Below the pieces are notes generated by a model. It ran no database searches. It had not been told where the DNA came from and saw nothing but the letters and a program-made list of their open reading frames with translations. This document shows positions 1 to 48,964 of a stretch of 48,964 bases of DNA, in pieces. The stretch lies in assembly GCA_022508985.1 (NCBI GenBank), contig JAFLUA010000013.1, forward strand, positions 1 to 48,964, read 5' to 3'. The first letter of the stretch is position 1. Every line of letters starts with the position of its first letter. The position numbers and the translations under genes were made by a program. This stretch comes from Muribaculaceae bacterium. GTDB lineage: Bacteria > Bacteroidota > Bacteroidia > Bacteroidales > Muribaculaceae.

Positions 1-2
1 GA

Positions 3-101
3 CAACAAATTATGAATGTGCAAAAAAAATTAAACGCTCGACCTCGTCGTAAACTAAATTTTGAGATTCCAACTAAAGTATTTTACAAACTTTGTCCTTA
101 A
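3..101 (+). CDS. IS30-family transposase, C-terminal fragment (runs off left edge)
   Basis: Only the last 32 codons are in the window, ending with TAA at 99-101. The readable tail (QKKLNARPRRKLNFEIPTKV, then FYKLCP) matches the typical end of IS30-family DDE transposases, where a 'LNNRPRK-LG-KTP-EVF' stretch closes the catalytic domain. The catalytic residues themselves lie outside the window. The following 25-30 bp (about 103-130) probably hold the right terminal inverted repeat, but the partner end cannot be seen. Whether the insertion sequence is complete is unknown. Family assignment rests on a short motif and is fairly confident. Confidence 0.75.
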   Translation, partial: QQIMNVQKKLNARPRRKLNFEIPTKVFYKLCP

Positions 102-174
102 TTTTGCACTTGCTTGTTGAAAGTAGGTTGCCGTTTTTTTTAGCTGAAGAAACGATATATCCGAATAAAATGCG

Positions 175-183
175 TACTTTTGC
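175..183 (+). promoter_or_regulatory. Bacteroidetes -7 box (TACTTTTGC) for trpS
   Basis: Matches the TAnnTTTG consensus of the Bacteroidetes primary sigma factor and lies 25 bp before the trpS ATG, just after the insertion-sequence end. No clear -33 TTTG is seen at the right spacing. Confidence 0.6.
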
Positions 184-208
184 ATCAGTTTATAATTGAC
201 AAGCAAAT

Positions 209-1282
209 ATGTCTGAAAATAAAAAAGAAATCGTACTTAGCGGCATTCGTGCCACTGGCAATTTGCATCTGGGTAATTACTTCGGTGCCCTCCGCAAATT
301 TGTTGCCATACAAGACGACTACGACTGCAACTTTTTCGTAGCCGACTATCACGCTTTAACGACAAACCCCGACCCCTCTCAACTGCATCATAACGTTAAG
401 AGCGTCCTCGCTGAATATCTGGCGGCAGGGCTCGACCCCGAGAAATCAACTATCTTCGTTCAAAGCGATGTCCCAGAGGTGGCCGAGATGTATCTCCTCC
501 TAAACATGCACGTCGGCATCGGCGAACTCATGCGCACCGCAGCCTTCAAAGACAAAGCTCGCAAAGCACTCGGTCTATCGCAAGCCGACGATGACAACGA
601 CGAAGCTTTTGAAAAACAGATTATAGGCGCCGACACTAACAAGCGCGTAAACGCCGGTCTCCTAACATATCCCACCCTCATGGCTGTCGACATTCTTATT
701 CAGAAGGCGACAAAAGTGCCGGTAGGTAAAGATCAACTACAACACCTCGAGTTGACAAGACGATTTGCTCGCCGGTTCAACGCTTTCTATGGTGTCGACA
801 TTTTCCCCGAGCCAACCGACTTCGACTTCGGTGGAGCGCCGATTAAGGTTCCGGGGCTCAACGGCTCAGGTAAGATGGGCAAGAGCGAAGGCAACTGCGT
901 TTACCTCATCGACGAGCCTAAAGCTTTGACAAAGAAGGTGATGCGAGCCGTCACCGACGAAGGGCCCCAATCACCTAACGCGCCTATGAGCGAGCCAATA
1001 GCAAACCTGTTCACCCTGCTCGAACTCTGCTCTACACCCGACGTCGTTGAGCATTTCCGCTCGGCCTATGCCGACTGCTCTATTCGATATGGCGACCTCA
1101 AAAAACAGCTCGCCGAAGACATCCTAAAAATTACAAATCCTATTCGTGAGCGCATAAACGACATCCTCGCCGACGAAGCGTATATCGCTAAGATTCTCAA
1201 GAATGGTGCCGAGCGTGCTCGCCAACGTGCCGCCGACACTCTCAACGAAGTGCGACACATTATGGGTATTCGTAAATTCTAA
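209..1282 (+). CDS. trpS: Tryptophan--tRNA ligase
   Basis: This cytosolic class Ic aminoacyl-tRNA synthetase charges tRNA-Trp with tryptophan using ATP. At 357 residues it is the usual length for the bacterial enzyme. The HIGH-type signature is HLGN at residues 20-23, within a TGNLHLGNYFGAL stretch. The second ATP-binding signature is KMGKS at 222-226, a conservative variant of KMSKS. A Rossmann-fold core and helical anticodon-binding C-terminus follow the family plan. The ATG at 209 follows a good -7 box, and there is no upstream in-frame alternative that extends the conserved start. rpoN begins 5 bp after its stop, so the two are probably co-transcribed. Confidence 0.97.
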   Translation: MSENKKEIVLSGIRATGNLHLGNYFGALRKFVAIQDDYDCNFFVADYHALTTNPDPSQLHHNVKSVLAEYLAAGLDPEKSTIFVQSDVPEVAEMYLLLNMHVGIGELMRTAAFKDKARKALGLSQADDDNDEAFEKQIIGADTNKRVNAGLLTYPTLMAVDILIQKATKVPVGKDQLQHLELTRRFARRFNAFYGVDIFPEPTDFDFGGAPIKVPGLNGSGKMGKSEGNCVYLIDEPKALTKKVMRAVTDEGPQSPNAPMSEPIANLFTLLELCSTPDVVEHFRSAYADCSIRYGDLKKQLAEDILKITNPIRERINDILADEAYIAKILKNGAERARQRAADTLNEVRHIMGIRKF

Positions 1283-1287
1283 GTCTC

Positions 1288-2760
1288 TTGAATCGAAAGG
1301 CGAAAGAATCTCTTCAACAGGTGCAACAATTGCGCCTGTCACAGCGTCTCAATCCACAAAACGTGGCTTTGGGGCGCTTGTTGGAGATGTCGGTACCAGA
1401 GCTCGAAGACGAAATACGGCGTGAACTCGACGACAACCCGGCCCTCGAAGTGCGAGAAGCTAACGACAACGACTCTCAAGAACGCGATTTCACCGAAAGC
1501 TCCGAAGAACTTCAACTCGCCGACTATGCCGATGCCGACGACATTCCGGCATACATGCAAAAGGCTAAAAACCGCGCTGCCGACGACCCCATTTACGAAG
1601 CCGCCGCTTTGGCTGCCGACGATGGCGACTCTCTCATCGAAGCTCTTATGCAACGGCTCGCCAGCGAATATCGCCTATCCGACTCCGACTTAAAGATTGC
1701 CGAAAATATCATAGGCAATATCGATGCTAACGGATATATGACACGCAGCCTGGCTGCTATTGCCGACGACATCGCTATTAATGAAGGTATCGAACCGGAG
1801 CCCGACGATATGAACCGCATCTTTCGCCAAATAAGGGCCCTCGACCCTGCCGGAATTGGCGCCATCGACCTGCGCGATTGCCTTTTGTTGCAAATCGACC
1901 GCCTCGAGCCTTCAGTGAGGGCAAGAACAGCGCGGGAAATTATAGCCAACTACTTCGACTTATTCTCTAAAAAACACTACGACAGACTTTTATCGCAACT
2001 CGAAATTTCGCGCGAAAACCTTATCGAAGCTCTCGATTTAATAAAATCATTAAATCCGAAGCCGGCGTCTGCTCTCGACCTGGCGAGGCCTTCCGATAGA
2101 GCCCGACACATCTCTCCCGACATTGCGCTCGACTATGATGCCGTATCCGACTCTTTCACTATAACACTACTCGGAAACATACCGGAGTTAGCCATTGAAG
2201 AGTCTTTCGCGGCAATGTCCGAGCCCGAACATTCTCCGCAGACCACAACGGCGGCACGCCAACGGCAGAAACAAGCTTTTGCTTTTATAAAACGTAAGCG
2301 CGACGACGCCGAGTCGTTTATCCGACTAATCGAAATGCGATCTACTACCCTCTTGGTCATTGCAAAAGCTATCGTTAACTTTCAACGGCAATTCTTTATC
2401 AGCGGGGAAAAAGCCGACATTAGACCTATGATTTTGCGCGACATTGCCGCAAATACAGGGCTCGACTTATCGGTTATCTCTCGTGCTTCTGCCGGCAAAT
2501 ATATCCTAACATCTCACGGCATTTACCCCCTGAAACTATTTTTCAACGAAAGGCCCGATGCCGACAACGATATTTCTTCTCACGAGATTCTAAACGCTAT
2601 TTCTACCCTCATTCAAGCTGAGGACAAACACGCACCAATGAGCGACCAAGCTATTTGCGAGGCTTTGGCTATCAAAGGATACGATATCGCGCGTAGAACC
2701 GTTGCCAAATATCGAGAGCGTCTCGGTTTCCCTGTTGCCCGACTTCGTAAACAGATATAA
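1288..2760 (+). CDS. rpoN: RNA polymerase sigma-54 factor
   Basis: Sigma-54 directs RNA polymerase to -24/-12 promoters and needs AAA+ activators to open the complex. The N-terminal activator-interacting region (about residues 1-50) has the family pattern of Q-rich helix, then 'GRLLEMSVPELEDEIRRELD' and NPALE. An acidic linker follows at about 55-100, then the core-binding domain. The last 23 residues contain the RpoN box, ARRTVAKYRERLGF, which reads the -24 element. No ATG precedes the conserved N-terminus. The reading frame starts with TTG at 1288, 5 bp after the trpS stop; a GTG at 1321 is the alternative and would still keep most of region I. The product is certain; the start is not. Confidence 0.96.
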   Translation: MNRKAKESLQQVQQLRLSQRLNPQNVALGRLLEMSVPELEDEIRRELDDNPALEVREANDNDSQERDFTESSEELQLADYADADDIPAYMQKAKNRAADDPIYEAAALAADDGDSLIEALMQRLASEYRLSDSDLKIAENIIGNIDANGYMTRSLAAIADDIAINEGIEPEPDDMNRIFRQIRALDPAGIGAIDLRDCLLLQIDRLEPSVRARTAREIIANYFDLFSKKHYDRLLSQLEISRENLIEALDLIKSLNPKPASALDLARPSDRARHISPDIALDYDAVSDSFTITLLGNIPELAIEESFAAMSEPEHSPQTTTAARQRQKQAFAFIKRKRDDAESFIRLIEMRSTTLLVIAKAIVNFQRQFFISGEKADIRPMILRDIAANTGLDLSVISRASAGKYILTSHGIYPLKLFFNERPDADNDISSHEILNAISTLIQAEDKHAPMSDQAICEALAIKGYDIARRTVAKYRERLGFPVARLRKQI

Positions 2761-2777
2761 AACTCAGAAAAATATTG

Positions 2778-2786
2778 TACCTTTGT
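2778..2786 (+). promoter_or_regulatory. -7 box (TACCTTTGT) for the PAP2-like/purE/ispG operon
   Basis: TAnnTTTG match 25 bp before the ATG at 2812. It suggests that the genes from 2812 to about 6822, which are spaced by 10 bp or less, form one transcription unit separate from trpS-rpoN. Confidence 0.6.
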
Positions 2787-2811
2787 AGTCTCTATTGCAG
2801 CCTAAAAACAA

Positions 2812-3444
2812 ATGACAGTTCAAACAGAAAAAACCACGGCATATAAACTTGCGTCTATTATAAGCGGCTTATTTTCGCCTCTAATACTCCCAACCTATGG
2901 TATGCTAATTGCCATGTGGCTAACTCCCCTCAGTCTTTTAGCTTTGGGTGTTAGGATTTGGGCCACGGTAGGCATTTTTTGCATAACGACTTTAATACCC
3001 GCAACTATTTTAGCCATTATGTTTCGCAAAGGCAAAATCAGCGACCTAAGCGTTTCAAACCGCAAGCAACGCCTCATACCGTTCATTTCAGTTATTATCT
3101 GCTTTTGCGCTGCCGCTACGTTTCTTTATTCGTTATCAGCTCCCGCTTGGCTTGTGTTGTTCTATATCGGAGCCGGATGCTCGGCCTTTATTTCGATGAT
3201 TATCAATTTTCGATGGAAAATAAGCGCTCACGCTGCTGGAATTGCCGGATTGACAGCTGCTGTTTTCTGGCTCGGACAACATGGTCATCTAATATGCCCG
3301 CCACTCCCCTGCATTAGTGCTTTCATCATAATTGCGGGTTTGGTTTCTTGGGCCCGTCTATATCTTAGGCAGCACGATATTTGGCAAGTTTTTGCAGGAT
3401 GCGTTTTATCTTTTACAATAATGTACACCATTCTAAATTTCTGA
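2812..3444 (+). CDS. PAP2-like integral membrane protein
   Basis: A 210-residue hydrophobic protein with about six membrane segments. It keeps a degenerate trace of the PAP2 phosphatase signature: a basic NRKQRLIPF loop at about 83-91, KISAHAAGIAG (in place of the PSGH motif) and RLYLRQHDIWQVFAG (in place of SRxxxxxHxxxD). The third motif keeps an arginine, a histidine and an aspartate, but the second has SAHA rather than PSGH, so catalysis is uncertain. Members of this family dephosphorylate undecaprenyl pyrophosphate or lipid phosphates at the inner membrane. It lies 6 bp before purE in a housekeeping operon, with no obvious functional link. It may be a non-catalytic relative. Confidence 0.7.
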   Translation: MTVQTEKTTAYKLASIISGLFSPLILPTYGMLIAMWLTPLSLLALGVRIWATVGIFCITTLIPATILAIMFRKGKISDLSVSNRKQRLIPFISVIICFCAAATFLYSLSAPAWLVLFYIGAGCSAFISMIINFRWKISAHAAGIAGLTAAVFWLGQHGHLICPPLPCISAFIIIAGLVSWARLYLRQHDIWQVFAGCVLSFTIMYTILNF

Positions 3445-3450
3445 TATACA

Positions 3451-3957
3451 ATGGCAAAAGTTAGTATAATCATGGGCAGCACCTCCGACCTGCCTGTCAT
3501 GCGTAAAGCGGCCGATTTCCTCGAACAAATGGAAGTGCCTTTCGAAATGCACGCTCTTAGCGCTCATCGCACTCCGGCAGCGGTCGAAGCCTTTGCATCG
3601 AATGCTCAAAGCCGAGGTATCGAAGTGATAATTGCTGCGGCCGGAATGGCTGCCGCTCTCCCAGGCGTCATTTCTGCGCTAACGCCACTCCCAGTTATCG
3701 GGGTCCCTATAGCATCTACTCTCGATGGCATCGATGCCCTCCTTTCTATCGTGCAGATGCCACCGGGTATACCTACTGCTACTGTGGGTATTAACGCCGC
3801 TCTGAACGCTGCCGTGCTCGCCGTGAGAATTTTATCGCTGTCGGATAAAAAACTCGCCGACAGATATGCCGATTATTGCACTGGTCTTTCGGCTAAGGTT
3901 GAAAAAGCCGACGCCGAATTGGCTGCCATATCAGATTATAAATTCAAGACCAATTAA
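3451..3957 (+). CDS. purE: N5-carboxyaminoimidazole ribonucleotide mutase
   Basis: This enzyme converts N5-CAIR to CAIR in de novo purine synthesis. At 168 residues it is a normal single-domain PurE. GSTSD (about residues 9-13) and SAHRTP (about 37-42) bind the phosphate and catalytic histidine. The third motif reads AGMAAALPG where many class I enzymes have AGGAAHLPG; the methionine/alanine form seems usual in Bacteroidales as far as I recall. It is the second gene of a tight operon (6 bp after the PAP2-like gene, 10 bp before ispG). The gene partner purK is not in the window. Confidence 0.95.
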   Translation: MAKVSIIMGSTSDLPVMRKAADFLEQMEVPFEMHALSAHRTPAAVEAFASNAQSRGIEVIIAAAGMAAALPGVISALTPLPVIGVPIASTLDGIDALLSIVQMPPGIPTATVGINAALNAAVLAVRILSLSDKKLADRYADYCTGLSAKVEKADAELAAISDYKFKTN

Positions 3958-3967
3958 ATAACAGGCT

Positions 3968-5572
3968 GTGCTAATCAACGATAAAGCTGCCGACCTTCGT
4001 CGCCACGTCACGCCCGCAAATATTTCCGGACTTCTCATTGGTGCCCCACATCCCGTTGTGGTACAATCGATGACAACCACTCCCACGCTCGATACCGAGG
4101 CGTCGATTGCGCAAGCCGAGACTATTGCCAAGGCCGGGGCAAGTCTTGTGCGACTAACGGCTCAAGGGGTGTCTCATGCCGCTAACTTAGCCTATATCAA
4201 GAACGGACTGCGCGAAAAAGGTATAAATGTGCCTTTAGTTGCCGATATCCATTTTAATCCCGCGGCGGCTTTCGAAGCGGCTAAACACGTTGAAAAAGTG
4301 CGTATTAATCCCGGTAATTTCTTCGATCCCGGTCGCACTTTCCGAAAAATGGAGTTTACCGACACCGAATATGCCGCAGAAGTTGGTAAGATACGCGAAA
4401 AATTTGTGCCGTTTCTCGACTTATGTAAACAGCACGGCACAGCATTACGCATTGGCGTGAACCATGGCTCTTTGAGCGATCGTATCATGAGCCGTTTTGG
4501 CGACGGGGCCGAAGGAATGGTTGAATCGGCGCTTGAATTCCTTCGCATTTGTCGCGACGAAAATTTCAATGATGTCGTCGTTTCAATTAAAGCTTCCGAC
4601 GTCCCTTTAATGACCGACACCGTGAGGCTGCTCGACGAACGCATGGAGCGCGAAGGCATCGCCGCGCCTCTTCACCTTGGTGTTACCGAAGCAGGTAACG
4701 CGCTCGAAGGGCGCATTAAATCGGCCGTAGGCATCGGCTCTCTATTAATCGACGGCATTGGCGATACAATCCGCGTATCCCTCAGCGAGGCCCCAGAAAA
4801 CGAAATACCGGTGGCGAAAGCTATTATCGATCACTGCATGACAGCTCTTGCCGACAGCAAATCCTTCGATAGAACTCGCTCTAAAGGACGGCGTAAAACT
4901 AATCAAACCTCATTCGGTATCGGTGGTCTTAATTCGACCGCAATTATTGGAGATTCTGTCTGCAACGACTCGCTGCCAAACGATAATTCATACCTCGACA
5001 TCTGCGCTTCTGGCAGCACGGCAGCGGCCGATATCCGGCGCCATATCGACAATAGCAACAGCACATTGCCTGCTATTATGCGTATTTCTTATCCAAACGT
5101 TTCCGATTATAATGAACTCGTTATAAAAGCTGCCGTCGATTTCGGGTCCTTACTATTGGCCGGCTATCGCGATGCTATAGATATTCAATCACCGATTTTA
5201 TCTCAAAAACAAGCTATCGACTTGGCTAAGAAAATAATACAGGCCGCTGGCCTCGCTCGCTATCAAGCCGAGATAGTAGCTTGTCCCGGTTGTGGCCGTA
5301 CGCTCTTCGACCTGCCGCTTGCTTTGGATAAGGTAAAAAGGGCTTGCCTGCACCTTAAACACTTGAAAATTGCTGTGATGGGGTGTATCGTTAACGGTCC
5401 CGGCGAAATGGCAGGGGCTGATTATGGCTACGTTGGCGCAGCCTCTGGTAAGGTTAGCATATATCGAGGCATTGAATGTGTCCATAAAAACATCGCTCAA
5501 GAAAATGCACTCGATGCATTAATCAACCTTATTAAATCCGATGGGCAATGGATAGAAAATTGTTCGATGTAA
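3968..5572 (+). CDS. ispG: 4-hydroxy-3-methylbut-2-en-1-yl diphosphate synthase
   Basis: IspG (GcpE) converts MEcPP to HMBPP in the MEP isoprenoid pathway, using a [4Fe-4S] cluster. The TIM-barrel half starts with VVVQSMTTTPTLDTEA and contains VRINPGN; the C-terminal ferredoxin-like half carries the cluster cysteines in CPGCGR and GCIVNGPGE. At 534 residues it is the long form, with an insert between the two halves, as in Bacteroidetes, Chlamydiae and plants. No ATG fits the N-terminus; translation appears to start with GTG at 3968, 10 bp after purE. The downstream M16 peptidase gene begins 2 bp after the stop. Confidence 0.96.
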   Translation: MLINDKAADLRRHVTPANISGLLIGAPHPVVVQSMTTTPTLDTEASIAQAETIAKAGASLVRLTAQGVSHAANLAYIKNGLREKGINVPLVADIHFNPAAAFEAAKHVEKVRINPGNFFDPGRTFRKMEFTDTEYAAEVGKIREKFVPFLDLCKQHGTALRIGVNHGSLSDRIMSRFGDGAEGMVESALEFLRICRDENFNDVVVSIKASDVPLMTDTVRLLDERMEREGIAAPLHLGVTEAGNALEGRIKSAVGIGSLLIDGIGDTIRVSLSEAPENEIPVAKAIIDHCMTALADSKSFDRTRSKGRRKTNQTSFGIGGLNSTAIIGDSVCNDSLPNDNSYLDICASGSTAAADIRRHIDNSNSTLPAIMRISYPNVSDYNELVIKAAVDFGSLLLAGYRDAIDIQSPILSQKQAIDLAKKIIQAAGLARYQAEIVACPGCGRTLFDLPLALDKVKRACLHLKHLKIAVMGCIVNGPGEMAGADYGYVGAASGKVSIYRGIECVHKNIAQENALDALINLIKSDGQWIENCSM

Positions 5573-5574
5573 CG

Positions 5575-6822
5575 ATGCAACCCGCGCCTACTACTATAAA
5601 ATTGCCGTCGGGGCTGCAACTTGTTCACATACATTATCCTACAGCCGGAGCCGGCATTTTCGGCATCGCCGTAAAAGCCGGTAGCGCAAACGAATCAAGC
5701 GATGAATATGGCCTTGCTCATCTGGTCGAGCACACTCTGTTCAAAGGAACAAAAAAACGTTCGTCATGGCATATAATTAACCGAATGGAAGCAGTCGGTG
5801 GCGAACTTAATGCATTTACGACAAAAGAAGACACTGTCGTTTACAGCATTTTCCCAGCCGGAAATGCCAATAGAGCTATTGAGCTAATTGCCGACCTCGC
5901 CACTAATTCACAATTCCCCGACCGCGAAATCGACAAGGAAAGAGAAGTCGTTATCGACGAAATAAATTCCTATCGCGACACACCAGCCGAGGCTATTTTC
6001 GATGAATTTGAAGAGTTTGCTCTTGCCAGCACTCCATTGAGCCATAACATCTTAGGTAGCCCCGATAGCGTGAGATTGCTCAACAGCTCTCACTGCCGAC
6101 AATTTCTCGCTGACAACTACACCGTCGACAATGTTGTCGTTTTCTATTCCGGCTCCGACAGCATTGACAAGATAGCTCGTCTTGCCGAGAGATATTTTGC
6201 AGCTATGCCGAGCGTGGGAAAACGCTTTCAAATGACAGCTACGCCTAAGGTCGATGCTTTCGATAAAACCATAACTCTCGACGTTCATCAAACGCATGCC
6301 CTCATTGGAGCTTGTGTGGGTGGGATTTTTTCTCCTCAAAGATACGCAATTTCGCTCTTCTCCAATATCACCGGCGGCCCAGGCATGAACTCTTTACTCA
6401 ACGTGGAGCTCCGCGAAAGACGCGGTCTCGTCTATTCCGTTGAGACTTCAACGGCTCTGTTTTCAACCTGCGGCCTGATAACACTGTATTTTGGTTGCGA
6501 TGCTCACGACCTGGCACGTTGCCGCAAACTATGCAATAACGTGTTCCGACATCTTGCCGAGGGTGGTCTCAGCGAGAGAGCTCTCGCTTCGGCTAAAAAG
6601 CAGTATATGGGCCAGTTTGCAATCGCTTCTGAAAACAGAGAAACAAGAATAATGTCGGCAGCGCGCTCCCTTTTGTTCCGGGGCCTCACCGATTCTTATG
6701 CTGAAACGCTACGAGGCATCAACGAGGTGTCATTATCCGACATTGCAGATATAGCCCAACGCATGTGCAATGCCTCGTCGTTAATTTACACTTACGACAA
6801 CTACTCTGCTAAAAATTCTTAA
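5575..6822 (+). CDS. M16 family zinc metallopeptidase (processing-peptidase type)
   Basis: A 415-residue single-chain M16B peptidase, related to mitochondrial processing peptidase subunits and PqqL-type enzymes. The inverted zinc motif HLVEH lies at residues 49-53, with the distal glutamate in the REVVIDEI stretch about 76 residues later. The C-terminal half contains the GPGMNSLLNVELRERRGLVYSV segment typical of the second M16 domain (here split to avoid quoting at length: GPGMNS, then RERRGLVYSV). There is no signal peptide, so it is probably cytosolic. The chosen ATG is 2 bp after the ispG stop; an ATG at 5548 would add nine residues and overlap ispG by 25 bp. The substrate cannot be told from sequence. 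Confidence 0.9.
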   Translation: MQPAPTTIKLPSGLQLVHIHYPTAGAGIFGIAVKAGSANESSDEYGLAHLVEHTLFKGTKKRSSWHIINRMEAVGGELNAFTTKEDTVVYSIFPAGNANRAIELIADLATNSQFPDREIDKEREVVIDEINSYRDTPAEAIFDEFEEFALASTPLSHNILGSPDSVRLLNSSHCRQFLADNYTVDNVVVFYSGSDSIDKIARLAERYFAAMPSVGKRFQMTATPKVDAFDKTITLDVHQTHALIGACVGGIFSPQRYAISLFSNITGGPGMNSLLNVELRERRGLVYSVETSTALFSTCGLITLYFGCDAHDLARCRKLCNNVFRHLAEGGLSERALASAKKQYMGQFAIASENRETRIMSAARSLLFRGLTDSYAETLRGINEVSLSDIADIAQRMCNASSLIYTYDNYSAKNS

Positions 6823-6849
6823 ATCAATTATATTCAGTGCTTTTTTACC

Positions 6850-6858
6850 TAAATTTGT
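6850..6858 (+). promoter_or_regulatory. -7 box (TAAATTTGT) for malQ
   Basis: TAnnTTTG match 25 bp before the malQ ATG, in the 61-bp gap after the M16 gene. Confidence 0.5.
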
Positions 6859-6883
6859 CATTTGGTCCTGTTGAATAAAACTT

Positions 6884-9562
6884 ATGAATATCATTTTCAA
6901 TATTAATTACCACACCGCACCGGGAGAAGCACTGTATCTCACGGGCAACATCCCTGCGCTGGGAAATGGTGATTATAGCAAAGCGCTGAAAATGAATTTC
7001 ATCGGTGATGGATGGTGGAGCACTGTGCTATGCCTTTCGGCTCAAACTACGGCTTTTGAATATCGCTATGCCGTAATCGCCGATAACGGCTATAAAAGAG
7101 ATGAATGGGGGCATGGCAATAAGTTTGTGGCCGCACCCGATGTCGACGTTTATCGCATTGTCGACCATTGGCAAGATATGCCACTCGATAAACCGTTATA
7201 TTCTTCCGCTTTCACCAACTGCATTTGTCGCCATTCTCGACTCGACGAACACATTTCATACCGCAAGGGATTTATAACCATATCCGTAGCGGCTCCCATG
7301 ATTGGCGAAGGCCGCGCTTTGGCGATATGTGGCAATGCCGAGGTTTTAGGCAAATGGAATACTGCCGATGCCGTCGTTATGAGTAATAACGAATTCCCAT
7401 TATGGAAAGCCTACATTCCGGCCAAGGGCATCGACCAAAACTCTGAATATAAATTTATTATCATCAACAAGGATTCCGGCAATCTGATAGCTTGGGAAGA
7501 CGGACAAAACCGCAAAGTGGAGCTTACTACGGCCGGCGACGAAGCCTCGGCCATCGCCGGGCTTAGGCTTAATTACCCTTTAGAGGCTTGGCGAGGGGCC
7601 GGAACGGCTATTCCTGTCTTTTCACTCCGTTCTGAAAAAGATTGTGGAGTGGGCGACTTCTTCGATATTATTAGCCTTATCGATTGGGCCGCTGATACGG
7701 GTCAACGCGTTCTGCAGCTACTTCCGATCAACGACACCACCTTGTCGCACTCGTGGACCGATTCATACCCCTACAATGCCAACTCTACGTTTGCGTTACA
7801 CCCGATGTACCTTCGCCTTGATGAAATCGGCTCGCTTAACGACGACACTCGTCGTAGATACTACCGCGACTTGGCTAATGAGCTTAACGCGCTACCCGAT
7901 GTCGATTACGTTAGAGTAAACAACGCTAAGACCGAGTTCTTCAAAGAGATTTTTGCCCAAGACGGAAAAAAAACGCTTCGGAGAGCCGATTATAAATCTT
8001 TCGTTAAAAACAATTCTCACTGGCTTCTCCCTTACGCCGCTTTTTGCGTCCTTAGAGATACTTTCAACACTCCCGACTTCAACCGCTGGGGCCAATATGC
8101 CAACTTTTCTGCCGACATTCTCGACAAAGTGCTGGCAAAGCATAAACACGATATCGACTACGTCTGTTTCTTGCAATATCACCTCGATAGACAGATGCGA
8201 CACGTACACGACTATGCTCGCAAAAAAGGGATTGTGCTCAAAGGGGATATACCTATCGGCATATCGCCGACAGGAGCCGATGCCTGGCAAGACTCTTGCC
8301 TCTTCAACATGGATTGCCAAGCTGGGGCGCCTCCCGACGATTTCTCCGTTTTAGGGCAGAATTGGGGATTTCCCACATATAACTGGTCCGAAATGGCAAA
8401 AGACGGATACGCTTGGTGGAAAGCCCGTTTCAAAAAAATGGCCGAATACTTCGATGCATACCGCATCGACCACGTCCTCGGCTTTTTCCGTATTTGGCAA
8501 ATTCCCATCAATGCAATACATGGCCTGCTCGGTTTCTTCAACCCGGCCTTGCCTTTCTCTGTCGATGAATTGCGCGGTGCCTACAACTTCAACTTTAACG
8601 CCGACTTTCACGCCACGCCTTATATCACGAAAGATATCGTAGGCGAGGTTTTTGGAAACTTGTCGCACGAAGTATGCGCTTCTTTTTTAGATAATCTCTG
8701 CGATGGGAGATACCGCCTTAAATGTGATTTCGACACTCAACGCAAAGTTCAGCAATACTTTGAAGGGTTAGCAAAAAGCGACAAAAATGCCTCTTTATGT
8801 GAAGGCCTAATCAATCTCATCGATGATGTGCTTTTCATAGAAGACCCCGTAGAGAAAGGTAAATATCACCCTCGCATCGCCGCTCAGACTACGCACATCT
8901 ACCACTATCTGTCCGATGATGAGCGCAATAGCTTCAATAAACTATACTCCGACTTTTTCTATCAGCGGCACAACGATTTCTGGAAAGAGAATGCTTTGGC
9001 AAAACTCCCGTCGCTTATCGACAGCACTGATATGCTTGTGTGCGCCGAAGACTTGGGTATGATTCCGGCTTGCGTCGGCCCCGTCTTGCAACAACTTGAA
9101 ATTCTGACACTTGAAGTACAACGTATGCCAAAAGAAGCCTTCGCCTCTTTTGGAGACACAAGTCGATACCCCTACCTTTCGGTGTGTACTACTTCGACTC
9201 ACGACATGCCGGGCATTCGCCAATGGTGGGAAGACAACCGCAACTTATCGCAAAAATACTATAACGAGGTGTTGAACAAACGCGGCGACGCTCCATATAT
9301 TGCTGATTATCGGACATGTAGCAATATCGTCGACTTGCACTTGCAATCACCTTCGATGCTGTGTATTCTCCCCCTGCAAGATTGGCTCGCTACCGACGAG
9401 ATCCGTCGCGACAATCCTCGTCTCGAACAAATTAACGAGCCCGCAAACCCCAACCATTACTGGCGTTACAGAATGCACATCTCAATCGAAGAGTTGCAAC
9501 AAAAACATAGTTTTAACAAATTAATATACAATAAAATAAAGAAGTCAGGTCGCCTACTTTAA
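6884..9562 (+). CDS. malQ: 4-alpha-glucanotransferase (GH77) with N-terminal starch-binding domains
   Basis: MalQ transfers maltodextrin segments between alpha-1,4-glucans, releasing glucose, in glycogen/maltodextrin turnover in the cytosol. The 892 residues comprise two CBM20-like starch-binding modules (about 1-105 and 130-240; note LYLTGNIPALGNGDYSKALKM and LAICGNAEVLGKWNTADAV, each the classic 'G-LG-W' pattern) followed by the GH77 barrel. AYRIDHVLGFF contains the nucleophile aspartate, CAEDLG the acid/base glutamate and TTSTHDMPG the third catalytic aspartate. This architecture matches plant DPE2 and the usual Bacteroidales enzyme. The tamB-like gene starts 5 bp after the stop, so the two may share a transcript. 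Confidence 0.95.
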   Translation: MNIIFNINYHTAPGEALYLTGNIPALGNGDYSKALKMNFIGDGWWSTVLCLSAQTTAFEYRYAVIADNGYKRDEWGHGNKFVAAPDVDVYRIVDHWQDMPLDKPLYSSAFTNCICRHSRLDEHISYRKGFITISVAAPMIGEGRALAICGNAEVLGKWNTADAVVMSNNEFPLWKAYIPAKGIDQNSEYKFIIINKDSGNLIAWEDGQNRKVELTTAGDEASAIAGLRLNYPLEAWRGAGTAIPVFSLRSEKDCGVGDFFDIISLIDWAADTGQRVLQLLPINDTTLSHSWTDSYPYNANSTFALHPMYLRLDEIGSLNDDTRRRYYRDLANELNALPDVDYVRVNNAKTEFFKEIFAQDGKKTLRRADYKSFVKNNSHWLLPYAAFCVLRDTFNTPDFNRWGQYANFSADILDKVLAKHKHDIDYVCFLQYHLDRQMRHVHDYARKKGIVLKGDIPIGISPTGADAWQDSCLFNMDCQAGAPPDDFSVLGQNWGFPTYNWSEMAKDGYAWWKARFKKMAEYFDAYRIDHVLGFFRIWQIPINAIHGLLGFFNPALPFSVDELRGAYNFNFNADFHATPYITKDIVGEVFGNLSHEVCASFLDNLCDGRYRLKCDFDTQRKVQQYFEGLAKSDKNASLCEGLINLIDDVLFIEDPVEKGKYHPRIAAQTTHIYHYLSDDERNSFNKLYSDFFYQRHNDFWKENALAKLPSLIDSTDMLVCAEDLGMIPACVGPVLQQLEILTLEVQRMPKEAFASFGDTSRYPYLSVCTTSTHDMPGIRQWWEDNRNLSQKYYNEVLNKRGDAPYIADYRTCSNIVDLHLQSPSMLCILPLQDWLATDEIRRDNPRLEQINEPANPNHYWRYRMHISIEELQQKHSFNKLIYNKIKKSGRLL

Positions 9563-9567
9563 TCAAT

Positions 9568-12500
9568 ATGCGTATCGTTTGGAAAATATTTCGAGCTTGT
9601 GTCTCGGTGGTGCTTCTGCTCGCGTTGCTCCTCCCCGCGTCGCTTTACGTGTTGCTTTCCATTGCGCCAGTTCAAAACAAGATACGCAATATCGCCGCCA
9701 CAGAATTATCTGAAACTCTTGGTGCCGATGTAAAAATTGGCAAAGTAATAATACACCCGTTCAACCGTCTGTCGGTAATAGATGCCGAGCTCTCGCTCGA
9801 CGGCGATAGAATTGCTCAAATATCTAATATCAGTGCCGGATTCGAACTATATCATCTGCTGCGCACCGGCGAACTTGAAATAGACTATGCCCTTATCGAT
9901 AAGGCCGACTTCCACATCACGAAAGAAACGCCTTCGGCTCCGCTTAATATTCAAGCCATTATAGAGCATCTACGATCCGACAAACCGCGACAAGACAAAG
10001 CGTTTGAATTGAAAATAAACACTGTTATCCTTCGCAACGCTAATTTATATTACGATATTCTGTCCGAGCCCTATAAAGATAACAATCAATTCGATGCCGC
10101 TCACATTGCAATTCGCGACCTTGCCGTTAATGCCTTTATCCCTCGTATTAGCAATAGCCAATATAGCATACATCTCGACCACCTTTCTTTTACCGAAAGC
10201 TCAGGTTTTACGCTAAAATCTTTGCGTGCTAAAGTTGACTTTGCCGATAATGGCGCTCGGATCTACGACTTCAACATCGACCTTCCGGCTTCGCATCTCG
10301 CATTTGACCCTATCGCCCTAAGATACAATGGCTTCGACAATATCTTACCGGCTTTACACCACGATTCAATAACACTGCAGACAAGTGGCATTAATACTAT
10401 TTCTCCGGCCGACTTCAAAGCTTTTTTGCCTATAGGGCTTGCCGTTGAGCGTAAGCTATTCGTCGAAATGATTGCCTCGGGCTCGCTCGATGAAATAAAA
10501 TTGCACAAACTGTCGCTGCGTGATAGCAACGCCGCTGCCCTTTCGGTTTTACTACAAGGCGAAGCCTCTAATTTAACCGATAACGAAAGCTTCTCATACT
10601 CTCTCAATCAAGGCGTTATCAACATCGATGGCACCAAGATTGCACCGATAGTCAACAGCATAAATGCCGGCATCGCTAAAACATTGGCAACCACAGGAGC
10701 GATAAACGCAAACATATCTGCCAATGGAACTTTTTCGAAGGGCAATATCAAAGTTGCTACCGACGGAGCGGTGGGTGCGATTGCCGTTAATGGCTCTTAT
10801 TCCGTAAACGGCAAAAATATTTCATTCACCGGCAACGTCGATACCGAAAGCTTAAATCTCGGAATTTTAGCTAACAATGATAAACTTGGCATCATAACGG
10901 CACATATCGACGGCAAGGCGACTAAGGGGTATAAAACAAATGCCAAATTTGACGCTGACATCGACGCCCTCGAGTATAATGGCTACATCTACTCTAACAT
11001 CGAAGCTTCAGCCGACATCTTAGGCTCAGAAAAATCAGAATTGAAATTCTCTTTAGACGACCCCAACATAAAGCTTTTGTTATATGCCCTTTATAACAAA
11101 ACGCCGGACTCAAAAAAATTAGAGGCCACAGCCATAACGGCTGAAGCCGATTTGTTTGCCCTCGGGTTCGACAAAAAGCATCAAGACTATAAGTTAGGCG
11201 CAAAATTAAACATCGACCTCAGCGGTAATGATATCGACAACCTCTCGGGCATGGTACAACTATCCGACCTCCGATGGGTCGACAGACGATTCAATGGCCT
11301 TAAACTCAAAAATTTCAACGTCGATTTCAACCCCGATGGCAACCCCGCTACCATTTCCATCGATTCTGACATTATCAAAGGAAACATAACAGGAGACTAC
11401 TCCCTATCGTCGCTTAAAGGCCAATTATCTGATATTTGCGAAGTATTCATTCCTGCTTTATTTGAGCAGAATAACGACATTACCTTCAACACAAAAAAGA
11501 AATCGGCGGCTAAGCACACGTTGAAACATAACAATTTCGACTTTGATTTCACACTCCTCAAAGACGACTACTTCTCCAAGTTTTTTGAGTGGCCCGTTCA
11601 AGTGATATACAACATCGACATCAGCGGACACATCGATTCGCAAAATGGCGTGGCTAAAGCTAATATTAATGCGCCCTATTTGCTGCAAGGTAACAAACTA
11701 ATCGAGCAATCAAACCTATATGTGTCGCTCGACACCACTCTTATGGAGAGTAGCGTGTACGTCACCACAAAAATGCCCACCAAGAAAGGCGATATGGCAA
11801 TTGCTGCGCTCGTAAATGCTGCCGACAACCGCCTCGACACAAAAATCGACTGGACAATAGAACGAGCAATACCTCTCAACGGAACAATCGATTTCTCGAC
11901 TCTGATACGTGAAGGTTTCAAGAAAAACACCGACGATATCCTGCCGATAAACGCTCTTGTCAGCTTCAATCCCGGCACGATAAACTTCGGCGATGATGTC
12001 TGGCAAATACACCCGACTACTATCGACATTACTCACGATAAGATTAGCATCGACGGGGTCGACCTCGAAGCCGGAAAACAGCAGATAGCCATTAACGGCA
12101 CCGTTAGCGATTTGCCGTCCGACTCGCTCGACATCTCTTTGCGCAATGTTGCTCTTCTACCTATTTTCGAGACTCTCGAGATTGACAAAGCCCTTATCGG
12201 AGGGCGTGCTACCGGCGACTTCACCGCTAAAAATCTTCTCGGCAAAGAGCCTTCGTTGATTTGCCCAGTATTGCACGTTGACTCGATAGGATACCAACGT
12301 TGCACCATAGGCGATGCCGACATCCTCGCTCTTTGGGATAACGAAAAACAGTCTTTCTTCCTCGATGCCGACATTACAGGCCTGGAAGGTCGCAAATCTT
12401 ATATCAGCGGCGACATTTTCCCGTTCACCGAATCGCTCGACATTTCGTTCGACGCCGACAGCGTTCCCGTTGGGTTCCTCAAACCATTCATGGACGCCTT

Positions 12501-14037
12501 CACCTCCGACATTAGCGGGCGGGCAACAGGACATTGTCGCCTTTTTGGCACCTTCAAAGAAATTGACCTGGAAGGCGATGTGTTCGCAAACGATGTAAAA
12601 ATTAAAGTCGATTTTACCGGAACGTCTTATCTCGCTACCGACAGCGTGCACTTGCGTCCGGGCAGAATCGACATAAAAAACATAATGATACGCGACACCG
12701 AGGGCAACACTGCCTCGCTAAATGGTTGGGTAGGTCATAAATATTTCAAAGAGCCGACATTCCGCTTCGATGTCACACAGGCTCGTAATCTTCTTTGTTA
12801 CAACACCAAAGCATCAGACAATCCCGACTGGTATGGTAAAATATACGGTAGCGGTACGGCCTCGATTTCGGGACAACCCGGTGTTGTGAATATAAACGTG
12901 GCTATGACCACGACTCCGGGCTCATCTTTCACTTTTGTGTTATCCGACAGGCTCGATGCTGAAGATTACTCCTTTATCACCTTCCGCGACATCACCCCCG
13001 ACTCGCTCAAAACATCTGTCGCCGCTCATGACAACATTCCCAAAGAAATCAAAGACCTTAAGGCAAATAACATCGTCGTCGAAGAATCATCGCTTTACAA
13101 CATGGACATTAGAGTTGATGTTACTCGCGATGCAACAATGATTCTCGTTATGGACCCCATCGGTGGCGATGAAATTAAAGCTCATGGCGAAGGTAATCTG
13201 CGCCTTTCTTATCAGTCGGCTAACAACGACCTAAACATGTGGGGCAAATATGCCATTTCCGACGGAAGCTATCGCTTCACACTTCAAGACATCATTATAA
13301 AAGACTTTACGATAAAAGAAGGCAGCCAAATACAATTCGACGGCGATCCCTACGCTGTAAAAACACAATTAAATGCTTTTTACGCTACCAATGCCAACCT
13401 CAGCGACCTCGACGAGTCTTTCCTTCAAGATAAAGAAGTGGCGAGAACAAACGTTCCCGTACATGCCCTCATGAATGTTTCAGGCGACATACGGCAACCG
13501 GCTATCGACTTCGACCTTGAGTTCCCTACGCTGTCGCAAGACACATACAGAAAAGTGAGAAGCATCGTGAGCACGTCCGACATGATGAACCAGCAGATAA
13601 TATATCTGCTCGCCCTGAATCGTTTCTACACGCCCGATTACATGGCTTCTACAACAAAAGGTAGCGAACTATTCTCCGTCGCCTCATCTACGATCTCAAG
13701 CCAACTCAGCAGCATGCTCGGCAAACTGAGCGACAACTGGAGCATAGCTCCCAACCTGCGTAGCGACCGCGGCGACTTCTCCGACGTGGAAGTCGACGTC
13801 GCTCTCTCAAGCCGATTGCTAAACAACCGACTGCTATTCAACGGCAACTTCGGCTATCGCGATAAATCTCTAAACACCAACCAATTTATCGGCGATTTCG
13901 ACATCGAATATCTTCTCAACAAGCGCGGAACGTGGCGTTTAAAAGCTTATAACCGATACAACGACCGCAACTACTATATACGTAGCGCTCAGACCACTCA
14001 AGGCATCGGCATCCTATTCCGACACGACTTCGATTAA
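9568..14037 (+). CDS. tamB: TamB-family translocation/assembly module protein (DUF490)
   Basis: A 1489-residue AsmA/TamB-like protein. An uncleaved N-terminal membrane anchor (about 8-32) is followed by a very long region of repeated short beta-strands, as expected for the extended beta-groove that bridges inner and outer membrane. The C-terminal about 400 residues form the DUF490/TamB domain, ending in strand-rich, Tyr-rich sequence and a terminal FRHDFD. In Proteobacteria TamB works with the Omp85 protein TamA and in phospholipid transport to the outer membrane; Bacteroidetes homologues are presumed similar. No TamA/Omp85 gene is in the window. The protein is intact and no frameshift is seen. 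Confidence 0.9.
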   Translation: MRIVWKIFRACVSVVLLLALLLPASLYVLLSIAPVQNKIRNIAATELSETLGADVKIGKVIIHPFNRLSVIDAELSLDGDRIAQISNISAGFELYHLLRTGELEIDYALIDKADFHITKETPSAPLNIQAIIEHLRSDKPRQDKAFELKINTVILRNANLYYDILSEPYKDNNQFDAAHIAIRDLAVNAFIPRISNSQYSIHLDHLSFTESSGFTLKSLRAKVDFADNGARIYDFNIDLPASHLAFDPIALRYNGFDNILPALHHDSITLQTSGINTISPADFKAFLPIGLAVERKLFVEMIASGSLDEIKLHKLSLRDSNAAALSVLLQGEASNLTDNESFSYSLNQGVINIDGTKIAPIVNSINAGIAKTLATTGAINANISANGTFSKGNIKVATDGAVGAIAVNGSYSVNGKNISFTGNVDTESLNLGILANNDKLGIITAHIDGKATKGYKTNAKFDADIDALEYNGYIYSNIEASADILGSEKSELKFSLDDPNIKLLLYALYNKTPDSKKLEATAITAEADLFALGFDKKHQDYKLGAKLNIDLSGNDIDNLSGMVQLSDLRWVDRRFNGLKLKNFNVDFNPDGNPATISIDSDIIKGNITGDYSLSSLKGQLSDICEVFIPALFEQNNDITFNTKKKSAAKHTLKHNNFDFDFTLLKDDYFSKFFEWPVQVIYNIDISGHIDSQNGVAKANINAPYLLQGNKLIEQSNLYVSLDTTLMESSVYVTTKMPTKKGDMAIAALVNAADNRLDTKIDWTIERAIPLNGTIDFSTLIREGFKKNTDDILPINALVSFNPGTINFGDDVWQIHPTTIDITHDKISIDGVDLEAGKQQIAINGTVSDLPSDSLDISLRNVALLPIFETLEIDKALIGGRATGDFTAKNLLGKEPSLICPVLHVDSIGYQRCTIGDADILALWDNEKQSFFLDADITGLEGRKSYISGDIFPFTESLDISFDADSVPVGFLKPFMDAFTSDISGRATGHCRLFGTFKEIDLEGDVFANDVKIKVDFTGTSYLATDSVHLRPGRIDIKNIMIRDTEGNTASLNGWVGHKYFKEPTFRFDVTQARNLLCYNTKASDNPDWYGKIYGSGTASISGQPGVVNINVAMTTTPGSSFTFVLSDRLDAEDYSFITFRDITPDSLKTSVAAHDNIPKEIKDLKANNIVVEESSLYNMDIRVDVTRDATMILVMDPIGGDEIKAHGEGNLRLSYQSANNDLNMWGKYAISDGSYRFTLQDIIIKDFTIKEGSQIQFDGDPYAVKTQLNAFYATNANLSDLDESFLQDKEVARTNVPVHALMNVSGDIRQPAIDFDLEFPTLSQDTYRKVRSIVSTSDMMNQQIIYLLALNRFYTPDYMASTTKGSELFSVASSTISSQLSSMLGKLSDNWSIAPNLRSDRGDFSDVEVDVALSSRLLNNRLLFNGNFGYRDKSLNTNQFIGDFDIEYLLNKRGTWRLKAYNRYNDRNYYIRSAQTTQGIGILFRHDFD

Positions 14038-14253
14038 TACCCCTGGCCCCGGGACGGGCGACACCATAACTAACCGAGTACCGCGAGCGATAGCGAGCCG
14101 TGCCCGGATAAGGCTATATATACACGACACAGCCCCGGAGGCGGCTGCACCTTAGTCGCGAAGTGAAATATGAGATGACTCAAGAAATCGACGAAGTCGC
14201 TTGAGAACATAAAAAAAATAAAAGATGACTCAAGAATTGAGACAAGTGGCGTA
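14038..14253. other. G+C-rich spacer with short repeats, no gene
   Basis: The part up to about 14160 is G+C-rich and contains short palindromic stretches such as ccccgg and the repeated gcga units in 'cgcgagcgatagcgagccg'. A 13-bp sequence (gatgactcaagaa) occurs twice, at 14174-14186 and 14224-14236. No convincing coding frame is seen. It resembles the spacers at 15764-16125 and 45849-46042 in style. Confidence 0.5.
14185..14203 (+). repeat. 19-bp direct repeat, left copy
   Basis: aaatcgacgaagtcgcttg, identical to 15869-15887. The two copies flank the 453-residue orphan gene. The core cgac-gaa-gtcg is itself a small hairpin. Confidence 0.85.
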
Positions 14254-14262
14254 TATCTTTGC
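14254..14262 (+). promoter_or_regulatory. -7 box (TATCTTTGC)
   Basis: A good TAnnTTTGC match upstream of a 23-codon open frame (14281) and of the orphan gene (14402). It is the only such box between tamB and the orphan gene. Confidence 0.55.
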
Positions 14263-14280
14263 ATCCGTAACAACTATCGT

Positions 14281-14352
14281 ATGGTCCTTCTTGAAACATT
14301 GGCAGCTAATATAGCACAAGATGAAGCGATAGAAATAGAGACAACTGAATGA
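14281..14352 (+). CDS. Possible 23-residue leader or gene remnant
   Basis: A short ATG frame (MVLLETLAANIAQDEAIEIE then TTE) placed 18 bp after a -7 box, the spacing normal for a real start. It ends 49 bp before the orphan gene. It may be a leader peptide, or the first codons of a gene displaced by acquisition of the orphan gene. I recognise no homologue; composition alone does not prove that it is translated. Confidence 0.25.
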   Translation: MVLLETLAANIAQDEAIEIETTE

Positions 14353-14401
14353 AAATATTATTGAGTCATAAACATGGCTATAATTAGAATTACGGTATAT
14401 T

Positions 14402-15763
14402 ATGAAATCCAAAAGAAACCCCAATTTAATAGAAGTGCTATCTAAAGCTTCGATTGTTGAATTAAGAAAATTCGCAAATGATCTTAATATTGAATTTAGC
14501 TTGAAAATAAATAAAAAAGAATTGTCGCGTACACTGGCGACTTCAATTCTTGGTTGTCCTCAAAATTTGCTGGATATATTATTTACATACGAATTGAAAG
14601 TAATAAAGCAGTTAATTAACAATAAGATTTATCATAATTCATCGTCGTTTAATCAAATATTCTTCCCACCAATTGTAATTGTCGAGTCGATAGATCCCAA
14701 AATTGGCCGTGGCAACATCATGAAAGAATATCTACGTTTACCTGAAGACCTAATTGAAGCCTTACATCCATTAATTGATGATGAGATATCAAAACGAAAA
14801 TCAAAATCCTTCGAAGATGCTGAGATATTTTTGCTCGGCTTAACAACTCTGAAAGGATGCATAAATGAGCAGGATATTATAAATCAGCTCAGAAAAGAAC
14901 CTTTCGGCAAAGTTACACAGGCTTCTTACTCAAGGTTATTTAGGGAAATTTCAAAGCGTTTGAATCGACTATATTTACCCCAATCCAATGTTTATCTTTC
15001 TCCTTATGTGGATTCAGAACATATGATTCAGCTTCCAGGCCTTGAACAGAAAAACGAGCCTATATTTCGAAATTCAGAAATAAGAGCAGCTTCTAAGTTA
15101 TTGGATTTAAAACTGGAAGTATATTATTCCACAAGATTATATGAGCTTTTAGAAAAAGAACGATTCACAAAAAGAGAAATCGATGAACTTTTTTTCAATA
15201 TTTGGTCTAAAAGACAGCAAAATGTAGATTTGAATTTATTCGATTTTTTATCAACAGAACGAGTGATTAACGACAAATCTCTGTTTTTGTATTCCATAGC
15301 TACTTATTATAATTTTTTACCCATGTGGAAATACAGAGGTCGTACAGCTTTTTCTGAAGAGGGCGTTAATCCACCGGTCCTCTGGGATATATCGTCTTAT
15401 AAATTTGAAGGTAAAGGTAAAGATAAGGGTAAAGATAAGGGATATGACTTAAATGAGTACATAGAATTTCTTCATAGTTCTATAGTTCATTTTTATGATG
15501 ATTCTATTTATTGGGATAAAAAGGAAAATCTTTTTTTATATATAGATAATAAGTATTTATGGAGTGTTTGGGTTGGCACAGATGATGCTAAAGACCTCTT
15601 AGACTATTATATACGAATACCATTTCCGTCAATTATGAGGTATCATCGACAATATAAACAATTGCTGGCATCAAGACGACTTATAAAAAAATTTGTCTTA
15701 GAAAATTTTGAAAAAGACAAACTCCAATCCGAGGCTATGAAAATACGCGTCGAAAAGTTTTGA
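14402..15763 (+). CDS. A+T-rich orphan protein of unknown function (453 aa)
   Basis: I do not recognise this gene. The first about 75 residues (SKASIVELRKFANDLNI, KKELSRTLATSIL) have the helix-strand-helix rhythm of SAP/Rho-N-like nucleic-acid-binding domains, but this is a weak pattern match. The rest is rich in Lys, Tyr, Phe and Ile, with no signal peptide or membrane segment and no catalytic motif I can name. A Gly-Lys-Asp linker (about residues 337-347) is encoded by two exact 12-bp tandem units, ggtaaagataag, at 15416-15427 and 15428-15439, a likely length-variable site. The DNA is visibly richer in A+T than the surrounding genes, and a 19-bp direct repeat flanks it on both sides, which suggests horizontal acquisition. 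A defence, toxin or phage-related role is possible but unproven. Confidence 0.7.
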   Translation: MKSKRNPNLIEVLSKASIVELRKFANDLNIEFSLKINKKELSRTLATSILGCPQNLLDILFTYELKVIKQLINNKIYHNSSSFNQIFFPPIVIVESIDPKIGRGNIMKEYLRLPEDLIEALHPLIDDEISKRKSKSFEDAEIFLLGLTTLKGCINEQDIINQLRKEPFGKVTQASYSRLFREISKRLNRLYLPQSNVYLSPYVDSEHMIQLPGLEQKNEPIFRNSEIRAASKLLDLKLEVYYSTRLYELLEKERFTKREIDELFFNIWSKRQQNVDLNLFDFLSTERVINDKSLFLYSIATYYNFLPMWKYRGRTAFSEEGVNPPVLWDISSYKFEGKGKDKGKDKGYDLNEYIEFLHSSIVHFYDDSIYWDKKENLFLYIDNKYLWSVWVGTDDAKDLLDYYIRIPFPSIMRYHRQYKQLLASRRLIKKFVLENFEKDKLQSEAMKIRVEKF

Positions 15764-15868
15764 TGGTGTTTCGGCAAAAAGTTCGAGGTACTCGGCTAAA
15801 CATAATGTAGCCGCTCCGCGGCTTTCACATTTGTCGGCTGAAAAAGGCTCGGAGAGCCGATGTAAGGA

Positions 15869-15887
15869 AAATCGACGAAGTCGCTTG
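15869..15887 (+). repeat. 19-bp direct repeat, right copy
   Basis: Identical to 14185-14203, in the same orientation, 106 bp after the stop of the orphan gene. Confidence 0.85.
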
Positions 15888-15899
15888 CAAAGCAAGAAA

Positions 15900-15932
15900 C
15901 CCCAGTCGAGCGCTATGGCGCGGAGGCTGGGG
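15900..15932. repeat. Double hairpin followed by GGGATGA (copy 1)
   Basis: Outer 6-bp stem ccccag/ctgggg (15900-15905 with 15927-15932) encloses an inner 4-bp stem gcgc/gcgc (15910-15913 with 15918-15921) with a 4-base loop. The same arrangement, with different stem bases, occurs at 45951-45979, and both are preceded by an A-run and followed by ggggatga. Confidence 0.6.
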
Positions 15933-16125
15933 GATGATGACGCGCCCTCCCGTCCCTGTCGGCGAGCCATTATGAGTTGTAAAGTAGATCGGCCGACCCT
16001 TTAGTGAGTCGGCTATTCCTTCGTGCCAATCTCTTTCGGGTCGCACTCGTCTCGCATCTTCGTTCCCTTTTGCCTTTTTTACGCTAAAATATGTGAAGAT
16101 AGGGCCTCAATCGATAAAAATTAGC

Positions 16126-16134
16126 TAACTTTGC
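16126..16134 (+). promoter_or_regulatory. -7 box (TAACTTTGC) for the alanine/sodium symporter
   Basis: A perfect -7 box that ends only 4 bp before the ATG at 16139. Transcription would begin at or very near the start codon, so the mRNA may be leaderless, or translation may begin at the ATG of codon 16. Confidence 0.65.
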
Positions 16135-16138
16135 ATAT

Positions 16139-17545
16139 ATGTTGGAAAAGATAGGACAATTTATAATCGAGGCTGCCGATATCATGGGCGGCTATCCGCT
16201 TTTCTTCCTACTCATAGGAGGCGGCCTGTTTTTATTTATACGCTCAGGTGCCGTGTCGTTGCGACGACTTCCTGCCGCCATCAGCGAACTTCGGCGCAAG
16301 CCCTCAGGCGGTTCGGCCGAAGGTCAGATATCGTCGGTGCAAGCCCTGGCCTCTGTCGTGGCGGCTACTATCGGCCTGGGAAACATTGCCGGCGTAGCTA
16401 TAGCTCTTGTGCTCGGCGGGCCCGGTTCTATCTTTTGGATGTGGGTTAGCGCTCTTGTGGGTATGGCTACGAAATACCATGAAGGTGTGTTGGCCATTAT
16501 GTATAAAGGAACCGACGACCGCGGGAATCCGCAAGGTGGCCCCATGCATATTATCGAGAAAGGGCTTGGTCCTAAATGGAAACCGCTGGCAGTATTCTTT
16601 GCCGTTGCAGGTCTCTTCGGCACGATGTGCATCATGAACGCTAATCAGCTCACCGAGGCTTTTATAACAACATTCACAACGCCCGAAGGCCTTCAGAGCA
16701 ACGTGTTCCTATCTAATATCGGTGCTTATATCGGGCTCGACAACACCGGCGTATATCGTCTTATTTTCGGTATCGTAATATCGGCCATCGTTGCCGTCGT
16801 TATCCTTGGTGGCATAAAGCGCATTGCAAGCGTTGCCACAATTATGGTGCCGTTTATGGTGGGGCTTTACTTCCTTATGGTGTTATATATCATCGTAACA
16901 AATCTTTCGGGCGTACCGGGAGTTTTCAAAAGCATTTTCACCGAAGCTTTCAACCTCAAGGCCGGCTTTGGCGCCCTTGCCGGAATAGCCATTATCGGCG
17001 CTCGACGTGCCGCTCTCGTCAACGATGCCGGCATAGGCACAGCATCGCTGATGCATGGGGCGTCGCGTAACAATGAGCCTGTACGCGAAGGCCTTGTCGC
17101 TATGCTCGGGCCGAGCATCGACTCGGGTTTGGTGTGTACTCTCACTGCGATAGCGATACTGCTATGCGGAAACACCGACATCGAAGGCGTTAAAGGCCTC
17201 GAAGTGGCCATGAAAGCATTCAGCGCCGGCATACCCGGTGGCGATATGCTGCTAATGTGCATTGTTATCTGCTTTGCAATGTCGTCGATGTTCAGCTACT
17301 CTTTCTACGGCACCACCTGTGCTAATTATCTATTTGGCACTCGCTTTGGCAAATACTATGTATGGGCCTATCTCGCCTCTCTTGTCATCTTCTCTGTAGT
17401 GCCTATCGAAGCTGCCGTTGGCGCTTGCGACCTGTTCTATGCCTTGATGGCAATTCCTACGATGATTGCCCTGCTATTACTTAGCCCTAAAGTAAACAAG
17501 GCCACACGGCAATTTTTTGACAAAGAAAATACGAAGAAAAAATAA
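16139..17545 (+). CDS. Alanine/glycine:cation symporter (AGCS family)
   Basis: An inner-membrane sodium- (or proton-) coupled carrier for alanine or glycine. The 468 residues form about ten to eleven membrane helices. GLGNIAGVAIALVLGGPGSIFWMW at about 79-102 matches the AGCS signature (first half GLGNIAGVA, second half GGPGSIFWMW), and NDAGIGTASLMHGAS corresponds to the conserved loop usually written NEAGMGSAP. The start at 16139 gives a typical N-terminus, but the -7 box is only 4 bp upstream, so an internal start at the ATG of residue 16 (MGGYPLFF) is an alternative. lgt begins 5 bp downstream. Confidence 0.92.
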   Translation: MLEKIGQFIIEAADIMGGYPLFFLLIGGGLFLFIRSGAVSLRRLPAAISELRRKPSGGSAEGQISSVQALASVVAATIGLGNIAGVAIALVLGGPGSIFWMWVSALVGMATKYHEGVLAIMYKGTDDRGNPQGGPMHIIEKGLGPKWKPLAVFFAVAGLFGTMCIMNANQLTEAFITTFTTPEGLQSNVFLSNIGAYIGLDNTGVYRLIFGIVISAIVAVVILGGIKRIASVATIMVPFMVGLYFLMVLYIIVTNLSGVPGVFKSIFTEAFNLKAGFGALAGIAIIGARRAALVNDAGIGTASLMHGASRNNEPVREGLVAMLGPSIDSGLVCTLTAIAILLCGNTDIEGVKGLEVAMKAFSAGIPGGDMLLMCIVICFAMSSMFSYSFYGTTCANYLFGTRFGKYYVWAYLASLVIFSVVPIEAAVGACDLFYALMAIPTMIALLLLSPKVNKATRQFFDKENTKKK

Positions 17546-17550
17546 CGATA

Positions 17551-18405
17551 ATGCTGTCATCATTCATTACGTGGGATGTTAATCCTGCCATTATAGATGG
17601 TTTTATTACAGTGCGCTGGTATGGCCTTATGTTTGCCATCGGCTTCTGGCTCGGATACAATATCGTGGCTAAAATGTTCAAGCGCGAAGGCATGCCCGAG
17701 CGCTGGCTGGGTATTTTGCTGATATATGTTGGTGTTGCCACCATTGTCGGCGCTCGCTTAGGCCACGTCTTTTTCTATCAATGGGACTACTACTCCGCTC
17801 ACCCTTGGAAGATTCTCGCCACGTGGGAAGGAGGCCTCGCCAGCCACGGCGGTGCTATAGGCATCATCATTGCCGTTATCATCTTTTCCATCTTCGTATC
17901 TAAACGGAGCCCGCTATGGACTTTCGACCGCCTCACCATAGCCATCGCCCTGGTAGGCTGCTTGATAAGACTCGGAAATCTGATGAACTCGGAAATTTTT
18001 GGCCACGCCACAACACTCCCCTGGGGATTTATGTTTGTGCGTTCGGCAGAGTGGCATCAGTTATATTATGGCCAAGCATGTCACCCCACACAGATCTACG
18101 AGTCGCTCACCTATCTGGCGCTTTTTGGCCTGATGATGTGGATGTATTGGAAAAAGAACTGCGGAGAACGTCCCGGATTGCTTTTCGGCACCTTTCTCAT
18201 AGGCACTTTCGCCTCGCGTTTCTTTATTGAATTTATCAAAAACGACCAGGTCGATTTCGAAGCCAACATGGCTCTTAATATGGGACAGTTGCTTTCAATT
18301 CCATTTGTAATACTCGGCATTGTGCTTATCGTAAGAGCTTTTTGCCGCAAACCCATTGAAATATCCTATCCCAACGCTTTCGCCCCGGAAAACAACAAAA
18401 AATGA
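17551..18405 (+). CDS. lgt: Phosphatidylglycerol--prolipoprotein diacylglyceryl transferase
   Basis: Lgt transfers diacylglycerol from phosphatidylglycerol to the lipobox cysteine of prolipoproteins, the first step of lipoprotein maturation in the inner membrane. The protein is 284 residues with about seven membrane helices. GARLGHVFFYQWDYY, IRLGNLMNSEIFGH (the Lgt signature with its essential arginine) and HPTQIYESL are all present. Several lipoproteins elsewhere in this window (24457, 35089, 41137) would be its substrates. The stop overlaps the ATG of the next gene (ATGA), indicating translational coupling. Confidence 0.96.
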   Translation: MLSSFITWDVNPAIIDGFITVRWYGLMFAIGFWLGYNIVAKMFKREGMPERWLGILLIYVGVATIVGARLGHVFFYQWDYYSAHPWKILATWEGGLASHGGAIGIIIAVIIFSIFVSKRSPLWTFDRLTIAIALVGCLIRLGNLMNSEIFGHATTLPWGFMFVRSAEWHQLYYGQACHPTQIYESLTYLALFGLMMWMYWKKNCGERPGLLFGTFLIGTFASRFFIEFIKNDQVDFEANMALNMGQLLSIPFVILGIVLIVRAFCRKPIEISYPNAFAPENNKK

Positions 18406-19244
18406 GACTCCTTTGGCTATCGCTATTCACACTCCTTTGCTACCTCGGTGCTACGGCCGCTCAGCAGGACGTGCCATTCGATGAAGAAGACCCTTATTTC
18501 CTTCTTTGTGGACAAGCCGACAGCGCGATAGCCGACGGCAACTATAGCGAAGCCGCGGCACGACTCATTGATGCCATCTCAATACGCCCTAATGCACCGG
18601 AGAGCATTTTGTTGATGTCAAATCTCGGTATGATATACAGCTACATGGGCCGCGATTCGCTCGCTCTCGAAACGCTCAACGAGGCAAACCGACGTGCGCC
18701 TGCCATGCGTACCATCGTTTTCAACAGAGCAAAAGTATTATTGAAATTAGGGCGCGACACCGATGCCCTTCACGATTTCGCCACCGTCATTGCCGCCGAT
18801 TCACTCAATTTAGATGCTCGTTTTTATCACGGTACGATATCTCTATATCAAGGTCGATTGCAGGACGCTGAAGCAGACTTCAATATCCTGAAAACCAACG
18901 ACCCGGAGAGCACGACAACGGCTCAAGCGCTCTCTGCCCTGTATTCGCTTACCGGGCGCGACCGCGACGCAATTCTTTATTTCAAACGCCTCATTTCAAT
19001 CGAACCGGCGGCAGAATACTACGCCAGCCTTGCCGGATGCCAACTGGCGCTTCAGCTCCTCAGCGATGCCGCATCTACTATTAACGAAGGCCTCGATAAG
19101 TTTCCCAACGACCCCGAACTTTATTATTACCGCGCCATGCTTAATCGCGATAGATACCGCCTCGACGAAGCTCACGCCGACGCGGCCCGAGCGGTAAAAC
19201 TCGGCTTATCGCCTTCAAAGGCTAAAGACCTGTTTAACAATTGA
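18402..19244 (+). CDS. Secreted tetratricopeptide-repeat protein
   Basis: 280 residues starting with a signal peptide (MRLLWLSLFTLLCYLGATAA, cleavage near residue 20) and followed by about six TPR-like helix pairs, for example SNLGMIYSYMGRDSLALETLNEA and YYYRAMLNRDRYRLDEAHADA in their respective repeats. TPR proteins act as binding scaffolds in the periplasm. It overlaps lgt by 4 bp, so it is expressed with it. No enzyme domain is seen. Confidence 0.85.
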   Translation: MRLLWLSLFTLLCYLGATAAQQDVPFDEEDPYFLLCGQADSAIADGNYSEAAARLIDAISIRPNAPESILLMSNLGMIYSYMGRDSLALETLNEANRRAPAMRTIVFNRAKVLLKLGRDTDALHDFATVIAADSLNLDARFYHGTISLYQGRLQDAEADFNILKTNDPESTTTAQALSALYSLTGRDRDAILYFKRLISIEPAAEYYASLAGCQLALQLLSDAASTINEGLDKFPNDPELYYYRAMLNRDRYRLDEAHADAARAVKLGLSPSKAKDLFNN

Positions 19245-19283
19245 CAAACTTTCAATATCCAAAATATAATCATATCAATTAGA

Positions 19284-19931
19284 ATGTTTCCTGCAGCTGC
19301 TCTTTTCGACCTTGATGGTGTGCTTATCGACACAGAACCCGAATACACTCGTATTTGGGACAATATCGTCCTTGTCCACCCTACAGGCATCGACAATTTT
19401 GCCCTCAAGATTAAGGGCACGACTCTCCCCAAAATACTGGAAACATATTTCCCCGACACTGATATACAACACGACGTCGTGAGAATGATTAAAGAAGGTG
19501 AAGCCGCCATGGCATACCCCATCTTCGACGGTACTGAAGCGTTTTTGCAAGACCTTAAAGATAGAGGTATTCCTTCGGCTATCGTCACCAGCAGCGGGCC
19601 TGTAAAAATGGGCCGTCTGTTCAAGGCCCTGCCCGGATTTCGCGATTACTTCGACGTTGTTATCACCGATGCCGATATATCGCATTCAAAACCGCATCCC
19701 GAGTGTTATCTCACCGCTGCCCAACGGCTCGGCGTCGACCCCAAAGATTGTGTTGTTTTTGAAGACTCTTTTGCCGGTTTGCAATCCGGAAGCAATGCCG
19801 GGGCTACTGTCGTTGCGCTCGCCACGACAAACCCGGCCGAATCGCTACGCGACAAAGCCGACTTGGTTATCAACAATTTATCAGGACTTACCGTTGATAG
19901 TCTTATTTGTCAACTTAAGAACACTATATAA
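19284..19931 (+). CDS. HAD-superfamily hydrolase, beta-phosphoglucomutase-like
   Basis: A 215-residue HAD subfamily IA protein. Motif I is DLDG (residues 9-12, nucleophile and acid/base aspartates) followed by a helical cap. Motif II is TSSG, motif III the lysine of SKPHPECY, and motif IV FEDSFAGLQSG. The GVLIDTEPEY stretch is typical of the phosphoglycolate phosphatase/beta-phosphoglucomutase group. The exact sugar phosphate substrate cannot be told. It sits 40 bp after the TPR gene and 1 bp before mazG. Confidence 0.9.
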   Translation: MFPAAALFDLDGVLIDTEPEYTRIWDNIVLVHPTGIDNFALKIKGTTLPKILETYFPDTDIQHDVVRMIKEGEAAMAYPIFDGTEAFLQDLKDRGIPSAIVTSSGPVKMGRLFKALPGFRDYFDVVITDADISHSKPHPECYLTAAQRLGVDPKDCVVFEDSFAGLQSGSNAGATVVALATTNPAESLRDKADLVINNLSGLTVDSLICQLKNTI

Positions 19932-19932
19932 T

Positions 19933-20721
19933 ATGCAACATACTCGACAAGAACAGCTGCAAGCATTAGAGCGAATAATGGATACACTCGACATTTTGCG
20001 CGTTAAATGCCCCTGGGACGCCAAACAGACAAATGAAAGTCTACGCCCCAACACTATTGAAGAAGTGTACGAACTCGCTCAAGCTCTGCTCAACGACGAT
20101 GCCGCAGATATAAAAAAGGAGCTCGGCGACGTGCTGCTCCACGTTCTTTTCTATGCCAAAATAGGAGATGAAAAAGGGCAATTCGATATTGCCGACGTTG
20201 CCGATGCGCTAAACAACAAACTAATTTTCAGGCATCCGCACGTCTTTGGCGATGTTCACGTCGAAAACGCTGAAGAAGTTACCCAAAACTGGGAGCAACT
20301 AAAACTTAAGGAAAAAGAAGGCAACAGGTCGGTACTGGCAGGCGTTCCCGAAGCGCTACCGGCTCTCGTAAAAGCCTTTCGCATACAAGAAAAAGCAGCA
20401 AATGTGGGATTTGATTGGGAGACACCACAGCAAGTGTGGGACAAAGTAAAAGAAGAAACGGCCGAAGTAGCACAAGCCATAGCTTCAGGCAATGAGCGCG
20501 ATATCGAAGCTGAATTCGGCGATCTCTTTTTCAGCATCATAAATGCAGCAAGGCTCTATGGCATAAATCCTGAAAACGCTCTCGAACGCACTAACCGCAA
20601 ATTCATATCTCGATTTAACTGCGTAGAAAAGGCGGCTAAAGAACAAGGCTACAAGCTCTCGGAAATGTCCTTAAATCAGATGGATGAGTTGTGGAATAAA
20701 GCAAAAGAATTGGGGCTTTAA
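19933..20721 (+). CDS. mazG: Nucleoside triphosphate pyrophosphohydrolase
   Basis: MazG hydrolyses NTPs to NMP and pyrophosphate, cleaning the nucleotide pool and lowering ppGpp under stress. The 262-residue protein has two MazG domains: the first with CPWDAKQTNESLRPNTIEE and EEVYELAQAL metal-binding carboxylates, the second with KEETAEVAQAI and EFGDLFFSIINAAR. The ATG at 19933 (MQHTRQEQLQALERIMDTLD) is 1 bp after the HAD stop; a longer frame reaching upstream would lie inside the HAD gene and is not credible. topB follows after 15 bp. Confidence 0.95.
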   Translation: MQHTRQEQLQALERIMDTLDILRVKCPWDAKQTNESLRPNTIEEVYELAQALLNDDAADIKKELGDVLLHVLFYAKIGDEKGQFDIADVADALNNKLIFRHPHVFGDVHVENAEEVTQNWEQLKLKEKEGNRSVLAGVPEALPALVKAFRIQEKAANVGFDWETPQQVWDKVKEETAEVAQAIASGNERDIEAEFGDLFFSIINAARLYGINPENALERTNRKFISRFNCVEKAAKEQGYKLSEMSLNQMDELWNKAKELGL

Positions 20722-20736
20722 TTATCACATACACAG

Positions 20737-22776
20737 ATGAAACTGTGCATAACTGAGAAACCAAGCGTAGCAAAAGACATTGCCGCAATACTCGGCGCCG
20801 GAAGCCGGCACGACGGGTACTACGAAGGTAATGGCTACCGCGTGACATGGACCTACGGCCACTTATGCTGCCTCCTTGAGCCGCACGACTACCAAGCATC
20901 GTGGAAATACTGGTCACTGGGGTCTCTGCCTATGCTCCCGCAAAAATACGATATCAAGTTAATCGACAACGACGGATATAAGCATCAATTCGGTGTTATT
21001 GAGCGACTTATAAAAGAAGCCGACGAAATTATAAATTGCGGCGATGCCGGCCAAGAAGGTGAACTCATTCAGCGATGGGTGATGAAAAAGGCTCAGACAA
21101 ATTGTCCGGTCAAACGCCTTTGGATTTCGTCGCTGACAGATGAATCGATACGCGATGGCTTCAACTCCCTTAAGCCGCAAGCCGAGTTCGACCGCCTCTT
21201 TCATGCCGGCCTCTCGAGAGCTATTGGCGACTGGATTTTGGGTATGAACGCCACCCGCCTCTACACTCTGAAATATTCGTCGCAGGGCAACGTGCTGTCA
21301 ATCGGACGAGTACAGACGCCAACCCTGGCGCTCATCGTAAAACGGCAACAAGAAATTGCCGAATTTACTCCTAAAGACAGCTGGGAACTTCACACAACAT
21401 ACCGACAGTCAAATTTCACTTATACCGGCGACCGCTTCGACACCGAAGCCGAAGGAATGAAGGCCGTTGAGAGTATTTCAGATAAGCCGTTTACTATTAC
21501 GTCGGTGACAAAGAAAAAAGGGCGCGAAGCTCCGCCACGACTGTTCGACCTGACATCTCTTCAAGTTGAGTGCAACAAAAAATTTGCATGGACAGCCGAC
21601 CAGACTTTGCGCCTCATACAGAGTCTCTACGAGAAAAAAGTAACCACATATCCCAGGGTCGACACAACATATCTGTCCGACGACATATACCCTAAGATTG
21701 CGCCTACACTTCGCATGATGACGCCATACGCTTCTCTTACAGAGCCCATTCTGGCGAAGCCTATTGCGAAATCTAAAAAGATTTTCGATAACAGCAAAGT
21801 CACCGACCACCACGCTATCATACCCACCGGTCAGTCTCCGCTATCGCTTCAAGGCGACGAAAAAAGGCTCTATCACCTCATTGCCATGCGTTTTATCGCT
21901 GCTTTTTATCCCGACAGCACCTTCGAAGCGACCACAATCCTCGGCATGGCCGGCGACTATGAGTTCAGAGCAAGCGGCAGAGTAATCATCGACCAAGGCT
22001 GGCGCGTGCTCTTTGCCGACAAATCGAAAGAAGAAGAGAACAACGATAGCGATAACGACGATAACAACATACTACCGCCCTTCACTGAAGGTGAATCGGG
22101 AGAGCACACTCCTTCTTTAGCTAAAAAAACATCGCAACCGCCTAAATACTACTCCGAAGGCACACTTTTGCGCGCTATGGAAACAGCAGGGCGCACCGTG
22201 GACAGCGAAGAACTCCGCGAAGCTATGAAAGACAACGGCATAGGTCGCCCGTCTACTCGCGCTTCGATAATTGAAACACTATTCAAGCGAAAATACATCT
22301 ACCGCGACAAAAAAAACATATTGGCAACCCAAGCCGGCATCGATCTTATAGGCTCCATAAACGAAGAGCTCCTAAAATCGGCTAAACTCACAGGAATATG
22401 GGAAAATAAGCTACGACAAATCGAGCGTGGCGACTATTCGGCGGCTCTGTTTATCAGAGAGATAAGCGACATGATGCGGGTGATAGTGCATAACGTGCTG
22501 TCCGACAACACCAACCGCCGAATCGTCACCGATGTTGAGCCTCAAAAAAAAGCGGCTAAAGCCAACGCCCAACAAAAGCCTCGTGCCCGCCGCATAACAA
22601 AATTAGACCAAGTAAAATGCCCTGTTTGCGGAAAGGGGCACCTTCTGAAAGGGCGAACAGCTTTTGGCTGTAGCCGATATGCCGAAGGGTGCACCTATCG
22701 TCTGCCATTCGATATATGCCCGGCCGACTCCACGCCGGCGCAAATAAATAAACACATCTTAAAATCAGCAAGATGA
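20737..22776 (+). CDS. topB: DNA topoisomerase III
   Basis: A type IA topoisomerase that passes single strands through a transient break, used in resolving recombination and replication intermediates. In 679 residues, the TOPRIM domain has TEKPS with its glutamate (E7) and CGDAGQEGEL (D103, E107). The catalytic tyrosine is Y305 in TTYPRVDT. The C-terminus has a zinc-ribbon, CPVCGKGHLLKGRTAFGCS. Chromosomal setting among mazG and membrane genes, without integrase or relaxase nearby, suggests the host gene rather than a conjugative-element copy, though Bacteroidales often carry several TopB copies. It overlaps the next small gene by 4 bp. Confidence 0.94.
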   Translation: MKLCITEKPSVAKDIAAILGAGSRHDGYYEGNGYRVTWTYGHLCCLLEPHDYQASWKYWSLGSLPMLPQKYDIKLIDNDGYKHQFGVIERLIKEADEIINCGDAGQEGELIQRWVMKKAQTNCPVKRLWISSLTDESIRDGFNSLKPQAEFDRLFHAGLSRAIGDWILGMNATRLYTLKYSSQGNVLSIGRVQTPTLALIVKRQQEIAEFTPKDSWELHTTYRQSNFTYTGDRFDTEAEGMKAVESISDKPFTITSVTKKKGREAPPRLFDLTSLQVECNKKFAWTADQTLRLIQSLYEKKVTTYPRVDTTYLSDDIYPKIAPTLRMMTPYASLTEPILAKPIAKSKKIFDNSKVTDHHAIIPTGQSPLSLQGDEKRLYHLIAMRFIAAFYPDSTFEATTILGMAGDYEFRASGRVIIDQGWRVLFADKSKEEENNDSDNDDNNILPPFTEGESGEHTPSLAKKTSQPPKYYSEGTLLRAMETAGRTVDSEELREAMKDNGIGRPSTRASIIETLFKRKYIYRDKKNILATQAGIDLIGSINEELLKSAKLTGIWENKLRQIERGDYSAALFIREISDMMRVIVHNVLSDNTNRRIVTDVEPQKKAAKANAQQKPRARRITKLDQVKCPVCGKGHLLKGRTAFGCSRYAEGCTYRLPFDICPADSTPAQINKHILKSAR

Positions 22777-22946
22777 GCATCGTTTTACAGTGGTCGATTG
22801 TTGCCATTATAATCCTTGCCGCACTGTTTTTTGCCATACGGTCTTTTACTAAAAGTAGCAACGATCCTTGCTGCAATTGTCCGTCGGCCAAAAGCTGTAA
22901 TAAAAAAGTAGAAAAAGAGCTTTGTAATGACGGCAGAAAAAGTTAA
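22773..22946 (+). CDS. Small Cys-rich single-pass membrane protein, FeoB-associated-like
   Basis: A 57-residue protein that starts at an ATGA overlap with the topB stop. A single membrane helix (residues 5-21) is followed by a short cytosolic Cys-cluster, CCNCPSAKSC (C33, C34, C36, C42), and a later C51. This layout matches the FeoB-associated Cys-rich membrane protein family, but no feoB is in the window, so the assignment is by resemblance. Its TAA stop is the first three bases of the next promoter's -7 box. Confidence 0.65.
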   Translation: MSIVLQWSIVAIIILAALFFAIRSFTKSSNDPCCNCPSAKSCNKKVEKELCNDGRKS

Positions 22947-22952
22947 CTTTGC
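22944..22952 (+). promoter_or_regulatory. -7 box (TAACTTTGC) for the TM2 protein
   Basis: A perfect -7 box whose TAA is also the stop codon of the upstream 57-residue gene. It lies 25 bp before the ATG at 22978 and rules out the in-frame ATG at 22927 as the start of the TM2 gene. Confidence 0.65.
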
Positions 22953-22977
22953 CTCAAACAATAAAATCAACGAAAAG

Positions 22978-23367
22978 ATGAAACAGTGTCCTAAATGCCA
23001 ATATTATGTTGACAACAACAGCAATTTCTGCCCGCAATGCGGCTATTCTTTTGTAGAGTCGTCGACAGAACCAACACCTCCACCCATCAATACCTACAAC
23101 ACCGACAACGCATTCGACGTGTGCGGGCCTGAAGGCAAAAGTCGTGGTGTGGCAGCTCTGCTCGCCATTCTTCTCGGCTCTTTTGGTGTTCATTACTTTT
23201 ATCTAAATAAAGTGGGAGCAGGCATATTGACTCTGATATTGAGTGCGATAACGTGCGGCGTTTTTGGCATAATAATTCTCATACAAGGCATCATGATGCT
23301 ATGCATGACCAATGAGCAGTTTAGAGCCAAACACGTCACCACAAACAGCTCATTTCCACTATTTTAA
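22978..23367 (+). CDS. Zinc-ribbon TM2-domain membrane protein
   Basis: 129 residues. An N-terminal zinc ribbon (CPKCQYYVDNNSNFCPQCG, residues 4-22) is followed by a Pro/Thr-rich linker and a TM2 domain (about 60-120) with two membrane helices and the LLGSFGVHYFYLNKVGAGIL pattern. The TM2 family function is not known in bacteria. The start was chosen at 22978 because a strong promoter box lies between it and the longer frame's start. Confidence 0.85.
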   Translation: MKQCPKCQYYVDNNSNFCPQCGYSFVESSTEPTPPPINTYNTDNAFDVCGPEGKSRGVAALLAILLGSFGVHYFYLNKVGAGILTLILSAITCGVFGIIILIQGIMMLCMTNEQFRAKHVTTNSSFPLF

Positions 23368-23401
23368 CATCGGCACACGATTATTACCGATAAAATTCAC
23401 A

Positions 23402-23448
23402 CGAGGGCGTAGCGTAACGAAGAGTTTATGCCACGCCCTCGAAATTTT
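23402..23448 (+). terminator. Hairpin terminator after the TM2 gene
   Basis: A 9-bp perfect stem cgagggcgt/acgccctcg (23402-23410 with 23433-23441) followed by aaatttta. The U-run is weak, so efficiency is uncertain. Confidence 0.55.
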
Positions 23449-23554
23449 ATATATAATTCGTCGAAGACGGCACACGGTTAGTTAAAAGGTATAACATAAA
23501 TCACAAAAAACGTCAATAATAGCGCTAATACACCGATAATCAAAAAAAAATCAC

Positions 23555-23563
23555 TAACTTTGC
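23555..23563 (+). promoter_or_regulatory. -7 box (TAACTTTGC) for the GT5-like gene
   Basis: A perfect -7 box 47 bp before the ATG at 23610. The 242-bp gap before it holds only the terminator and A+T-rich sequence. Confidence 0.65.
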
Positions 23564-23609
23564 AAGGACAAATGTAAACTCCCGATTCAGACACTACAAC
23601 TATCTGAGA

Positions 23610-24422
23610 ATGGACATAAAGAAAGTACTTTATATCTCACAGGAGATTGACCCGTATCTTAACGCCACACCAATGGGCCTCTTTAGTCGTACCCTATCGC
23701 AAGGGATACAAGGCAAAGGTGCCGAGGTTCGCTCTTTCATGCCTAAATACGGCGCTGTTAACGAGCGCCGAAACCAGTTGCATGAAGTTATAAGACTTTC
23801 GGGGATGAATATTGTAATCGATGATTCCGATCACCCGCTCATAATCAAAGTGGCCACATTGCAGCCTACACGACTGCAGGTTTATTTTATCGACAACGAC
23901 GATTATTTCTATCGTCACCTCACAAGCACTCTCGAGACTGTAGAGCGCCGTGAAGAAAATGACGAACGCACAATATTTTTCTCACGCGGCACCGGCGAAA
24001 CGGTAAAGAAACTGCGCTGGGAAGCCGATTTGGTTCACTGCACCGGTTGGATTACAGCTCTTATGCCTTTGTATATTCGACAGATATACAACGAAGACCC
24101 TTCTTTTAGAAGCTGCAAGATAGTATTCTCGCTTTTCAACGATGCCTTCGACGGGCAACTCGCCGACGCAATGGTTGATAAGCTGAAAATGGAAGGATTC
24201 ACCGACGAGCACCTCAAATCGCTTATAACGCCCGACGGCAAAGTCGATTACATTAAACTCAACAAACTCGCAATCGACCACGCCGATGCTATTGCCGAGA
24301 GCTCGGCCGACGTCCCCGCTGAACTCATAGAGTATGCCATCGCATCGGGCAAGCCCTTCATGCGCTATCCGGGAGACGGCGATCAGACCGACGCTTACCA
24401 TCAATTTTATCTATCCCTCTGA
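23610..24422 (+). CDS. Glycogen/starch-synthase N-terminal domain protein (GT5-like, lacks C-terminal domain)
   Basis: 270 residues resembling only the N-terminal Rossmann half of GT5 glycogen/starch synthases: KKVLYISQEIDPYL at the start, a MPKYG loop, and WEADLVHCTGWITALMPLYI where the family has the H-x-HDW region. In full-length enzymes a second domain with the ADP-glucose-binding site follows; here it is missing and a DUF4270 gene starts 35 bp later. The lysine of the KxGGL motif is also not seen (ATPMGLFS instead). It is probably not a working synthase. The same short form next to a DUF4270 lipoprotein is, to my knowledge, common in Bacteroidales. Confidence 0.75.
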   Translation: MDIKKVLYISQEIDPYLNATPMGLFSRTLSQGIQGKGAEVRSFMPKYGAVNERRNQLHEVIRLSGMNIVIDDSDHPLIIKVATLQPTRLQVYFIDNDDYFYRHLTSTLETVERREENDERTIFFSRGTGETVKKLRWEADLVHCTGWITALMPLYIRQIYNEDPSFRSCKIVFSLFNDAFDGQLADAMVDKLKMEGFTDEHLKSLITPDGKVDYIKLNKLAIDHADAIAESSADVPAELIEYAIASGKPFMRYPGDGDQTDAYHQFYLSL

Positions 24423-24456
24423 TAATTAAACTACAACGACGGAACATTCGCTCATC

Positions 24457-25851
24457 ATGAAATTTCGTTCAATATACATCCTTTTTGCCATAACAGCTGC
24501 CATGATTGGCTTTGTTGCTTGCGAAGAGTCAGCCTCTCACATTGGCAACAGCATCATCGGGCAAAATGCCGAAATCGTTATTGACTCTTCATTTACCGTT
24601 ACGGGACATACCGTTGCGCTCGATTCTATTATTCCTAAGACAACACAGCAGTTAATAGGCTCGGTAAACATTCCTGCCTATGGCAATATTACAAGCGACA
24701 TCGTTGCTCAATTTCTGCCCACGGTAGCACTCGACACCATCAACTATTCTGCCGACAACATCGACTCTTTGGTGCTTACGCTTCGCTACGTATCGGGCTC
24801 GTTTATTGGCGATTCACTTGTGCCGATGGGCCTTGAAGTATACCCTTTGACTAAGCAATTGCCGACAGATATATCGAGTAAGTTCAACCCTGAAGGATAT
24901 TACTCTCCCACGCCAATCGGCTCTCAGATATACAATGCATCGTTGGCAGGCTCTTCTGCTACTATGATAGCTTCAAACCGTGACATCAACGTTAAGCTAC
25001 CGGTGCAATTGGGCAAAGACCTTTTCAATGCTTTTGTCGAAAATCCCGACAACTACGCCAACGGACGTGTTTTTGCAGAAAACGTGTTCCCCGGCCTGTA
25101 TATTAAAAATAACTACGGCAGCGGACGTATTACCATATTAAGCATCTGCTCCATGGTTATGCACATGCACAAAGAATACATACCCGATGGCAAAGAAGAA
25201 CTTGACACCATAAGTGCAAGCCACCTTTATTATCTGGTAACTCCCGAGGTTATTAACAATAACAACATTAGCTATAAAATGTCGCAAACGCTCGCCGACC
25301 TCATCGAGCAGGGACACTCTTTGATGGTTGCTCCCACAGGTGCCGAAGTCGAGTTTGAATTCCCGGCAACAGACATTATTACAAGCTACCGAGAAGCAAC
25401 AAAAGACGGAATTTCGGTTATCAACAGCCTTTCATTCGAGCTCCCCGTCGACACTATTGCCAACGGCCTCGGTGTTAATCCTCCGCCATATGTCCTCATG
25501 GTATTGAAAAAAGATAAGGAGCAGTTTTTTGCCGAAAATAAGTTGGCCGATAACATCACATCGTTCTATGCCATCTATGATGCGACAAAACAAGTATACA
25601 GCTTCCCGCAGCTGAGAAGCTTTCTCACTCAGCTAATCGATAAAGATGAAATTACTGAAGAGGACTACACATTCTCGCTCGTTCCTGCACAAGTAAACTT
25701 TGAAAACCTTGCAAACTCGGGATATCTTTCATCGTCTACAGTACAAACCGAGTCGGAGATTCTGCCCTACTTAGTGTCGCCGGCGATGGCCGATGTTCGC
25801 TTCGATAAAGCGAAAATTATATTTACCTATAGCTTGCAGACAAGAAAATAA
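24457..25851 (+). CDS. DUF4270-family lipoprotein
   Basis: A 464-residue secreted lipoprotein: the signal peptide ends in GFVAC with lipobox Cys22. The mature part starts IGNSIIGQNAE and continues with strand-rich sequence typical of DUF4270 proteins of Bacteroidetes, whose role is unknown but which lie at the cell surface or periplasm. It follows the GT5-like gene by 34 bp and is probably co-transcribed with it. A tRNA promoter begins just 5 bp after its stop. Confidence 0.82.
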   Translation: MKFRSIYILFAITAAMIGFVACEESASHIGNSIIGQNAEIVIDSSFTVTGHTVALDSIIPKTTQQLIGSVNIPAYGNITSDIVAQFLPTVALDTINYSADNIDSLVLTLRYVSGSFIGDSLVPMGLEVYPLTKQLPTDISSKFNPEGYYSPTPIGSQIYNASLAGSSATMIASNRDINVKLPVQLGKDLFNAFVENPDNYANGRVFAENVFPGLYIKNNYGSGRITILSICSMVMHMHKEYIPDGKEELDTISASHLYYLVTPEVINNNNISYKMSQTLADLIEQGHSLMVAPTGAEVEFEFPATDIITSYREATKDGISVINSLSFELPVDTIANGLGVNPPPYVLMVLKKDKEQFFAENKLADNITSFYAIYDATKQVYSFPQLRSFLTQLIDKDEITEEDYTFSLVPAQVNFENLANSGYLSSSTVQTESEILPYLVSPAMADVRFDKAKIIFTYSLQTRK

Positions 25852-25856
25852 ATCGC

Positions 25857-25865
25857 TAACTTTGC
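25857..25865 (+). promoter_or_regulatory. -7 box (TAACTTTGC) for tRNA-Thr
   Basis: A perfect -7 box 19 bp before the tRNA 5' end; gives the tRNA its own promoter. Confidence 0.65.
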
Positions 25866-25884
25866 ACCGCAATAGCGAATAAAA

Positions 25885-25957
25885 GCCGCAATAGCTCAGT
25901 CGGTAGAGCATTTCATTCGTAACGAAAAGGTCGTGGGTTCGAGTCCCACTCGCGGCT
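25885..25957 (+). tRNA. tRNA-Thr (anticodon CGU, reads ACG)
   Basis: The 73 bases fold into a full cloverleaf: acceptor GCCGCAA/TCGCGGC (one A-C mismatch at 6-67), D arm GCTC/GAGC, anticodon loop TTCGTAA with CGT at 25918-25920, and T arm GTGGG-TTCGAGT-CCCAC. Discriminator base is T at 25957; CCA is not encoded. The anticodon stem has an A31-C39 mismatch. Its 3' end is the attachment site of the integrative element that follows; the core repeat restores the sequence, so the tRNA is intact. Confidence 0.95.
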
Positions 25958-25959
25958 CA
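25945..25959 (+). repeat. attL core
   Basis: cccactcgcggctca, covering the T-arm 3' strand and acceptor stem of the tRNA plus two bases beyond it. Identical to 33909-33923. Confidence 0.9.
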
Positions 25960-25965
25960 TAATAT

Positions 25966-26000
25966 ACTCGCTAACACACTGAATGTTAGCGAGTTTCTTA
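25966..26000 (+). terminator. Element-borne terminator downstream of tRNA-Thr
   Basis: A perfect 11-bp stem actcgctaaca/tgttagcgagt (25966-25976 with 25984-25994) with a 7-base loop, followed by ttctta. It lies just inside attL and would end the tRNA transcript now that the original terminator (33925-33958) is 8 kb away. Confidence 0.7.
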
Positions 26001-26015
26001 TTAAAAACAAGCGAC

Positions 26016-26039
26016 AATAAGCAACCAATAAGCAAACTT
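26016..26039 (+). repeat. Putative integrase arm site, left
   Basis: A 24-bp sequence beginning aataagcaaccaataagcaa that recurs exactly and in the same direction at 33774-33797. Each copy contains two aataagcaa units 10 bp apart, the usual look of arm-type sites for tyrosine integrases. A further related stretch (ttaaaaacaagcgacaataa) adjoins it, and its counterpart adjoins the right copy. Confidence 0.7.
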
Positions 26040-26277
26040 CAACACATACTTTCTTATTGAAGCCTTATACTTTGACTTTGTGATTAGATTAAATCTGCTG
26101 CCACACTTCACAACGAAGCAGAGCAAGATATAGTGAAAGTCCAAAAGGGGTACGGGGGTATATGGCCGTTTTCATACCAGGGCCGTGGTGCAACCCTAAA
26201 AAATTTTTTTTCATTTTTTTGCAGCTCTGCGACAATTTCACAAAGTTCTCAACCGCTTCGTTTGCCTTGTGCTATCG
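26040..26277. other. Non-coding left end of the element
   Basis: About 240 bp without a credible gene. It holds two nearby ggggta/gggggta units (about 26147-26161) and a long T-rich run at 26205-26220. It may contain recombination or accessory protein sites. Confidence 0.5.
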
Positions 26278-26317
26278 AAAAAAATGTAGTGCCGCCCAAA
26301 GCGAGAGCGACACTACA
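26278..26317 (-). terminator. Terminator of the leftward element operon
   Basis: Read on the minus strand: an 11-bp stem with one wobble pair (26307-26317 with 26285-26295) followed by seven T. It lies 21 bp beyond the stop of the last gene (26338). Confidence 0.75.
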
Positions 26318-26337
26318 AATAAGAGTGAAAAAGGCAA

Positions 26338-27009
26338 TCACATTACAGCATTGAAAAATCGTTGCTGTTTGGCTTTGATTTTGGCCTTGTCTGCATCTGT
26401 TACTCTGTCGTCGCGTAAGGCATTATAGGCGTTGCACAACATTTCGGCTCGTTGGTTGGGATTGTCTATACCGGCGAAGCTCTCGATTGCATCGGCAAGA
26501 TTATAGCCGCGACTGCAAAGCGTTTTATGCAGTTCCGCAAATTGCTCTGCTATCTTCATTGTTGCGACTTCATCGGGATTGAGAGTGTGCGTGTAAATAT
26601 CAATGATTGACTGCTTCAAGTTCTCACTTGGTTGCCAGCCATTGGGAGTTACGATTATATCCTCAATCGCAACGACTTTGCTTTGTCCGTTTATTGAATA
26701 CCGAATAGGCACGACTGCCGACAATCCGTCAATCCATTGGTTGAGGTCTGCGCCTAAAGAATTGTATGCAGCATCAAGTGCTGATTGGTGCATATATTCG
26801 GGTGCATTTGTCTCGGCTAACCACGCCTTACAAGAGTTAAGCACTTCATCGCGCTTATAAGTTAAACCGCTTTCAAGTGTGCGCTTGTACTCCTCTAACC
26901 CGCCGTAATCGGCAAAGTATGTTTCAGTCTTGCTGATTGCGTTCTGCAAGGCTTTCAATGCACCCTCCAACGTGCGAGGCGCTACAACATAAGAATAAGT
27001 CTGTTTCAT
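26338..27009 (-). CDS. Element protein of unknown function (223 aa)
   Basis: I do not recognise this protein. It is soluble and helix-rich, with no signal peptide, membrane segment or catalytic motif that I can name. Two regions stand out: a strand-rich stretch PIRYSINGQSKVVAIEDIIV (about 100-120) and a helical, charged C-terminus ending KAKQQRFFNAVM. It is the last gene of the minus-strand operon, directly before a strong terminator, the place where satellites and prophages often put accessory or interference genes. Function is open. Confidence 0.7.
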   Translation of the reverse strand: MKQTYSYVVAPRTLEGALKALQNAISKTETYFADYGGLEEYKRTLESGLTYKRDEVLNSCKAWLAETNAPEYMHQSALDAAYNSLGADLNQWIDGLSAVVPIRYSINGQSKVVAIEDIIVTPNGWQPSENLKQSIIDIYTHTLNPDEVATMKIAEQFAELHKTLCSRGYNLADAIESFAGIDNPNQRAEMLCNAYNALRDDRVTDADKAKIKAKQQRFFNAVM

Positions 27010-27020
27010 ATCAAAAAAGG

Positions 27021-27200
27021 TTAAGGTTTGACAATAAAGTTAAGTTCTCGCGCGGCTCGGTCGAAAATTTCCCAGTCGGGCTCATCTTCTTGCGATTGAG
27101 CCGTAGAGATTGATTTCGCCTTTAGGCCGCCCAACTCTTGGCGGAGCGGTTGGATTGCGGTTGCTTCCGCTATCACTTCAGTTAGTGTTTTAGTGTTCAT
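27021..27200 (-). CDS. Small element protein (59 aa), unknown
   Basis: A short frame, MNTKTLTEVIAEATAIQPLR at its start, ending FDRAARELNFIVKP, with an ATG at 27198-27200. It is amphipathic and acidic in the middle (QEDEPDWEIF). It lies 11 bp before the 223-residue gene and 77 bp after the preceding stop, so it fits the operon. No homologue is recognised; spacing and lack of an overlapping competitor support it. Confidence 0.55.
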   Translation of the reverse strand: MNTKTLTEVIAEATAIQPLRQELGGLKAKSISTAQSQEDEPDWEIFDRAARELNFIVKP

Positions 27201-27277
27201 AACAATTAGTTTCTTGATTAGTGAATATTATTTTTTGTCGCTATCGGTTTTAATTTTTCATTAGGCAGACCTTAATT

Positions 27278-27586
27278 TTATATCTGAATCACATCATCAC
27301 GCAGTATCGTGTCGCAATTTATAAGCCATTCTCCGTTTGCGTAGGCTTCAGCAAGTGATTTCGCCATGCGCTGGGTATTATAATCTTTTAAGAGGTTACA
27401 CGCACTGACGCTTGCCGAACTTGTTTTGATGTTGGGATTGATAGCAATTTTATAGGCTTCACTCTGACTATATCCCATCATTAAAAGCAAAAGGAAAAGT
27501 TTGGTTTGTGGGTTGGGATATGTTTCGGAGGTGGGTATGTATTTAGGCGGTCTTGGTTTGCGCCTATCAGGTGCTTTCATCTTCAT
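27278..27586 (-). CDS. Small protein with terminase-small-subunit-like helix pattern
   Basis: 102 residues from the ATG at 27584-27586 (a TTG at 27607 would overlap the upstream gene). A basic, Pro-rich N-terminus (PDRRKPRPPKYIP) precedes helices in KLFLLLLMMGYSQSEAYKIA and a Ser/Ala-rich turn leading to NLLKDYNTQRMAKSLAEAY. This is the order seen in Terminase_2 small subunits (helix, 'G-s-xxAY' helix-turn-helix, 'sas-sa-LL', terminal helix), which recognise phage DNA packaging sites. The match is by pattern only. If real, it supports a phage-satellite identity of the element. Confidence 0.5.
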   Translation of the reverse strand: MKMKAPDRRKPRPPKYIPTSETYPNPQTKLFLLLLMMGYSQSEAYKIAINPNIKTSSASVSACNLLKDYNTQRMAKSLAEAYANGEWLINCDTILRDDVIQI

Positions 27587-27590
27587 CAGT

Positions 27591-27974
27591 TCAATTCTTA
27601 TAGTCAATTACATAAACAGGATTGCGTTCCTCATCAAAGAGTTTAATAAGGCGATTGTCATGCAGAGGAAAGCCGATAACAGGCTCATCCTCTTTCTCGG
27701 TGTTCACGATTAGTACCCAGTGTGCGCCAACTGCTTTCGCATCTTCTAAAGCGTCCTCGCTGAAAGCAAAGGCTTTGTTCTGAAATTCCGAATCTTTGCG
27801 GTACGATACAAAGAATGTGAAAGGCTTGTCAGGTCGTATGTCAATCCAAACATCAAGCACTTTTTTTGATTTCGACAACTCAAATTTAGTTATCGCAGGT
27901 TCGGGAAACATTGTTGCCTTTGCCGCTGCGAGCAGGCGGTTGGCAAGCTGATAGTTGTTAAGATTTTGTTTCAT
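27591..27974 (-). CDS. Element protein of unknown function (127 aa)
   Basis: The ATG at 27972-27974 (MKQNLNNYQLANRLLAAAKA) is taken as the start, 19 bp after the 262-residue gene; a longer frame overlapping that gene is not needed. The protein is a small alpha/beta domain with strands in FELSKSKKVLDVWIDI, PFTFFVSYRK and AHWVLIVNT and a final VYVIDYKN. It resembles small phage-encoded regulators or a nuclease-like fold in outline only; no catalytic residues are evident. It lies directly before the terminase-like gene, 4 bp apart. Confidence 0.65.
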   Translation of the reverse strand: MKQNLNNYQLANRLLAAAKATMFPEPAITKFELSKSKKVLDVWIDIRPDKPFTFFVSYRKDSEFQNKAFAFSEDALEDAKAVGAHWVLIVNTEKEDEPVIGFPLHDNRLIKLFDEERNPVYVIDYKN

Positions 27975-27993
27975 AAATTGATATATTAAAGAG

Positions 27994-28782
27994 TTAATAG
28001 ATATTGTATTTGCTTCCTTTGTCGGTCGGATTTCCGTCCTTGTCAATAGGCTTGTGCCGTCTGCATACTTCGTGCCATCTGCACCGCTTGGGATTACAAG
28101 AGTTAAACAAGGCGCATCGGGCGCAACTCTGCCTTACAGGTGGGCGGTGTCCCTGTCGGCAATAATGCCGCCATAAGTGGCAAATGTCGAAAGCACCGTA
28201 TAAAATTGGCAAGGTATCGGTTATTCCGTTGCTGATTGTGTGGTCGGTCGTAAACACCATTGCCGATTCCATTGTGCGAGGCAAATAGTATGTTATTGTG
28301 CTATACTTCCCCCTCAATCGCTCCACGATAGCCATATAATCATTCTCTGTGCCGTAGCCGAGAATCAACCAATCTCCGGCTTTTACGCTTATTATGTCCT
28401 GCGACAATAGCGTTAAGAACTGCATATAACTAAAGGCGACGTTAAGATGCTTGCGTTCCTTATACCTTTTCCATTTTATTAAAGTCGAGGTAGTTGCGGT
28501 TCTTATATTGCAGTTGAGCAAAGAGCCGAAGTCGTCTTCGCCTATTGGATAAGCTGGTATGTTTATTTCAACTCCGTTGCGCTTAATTCTCGCTTGAAAG
28601 CACCATTGCCGTAAAACTTCGCGGCTTATGCAGTCGGGGCGTAGAATAACGAACAAATCGTTGTCGGTTATTCTGTCCGATACCGAGAGCACTTCAACAT
28701 CGGAGTTATGTGTTACAGGCGAAACGGATTCAAAGGTTACGTCGCGCCCAAAAGTCTTTTGAAATAAGTACTGTGTGTTCAT
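27994..28782 (-). CDS. Element protein with C-terminal Cys cluster (262 aa)
   Basis: Unrecognised. The N-terminal about 190 residues are alpha/beta, with GDWLILGYGTENDYMAIVERLRG as a notable segment (residues about 136-158). The last 60 residues carry a dense run of cysteines and histidines (C201, C208, C220, C223, C229, C234, C240; CARCALFNSCNPKRC), suggesting a zinc or iron-sulfur site. Its ATG overlaps the stop of the primase-like gene by 4 bp (ATGA), so it is translationally coupled and probably works with replication. A role as primase partner or DNA-binding protein is an inference. Confidence 0.65.
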   Translation of the reverse strand: MNTQYLFQKTFGRDVTFESVSPVTHNSDVEVLSVSDRITDNDLFVILRPDCISREVLRQWCFQARIKRNGVEINIPAYPIGEDDFGSLLNCNIRTATTSTLIKWKRYKERKHLNVAFSYMQFLTLLSQDIISVKAGDWLILGYGTENDYMAIVERLRGKYSTITYYLPRTMESAMVFTTDHTISNGITDTLPILYGAFDICHLWRHYCRQGHRPPVRQSCARCALFNSCNPKRCRWHEVCRRHKPIDKDGNPTDKGSKYNIY

Positions 28783-29690
28783 ATATGTTTCAGATTATCA
28801 AGTAAAACATCGGCTATATCGGTATTTACCACATATTCGGGCAAGTCCTGCATCACTGGGCGGTGGTGTATGTTGTACCCTTTACACTTCATTTCCTCAA
28901 CTATCACGCCCCATTTGCTCTCACTCCCTTTGTCTGCATAAACAAACACACGCCTGTCGCGTAGAACGTTGCATTTATCAATTTTGAAGTTGCCGCATCC
29001 GCAAGTTGCCAGCCACACCATAGACGGAAATACTATGCTACAAACAACTGCGCTCTTCTGTGATTCGACGATTGCCACATTGCTGTCGGGTTGTTCGGTT
29101 AACAGGTGTTCACCGAAGAAGCAAGGCGAGTATCGAAATCCGTTGGGATAGTTGACTTTCAGCTGCTCTTTTTGCTCCTTGCCGTAGTAATGATAGCACA
29201 CATTCCCTCTATGCAAATCTTCGCCATAATTCAGCACCATAACGTCCGTAACCCGTCCGTCAATGCTTATACATGGATAAGCGGTGTTGGCGTTGACACT
29301 CTGCACAAGATAGCGACTTATGGCCTGCGCCACATCTTCCATATCAAAAACGTTACACATAGCCTTTGCAAAGTCGCATCGCATCGCTTCCTCAACCGAT
29401 TGCCGCGATTTCCATTCACTCACATCGCCCCAGTCTATTATTGTGGGTGTCGGCTTAATGTAGGTGGTACAAGGTACTGAGGTTGGTCTGCGTTCGGGGT
29501 TCTGCTTGAAATAGTCTGAGGGTGTCAAGTGATAACCGCAACTCTGCTCATGGTCGCATCGTCCACAAGTCGGGTGCAATATCTCGCCAGTTTCATTGTC
29601 AATGTAAGGGACAAAAGACCTTTGTTCACATTCGGGGCAAATGTCTTTTCCACCTTGCCGATATGGTCGTAATCTATATTTATGGTTCAT
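28779..29690 (-). CDS. Primase-like protein with zinc ribbon and TOPRIM-like region
   Basis: 303 residues. Cysteines C18, C21, C42 and C45 (CPEC...CGRC) form a DnaG-type zinc ribbon that in primases binds template DNA; C51 is nearby. Further on, VAIVESQKSA (E209) and VFVYADKGS (D253) match the first two acidic motifs of a TOPRIM fold. The protein resembles the DUF6371 family of Bacteroidales mobile elements. It lies just after the iteron region and downstream of the RepA-like gene, a standard plasmid/satellite replication arrangement. The primase role is inferred from motifs. Confidence 0.75.
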   Translation of the reverse strand: MNHKYRLRPYRQGGKDICPECEQRSFVPYIDNETGEILHPTCGRCDHEQSCGYHLTPSDYFKQNPERRPTSVPCTTYIKPTPTIIDWGDVSEWKSRQSVEEAMRCDFAKAMCNVFDMEDVAQAISRYLVQSVNANTAYPCISIDGRVTDVMVLNYGEDLHRGNVCYHYYGKEQKEQLKVNYPNGFRYSPCFFGEHLLTEQPDSNVAIVESQKSAVVCSIVFPSMVWLATCGCGNFKIDKCNVLRDRRVFVYADKGSESKWGVIVEEMKCKGYNIHHRPVMQDLPEYVVNTDIADVLLDNLKHI

Positions 29691-29756
29691 ATTATCAAAA
29701 ATTAAAGTATTTTGCCGTCTTTGCTCATCGCTTTCGGCTGAAATTCAATTATTATT

Positions 29757-29865
29757 AATAGTCCACTTTGTCCGTTTTTAGTCCACTTCGGACTTTTAAC
29801 CTTTCGCCCTAACAAATAGTCCACTTTGTCCGCGTATATATATAATACGCGGACTAACGGACTAA
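29757..29865. repeat. Iteron cluster with palindrome, candidate replication origin
   Basis: An 18-bp sequence, aatagtccactttgtccg, occurs exactly at 29757-29774 and 29815-29832; a shorter copy (tagtccactt then cggac) is at 29779-29793. Two inverted copies of its end, cggacta, are at 29850-29856 and 29858-29864. Between lies a perfect 10-bp inverted repeat, gtccgcgtat/atacgcggac (29828-29837 with 29845-29854) around an AT-only loop. It sits between the RepA-like and primase-like genes. Confidence 0.65.
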
Positions 29866-31103
29866 AAGGGTAGGTTTTCATCCGGGACAATTAAAACATA
29901 AGGAGAGTGGGAGTTTTCGGGGTCAGTTTTCTTCAGTACGTTAAGACTGACTGCTTTTGTTATCTTGTTTCCTGCGGCTGTTTTCTCCAGTCCGTCACGT
30001 TCATTTAGACGTGTGATTATTTCCTTATGTCTTAATTCGGTATCATCTCCGAAAATTCGCTTGAAGTTTTGATAAAAACCTTGTCGCTCTCTGTCGGTCG
30101 CTTCCTTTATAATCGTACCCTCATCAATCAAAAAGCCTGTTTCACTATTGATAGCAAATATCATCGGCTTCGCATCCGTCGTGTCAGCGTGTCGGCTCTC
30201 AATAGTGTGAATTTGAAACACTCCGTTATCTTTTTTGACACGGTAAGTTTCTTCTGCTTTTTGTGTTAGGATAGTGCCTAAATGTCCACGTGGAGAGTTG
30301 TCCTGCCCTTTGTTTTCGTGTAGTAAGCAAACAATTAATCTATCATTAGCAAGTGGGCTTAAACGCTCAAAAAAATTCTTACATTCTTCAGGGTCGTTAA
30401 AGTTGTTTACCATGTCCACAATGCCGTCAATAAATACGATTTCGGGATGGTGTTGTTGGCATTTCTGCTCTACCTTATCAAGTCGCTCACTTATCGGGAT
30501 ATGTTTCACTGATAGTACTTGAAACTCTTTCGGTCGCTTCAGTTGCTTGCGGAAAGTTCGCAACTTCTTTGATATAAAACTTGGAGTTTGTTCTGTATCT
30601 ACCATAAGAATTTTGTTTGCGGTGCAATTCGGTGTAAAACCTGCAAAAGGTTCTCCATTTATCAAGGCGAGAGCAAGAGCGTAACATCCGGTTGTTTTCC
30701 CCATTTTTTGCTTCCCTATCATTCCATCAATGCCTTGCTTCGGAAAAGCTGGGTGTCCGTAGATTTCGCCATACATCTCTATTTCCATAATGTTGTCCTC
30801 TGAAACAAAATCGCTATCATCGTAAAAAGTCACGATTTCAACCTCAATCTTGCTCTCGGCATCTGAAAGTATCTGCTTGATTAAGCCGTTGCCATATTCT
30901 TTTGACAATAGCTTTTCAATCTTACGCCTCAAAGGTCTTTCTATCGTAGATAAGTCGCTAAACTCTTGCGTATTGCCGAATATTTGCGTATCTTTGTACT
31001 GCAAGCCATTAGCACCACTCGGAAAGTTATGTTGAGAGCCGAAAGTCGTAGCGGTGGCTTTAAGAGGGGGCGAGCTTATTGGCTCGCTTTTTCTTATATC
31101 CAT
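29862..31103 (-). CDS. RepA-like AAA ATPase / replicative helicase
   Basis: 413 residues from the ATG at 31101-31103, 2 bp after the HTH gene. A RecA-fold ATPase: Walker A GKQKMGKTT at residues 130-138, then MVDTEQTP, and Walker B EIVFIDGIVD at 221-230. This order (also a 'HEN' sensor-like stretch about 250) is characteristic of the hexameric plasmid helicase RepA/DnaB-like group. The C-terminal part (about 330-400) looks like a winged helix (KEIITRLNERDGLEKTAAGNKITKAV). Its TAG stop lies inside the last repeat of the iteron cluster. It probably unwinds the element's origin after excision. Confidence 0.85.
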   Translation of the reverse strand: MDIRKSEPISSPPLKATATTFGSQHNFPSGANGLQYKDTQIFGNTQEFSDLSTIERPLRRKIEKLLSKEYGNGLIKQILSDAESKIEVEIVTFYDDSDFVSEDNIMEIEMYGEIYGHPAFPKQGIDGMIGKQKMGKTTGCYALALALINGEPFAGFTPNCTANKILMVDTEQTPSFISKKLRTFRKQLKRPKEFQVLSVKHIPISERLDKVEQKCQQHHPEIVFIDGIVDMVNNFNDPEECKNFFERLSPLANDRLIVCLLHENKGQDNSPRGHLGTILTQKAEETYRVKKDNGVFQIHTIESRHADTTDAKPMIFAINSETGFLIDEGTIIKEATDRERQGFYQNFKRIFGDDTELRHKEIITRLNERDGLEKTAAGNKITKAVSLNVLKKTDPENSHSPYVLIVPDENLPF

Positions 31104-31105
31104 GA

Positions 31106-31390
31106 TTAACGCCCTTTCATACAATATCGGTTAGCTTCTTCCTTAATCTCTTGGGCGGTTGCTATTCGGTTCTGCTGAAGCCACTGCTCCAACTCATTAC
31201 GGTTAAAGTAACACATTTTGCCCATAGGCTTGTAATGCGGGACTGCACCGCGCATCGTCAATTTGTACAGGTAACTTTTTGATATCCCCATATAGGCCGC
31301 TGCTTCATCAGAAGTCAGCACCTCTTTTGTCGTGAAAATTGTATTTGCCGTGATAAGGTCGGCAACCTCTTTTAATTGTTCTTTACTCAT
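31106..31390 (-). CDS. Helix-turn-helix DNA-binding protein, excisionase type
   Basis: 94 residues. The segment LTSDEAAAYMGISKSYLYKLTMRGAVPHYK, continuing KMCYFNRNELEQWLQQNR, is the winged helix of the MerR/excisionase (HTH_17) family common in Bacteroidetes integrative elements. Such proteins act as recombination directionality factors or regulators of the replication genes. It is the first gene of the leftward replication operon and follows a promoter about 100 bp upstream. Confidence 0.85.
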   Translation of the reverse strand: MSKEQLKEVADLITANTIFTTKEVLTSDEAAAYMGISKSYLYKLTMRGAVPHYKPMGKMCYFNRNELEQWLQQNRIATAQEIKEEANRYCMKGR

Positions 31391-31486
31391 ATATGCGAGT
31401 TTAAGAGTTAATGAAAGAGGCTTCGGGTTAGGCGCGTCCGCTTGTCCTTCGCCTTGTTATATATTGTTCTCGCGCTGAAAACATAG

Positions 31487-31495
31487 GCAAAGGTA
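31487..31495 (-). promoter_or_regulatory. -7 box (TACCTTTGC) for the element replication operon
   Basis: A TAnnTTTG match on the minus strand, about 97 bp before the HTH gene. Just upstream (31516-31534) an 8-bp sequence, aagtgtgg/aagtgtgc, occurs twice, a possible operator. Confidence 0.6.
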
Positions 31496-31546
31496 TATAG
31501 TAAAACAAGCTATAAAAAGTGTGGAAAAGTGTGCAGTTAGTGCCAC

Positions 31547-31573
31547 TAAAAAAGGCCACCTAATTAAGTGGCT
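31547..31573 (-). terminator. Terminator of the integrase operon
   Basis: On the minus strand, a gccac/gtggc stem (31555-31559 with 31568-31572) with an A+T loop followed by ctttttt. It lies just after the stop at 31578 and separates the integrase unit from the replication operon. Confidence 0.65.
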
Positions 31574-31577
31574 TTCA

Positions 31578-32504
31578 TTATTCTAAAAATAATTCATCTA
31601 TCTTCTCTCTCCATTTTTGTACTGCTTGACTTTTTCCAGTATCTACATTTTGTTGCATTGCTCTGTCGAGTCTTGGTTTTGTATTAAAAGCCCTTTCTAA
31701 CTGTCTAATTTCTTCGGCTTGTAATGTATCGGTTCGCGCAGGGCAATATACTTTAACAAGGAAATACGCCAATCTCGCTTTCCCTCCTCTTTCTCCCCCA
31801 TATAGCCATCTATACCCTTTTGTAGTTGGTTCCATAAAACCATTTTGAATTGCCTTAGCAAAGTATTTTACGGCTCTATCCGTCTTTATGATACTTATTT
31901 CCGTAGAAGCCTCGCAATTGGATATTTTTGACAAAACTCTTTCCGCCCTCTCTCGCGTTCCAAATAAATGCCAATGTTTTTCAATATCGAAGCCGTCAAA
32001 GATTTTTACATCATATTCTTCCTGTATGGCTTCCAAACTGATTTCACGCTCGGCAAGGATAACGGCAAGTCTTTCCGCAAAATATAAATAGTCATTTCGC
32101 CAACTGGTATAATAATCTTCAATAGTTCCATAGTATATTGTATCATCTACACTTCTCAACTGCTCGCTCCATCTATTATAACGAAACGCCCACCGACTGA
32201 ACTTTTGCAGGATTTTACCAATAAATCTCGTTACTTCTTCCTTTGAAACTCGTTTGCACTCTATAACATTATCCTCAACTTCCTCAAACAAAGCACTGAA
32301 TCCGTTACTATTATATAGCCATACCTTTGCTTTTTCGGTGCGCTCCGCTATCTCGGCAAGCACATCATCATTATAACGCTCGGCTCTTGTAGATGTTCCG
32401 CTACTGATTCCGCAGTGCTTCCATAACACCATATCAAGAGCCATATCCGCAGCTCCGTCAATGTCAAACTCGGCAAAAAACTTGTTTTCTAAATCCTTAT
32501 TCAT
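31578..32504 (-). CDS. Element protein of unknown function (308 aa), next to integrase
   Basis: The ATG at 32502-32504 is 10 bp after the integrase stop; a TTG start at 32525 would overlap it. The protein is helical, rich in Arg, Glu and aromatic residues, without signal peptide or membrane segment. The last about 100 residues (KYFAKAIQNGFMEPTTKGYRW, then GGERGGKARLAYFL) resemble a DNA-binding helical module found in many Bacteroidales integrase-adjacent proteins. I do not recognise the rest. Pairing with the integrase suggests regulation or assistance of recombination, or a superinfection function. Confidence 0.7.
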   Translation of the reverse strand: MNKDLENKFFAEFDIDGAADMALDMVLWKHCGISSGTSTRAERYNDDVLAEIAERTEKAKVWLYNSNGFSALFEEVEDNVIECKRVSKEEVTRFIGKILQKFSRWAFRYNRWSEQLRSVDDTIYYGTIEDYYTSWRNDYLYFAERLAVILAEREISLEAIQEEYDVKIFDGFDIEKHWHLFGTRERAERVLSKISNCEASTEISIIKTDRAVKYFAKAIQNGFMEPTTKGYRWLYGGERGGKARLAYFLVKVYCPARTDTLQAEEIRQLERAFNTKPRLDRAMQQNVDTGKSQAVQKWREKIDELFLE

Positions 32505-32514
32505 ACTTTCTAAA

Positions 32515-33723
32515 TTAAAACTCAAGTGTCGGTAAACTATTGATTGCTGCCGCTTTCAATTCATCTACGGCTCGCGTATATTTTTCGGTGTGGCGGAGGT
32601 CGCTATGTCCTAACAAGCTGGCAACCGTCTTAATGTTTGCACCGTTGCTTAATATGTTAGTGGCGAAGCTATGACGTCCGCAATGCCATGTAATATGTTT
32701 GTTAATCCCTGCTCGCTTAACCCAGTGGCGTAATGCTTTCAAGCACATTGTGTGCGACGGCAAAGGAAAAATAAACTCATCTTTTGCGCCTGTTCCAATC
32801 AAGTTAAGCAAACCATCATTAAGCGGAATAGTAACCCAACTTGCAGAGCTATGTCCTTTTGTCTTGGCTTGTTCAAACTTAATAAAGCGGTTAGTGTAGT
32901 CTACGCAACCAAATGTAAGGTCTTTTACATCACACCAGCGCAAACCACAATACAAGCAAAATATAAATGCTCTCCGTATATTAGGGTTCTCTCGGTCGTA
33001 ATGTGTGGCTATAAGCGTTTTTATTTCCTCTTGGCTCAATATATCTTTTGTGAGTTTGTTTTTGTCGATTTTGATACTCACACCCTTACATGGATTTTTG
33101 CGAAGTACATCACGCTCAACCGCAACCAATATCACTTTCTTAAACCTTGCATATAGAGTATGTGGTGTTTCGCCGTTAAATTTGTGTTGCAGATATTCGG
33201 TATAAGCAACAATCATATCCTTTGTAATCTGTTCGGGTTTAAGGCGGTCAGCATACTTGCTATATTCGGGTGTTTCCCTCATACATTCAATAAACACTTC
33301 TTTTGCTCTCTGCAATTTGTTCTTGTCAGTCTTGGTGTATGAAGCAACAAAACTATCATACCAATCGTAAAAGTTAATATCCTTATCTTTTTTAAGCCTA
33401 TAGCCCTTCCCTTGTTCCAGCAATTCCTGTCCACGTTCAAAACGTATCTTCTTTGCAAGCTCAAGGGTCTTACGATTGTTCTCACGTTCAAGCGGTGTGC
33501 GAGGTGCTTGCCACAAATATAAGTCTAACCGTTCAGTCTTGCGATTGATTTTCCTATATGTAGTGCCGTTCTTGCTTTGGGCAAGCTCAAACCCTAAATA
33601 ATATTCAAGATAGAGCGATTCACGCCCGTCTTGCAATATTTGAGCCATCAATTTAGTTTTATCGCCTTTTTTACCCTCAATAAGTCGAGTATTATTGGCT
33701 CTATAGCTCTTTTTTGTTGCCAT
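32515..33723 (-). CDS. int: Tyrosine-type site-specific integrase
   Basis: 402 residues. An N-terminal arm-binding domain (about 1-100) is followed by a SAM-like core-binding domain (about 115-215) and the catalytic domain with the tyrosine-recombinase residues: R262 (CGLRWCDV), a lysine at about 287-289, H347 and R350 (HCGRHSFAT), H373 (LLGHSDLRH) and Y382 (EKYTR). It would insert the element at the 3' end of tRNA-Thr. It lies next to attR and is transcribed away from it. Such proteins are typical of Bacteroidales integrative elements and prophages. Confidence 0.95.
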   Translation of the reverse strand: MATKKSYRANNTRLIEGKKGDKTKLMAQILQDGRESLYLEYYLGFELAQSKNGTTYRKINRKTERLDLYLWQAPRTPLERENNRKTLELAKKIRFERGQELLEQGKGYRLKKDKDINFYDWYDSFVASYTKTDKNKLQRAKEVFIECMRETPEYSKYADRLKPEQITKDMIVAYTEYLQHKFNGETPHTLYARFKKVILVAVERDVLRKNPCKGVSIKIDKNKLTKDILSQEEIKTLIATHYDRENPNIRRAFIFCLYCGLRWCDVKDLTFGCVDYTNRFIKFEQAKTKGHSSASWVTIPLNDGLLNLIGTGAKDEFIFPLPSHTMCLKALRHWVKRAGINKHITWHCGRHSFATNILSNGANIKTVASLLGHSDLRHTEKYTRAVDELKAAAINSLPTLEF

Positions 33724-33750
33724 GTTTTCTATTGATTTCGTTTACTTTAC

Positions 33751-33759
33751 ACAAAGTTA
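33751..33759 (-). promoter_or_regulatory. -7 box (TAACTTTGT) for int
   Basis: A TAnnTTTG match on the minus strand, 28 bp before the integrase ATG, directly beside the right-hand arm repeat, so integrase binding could repress its own gene. Confidence 0.65.
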
Positions 33760-33773
33760 CGAATAAAATTTTT

Positions 33774-33797
33774 AATAAGCAACCAATAAGCAAACTT
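33774..33797 (+). repeat. Putative integrase arm site, right
   Basis: Exact copy of 26016-26039, same direction, followed by a near copy of the adjoining stretch (ttaaaacaagcgaaaataag). Confidence 0.7.
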
Positions 33798-33908
33798 TAT
33801 TAAAACAAGCGAAAATAAGGGCAAACACGAAAGAGGATAAAATCGCTAAACTTCTGATTTTCAACATACTTAAATTCTCATACTTTCCTATGTTTTCACG
33901 GTTTTAAG

Positions 33909-33923
33909 CCCACTCGCGGCTCA
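33909..33923 (+). repeat. attR core
   Basis: cccactcgcggctca, identical to the 3' end of tRNA-Thr at 25945-25959. Marks the right end of the element. Confidence 0.9.
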
Positions 33924-33924
33924 C

Positions 33925-33958
33925 AGCGGACATCTCAGCAACGAGGTGCCCGCTTTTT
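33925..33958 (+). terminator. Original terminator of tRNA-Thr, now beyond attR
   Basis: A 12-bp stem (33925-33936 with 33943-33954) with one mismatch and one G-T pair, followed by ttttta. It begins one base after attR, as a tRNA terminator would before insertion. Confidence 0.65.
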
Positions 33959-34054
33959 ATTTAATTCAAGATTGATTGGGGGCTCAATAACCTGAGCGAC
34001 AAAGACTCTTGTGTAAAAACGAGAGCGACCGCTCAGATATAACCGATAATTATC

Positions 34055-35086
34055 TTAAAAATGTAATGCAATACCGGCTATTAGCTGGTTATCATCCGGT
34101 TCGGTCTCGCGCATGGCGTCGCTGTAAGTGTAACGCTCATAATTGATTTTGAACGAGGCGTTTAGCGGCCCAAGCGTACGTAAAAACTTGACACCGACAG
34201 TTATTCGCTGACGTGCCGGCATATTGGTAATAAGCAGACTATTGCCTCCCATATATACACTTCCATCTGAAGCATCGGTAATACCATCGTAACGCGCCTG
34301 TATTGAAAAAGCATCAATCATACGCGAACGAACAACAAATGCATAGTCTGCAAAAACACTATAGGCATGCGATGCCTTGTGATACTCGTGGGCATAGGTC
34401 CGATAGACATACTCGCCTTCAACGAAAAGACCTTTATATTTCCACGATAGCGACGCATTGTATTGATTTACTCTCACTCCGAAATAGGAAAGATCCGGCA
34501 CACTCGACATAAATGCTATTTCGGGTTTGAGCCCAAATTTGAGTGTATAATTAGCTTTTATCCCATAAGTAAGACAGGTATTCCACTGGGTGTGATCGCT
34601 CTTATCGGTAGCATTAAAGAGACCACCCTCGGCATACAATGCCGTGCCGGGTATGGTGTATCCCACCTTTACTCCTACAGAACGCAGGTTACCAAATTGG
34701 GCTGTAAGGCCTACATCAGCAAAGTGATACATATAAGGTTGGCGCGACGATTCGACACTGAAAGGCACTCTCATCTGTCCGGCATATATGTATAAGTTCT
34801 TAAGAGGTCTTACACGGGCATAAGTATCGAGAAGCTTTATTTTGCCATTCTCACAGAAATCGACTTGAACAAAATAATCAAGGAAAGGAAAGACATATCC
34901 ACCGGCTGAAAGACGTGCGTTAGGCACCTGAAAGCGACTGTCTCCTGTTGCCGCCGAGTAGCGATAATAGGCAAGGACTTCACCATTAAAAACAGGTTTA
35001 TAAGACCATGAGTCGGCATTTTCTTGTGCAAAGGCACTGATTACTGCCGGAAGAAACGCTAAAGCAATAAAGCAGCGAAGATTCAT
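34055..35086 (-). CDS. Outer-membrane porin (OprP/OprO-like beta-barrel)
   Basis: 343 residues. A signal peptide ends near FAQENAD (about residue 20). The mature protein alternates hydrophobic and polar residues in about sixteen strands and ends in GIALHF, a terminal phenylalanine typical of outer-membrane barrels. Segments such as FPFLDYFVQVDFCENGKIKLLDTY and IYAGQMRVPFSVE resemble the phosphate-selective porin O/P family. It is the last gene of a four-gene outer-membrane operon, 2 bp after the PCMD gene. The solute it passes is not known. Confidence 0.82.
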   Translation of the reverse strand: MNLRCFIALAFLPAVISAFAQENADSWSYKPVFNGEVLAYYRYSAATGDSRFQVPNARLSAGGYVFPFLDYFVQVDFCENGKIKLLDTYARVRPLKNLYIYAGQMRVPFSVESSRQPYMYHFADVGLTAQFGNLRSVGVKVGYTIPGTALYAEGGLFNATDKSDHTQWNTCLTYGIKANYTLKFGLKPEIAFMSSVPDLSYFGVRVNQYNASLSWKYKGLFVEGEYVYRTYAHEYHKASHAYSVFADYAFVVRSRMIDAFSIQARYDGITDASDGSVYMGGNSLLITNMPARQRITVGVKFLRTLGPLNASFKINYERYTYSDAMRETEPDDNQLIAGIALHF

Positions 35087-35088
35087 AA

Positions 35089-36654
35089 CTAATAGTCGTA
35101 AAGTAGCTCAAAATCGTCAAGATAGAGCGTAGCACCTGCTCCTCCTGTAAAGTAATCGCCATATTTACTTGCCGAAGCAGTAATAATGATATATCTCGGC
35201 ACGCGCGATGTCGATTTATAATCTAAGGTAAACTCGAAAGGCTCATACTTGTCGACCATTTTTGCACACTCCATCTTACCGTATGCTACGACATAAGAGC
35301 CGTCGGGGTTGAAGAGATTGCGGTCTTTAGGGTCGGTCCTGATTTCAAATGGCTCCGGAGAGTCGATAAGAGCGAGCCACACGATGCACGTGTCGGGCTG
35401 TCCCTTCATGTGCGCAAACTCATCAGATGCATAATTTATTGGCGCTGTGGTATATTTGAACTGCCCCTTCAGGCGTACCGGGCGCTGAGTAAACTCGCGG
35501 CCAAAGCTGAGGACACCATTAGTTCCGACCGTACGGACATAATCACCCGTAAAGATATTGCCGGCGGCAAGTTTACCAAGAGTCCCGATACCAACAAAGC
35601 GCGTCTGCAGACATGCAGCAAAGCCGCTGCCCGATGGAGTGTCGTCACTCGGGATTGTATTCGACTGGCCCATTGTAGCGGCTCCTTGATTGCCCGTACC
35701 CCAATATGCCGTGCCATTTTCTTCCCAAGGGCACCACACCTTCTTATCAAGCCACCAATTGTCGAAATTGCTATTTGGCAATTGTACTTCAGCGCCGGTC
35801 GCGAATTCGATAACATTGGCATACTCATCACCTGAATATGCACGTGCTTGATACGACGTTTCAGGTTGCAAGTGCTTGATGCACGCTGTGAACAATCCGC
35901 CGCTTGACGTTATATCACCAGCGGGCACTCGCTGCCAGTCGTTGGTGCCTGCTACACAATATTCAACGCCATTGTCAAGACCGGCTTCGGCCATACAGTT
36001 AACCCAAGCCACACGTGTCCACGCATCAACCGACTCGGTGCGCACCGTTTCGGCGACAGCTTCAACATATATCGTCCATTGCTCACTTTTGCCGTGGTTG
36101 TCAATTTTTATCACAAAGGGCGTACGGGCATCGAATGTGCCACCATCGCTTAGGTCGGGGGTCATAGCCGACCCGGTAGGACCCAGTTTGGCACGTGTCA
36201 CAGGCAATGCCGACACATCGGCAGAAGCGTTAACATAGAGCACTACTCGTTTTGCAGGCACGTCGATAACTGTTTCGCCTAATTGTCCGCTGACGTCGAA
36301 ATATCGTTCTATCTCCTGTTTAGCAACTATTTTCCAAAGCCAATTTTGATATAACTTCAAATAGACAAAAAGTGGCGAAGTAAGGTCGACAGGCTCGGTA
36401 AACGGATTATCTACAATCTCGGCTCCCGGAGATAGCGAATAGCCCATAATTTTAACAGCTGAAAGATCGACCTGTTCGGGGAAATTAATAGTGGCTGTCA
36501 TAGCCACAGTATCTATAATAGTAGCTCCTTCCTGACCTTGTGCCTCAAGCGACATAAAATTGGCATGTATTGCCGGATAGGGCAAATTGTTTTCTATGCA
36601 GGATGATAGCGCGACAACGAGCACTATCGGTATGTAAAGCAGACGTCGTAACAT
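35089..36654 (-). CDS. PCMD-domain surface lipoprotein
   Basis: 521 residues. A lipoprotein signal (lipobox LSSC, Cys19) is followed by two strand-rich immunoglobulin-like regions (about 30-230) and a fibronectin-like part. The C-terminal about 240 residues (NSNFDNWWLDKKVWCPWEEN, then YWGTGNQG and a final TLYLDDFELLYDY) match the putative carbohydrate metabolism domain (PCMD), a jelly-roll seen in Bacteroidetes surface proteins. It probably binds glycans at the cell surface. It is transcribed with the barrels on either side; the spacing is 4 bp and 2 bp. Confidence 0.82.
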   Translation of the reverse strand: MLRRLLYIPIVLVVALSSCIENNLPYPAIHANFMSLEAQGQEGATIIDTVAMTATINFPEQVDLSAVKIMGYSLSPGAEIVDNPFTEPVDLTSPLFVYLKLYQNWLWKIVAKQEIERYFDVSGQLGETVIDVPAKRVVLYVNASADVSALPVTRAKLGPTGSAMTPDLSDGGTFDARTPFVIKIDNHGKSEQWTIYVEAVAETVRTESVDAWTRVAWVNCMAEAGLDNGVEYCVAGTNDWQRVPAGDITSSGGLFTACIKHLQPETSYQARAYSGDEYANVIEFATGAEVQLPNSNFDNWWLDKKVWCPWEENGTAYWGTGNQGAATMGQSNTIPSDDTPSGSGFAACLQTRFVGIGTLGKLAAGNIFTGDYVRTVGTNGVLSFGREFTQRPVRLKGQFKYTTAPINYASDEFAHMKGQPDTCIVWLALIDSPEPFEIRTDPKDRNLFNPDGSYVVAYGKMECAKMVDKYEPFEFTLDYKSTSRVPRYIIITASASKYGDYFTGGAGATLYLDDFELLYDY

Positions 36655-36658
36655 TGTA

Positions 36659-37501
36659 TTATATAACGACCATAAGGCCGAAGTTTATGTTGAAAATATT
36701 AAACCGGAAATTAGCACCCGATGTTACACGCGTGCCGTCGTCGATGCCGTTGGTCTTTTGTTGCTCTTTTTTCCAATTCAAGCCAAAGACACCAAACGAT
36801 ACGTTAAACGACACATAATCTTGGATAAAGACACACACGCCGGGGCTGAAGTTGAGTGCTCCTTGCGTGGTTATGGTATGCGTGTTTCGCGGTTCTTCGT
36901 TGTAGATACGCTTAAAGGTTGAAGAGCCGCTCGAAAAAGCAAGGTCAACCTCATTGAATATACCAAAACGGCCATGAGTATCGAGGCCGACATAGTTTCT
37001 ATACATTGCCGAAATACCCATACTCTGTTGATAGTAGCTCACGTCGCGTATCGAAAACGACAAATCATCGCCAAACTCAAAGCCCAGATTGGCAAGGTCG
37101 GCAACGCCTCGACTGTAATTAAACTTTAAGCCAACCGATTGATTATGTGCGATAAAATACGATATCGATGGACGTATCGAATACATCTTACCTTTGAAAT
37201 CGAAGTTATTCAGTATCGACAGTAATTGTATATCTTCTGTTTTCAATTCGCCATACGATGCAGTGATTCCAAAGCCCCATTTTCCTCTCGGTATAAACAT
37301 ATAATTTGATAGTCCGCGATCGAAACGGCCCAGATTGCGTTGAGGTATTATCCTGCTTACAGTATCTCCATCGACTACTACCTGCTCTACGGAGTCGATG
37401 GGCACAAGGTCTTTCTTTCTGACTATGGACTGTGCTTCGGCTTCGGCCGACAGCATTATTGCAGCAACAAGCAATAACAGATATTTAATTGTCTTCACCA
37501 T
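36659..37501 (-). CDS. Outer-membrane beta-barrel protein, paralogue of next gene
   Basis: 280 residues with a signal peptide (cut near EAEAQS, about residue 24). Beta-strand pattern throughout and a hydrophobic end (NINFGLMVVI). It shares a visible pattern with the upstream gene: FIPRGKWGFGITASY against FVPKGAWVAGVSVSY, FGIFNEVDLAF against FGLFNEVQLQM, and VSFNVSFGVFGLNW against AIEVNVGVLGFNY. The pair therefore looks like a tandem duplication. The function is unknown; the family is often annotated only as outer-membrane protein in Bacteroidetes. Confidence 0.78.
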   Translation of the reverse strand: MVKTIKYLLLLVAAIMLSAEAEAQSIVRKKDLVPIDSVEQVVVDGDTVSRIIPQRNLGRFDRGLSNYMFIPRGKWGFGITASYGELKTEDIQLLSILNNFDFKGKMYSIRPSISYFIAHNQSVGLKFNYSRGVADLANLGFEFGDDLSFSIRDVSYYQQSMGISAMYRNYVGLDTHGRFGIFNEVDLAFSSGSSTFKRIYNEEPRNTHTITTQGALNFSPGVCVFIQDYVSFNVSFGVFGLNWKKEQQKTNGIDDGTRVTSGANFRFNIFNINFGLMVVI

Positions 37502-37507
37502 AGCCTA

Positions 37508-38248
37508 TCAAATATAGAACATCACTCCGAAAGTGATTGAAAAAAGATTTACATTAAAGTTGGCATGCTTAGTGTGGCGATGCGCTACATATATTTGGTC
37601 GGATATCGACTTGGTATAGTTGTAGTTAAATCCTAAGACGCCGACGTTTACCTCTATCGCCGAATAATTCGATAGAAACATCGCAAGGCCGGGCGACAAG
37701 CCTACATTAACCTGAAAATTGCGCTCGTACGAGCCTGTCAGAGCAGTGCCGGAACCACTGCATAGTATCGACTGGCCGCCGCCCATCTGCAGTTGCACTT
37801 CGTTGAAAAGACCAAACCTGGTACTTTTACCCAAACTCATATATGTGCGAAAGACACCAGTGCCAATATAGTTGTGACTTAGGCTATAGAGGTTTTCAAC
37901 GCCGTAGTTGGCATCAGCGCCCAAAACGACGTCGGCCGAATTCAATCTAACACGTTGGCGACTATACGAAAAACGGCCGCCGGCTGTGAGGTTGTCTTTG
38001 AAACAAAACATCACGGTAGGACTTACCTTAAACGAGTATGTGTCGCCATTAAGGTTTTCTAATACTAAAAATTGGTATCTATCTTGATCTGATTGCGAAT
38101 AGCTTACACTTACGCCGGCTACCCACGCGCCCTTCGGCACAAACGACACTTGCTCGAGTTTGCGGCGAAACTCTTGTTGCGCCGTTGCAGGCAATACCGA
38201 TGCTATTAGCAACAACAAGATGGCCGCACCACGAAATTGTACTTTCAT
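37508..38248 (-). CDS. Outer-membrane beta-barrel protein, first gene of operon
   Basis: The ATG at 38246-38248 starts a clear signal peptide (MKVQFRGAAILLLLIASVLP, cut at ATAQQ). A frame extending upstream to 38815 would overlap the divergent valS gene and is not credible. The 246-residue protein is a beta-barrel ending in VNLFSITFGVMFYI and is paralogous to the following gene. No clear -7 box lies in the 201-bp gap before it; one possible box (CAAAAATA on the plus strand, 38464-38471) lies just inside valS. Confidence 0.78.
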   Translation of the reverse strand: MKVQFRGAAILLLLIASVLPATAQQEFRRKLEQVSFVPKGAWVAGVSVSYSQSDQDRYQFLVLENLNGDTYSFKVSPTVMFCFKDNLTAGGRFSYSRQRVRLNSADVVLGADANYGVENLYSLSHNYIGTGVFRTYMSLGKSTRFGLFNEVQLQMGGGQSILCSGSGTALTGSYERNFQVNVGLSPGLAMFLSNYSAIEVNVGVLGFNYNYTKSISDQIYVAHRHTKHANFNVNLFSITFGVMFYI

Positions 38249-38417
38249 TTTATATAAGGTTAAAGCATTTTTGGCCATTAATGCCAATTTTGAAGCACTT
38301 AGGCATAAAATATTTGTAAAATTACAAAAAATTTCGTTTCCATGCCTTATAATATACAATGTTTTTGTCGATAATGATTTAGAGGGCCGTTTTTGCGGCT
38401 CTTTTGGCGATTTTTTG

Positions 38418-38426
38418 TATTTTTGC
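38418..38426 (+). promoter_or_regulatory. -7 box (TATTTTTGC) for valS
   Basis: A TAnnTTTG match 23 bp before the valS ATG, with a possible -33 TTTG at 38392-38395 (spacing slightly long). Confidence 0.6.
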
Positions 38427-38449
38427 ACAATAAAATAAATAAGAACACG

Positions 38450-41140
38450 ATGAACGACCTCCCACAAAAATACAATCCTGCAGAAGTTGAGGATAAATGG
38501 TATGCCTATTGGCTTGAACATAAGCTTTTTCATTCCGAGCCCGACGCTCGCGAGCCTTATACTATCGTAATACCCCCACCAAACGTTACGGGCGTGTTGC
38601 ATATGGGCCACATGCTCAACAACACCATTCAAGATATCCTTGTGCGTCGCGCTCGTATGCAAGGCAAAAATGCACTGTGGGTACCGGGCACCGACCATGC
38701 CGCTATTTCTACCGAGACTAAGGTTATTGGCAAATTGGCAGCCGAAGGCATTAAAAAAACCGACCTTACTCGCGAAGAATTCCTCAAACATGCATGGGAC
38801 TGGACGCATAAGCATGGAGGTATAATATTACAGCAGCTACGCAAATTAGGCGCTTCGTGCGACTGGGATCGCACTGCCTTTACAATGGATGAACCGCGCA
38901 GCGAAAGCGTCTTAAAAGTTTTTGTCGACCTATACGACAAAGGGTTAATTTACCGCGACCTTCGCATGGTCAACTGGGACCCGCAGAATCGTACGGCAAT
39001 CAGCGACGACGAAGTATTCTTTGTGGAAGAGCAATCGAAACTCTATTACCTAAGATATTATTTGGCCGAAGAACCGGCCGAGCTTAATGCTCCGGAGGGC
39101 TCTGTCGTAAACACCGATGCCAATGGCCGACACTATGCTCTCGTTGCTACTACCCGCCCCGAAACTATTATGGGTGATACTGCTATGTGTATCAATCCTA
39201 AAGACCAAAAAAATGCGTGGCTGAAAGGCCGTAAAGTGGTAGTGCCTTTAGTAGGACGATGCATTCCGGTTATTGAAGACCGATATGTCGATATCGACTT
39301 CGGCACGGGGTGTCTTAAGGTTACGCCGGCTCATGACAAAAACGACTATATGCTCGGCAAGAAGCACAACTTGGAGAGCATCGATATTTTCAACGAAGAT
39401 GGCACCGTAGCCGAAATAGCCGGTATGTATATCGGCATGGACCGTTTTGATACTCGCAAAGCCATTGCCAAAGACTTGAAAGAGGCCGGTTTGCTTGAAA
39501 AAGAAGAAGACTACACCAACAATATCGGGCTGTCGGAACGCACAAAAGTGCCCGTAGAGCCACGCCTTTCTTTGCAGTGGTTCGTAAAGATGAAACACTT
39601 TGCCGACCAAAGCCTTTCGCCTGTTTTAGACGACATTATACGATTTGTGCCCGAAAAATACAAAACGACTTATCGTATTTGGCTCGAAAATATTCAAGAC
39701 TGGTGTATCAGCCGTCAATTATGGTGGGGACATCGCATTCCTGCTTATTTCTATGGCGACAAAACAGGTAAGGATGAGGAATTTGTCGTTGCCCTCACTG
39801 CCGAAGAGGCGCTCGAAAAAGCTCGCCGTCAAAGCGGTAACGCCAACCTCAAAATTGAGGACCTCCGACAAGACCCCGATGCCCTCGACACCTGGTTCTC
39901 TTCGTGGCTATGGCCGATTACACTTTTCGACGGAATAAACGACCCAGGCAACGACGAAATAAACTATTACTACCCCACCGCCACTCTCGTCACCGGGCCC
40001 GACATCATCTTCTTCTGGGTTGCACGTATGATTATGGCCGGGTACGAATATGTCGGGAAACAACCGTTCAACAACGTATATTTCACCGGCATCGTTCGCG
40101 ACGCTATTGGCCGAAAGATGAGTAAAATGCTCGGCAACTCTCCCGACCCGCTCGACCTTATCCGCGATTATGGTGCCGACGGCGTACGCATGGGCCTCAT
40201 GTTATCGGCTCCTGCAGGTAACGACATTATGTACGATGATAAACTTGTAGAGCAAGGACGTAACTTCTGCAACAAGATTTGGAACTCGTTCAGGCTAATA
40301 CAAGGCTGGGAAGTAGATGCCAATACTCCACAACCCGAGCTGTCGACTCTTGCCGCTCGTTGGTTTGGCTCATTGCTCAACGACACTGTTGCCGAAGTAA
40401 ACGAGCTATTTGATAAATTCCGCATTTCAGAAGCTCTAATGGCAGTATATCGTCTGTTCCGCGATGATTTCTCTTCGTGGTATCTCGAGATGATAAAACC
40501 GGCATACGGCCAACCAATCGATGGCACAAGTCTGCGCCAGGCTCGAAGCTTCCTCGACGATTTGTTACGCCTGCTACATCCTTTCATGCCTTTCATTACC
40601 GAGGAGTTATGGCAGCACCTCGAAGAACGCACTGAAGGCGAGTCGATTATGTATGCAGCACAGCCCAAAACCGGCGTGAGCGATAAAGCTTTGCTCGCTA
40701 AGGTTGAGGCCGCGAAAGAAATAATAAACGGCATCCGTGGCGTGCGAGCACGCAAAAACATACCGCCGCGCGAGCAACTCGTACTGAAAGTTATCGGCAT
40801 GATCGATACCGAAATAGAACCGCTCTTGGTTAAACTCGGCGGGCTTGAATGCATAGAGCAAAATGCCGAGAAAGATGCGGCGGCTTCGTCGTTCTTAGTA
40901 GGCACTCTCGAATTCAACATTCCACAAAGTTCCAATATCGATGTTGCAGCCGAAAGAGAACGCATCGAAAAAGAAATAGCTTACCTCGTCGGCTTCCGTG
41001 CTTCGGTTGAGAAGAAACTTTCAAACGAGCGCTTCGTATCGAATGCGCCCGAAGCGGTTGTAAATGCCGAGCGCAAAAAGCTTGCCGATGCCGACACAAA
41101 GTTGGCAACACTGCAAGCATCTCTCGACGCTTTGAAATGA
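38450..41140 (+). CDS. valS: Valine--tRNA ligase
   Basis: A class Ia synthetase of 896 residues that charges tRNA-Val. The HIGH motif reads HMGH in [15 protein letters not shown], about residues 43-57. The catalytic core is split by the editing domain (about 190-345, with [12 protein letters not shown]). The KMSKS loop reads KMSKM in [11 protein letters not shown] (about 545-555). The C-terminal coiled-coil arm ([20 protein letters not shown] onward) is present. The ATG at 38450 follows the promoter box; an upstream in-frame start at 38393 would precede it and is rejected. Its stop overlaps the next gene's ATG by 4 bp. Confidence 0.97.
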
Positions 41141-42852
41141 TTGTAGCCAGAGGTACTTTCTTCAAACTATTTTTTGCCATGCTCTTGCTATCTGTATGCT
41201 TTTACGGGTGCAAGAACAGCAAAGATATTGAGTATCTCACCGTAACAGGCTCTGTATCGGACAATTCCGGCCAACCGCTACCGGCCGTAGCCGTGAGTAT
41301 GGAGGGGCATCGTGCCACTACAAACGACAAGGGCGAATTCGTTTTCACTGAGGTTATCCCCGGCAACTACACGATAACATTTGAAAAAGAGGATTACATC
41401 TCTCTCGAGCATGTTTTTGTGTTCACTATCGGAAGGCCCACGAAAGTAAATGTAACGCTGGAAAGCGATCCCATTGTAAAGTATATAAAAATCGATCCGA
41501 GCTCTTTAGACTTCGGACCTTACGAAACCGAACTTGTTATCAAGGTGTTGCCCGACTTGCGCAAGGATGCGAGATGGAGCCTCGATTTAGGCGACTCCAA
41601 ATGGCTTAGTGCCGAGCCAAGCTCGGGAGTATGGGCGCCCGGAGATAGCGAGGAAATAAAATTCACAGTCGACCGAACCTCATTAGACGGGCCTGTTTCT
41701 TTGGTGGCAAAACTCAGCGCCGACGACTTTATCTTGCCGTTCAGCGTTTCGTGTTCTCTACCCGACCTCACTTCACAAATAGAGATTTCCGACACAGAAC
41801 TCGACTTCGGCGCAACCATCGATAGCAAAACGATCACTATCGCGGCTATTGGCACTGGGCCTTCTTCGTGGATATCTTACACCGAGTGCGATGCGCTCGA
41901 TATTAAGCCAACAGGTGGCATTATTAGGGCCGGCGAGAGCCAACAAGTAACAGTAAATCTCGACCGCAAACAACTTACAGGTGACCTCGATGCTACCATT
42001 GCCATTATTTGCGGTGATGCCATACACGAAATTAAAGTGAAGGCTTTAATGCCCAAGAACCCCGATGACACTGATAACTCCGAAAACTCTGAAGACTCTG
42101 ATAACTCTGAGGGCTCTGAAGGCCCAGAGGCCCCTGAGCCCTCTCAGCCCAAGCCCGACGAGCGTGAGCTCCCCAAGGGCTTGACAGCATATTTCCCATT
42201 CTCGGGGAATGTAGACGACGAAGAATCTTTTGCCACGGCAATCATCCATGGTTCAATAAGTTACGCCGAGAATAATACCGCTGTCGATTTTACAACTACG
42301 AGCGATGCTTATATCGGCATTGAGCCGGCCTTAATAGACTGCAGACAGTGGACGATGTCGTTTAATATAAAGTGTAAAGGCAATGGAAATATCCTATGGG
42401 TAGAAACGGCACCCGATTCCGACAATAAAAAAGGAGTATCTCAGTCCTTATCGTTTGAAAATTCGACACTCAAATATATAATGTCGCGTAGCGAAAATTG
42501 GAATAATTACACAGCCTCATACTATAATTTTTCGCGTAGCGCCTTTAACGACGACGAGTGGCACCACATCGTCATTAGCTCGTCGATGGGTGAGGCGGGT
42601 AGCACTACTATTACCTCCACTTTATATGTAGATGGCGAGAAAAAATCGCAAATATACGAGCACCACGACGAAGTAAAATCGCCGCATCTCGGCAAAGCAA
42701 AAATGCTACACATAGGCGGTAGCCGCACTGTAAATTACGCCCGCACTCTCGCCAACATTCACATGGAACTTTCTACTTTGCGCATTTATAGCGGTTTAGT
42801 ACTCTCTGCATCGGAAGTTAAGACCCTCTATCAATACGATTCCATCAGATAG
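41137..42852 (+). CDS. BACON/LamG-like surface lipoprotein
   Basis: 571 residues, coupled to valS by an ATGA overlap. The signal peptide has a lipobox at Cys25 (FYGC) or Cys21. Domains in order: a carboxypeptidase-regulatory-like fold (about 34-110, [23 protein letters not shown]), two BACON-like domains (about 115-210 and 212-300, with LDFG and W/SWIS positions), a Ser/Glu/Asp/Asn-rich linker (about 308-345), then a LamG/concanavalin-like domain (about 350-571). The architecture suggests a cell-surface glycan-binding protein. Expression with a tRNA synthetase is odd; overlap may be only positional. Confidence 0.82.
42073..42144 (+). repeat. 9-bp tandem repeat in the lipoprotein linker
   Basis: Eight in-frame 9-bp units of the type GAY-AAC-TCT / GAR-GGC-TCT, encoding repeated [D/E]-x-[S/P] triplets. 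The first five units are the most alike. Copy number could change by slippage without shifting the frame. Confidence 0.75.
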
Positions 42853-42900
42853 AGAGGCATCCTTAAACATAAATTAACTAAGTATTTGTAAGGATTTTAC

Positions 42901-42909
42901 TACCTTTGT
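42901..42909 (+). promoter_or_regulatory. -7 box (TACCTTTGT) for the large M16 peptidase
   Basis: A TAnnTTTG match 42 bp before the ATG at 42952. Confidence 0.6.
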
Positions 42910-42951
42910 GTCTAATTTATAATGGAAATAATTAATCTAACTATAGTCAAA

Positions 42952-45795
42952 ATGAAAAAACAGATTTTACGCGGTATTCTCGCCATCTTTATGGCAGTTG
43001 CTGCCAGCGGAATATCTTACGCACAGACACCCGATCAGCTTCCGCCACTGCCGGCTGATCCCGCTCTCCGCACCGGTGTCCTCGATAACGGATTGTCATA
43101 TTACATCCGTCATAACGAAACGCCTAAAGGACAAGCCGATTTTTATATCGCTCAGAAGGTTGGCTCTATTCTTGAAGACGACCACCAACGTGGCCTCGCT
43201 CACTTCTTGGAACACATGTGCTTTAACGGCACAGAGAACTTCCCCGAGAAAGGTATAATCAATTGGCTCGAATCTGTTGGCGTAAAATTTGGCGCAAACC
43301 TCAACGCCTACACCTCTGTTGATGAGACCGTTTACAACATTTCCAACGTTCCCGTAGCTCGCACCAGTGTGCAAGACTCCTGTCTTCTCATTCTTCACGA
43401 TTGGTCGTGCGCCCTCACCTTAGACCCAAAAGAGATTGATGCCGAGCGCGGTGTTATACACGAAGAATGGCGCCGCTCAATGGCCGGTACAATGCGCGTA
43501 CTGGAGCAGCTTCTGCCGGTTGTTTATCCCGACAACCGCTATGGCTACCGCTTGCCTATTGGCACGATGGAAGTTGTCGACAATTTCCCGCCACAGGCTA
43601 TCATCGACTACTATCACAAATGGTATCGTCCAGACCAACAAGGCATTATCGTTGTAGGCGACATCGATGTTGACTATATCGAGGGTAAAATCAAAGAAAT
43701 CTTCTCTCCCATACCCATGCCCGAGAATGCTGCCGAACGTGTTTACTATGAAGTTGATGAAACACCCGGCACAATTTTCGCACTCGGCAAAGACAAAGAA
43801 ATTCAGTCGGCATCGTTCGACTTAATGTTCAAGACAAATGCTCTATACTTGCCTCGCGAGTATCGCAATAGCATGATATTCTACTCTATCGACTATATCA
43901 CAAACATGATACAGTTGATGCTAAATGCCCGTCTCGACGAACTCAGCAACAAGCCCGAGACAGAGTATGCAGGCGCTCGTGCCAGCATTGGTAATTTCTT
44001 CTTAGCCAAGACTACCGGCGCTCTCACTATTGAATTTGCAGCCAAAGACACCGACGTTATCCCGGCTATTACACAGGCTTACCGCGAAGCTCTCCGTGCC
44101 GTTCGCGGCGGTTTTACTGTAGGCGAATATGAACGTGCTCGCACTGAATTCCTTTCAAATATTGAAAAACAATACGAGCAACGCAACGACCGCCAAAACG
44201 AAAGCTATTCACGCGAATATGTGCGTCTTTTTGTCGACAACTACCCTGCTCCCGGCATCGAAGTTGAAAAAGGCCTTTACGAACAAATCGCACAAGCTCT
44301 TCCGCTTGAGGCTATCAACCAGGTTCTCCCACAGATTGTAACCGACGATAACCGCGTCCTCCTCGGACTTTTCCCCGACACCGAAGGTTTTTTCATCCCG
44401 ACAGAAGAACAATTTGCCGAAGCTTTGGAAAGCGTTGATGATGAAGAAATAGAAGCGTACAAAGATGAAATGCGCGAAGACCCCCTCATTCCCAACTTGC
44501 CAGCACCCGGCTCTGTAGTTGCCACAGCTCACAACGACGAATGGGATGCCACAGAGTTCACCCTCAGCAATGGCGTGAAGGTTATTGTAAAGCCCACCGA
44601 TTTCAAGGCTAACCAAATCGTATTCAACGCTATAGCTAAAGGCAAAGCAGGTGCTTCTCTCGACCCCGCTCTCGCTTCGGCCGTTAAATTAATCCAGGGC
44701 GACATCGCTTTAGGTGTTACATCATACTATGATTATACCAATTCCGACGTCAAAAAGTATCTACAAGGCAAACAAGTTGAAGTCAGCGGTAATTTCGATG
44801 ATTACACTCGCGAAGTAGAAGGCACATCAACTATAAAAGACCTTCCCACGGCGATGGAAATACTATATGCCCTCTTCACCGGCTTCAACATCAAATCTGA
44901 CGAATTTGAGGCTTTGCGTAGCTCAATGGTAGGTCTTCTTGCCAACATTGAAGCCAATCCGCAATATGTCTTCCAGAAGAATATATCCAACGTATTGTAT
45001 AAGAGCCCGCTGAAACAAGCTATCACTCTCGACGATATCAAAACAGCAAGCCTCGACGACATCAACGCTATAGTTCGTAATATGACAGCCAATGCGGCCG
45101 ACTTTACTTTCGTATTTGCCGGTTCTATCGACCTGGAGTCTTTCATTCCTTTGATGGAACAATATATTGCAACACTCCCAGCCGATGCCGCTACTGTGAC
45201 AAACAACATCACAGTAAATCCCGACTTCTCTATCAGCGCCGGCAGCGAGCTCTCTGCATTCACCACCAAGATGGAAACACCTCAGACTTGGACTCTCGTG
45301 GTGGCATCTGCCGATATGCCATACACTCCCGAGAACAAGCTCGTTGCAAGTGTAGCTTCTCAGATACTATCTAAGCGACTCCTCAATAAAGTGCGTGAAG
45401 AAATGGGCGCAACTTATTCTATCGGAGCATACGGCGACATGTCGCGTGTAACATCTCCTAACTACTTCTTGCAGATTCCGTTCCCGATGAAACCGGAAAT
45501 GAAAGAAGAAGTGCTCAAGGCAATCGAAGAAATGATTAATGAGATGACAACAAACGTTACCGATGAAGAGCTTCAGCCCACCATCGAGTATATGTTGAAG
45601 AACAACGCCGAGAAACTACGCGAAAACGATGCTTGGACAGGTGCGATAACAGCAACGTCGCTTAACGGGGTTAACATCTTCCTCAACCAAGCCGATGTTC
45701 TCAAATCCATTACCACGACTACAGTACAAGACTTTATGAAAGAAGTCCTCAAGCAAGGCAACTACCGCGTTATAACACTCGATGCTGAGGAATAA
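42952..45795 (+). CDS. Secreted M16 family zinc metallopeptidase, two-module
   Basis: 947 residues from the ATG at 42952 (MKKQILRGILAIFMAVAASG, signal peptide cut at SYAQ). An ATG at 42922 would add ten residues before the signal peptide and is less likely. The zinc motif is HFLEH at residues 84-88, with a later glutamate in DAERGVIHEEW. The second, inactive half contains REEMGATYSIGAYGD, the conserved closing segment of the M16 C-domain. This is the PqqL/pitrilysin-like layout found in Bacteroidetes periplasmic peptidases. Substrate unknown. A strong terminator follows. Confidence 0.93.
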   Translation: MKKQILRGILAIFMAVAASGISYAQTPDQLPPLPADPALRTGVLDNGLSYYIRHNETPKGQADFYIAQKVGSILEDDHQRGLAHFLEHMCFNGTENFPEKGIINWLESVGVKFGANLNAYTSVDETVYNISNVPVARTSVQDSCLLILHDWSCALTLDPKEIDAERGVIHEEWRRSMAGTMRVLEQLLPVVYPDNRYGYRLPIGTMEVVDNFPPQAIIDYYHKWYRPDQQGIIVVGDIDVDYIEGKIKEIFSPIPMPENAAERVYYEVDETPGTIFALGKDKEIQSASFDLMFKTNALYLPREYRNSMIFYSIDYITNMIQLMLNARLDELSNKPETEYAGARASIGNFFLAKTTGALTIEFAAKDTDVIPAITQAYREALRAVRGGFTVGEYERARTEFLSNIEKQYEQRNDRQNESYSREYVRLFVDNYPAPGIEVEKGLYEQIAQALPLEAINQVLPQIVTDDNRVLLGLFPDTEGFFIPTEEQFAEALESVDDEEIEAYKDEMREDPLIPNLPAPGSVVATAHNDEWDATEFTLSNGVKVIVKPTDFKANQIVFNAIAKGKAGASLDPALASAVKLIQGDIALGVTSYYDYTNSDVKKYLQGKQVEVSGNFDDYTREVEGTSTIKDLPTAMEILYALFTGFNIKSDEFEALRSSMVGLLANIEANPQYVFQKNISNVLYKSPLKQAITLDDIKTASLDDINAIVRNMTANAADFTFVFAGSIDLESFIPLMEQYIATLPADAATVTNNITVNPDFSISAGSELSAFTTKMETPQTWTLVVASADMPYTPENKLVASVASQILSKRLLNKVREEMGATYSIGAYGDMSRVTSPNYFLQIPFPMKPEMKEEVLKAIEEMINEMTTNVTDEELQPTIEYMLKNNAEKLRENDAWTGAITATSLNGVNIFLNQADVLKSITTTTVQDFMKEVLKQGNYRVITLDAEE

Positions 45796-45820
45796 CGCTA
45801 AGTAAATAATACTACAACGA

Positions 45821-45848
45821 GAGGGCGCTTCAACGGCGCCCTCTTATT
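45821..45848 (+). terminator. Terminator after the M16 peptidase gene
   Basis: An 8-bp perfect stem gagggcgc/gcgccctc (45821-45828 with 45836-45843), 7-base loop, followed by ttatta. Confidence 0.8.
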
Positions 45849-46042
45849 ATATTCACACGTCTGACGGGAGTAACTGTGGCCGTAATTCGGGCTTTACGGG
45901 CCGGCTAATAGCCGCGAACATCGCGTCGGAGACTCGTTAATAAGAGAAAACCGGCCGGGCGTGATTGCGCGTAGGCCGGGGATGACAGTCGGACACCACC
46001 GATAGAGGCAAGGAGAGCCAACCAGGTCGATAGAGATATCGT
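45849..46042. other. G+C-rich spacer between convergent genes
   Basis: No gene seen. It contains a double hairpin like that at 15900-15932, and short inverted repeats such as gggccggct/agccgc. Confidence 0.5.
45951..45979. repeat. Double hairpin followed by GGGATGA (copy 2)
   Basis: Outer 6-bp stem ccggcc/ggccgg (45951-45956 with 45974-45979), inner 4-bp stem gcgt/gcgc (45959-45962 with 45967-45970) with a 4-base loop. Compared with copy 1 the stem bases differ but pairing is kept. Confidence 0.6.
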
Positions 46043-48697
46043 TCACTTCTTTTTTAGCATCCTGGCCACTTCGCCAAAGACGAGAACAAGAGATGTTGAA
46101 GCGATTATAATAACCCAATCGCTTATTGATATTGGAACGACACCGAAGAAGCGGCCACCAATCGATACAATAACAATCTGTCCGATGATAATAGCTGAAG
46201 CTATCAATAAGAAACCGCCACAGTTCTTAAAATGAAATGCCGACTGCTTTGTTTTGAATGCACGAGCATTAAACATATTCCAAAACTGAAGGAAGACAAA
46301 AGCAGTGAAAAAAATCGAAAGTTCATATGGCGTTAGTCCAGTATTGGCGCCAATGGTAGCAGAGCCTATCTGCGCAAGTGACGTAATATCGGTGTGCTCA
46401 AGGTAATAAAGGAAGGCGAAAAGCAACACGAAGAATATGCCGCCAACACTTATTACATTGCGCCACATCGGCTTATCGATGATGAAAGCAGTGCGACTAC
46501 GCGGTTTATCTCGCATAACAGAGGTTGTTGGAGGCAGGGAAGCGAGCGCCATTGCGGCAAAAGTGTCCATGATTAGATTGACCCACAGCATCTGCGTTAC
46601 CGTAAGAGGCGACTGCATTCCCATGAAAGCGCCACAGAGCACTATCAGACACGCCACGACATTGACTGTCATCTGGAATAGGATAAAACGCTGAATATTA
46701 CGATAAAGCGAGCGGCCCCACATTACGGCACGCCCTATCGACGAGAAAGAGTTGTCTACGATGGTTATATCTGAAGCCTCTTTTGCTACTGACGTGCCAT
46801 CGCCCATCGACAGTCCTACTTGCGCTGCTTTCAGGGCGGGAGCATCGTTTGTCCCGTCACCGGTAACAGCGACAACCTCGTTATTCGTTTGCAGAGCCTC
46901 GACCAAGCGTTTTTTATCCATTGGACGCGCACGGGCTATAATCTTAAAGCCGCCCACACGTTCAAGAAGTTCGCTATCGGTCAGAGCCTCAAACTCTACA
47001 CCAGTGATAATATTTTTCGGCCCGTCGACAGAATCATTCCAAAGACCTATCTGCCGTGCTATTTCTTTAGCCGTTGCCGGGGTGTCGCCCGTAACTATCT
47101 TAACTTTTATACCCGCATCTATTACCTCTTTAACAGCATCGGGAACATCGACACGAACAGGATCGGAAATTGCAACTATACCAAGAAATTTAAGATTATC
47201 GGCTACACAACGACCGTCGACTATAGCCACATCACCTGGTTGTAGTTCTTGGCAAGCAAATGCCAATGTGCGCATAGCCATATTCTGGTATCCCAACAAC
47301 AGAGAGTCGATTTCGGTCTTTGACACACCGGATGTGTCTTTGCACATTCCAAAAACTATTTCGGGAGCGCCTTTGAGATATAATAGCATTTTTCCTGCTG
47401 CGGTCTTTACTACTGTAGCCATATATTTACGCTCGGTAGAGAATGGCAATTCTTCAAGTTTTGTGACGGCATCGCGATATTTTACATAGTCTATGCCATT
47501 CGACCTCAGCCATAAGAGCAGAGCTCCTTCTGTAGGATTACCCAATACTGAGGGCTTTTCGCCCGACAAATCAAGTTGTGCGGTGGTATTGGCGGAAATA
47601 CCTTCGTATAAAACATCATCGGCTACATCACCGAAGAAATTAGCCTTATACACTCGCATCTGATTTTCGGTGAGAGTACCGGTCTTATCGGTGCAAATAA
47701 CCGTTGTGGCGCCCATCGTTTCGCATGCATGAAGTTTGCGTACCAGGTTATTAGTCTTCAACATACGGCGCATAGAATAGGCCAGCGAAAGCGTTACGGC
47801 CATGGGCAATCCTTCGGGCACCGACACAACAACAAGTGTTACTGCTATCATCAGCGATTGCAGCAAGTAAGCTATAAAAGGCATCAACTCAAAAGGTGTA
47901 CCCGACATAAAATACATGAGCACACGCCCTGCAACTATCAGCACTCCTATCACATACGAAATACGCGAAATAAGTTTACCAAGGCGATCGAGTTGCTCGT
48001 CGAGCGGCGTTTTTACGCCATCGTCTATTTGCGCAGCGACAAAGACCTTGCCATTTTCCGTTTTGTCGCCAACTGCCAATACGCGCATCACGCCATGACC
48101 TTCCATCACTTTTGTGCCCCTAAGTACTGCATTCGATGGAAACGTAGCTTCCGAATCGAATTGTGACGCATCGGTGGTTTTGCGGCAGATAGGTTCTCCC
48201 GTAAGAGTCGACTCATCAACACTGAGTGACACCGCTTCAAGGAGCTCACCATCGGCAGGTATTTCTTCGCCGGTGTTTAGAATAACAATATCGCCTACAA
48301 CGACGTCCTTCTTTGGAATCGTTGTTGTATTATCGTTTCTTATTACTTGAACAGGTTCATCATCGTTTACCCGATTAAGTATTGCAAATTCTTTGTCGGC
48401 TCGCTGCTCAAAATAGAAAGCCAGCCCTGTTGCAAGAAAAATTGCGATAAAAATACCAACCGGCTCAAAAAAGACTGTTGCGCCTTCTCCAAGCCAATAG
48501 TACTCGTAGCACGAAATAGCAACCGAGAGGGCTCCAGCAACCAAAAGAATAATTATCAGGGGGTCGGTAAACTTCTTTATAAACCGCATAATGAGCGATT
48601 CCTTCCGAGGCGGTGTGAGAATATTGACACCATTTTCGGCTCTACTCTTCTCTACCTGTAAGTCGTTTAATCCTATATACTGATTCGATTTTGCCAT
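46043..48697 (-). CDS. Calcium-translocating P-type ATPase (PMCA/SERCA type)
   Basis: An 884-residue P2-type cation pump of the inner membrane. The ATG at 48695-48697 begins MAKSNQYIGLNDLQVEKSRA; a frame reaching 48736 adds only thirteen unlikely residues. Motifs: TGEP at 166-169 (actuator), SVPEGLPMAVTLS with PEGLP at 294-298 (ion site on M4), DKTGTLT at 337-343 with phosphorylated D337, TGDGTNDAPALK hinge, and NLIMDTFAAMALA on M6, whose Asn and Asp match the calcium site of SERCA/PMCA. Ten membrane helices are predicted. It most likely exports Ca2+; manganese is possible. Confidence 0.93.
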   Translation of the reverse strand: MAKSNQYIGLNDLQVEKSRAENGVNILTPPRKESLIMRFIKKFTDPLIIILLVAGALSVAISCYEYYWLGEGATVFFEPVGIFIAIFLATGLAFYFEQRADKEFAILNRVNDDEPVQVIRNDNTTTIPKKDVVVGDIVILNTGEEIPADGELLEAVSLSVDESTLTGEPICRKTTDASQFDSEATFPSNAVLRGTKVMEGHGVMRVLAVGDKTENGKVFVAAQIDDGVKTPLDEQLDRLGKLISRISYVIGVLIVAGRVLMYFMSGTPFELMPFIAYLLQSLMIAVTLVVVSVPEGLPMAVTLSLAYSMRRMLKTNNLVRKLHACETMGATTVICTDKTGTLTENQMRVYKANFFGDVADDVLYEGISANTTAQLDLSGEKPSVLGNPTEGALLLWLRSNGIDYVKYRDAVTKLEELPFSTERKYMATVVKTAAGKMLLYLKGAPEIVFGMCKDTSGVSKTEIDSLLLGYQNMAMRTLAFACQELQPGDVAIVDGRCVADNLKFLGIVAISDPVRVDVPDAVKEVIDAGIKVKIVTGDTPATAKEIARQIGLWNDSVDGPKNIITGVEFEALTDSELLERVGGFKIIARARPMDKKRLVEALQTNNEVVAVTGDGTNDAPALKAAQVGLSMGDGTSVAKEASDITIVDNSFSSIGRAVMWGRSLYRNIQRFILFQMTVNVVACLIVLCGAFMGMQSPLTVTQMLWVNLIMDTFAAMALASLPPTTSVMRDKPRSRTAFIIDKPMWRNVISVGGIFFVLLFAFLYYLEHTDITSLAQIGSATIGANTGLTPYELSIFFTAFVFLQFWNMFNARAFKTKQSAFHFKNCGGFLLIASAIIIGQIVIVSIGGRFFGVVPISISDWVIIIASTSLVLVFGEVARMLKKK

Positions 48698-48772
48698 ATC
48701 GTTAAGATGATAAAATTTGAAGAGAGAACAAGTCACACAATCAAATAGTTCGCTTCTCCGTAGAATTCTTAT

Positions 48773-48781
48773 ACAAAATTA
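48773..48781 (-). promoter_or_regulatory. -7 box (TAATTTTGT) for the P-type ATPase
   Basis: A TAnnTTTG match on the minus strand, 75 bp before the chosen ATG. Confidence 0.5.
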
Positions 48782-48844
48782 CAATAAAATTACATTATTG
48801 GCCCTATATATAAGTAATAATAACATTCATATTGCTTTAGCTAC

Positions 48845-48882
48845 CAAAAAAGAGCCCTCGGAGACAGATGTCTTCGAGGGCT
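48845..48882 (-). terminator. Terminator after the 5S rRNA gene
   Basis: Read on the minus strand: stem agccctcg/cgagggct (48875-48882 with 48853-48860), extended by further pairs, followed by a T-run (48845-48851). It ends an rRNA operon that enters from the right edge. Confidence 0.8.
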
Positions 48883-48884
48883 AC

Positions 48885-48964
48885 AGGGGGCGGTTACCTA
48901 CTTTCCCACTTTCGCAGTATCATCGGCGCGGCAAGGTTTAACTTCTCTGTTCGGAATGGGAAGA
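48885..48964 (-). rRNA. rrf: 5S ribosomal RNA, 3' part (runs off right edge)
   Basis: The minus strand reads cttcccattccgaacagaga and then agttaaac, the conserved loop B/C region of bacterial 5S rRNA, and continues to gtgggaaagtaggt and the closing helix. About 80 bases are present. The 5' part, and presumably the 23S and 16S genes, lie beyond the window. Confidence 0.92.

Follow-up and report, generated by a model that had tools for sequence, protein, structure and literature searches.

How does a small integrated element move between cells when it carries a terminase-like gene, but neither a recognised relaxase nor phage structural genes? The question is raised by E1, a 7,979 bp element (25945..33923) that lies in the tRNA-Thr(cgt) gene of Muribaculaceae bacterium contig JAFLUA010000013.1. 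All positions refer to the window, the whole 48,964-nucleotide stretch of this contig that was analysed. The initial annotation of the window had suggested a Bacteroidales phage satellite. Our analysis leans towards the same reading, and it places much of the replication machinery of E1 among the relatives of mobilizable elements.

Anatomy of the integrated element

The ends of E1 are formed by an exact 15-bp att repeat (CCCACTCGCGGCTCA), the left copy of which overlaps the 3' end of the tRNA gene. The 3' part of the tRNA and the right end of E1 have 15 bp in common, whereas none of 91 control windows of 1 kb from the same contig shares more than 9 bp with it. An exact 24-bp repeat pair further inside looks, from its sequence, like a set of integrase arm sites. 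The features of the locus are as follows.

25885..25958, plus strand: tRNA-Thr(cgt), integration target (ARAGORN; Rfam tRNA, 65 bits)
25945..25959, plus strand: 15-bp att repeat, tRNA side (exact repeat; chance control)
26016..26039, plus strand: 24-bp exact repeat, candidate integrase arm site, tRNA side
26195..26337, strand-neutral: non-coding block common to E1 and E2, putative cis-acting site (for packaging, or an oriT), starting with the operon terminator
26278..26317, minus strand: terminator-like hairpin and T run behind p1 (hairpin from computed fold, T run by eye)
26338..27009, minus strand: p1, 223 aa, no family given, common to E2 and E3
27021..27200, minus strand: p2, 59 aa, no family given, 95% identity to its E2 counterpart
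27278..27607, minus strand: p3, 109 aa, stand-alone TerS-type DNA-binding domain (profile and structure comparison; E4 homologue)
27591..28046, minus strand: p4, 151 aa, no family given, common to E2 and E3
27994..28782, minus strand: p5, 262 aa, cysteine cluster at the C terminus, only very faintly like the E2 and E3 primases
28779..29690, minus strand: p6, DUF6371 and zinc ribbon, primase-like
29757..29835, strand-neutral: iterons, candidate replication origin (repeat search, shuffle control)
29862..31124, minus strand: p7, RecA-like (AAA_25) RepA-type helicase (Pfam)
31106..31390, minus strand: p8, HTH_17 excisionase-type protein (Pfam, PHROGs, NCBIfam)
31578..32525, minus strand: p9, 315 aa, no Pfam or NCBIfam family
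32515..33723, minus strand: p10, tyrosine integrase (Pfam, PHROGs, NCBIfam)
33774..33797, plus strand: 24-bp exact repeat, candidate integrase arm site, integrase side
33909..33923, plus strand: 15-bp att repeat, integrase side (exact repeat; chance control)

Each of the ten genes has an open reading frame, and the genes lie close together. Pfam identified the integrase at one end (p10, 4e-22), the HTH_17 protein (p8, 1e-13), the AAA_25 helicase (p7, 4e-11) and, in p6, both DUF6371 (1e-32) and a zinc ribbon (5e-24). The iterons comprise 11 near-identical 12-mer pairs, compared with 0 in 20 shuffles. At E <= 1, Pfam, PHROGs and NCBIfam gave no relaxase or phage structural match for any of the ten proteins, save for a marginal PHROG TerS match of p3, HMMER's filters dropping most matches above 0.1. 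The relaxase of its own that defines an iMOB was not found among these ten proteins, nor were the large terminase, portal, capsid and tail genes of a tailed prophage. These results bear out the initial annotation on the att repeats, integrase, excisionase-type HTH gene, RepA-like helicase, primase-like gene and candidate origin, and on the absence of relaxase and structural genes. The two minus-strand operons proposed there are better replaced by three predicted units (p10-p9, p8-p7 and p6 to p1), as gene spacing suggests.

Among 48 other genomes of the same genus, one (G025) looks like an empty site, because its alignment spans the joined flanks of E1; the other flank matches end at the tRNA end and are uninformative for presence or absence of the element. 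E1 is a complete integrative element, site-specific at tRNA-Thr, without a recognised relaxase.

A small-terminase-type domain in a recurring cassette

In both fold and sequence signature, the p3 protein is a DNA-binding domain of the small-terminase type; its length leaves no room for the usual oligomerisation and TerL-binding parts. Its profile matched a TerS profile with a probability of 94.6% (E 6.7e-8). The match was retained when the phage fetched by the p3 profile was removed (94.0%, 1.4e-7) and stood at 96.0% (4.3e-9) when the p3 alignment had five rows, including a weak one from G060, whereas the control comparison with the elements' own HTH_17 proteins gave 0.7%. In the structure comparison, small terminases took the top three places among 67 candidates. 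The p3 homologue of E4 by itself matched the PHROG terminase small subunit (2.9e-6) and Pfam Terminase_2 (2e-4, under the Pfam cut-off), and a relative of p3 from a phage contig of IMG/VR is a TerS encoded 3.3 kb before TerL. Searching 7,741 frames from 109 partly overlapping sequences (108 loci and the window) with the p3 profile returned TerS or TerS-like proteins as the five best non-members. The first of these is a 168-aa protein of the Streptococcus satellite phage Javan304, annotated only as hypothetical, and TerS-like by virtue of its match to locus L035. The terminase-small-subunit-like protein of the initial annotation is thereby upheld by profile, structure and the E4 homologue.

The genes p4-p3-p2-p1, the last of E1, form a cassette common to E2, a second tRNA-integrated element in the same genome. 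E2 has a different integrase and different replication genes, and its blastn match to E1 at the DNA level is confined to the cassette block. Its att repeat is 18 bp long and lies at tRNA-Gln; E3 has an 18-bp repeat at what appears by eye to be a truncated tRNA 3' end, where ARAGORN reports no tRNA. The three elements are alike in size (7,979, about 7,857 and 6,986 bp for E1, E2 and E3) and hold the cassette in the same place. In Pfam, E2 scored over the cut-off for PF00589 and DUF5906 and under it for HTH_17, while E3 scored over it for HTH_17 and DUF5906, its integrase being recognised only through a SAM-like domain. The p3 gene recurs in E2 to E4, the replication genes of which differ. Structural or conjugation genes in close relatives, or a relaxase or oriT inside E1, had been named at the outset as signs of another type of element; no relaxase was found in E1, where the block at 26195-26337 is a candidate oriT, and no structural, conjugation or relaxase gene was recognised among the scanned proteins of E2 to E4.

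Behind p1, the non-coding block at 26195-26337 is strongly conserved between E1 and E2, the two being identical in 118 of the first 120 columns of their alignment and in 139 of 144 overall. A search of plasmid records gave no match for it, and in the 48 other genomes of the genus the matches were all short (best 28 nt, E 9.4e-4).

The initial annotation had proposed looking for the gene block in other genomes of the family: across 397 of these, p3 as a single protein was found in its own genome and in G381, and the p1 profile in these two and weakly in G375. The p1 profile retained only its own genome among 393 genomes of the order, where G546 (a stop inside) and G589 (within an 842-aa frame) were discarded, and only G381 among 111 genomes of that genome's genus, where G375, G232 and G327 (459-461-aa frames, presumed to be an unrelated gene) were dropped. 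The p3 profile matched seven of the 393 genomes; its own, G659 and the weaker G060 were kept, and G564, G579, G498 and G463 were dropped (three of seven ORFs of at least 110 aa in G498 were scanned by PHROGs, with no terminase). Seven genomes of the G659 genus yielded G659 only. Against genome contigs, the p1 alignment matched the E3 contig only and the p3 alignment matched none.

Relatives of the replication genes and alternative readings

The helicase and primase types of E1 mostly stand in relaxase-bearing elements, and not in known PICIs. Among eight same-genus loci with an E1-type helicase, a relaxase lies downstream in six, and a seventh shows a NikA-like gene close to a contig end. Two Bacteroidales mobilizable loci illustrate the likeness: L044 reads integrase, HTH, HTH, AAA ATPase, Toprim primase, MobC, relaxase, with repeats between helicase and primase as in E1, and L019 has the helicase and DUF6371 primase in common with E1. 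In both, a relaxase stands where E1 has p5 to p1. p6 did not match the Toprim gene adjoining the L044 helicase, and no E1 helicase was found in IMG/VR. MOB-suite typed L044 and 12 other plasmid matches of the helicase as non-mobilizable, though L044 has an annotated relaxase.

E1 could accordingly be an integrative mobilizable element of the NBU/Tn4555 kind of Bacteroidales, its relaxase lost or never present, that moves through an oriT recognised in trans (iOriT), with p3 being only a regulator of TerS-like fold. The helicase relatives and the gene order of L044 speak for this, the block at 26195-26337 could be the oriT, and in two loci with an E1-like helicase (L046 and L020) no relaxase is annotated, so that the absence of a relaxase alone is not proof of a satellite. 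However, no relaxase was found in E1, nor in its assembled genome by a search for PF03432 (controls 1/14; Mob_Pre types lie outside this search), and the block has the meagre distribution described above. Moreover, p3 recurs in E2 to E4 despite their differing replication genes, and its match to TerS far exceeds that to the HTH_17 proteins of the elements. We consider this reading unlikely.

It is rather improbable that the cassette is a defence module, in which p3 would poison the terminases of incoming phages, so protecting the host, while E1 itself is not packaged. Dominant inhibition is conceivable for a TerS DNA-binding domain that lacks the part for binding TerL, and interference is one face of Rpp (PMC6739421). 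However, PADLOC returned only weak matches (Cas4c, 0.0046, for p5; mad8, 0.014, for p7) among eight of the ten E1 proteins and two E2/E3 proteins, and this reading accounts neither for the way in which an element free of a relaxase is transferred nor for the conserved non-coding block. Finally, a tailed-prophage remnant that lost its structural genes and kept integrase, replication genes and part of terS would fit the presence of such genes without capsid genes and the PHROG matches for integrase, HTH and helicase, but is very improbable given the intact, tightly packed genes and exact ends, the like sizes and cassette position of E1 to E3, and the relatives of the helicase/primase pair in relaxase-bearing elements.

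A proposed phage satellite

We thus favour, by a modest degree of confidence, that E1 spreads as a phage satellite. This reading is strengthened by the TerS type of p3 in both profile and structure, and by the recurrence of the cassette with other integrases and replication genes, without a recognised relaxase. The satellite proposed by the initial annotation is to this extent supported; on the other side stand the helicase/primase relatives, and the helper prophage that it had suggested looking for did not appear, as phrog_2, the one profile used, gave no TerL in the genome. Its sole match (2.3e-4) was rejected, the protein presumably being PhoH, and this search is unspecific, since matches arise in 13 of 14 control genomes.

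In the proposed cycle, a growing helper phage would lead p10 and p8 to excise E1, which p7 and p6 would replicate from the iterons. p3 would join the helper TerS, or another partner (p1 or p4, for instance), and direct the helper TerL to a site on E1, perhaps the block at 26195-26337; E1 would then enter helper capsids and helper packaging would fall.

The nearest worked example for this model of p3 is Rpp of E. coli PICIs, described in PMC6739421 and PMC6092414 as a small protein with a DNA-binding domain resembling the TerS N-terminus. In those accounts EcCICFT073, like E1, is a small integrated island with integrase, HTH regulator, primase/replication genes and origin, and the E. coli PICIs likewise lack structural genes. 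E1 differs in that its replication genes are a RecA-like helicase and DUF6371 and that p3 is recognisable as a Terminase_2-type domain; the likeness is one of layout and domains. Of the PICI features given in PMC6092414, E1 has the specific attachment site with integrase and, of the terS homologue of some members, the DNA-binding domain only. For the primase/rep module with its conserved origin organisation, p7, p6 and the iterons are candidate counterparts, and for the regulators (Stl/Rpr or AlpA/MerR) there is only an HTH_17 excisionase-type protein. In the proposed cycle E1 would also show the remaining PICI features, phage-dependent induction, interference and packaging. Gram-positive PICIs/SaPIs and Javan304 also have the integrase at one end and a primase in the middle, and the map of Javan304 places a TerS-like gene towards the other end, a likeness of layout and of a TerS-like gene, the Javan304 protein having 168 aa versus about 105 aa for p3. 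The PICMI model of Vibrionaceae (PMC10803314) comprises integrase, AlpA/HTH_17, a DUF3987/DUF5906 primase and Fis. E2 and E3 resemble this minimal set, including DUF5906, whereas E1 has only integrase and HTH_17, without DUF5906, and falls outside it; Fis had no match among the scanned proteins of E1 to E3, and the word terminase is absent from the main text of that paper.

Tentatively, we propose a swap of vehicle, in which a mobilizable-element chassis gave up its genes for conjugative mobilization and took in a movable packaging cassette instead (p4-p3-p2-p1 and a cis site), with a stand-alone TerS DNA-binding domain as its core; the chassis would thereby have turned into a satellite. Two or more replication chassis carry the cassette (RecA-like helicase with DUF6371; DUF5906 with Toprim) and a third (D5_N-DUF5906) carries the p3 gene, possibly marking an undescribed satellite group of Bacteroidales; among the open-paper matches listed, no title describes a phage satellite of this order. 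Such a group would be notable because Bacteroidales are major gut bacteria. If the proposal is true, E1 to E4 would show that the mode of transport is a plug-in, as the exchange of one cassette could take an element from conjugation to phage transport. It would also offer a small redirecting protein open to testing, and p3 beside p4 and p1 would serve as a marker for further such elements.

Ends, genes and units of E1

The 8-kb element integrated at tRNA-Thr, termed E1, carries an exact copy of the att core CCCACTCGCGGCTCA at each end. The left-hand copy includes the 3′-terminal bases of tRNA-Thr(cgt) (25885–25958); the tRNA remains intact. Comparing the 3′ part of the tRNA with the right end of E1 reveals 15 bp in common, whereas none of 91 control 1-kb windows from the contig shares more than 9 bp, which confirms both of the exact att repeats proposed in the initial annotation. 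A second exact repeat of 24 bp lies inside both ends (26016–26039 and 33774–33797), where integrase arm sites are usually located, and its copies are candidate arm sites. To search for an empty site, the joined E1 flanks were used as a query against 49 genomes of the genus. The tRNA region was matched in 47 of these. Only in genome G025, which has an apparent related terminator behind the tRNA, does the alignment extend beyond the joint (query 148–294, 84%), while the remaining matches end at the tRNA end and count neither for nor against an empty site; G025 thus provides one likely empty site. At the contig end, a 5S rRNA gene (48885–48964) is cut.

All ten genes of E1 lie on the minus strand.

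Features of E1
25945–33923: E1, 7,979 bp, both att sequences included
p10, minus: integrase (Pfam 4e-22)
p9, minus: no assigned family
p8, minus: HTH_17 (1e-13; NCBIfam 'excise' 1e-12)
p7, minus: RecA-like AAA_25 helicase (4e-11)
p6, minus: DUF6371 and zinc ribbon (1e-32 and 5e-24)
p5, p4, p3, p2 and p1, minus: after p6

These assignments bear out the terminal integrase (p10), the excisionase-type HTH gene (p8) and the helicase and primase-like genes (p7, p6) read from the sequence initially. Of the two minus-strand operons proposed there, the strand holds but the number does not, as intergenic gaps at 31391–31577 (without repeats) and 29691–29861 (with iterons) suggest three units. By eye, p5 (27994–28782) has a C-terminal cysteine cluster similar to the primase end of E3, a related element in genome G381, and might represent a primase remnant.

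The p4-p3-p2-p1 cassette in other elements

Searching the DNA of the same genome (G000) yielded matches of 86% and 92% to 26098–27996, located where contig C1 ends and where C2 begins. We infer that C1:348784–355738 and C2:1–856 (L016, L017) are joined in one element, E2, split by the contig break inside p1 with ~46 bp absent relative to E1. An 18-bp sequence, TTTGTTGCCTTGGAAGGA, precedes the E2 integrase and is repeated on C2 at the 3′ end of a tRNA-Gln, pointing to integration at this tRNA. E2 encodes a different integrase, an HTH protein, a DUF5906 helicase and a Toprim primase, followed by p4, p3, p2 and p1 with amino-acid identities to E1 of 83%, 78%, 95% and 92–93%, respectively. Outside 26098–27996, blastn (E 0.01) detected no match between the DNA of E1 and that of E2. 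This block stops at the p5 stop codon on one side and, on the other, 58 bp short of the arm repeat. The non-coding stretch behind p1 is conserved almost as closely as the best coding part of the block, with 118 identities in the first 120 alignment columns and 139 in all 144. The segment 26165–26345 starts with a terminator-like hairpin and folds better than its own 200 shuffles (z –4.3). Against 48 other genomes of the genus, the non-coding stretch gave short matches only (best 28 nt, E 9.4e-4).

The suggested check for the same gene block in other Muribaculaceae led to E3: searching 397 family genomes for p3, the gene for a TerS-type (small terminase subunit) DNA-binding domain, returned one additional genome, G381. 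The two 18-bp repeats of E3 delimit 6,986 bp. The right-hand repeat lies at a sequence that by eye resembles a truncated tRNA 3′ end; ARAGORN reports no tRNA there. Integrase, HTH, DUF5906/VapE-like helicase and Toprim primase genes are followed by p4-, p3- and p1-like genes with 21–37% identity to E1. A p3 profile search further revealed E4 in G659, from another Bacteroidales family, which is known up to the contig end, its far end lying outside the contig. From the integrase on, E4 encodes in turn a 366-aa protein, an HTH protein, a D5_N-DUF5906 protein and p3; next to the integrase, a tRNA-like 3′ end is seen by eye and no tRNA by ARAGORN. Past the E4 p3, L105:1–612 holds a gene start with a MATGAGKT motif, reminiscent of a restriction-system helicase; this gene may be E4 cargo. 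In genome G060, a p3-like gene lies at the beginning of a contig. p3 is thus present in four integrated elements, whose replication genes are of three kinds; p4 and p1 were found only in E1–E3, and p2 only in E1 and E2.

Replication genes and relaxase-bearing relatives

Six of the 49 genus genomes carry the E1 helicase, at nine places in total. At the eight places outside E1, selected downstream ORFs (18 proteins) were scanned, and six have a relaxase downstream: Mob_Pre at L018 and L019, and Relaxase at L021, L023, L024 and L025. L022 has a NikA-like gene near the contig end, and at L020 no mobilization gene or relaxase is present among the three downstream ORFs tested. L020 (G004:C85:10000–26000) also shows a tandem pair of integrase-like matches and two matches to HTH. 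The p3 profile found no member at any of the eight loci. Closest to E1 is L019, with helicase, DUF6371 primase and Mob_Pre consecutive, while L044, a circular record of Bacteroides finegoldii, has helicase, Toprim primase, MobC and relaxase consecutive. Whereas Mob_Pre (L019) or MobC and relaxase (L044) follow the primase in these relatives, p5–p1 occupy this position in E1. MOB-suite typed L044 and the 12 other plasmid hits of the helicase as non-mobilizable, despite the annotated relaxase of L044.

The E1 iteron region contains 11 near-identical 12-mer pairs, compared with 0 in 20 shuffles. The helicase–primase gaps of L044 and of L046, which has no annotated relaxase, contain 7 and 10 such pairs, and by eye the motifs GTCCG, GTATATATA and CGGACTAA appear common to E1 and the L044 gap. 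In E2, E3 and E4 the equivalent gaps hold 2, 0 and 1 pairs, which is shuffle level or close to it, and the iterons therefore belong to the replication genes of E1 and not to the whole group.

Five short records without annotation, derived from human faecal phage samples (MT836227, MT836591, MT836017, MT836458 and MT837234; L039–L043), carry the E1 helicase family. None of them has p1, p3 or p4, but they may be other packaged small elements.

Putative role of p3 and classification

As described in PMC6739421, Rpp of E. coli PICIs, a group of phage satellites, is a small protein with an N-terminal domain similar to the DNA-binding domain of lambda TerS; it forms a heterocomplex with the helper TerS, blocking helper packaging and directing that of the island. 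A stand-alone TerS DNA-binding domain would suit such a role, and by analogy an Rpp-like function is the most likely action of p3. The initial annotation had also proposed looking for a helper prophage. The genome was searched for the large terminase subunit (TerL) with phrog_2 and for relaxases with PF03432; neither was found, hence no resident helper or mobilizer of those types.

E1 does not conform to the model of the PICMI satellites, nor does it count as an element that brings its own relaxase. Its assignment to the PICIs would depend on a helper. The parts of E1 are of known kinds, and we found no description of their combination among the open papers searched. We regard E1 as a variant of a phage-satellite-like element.
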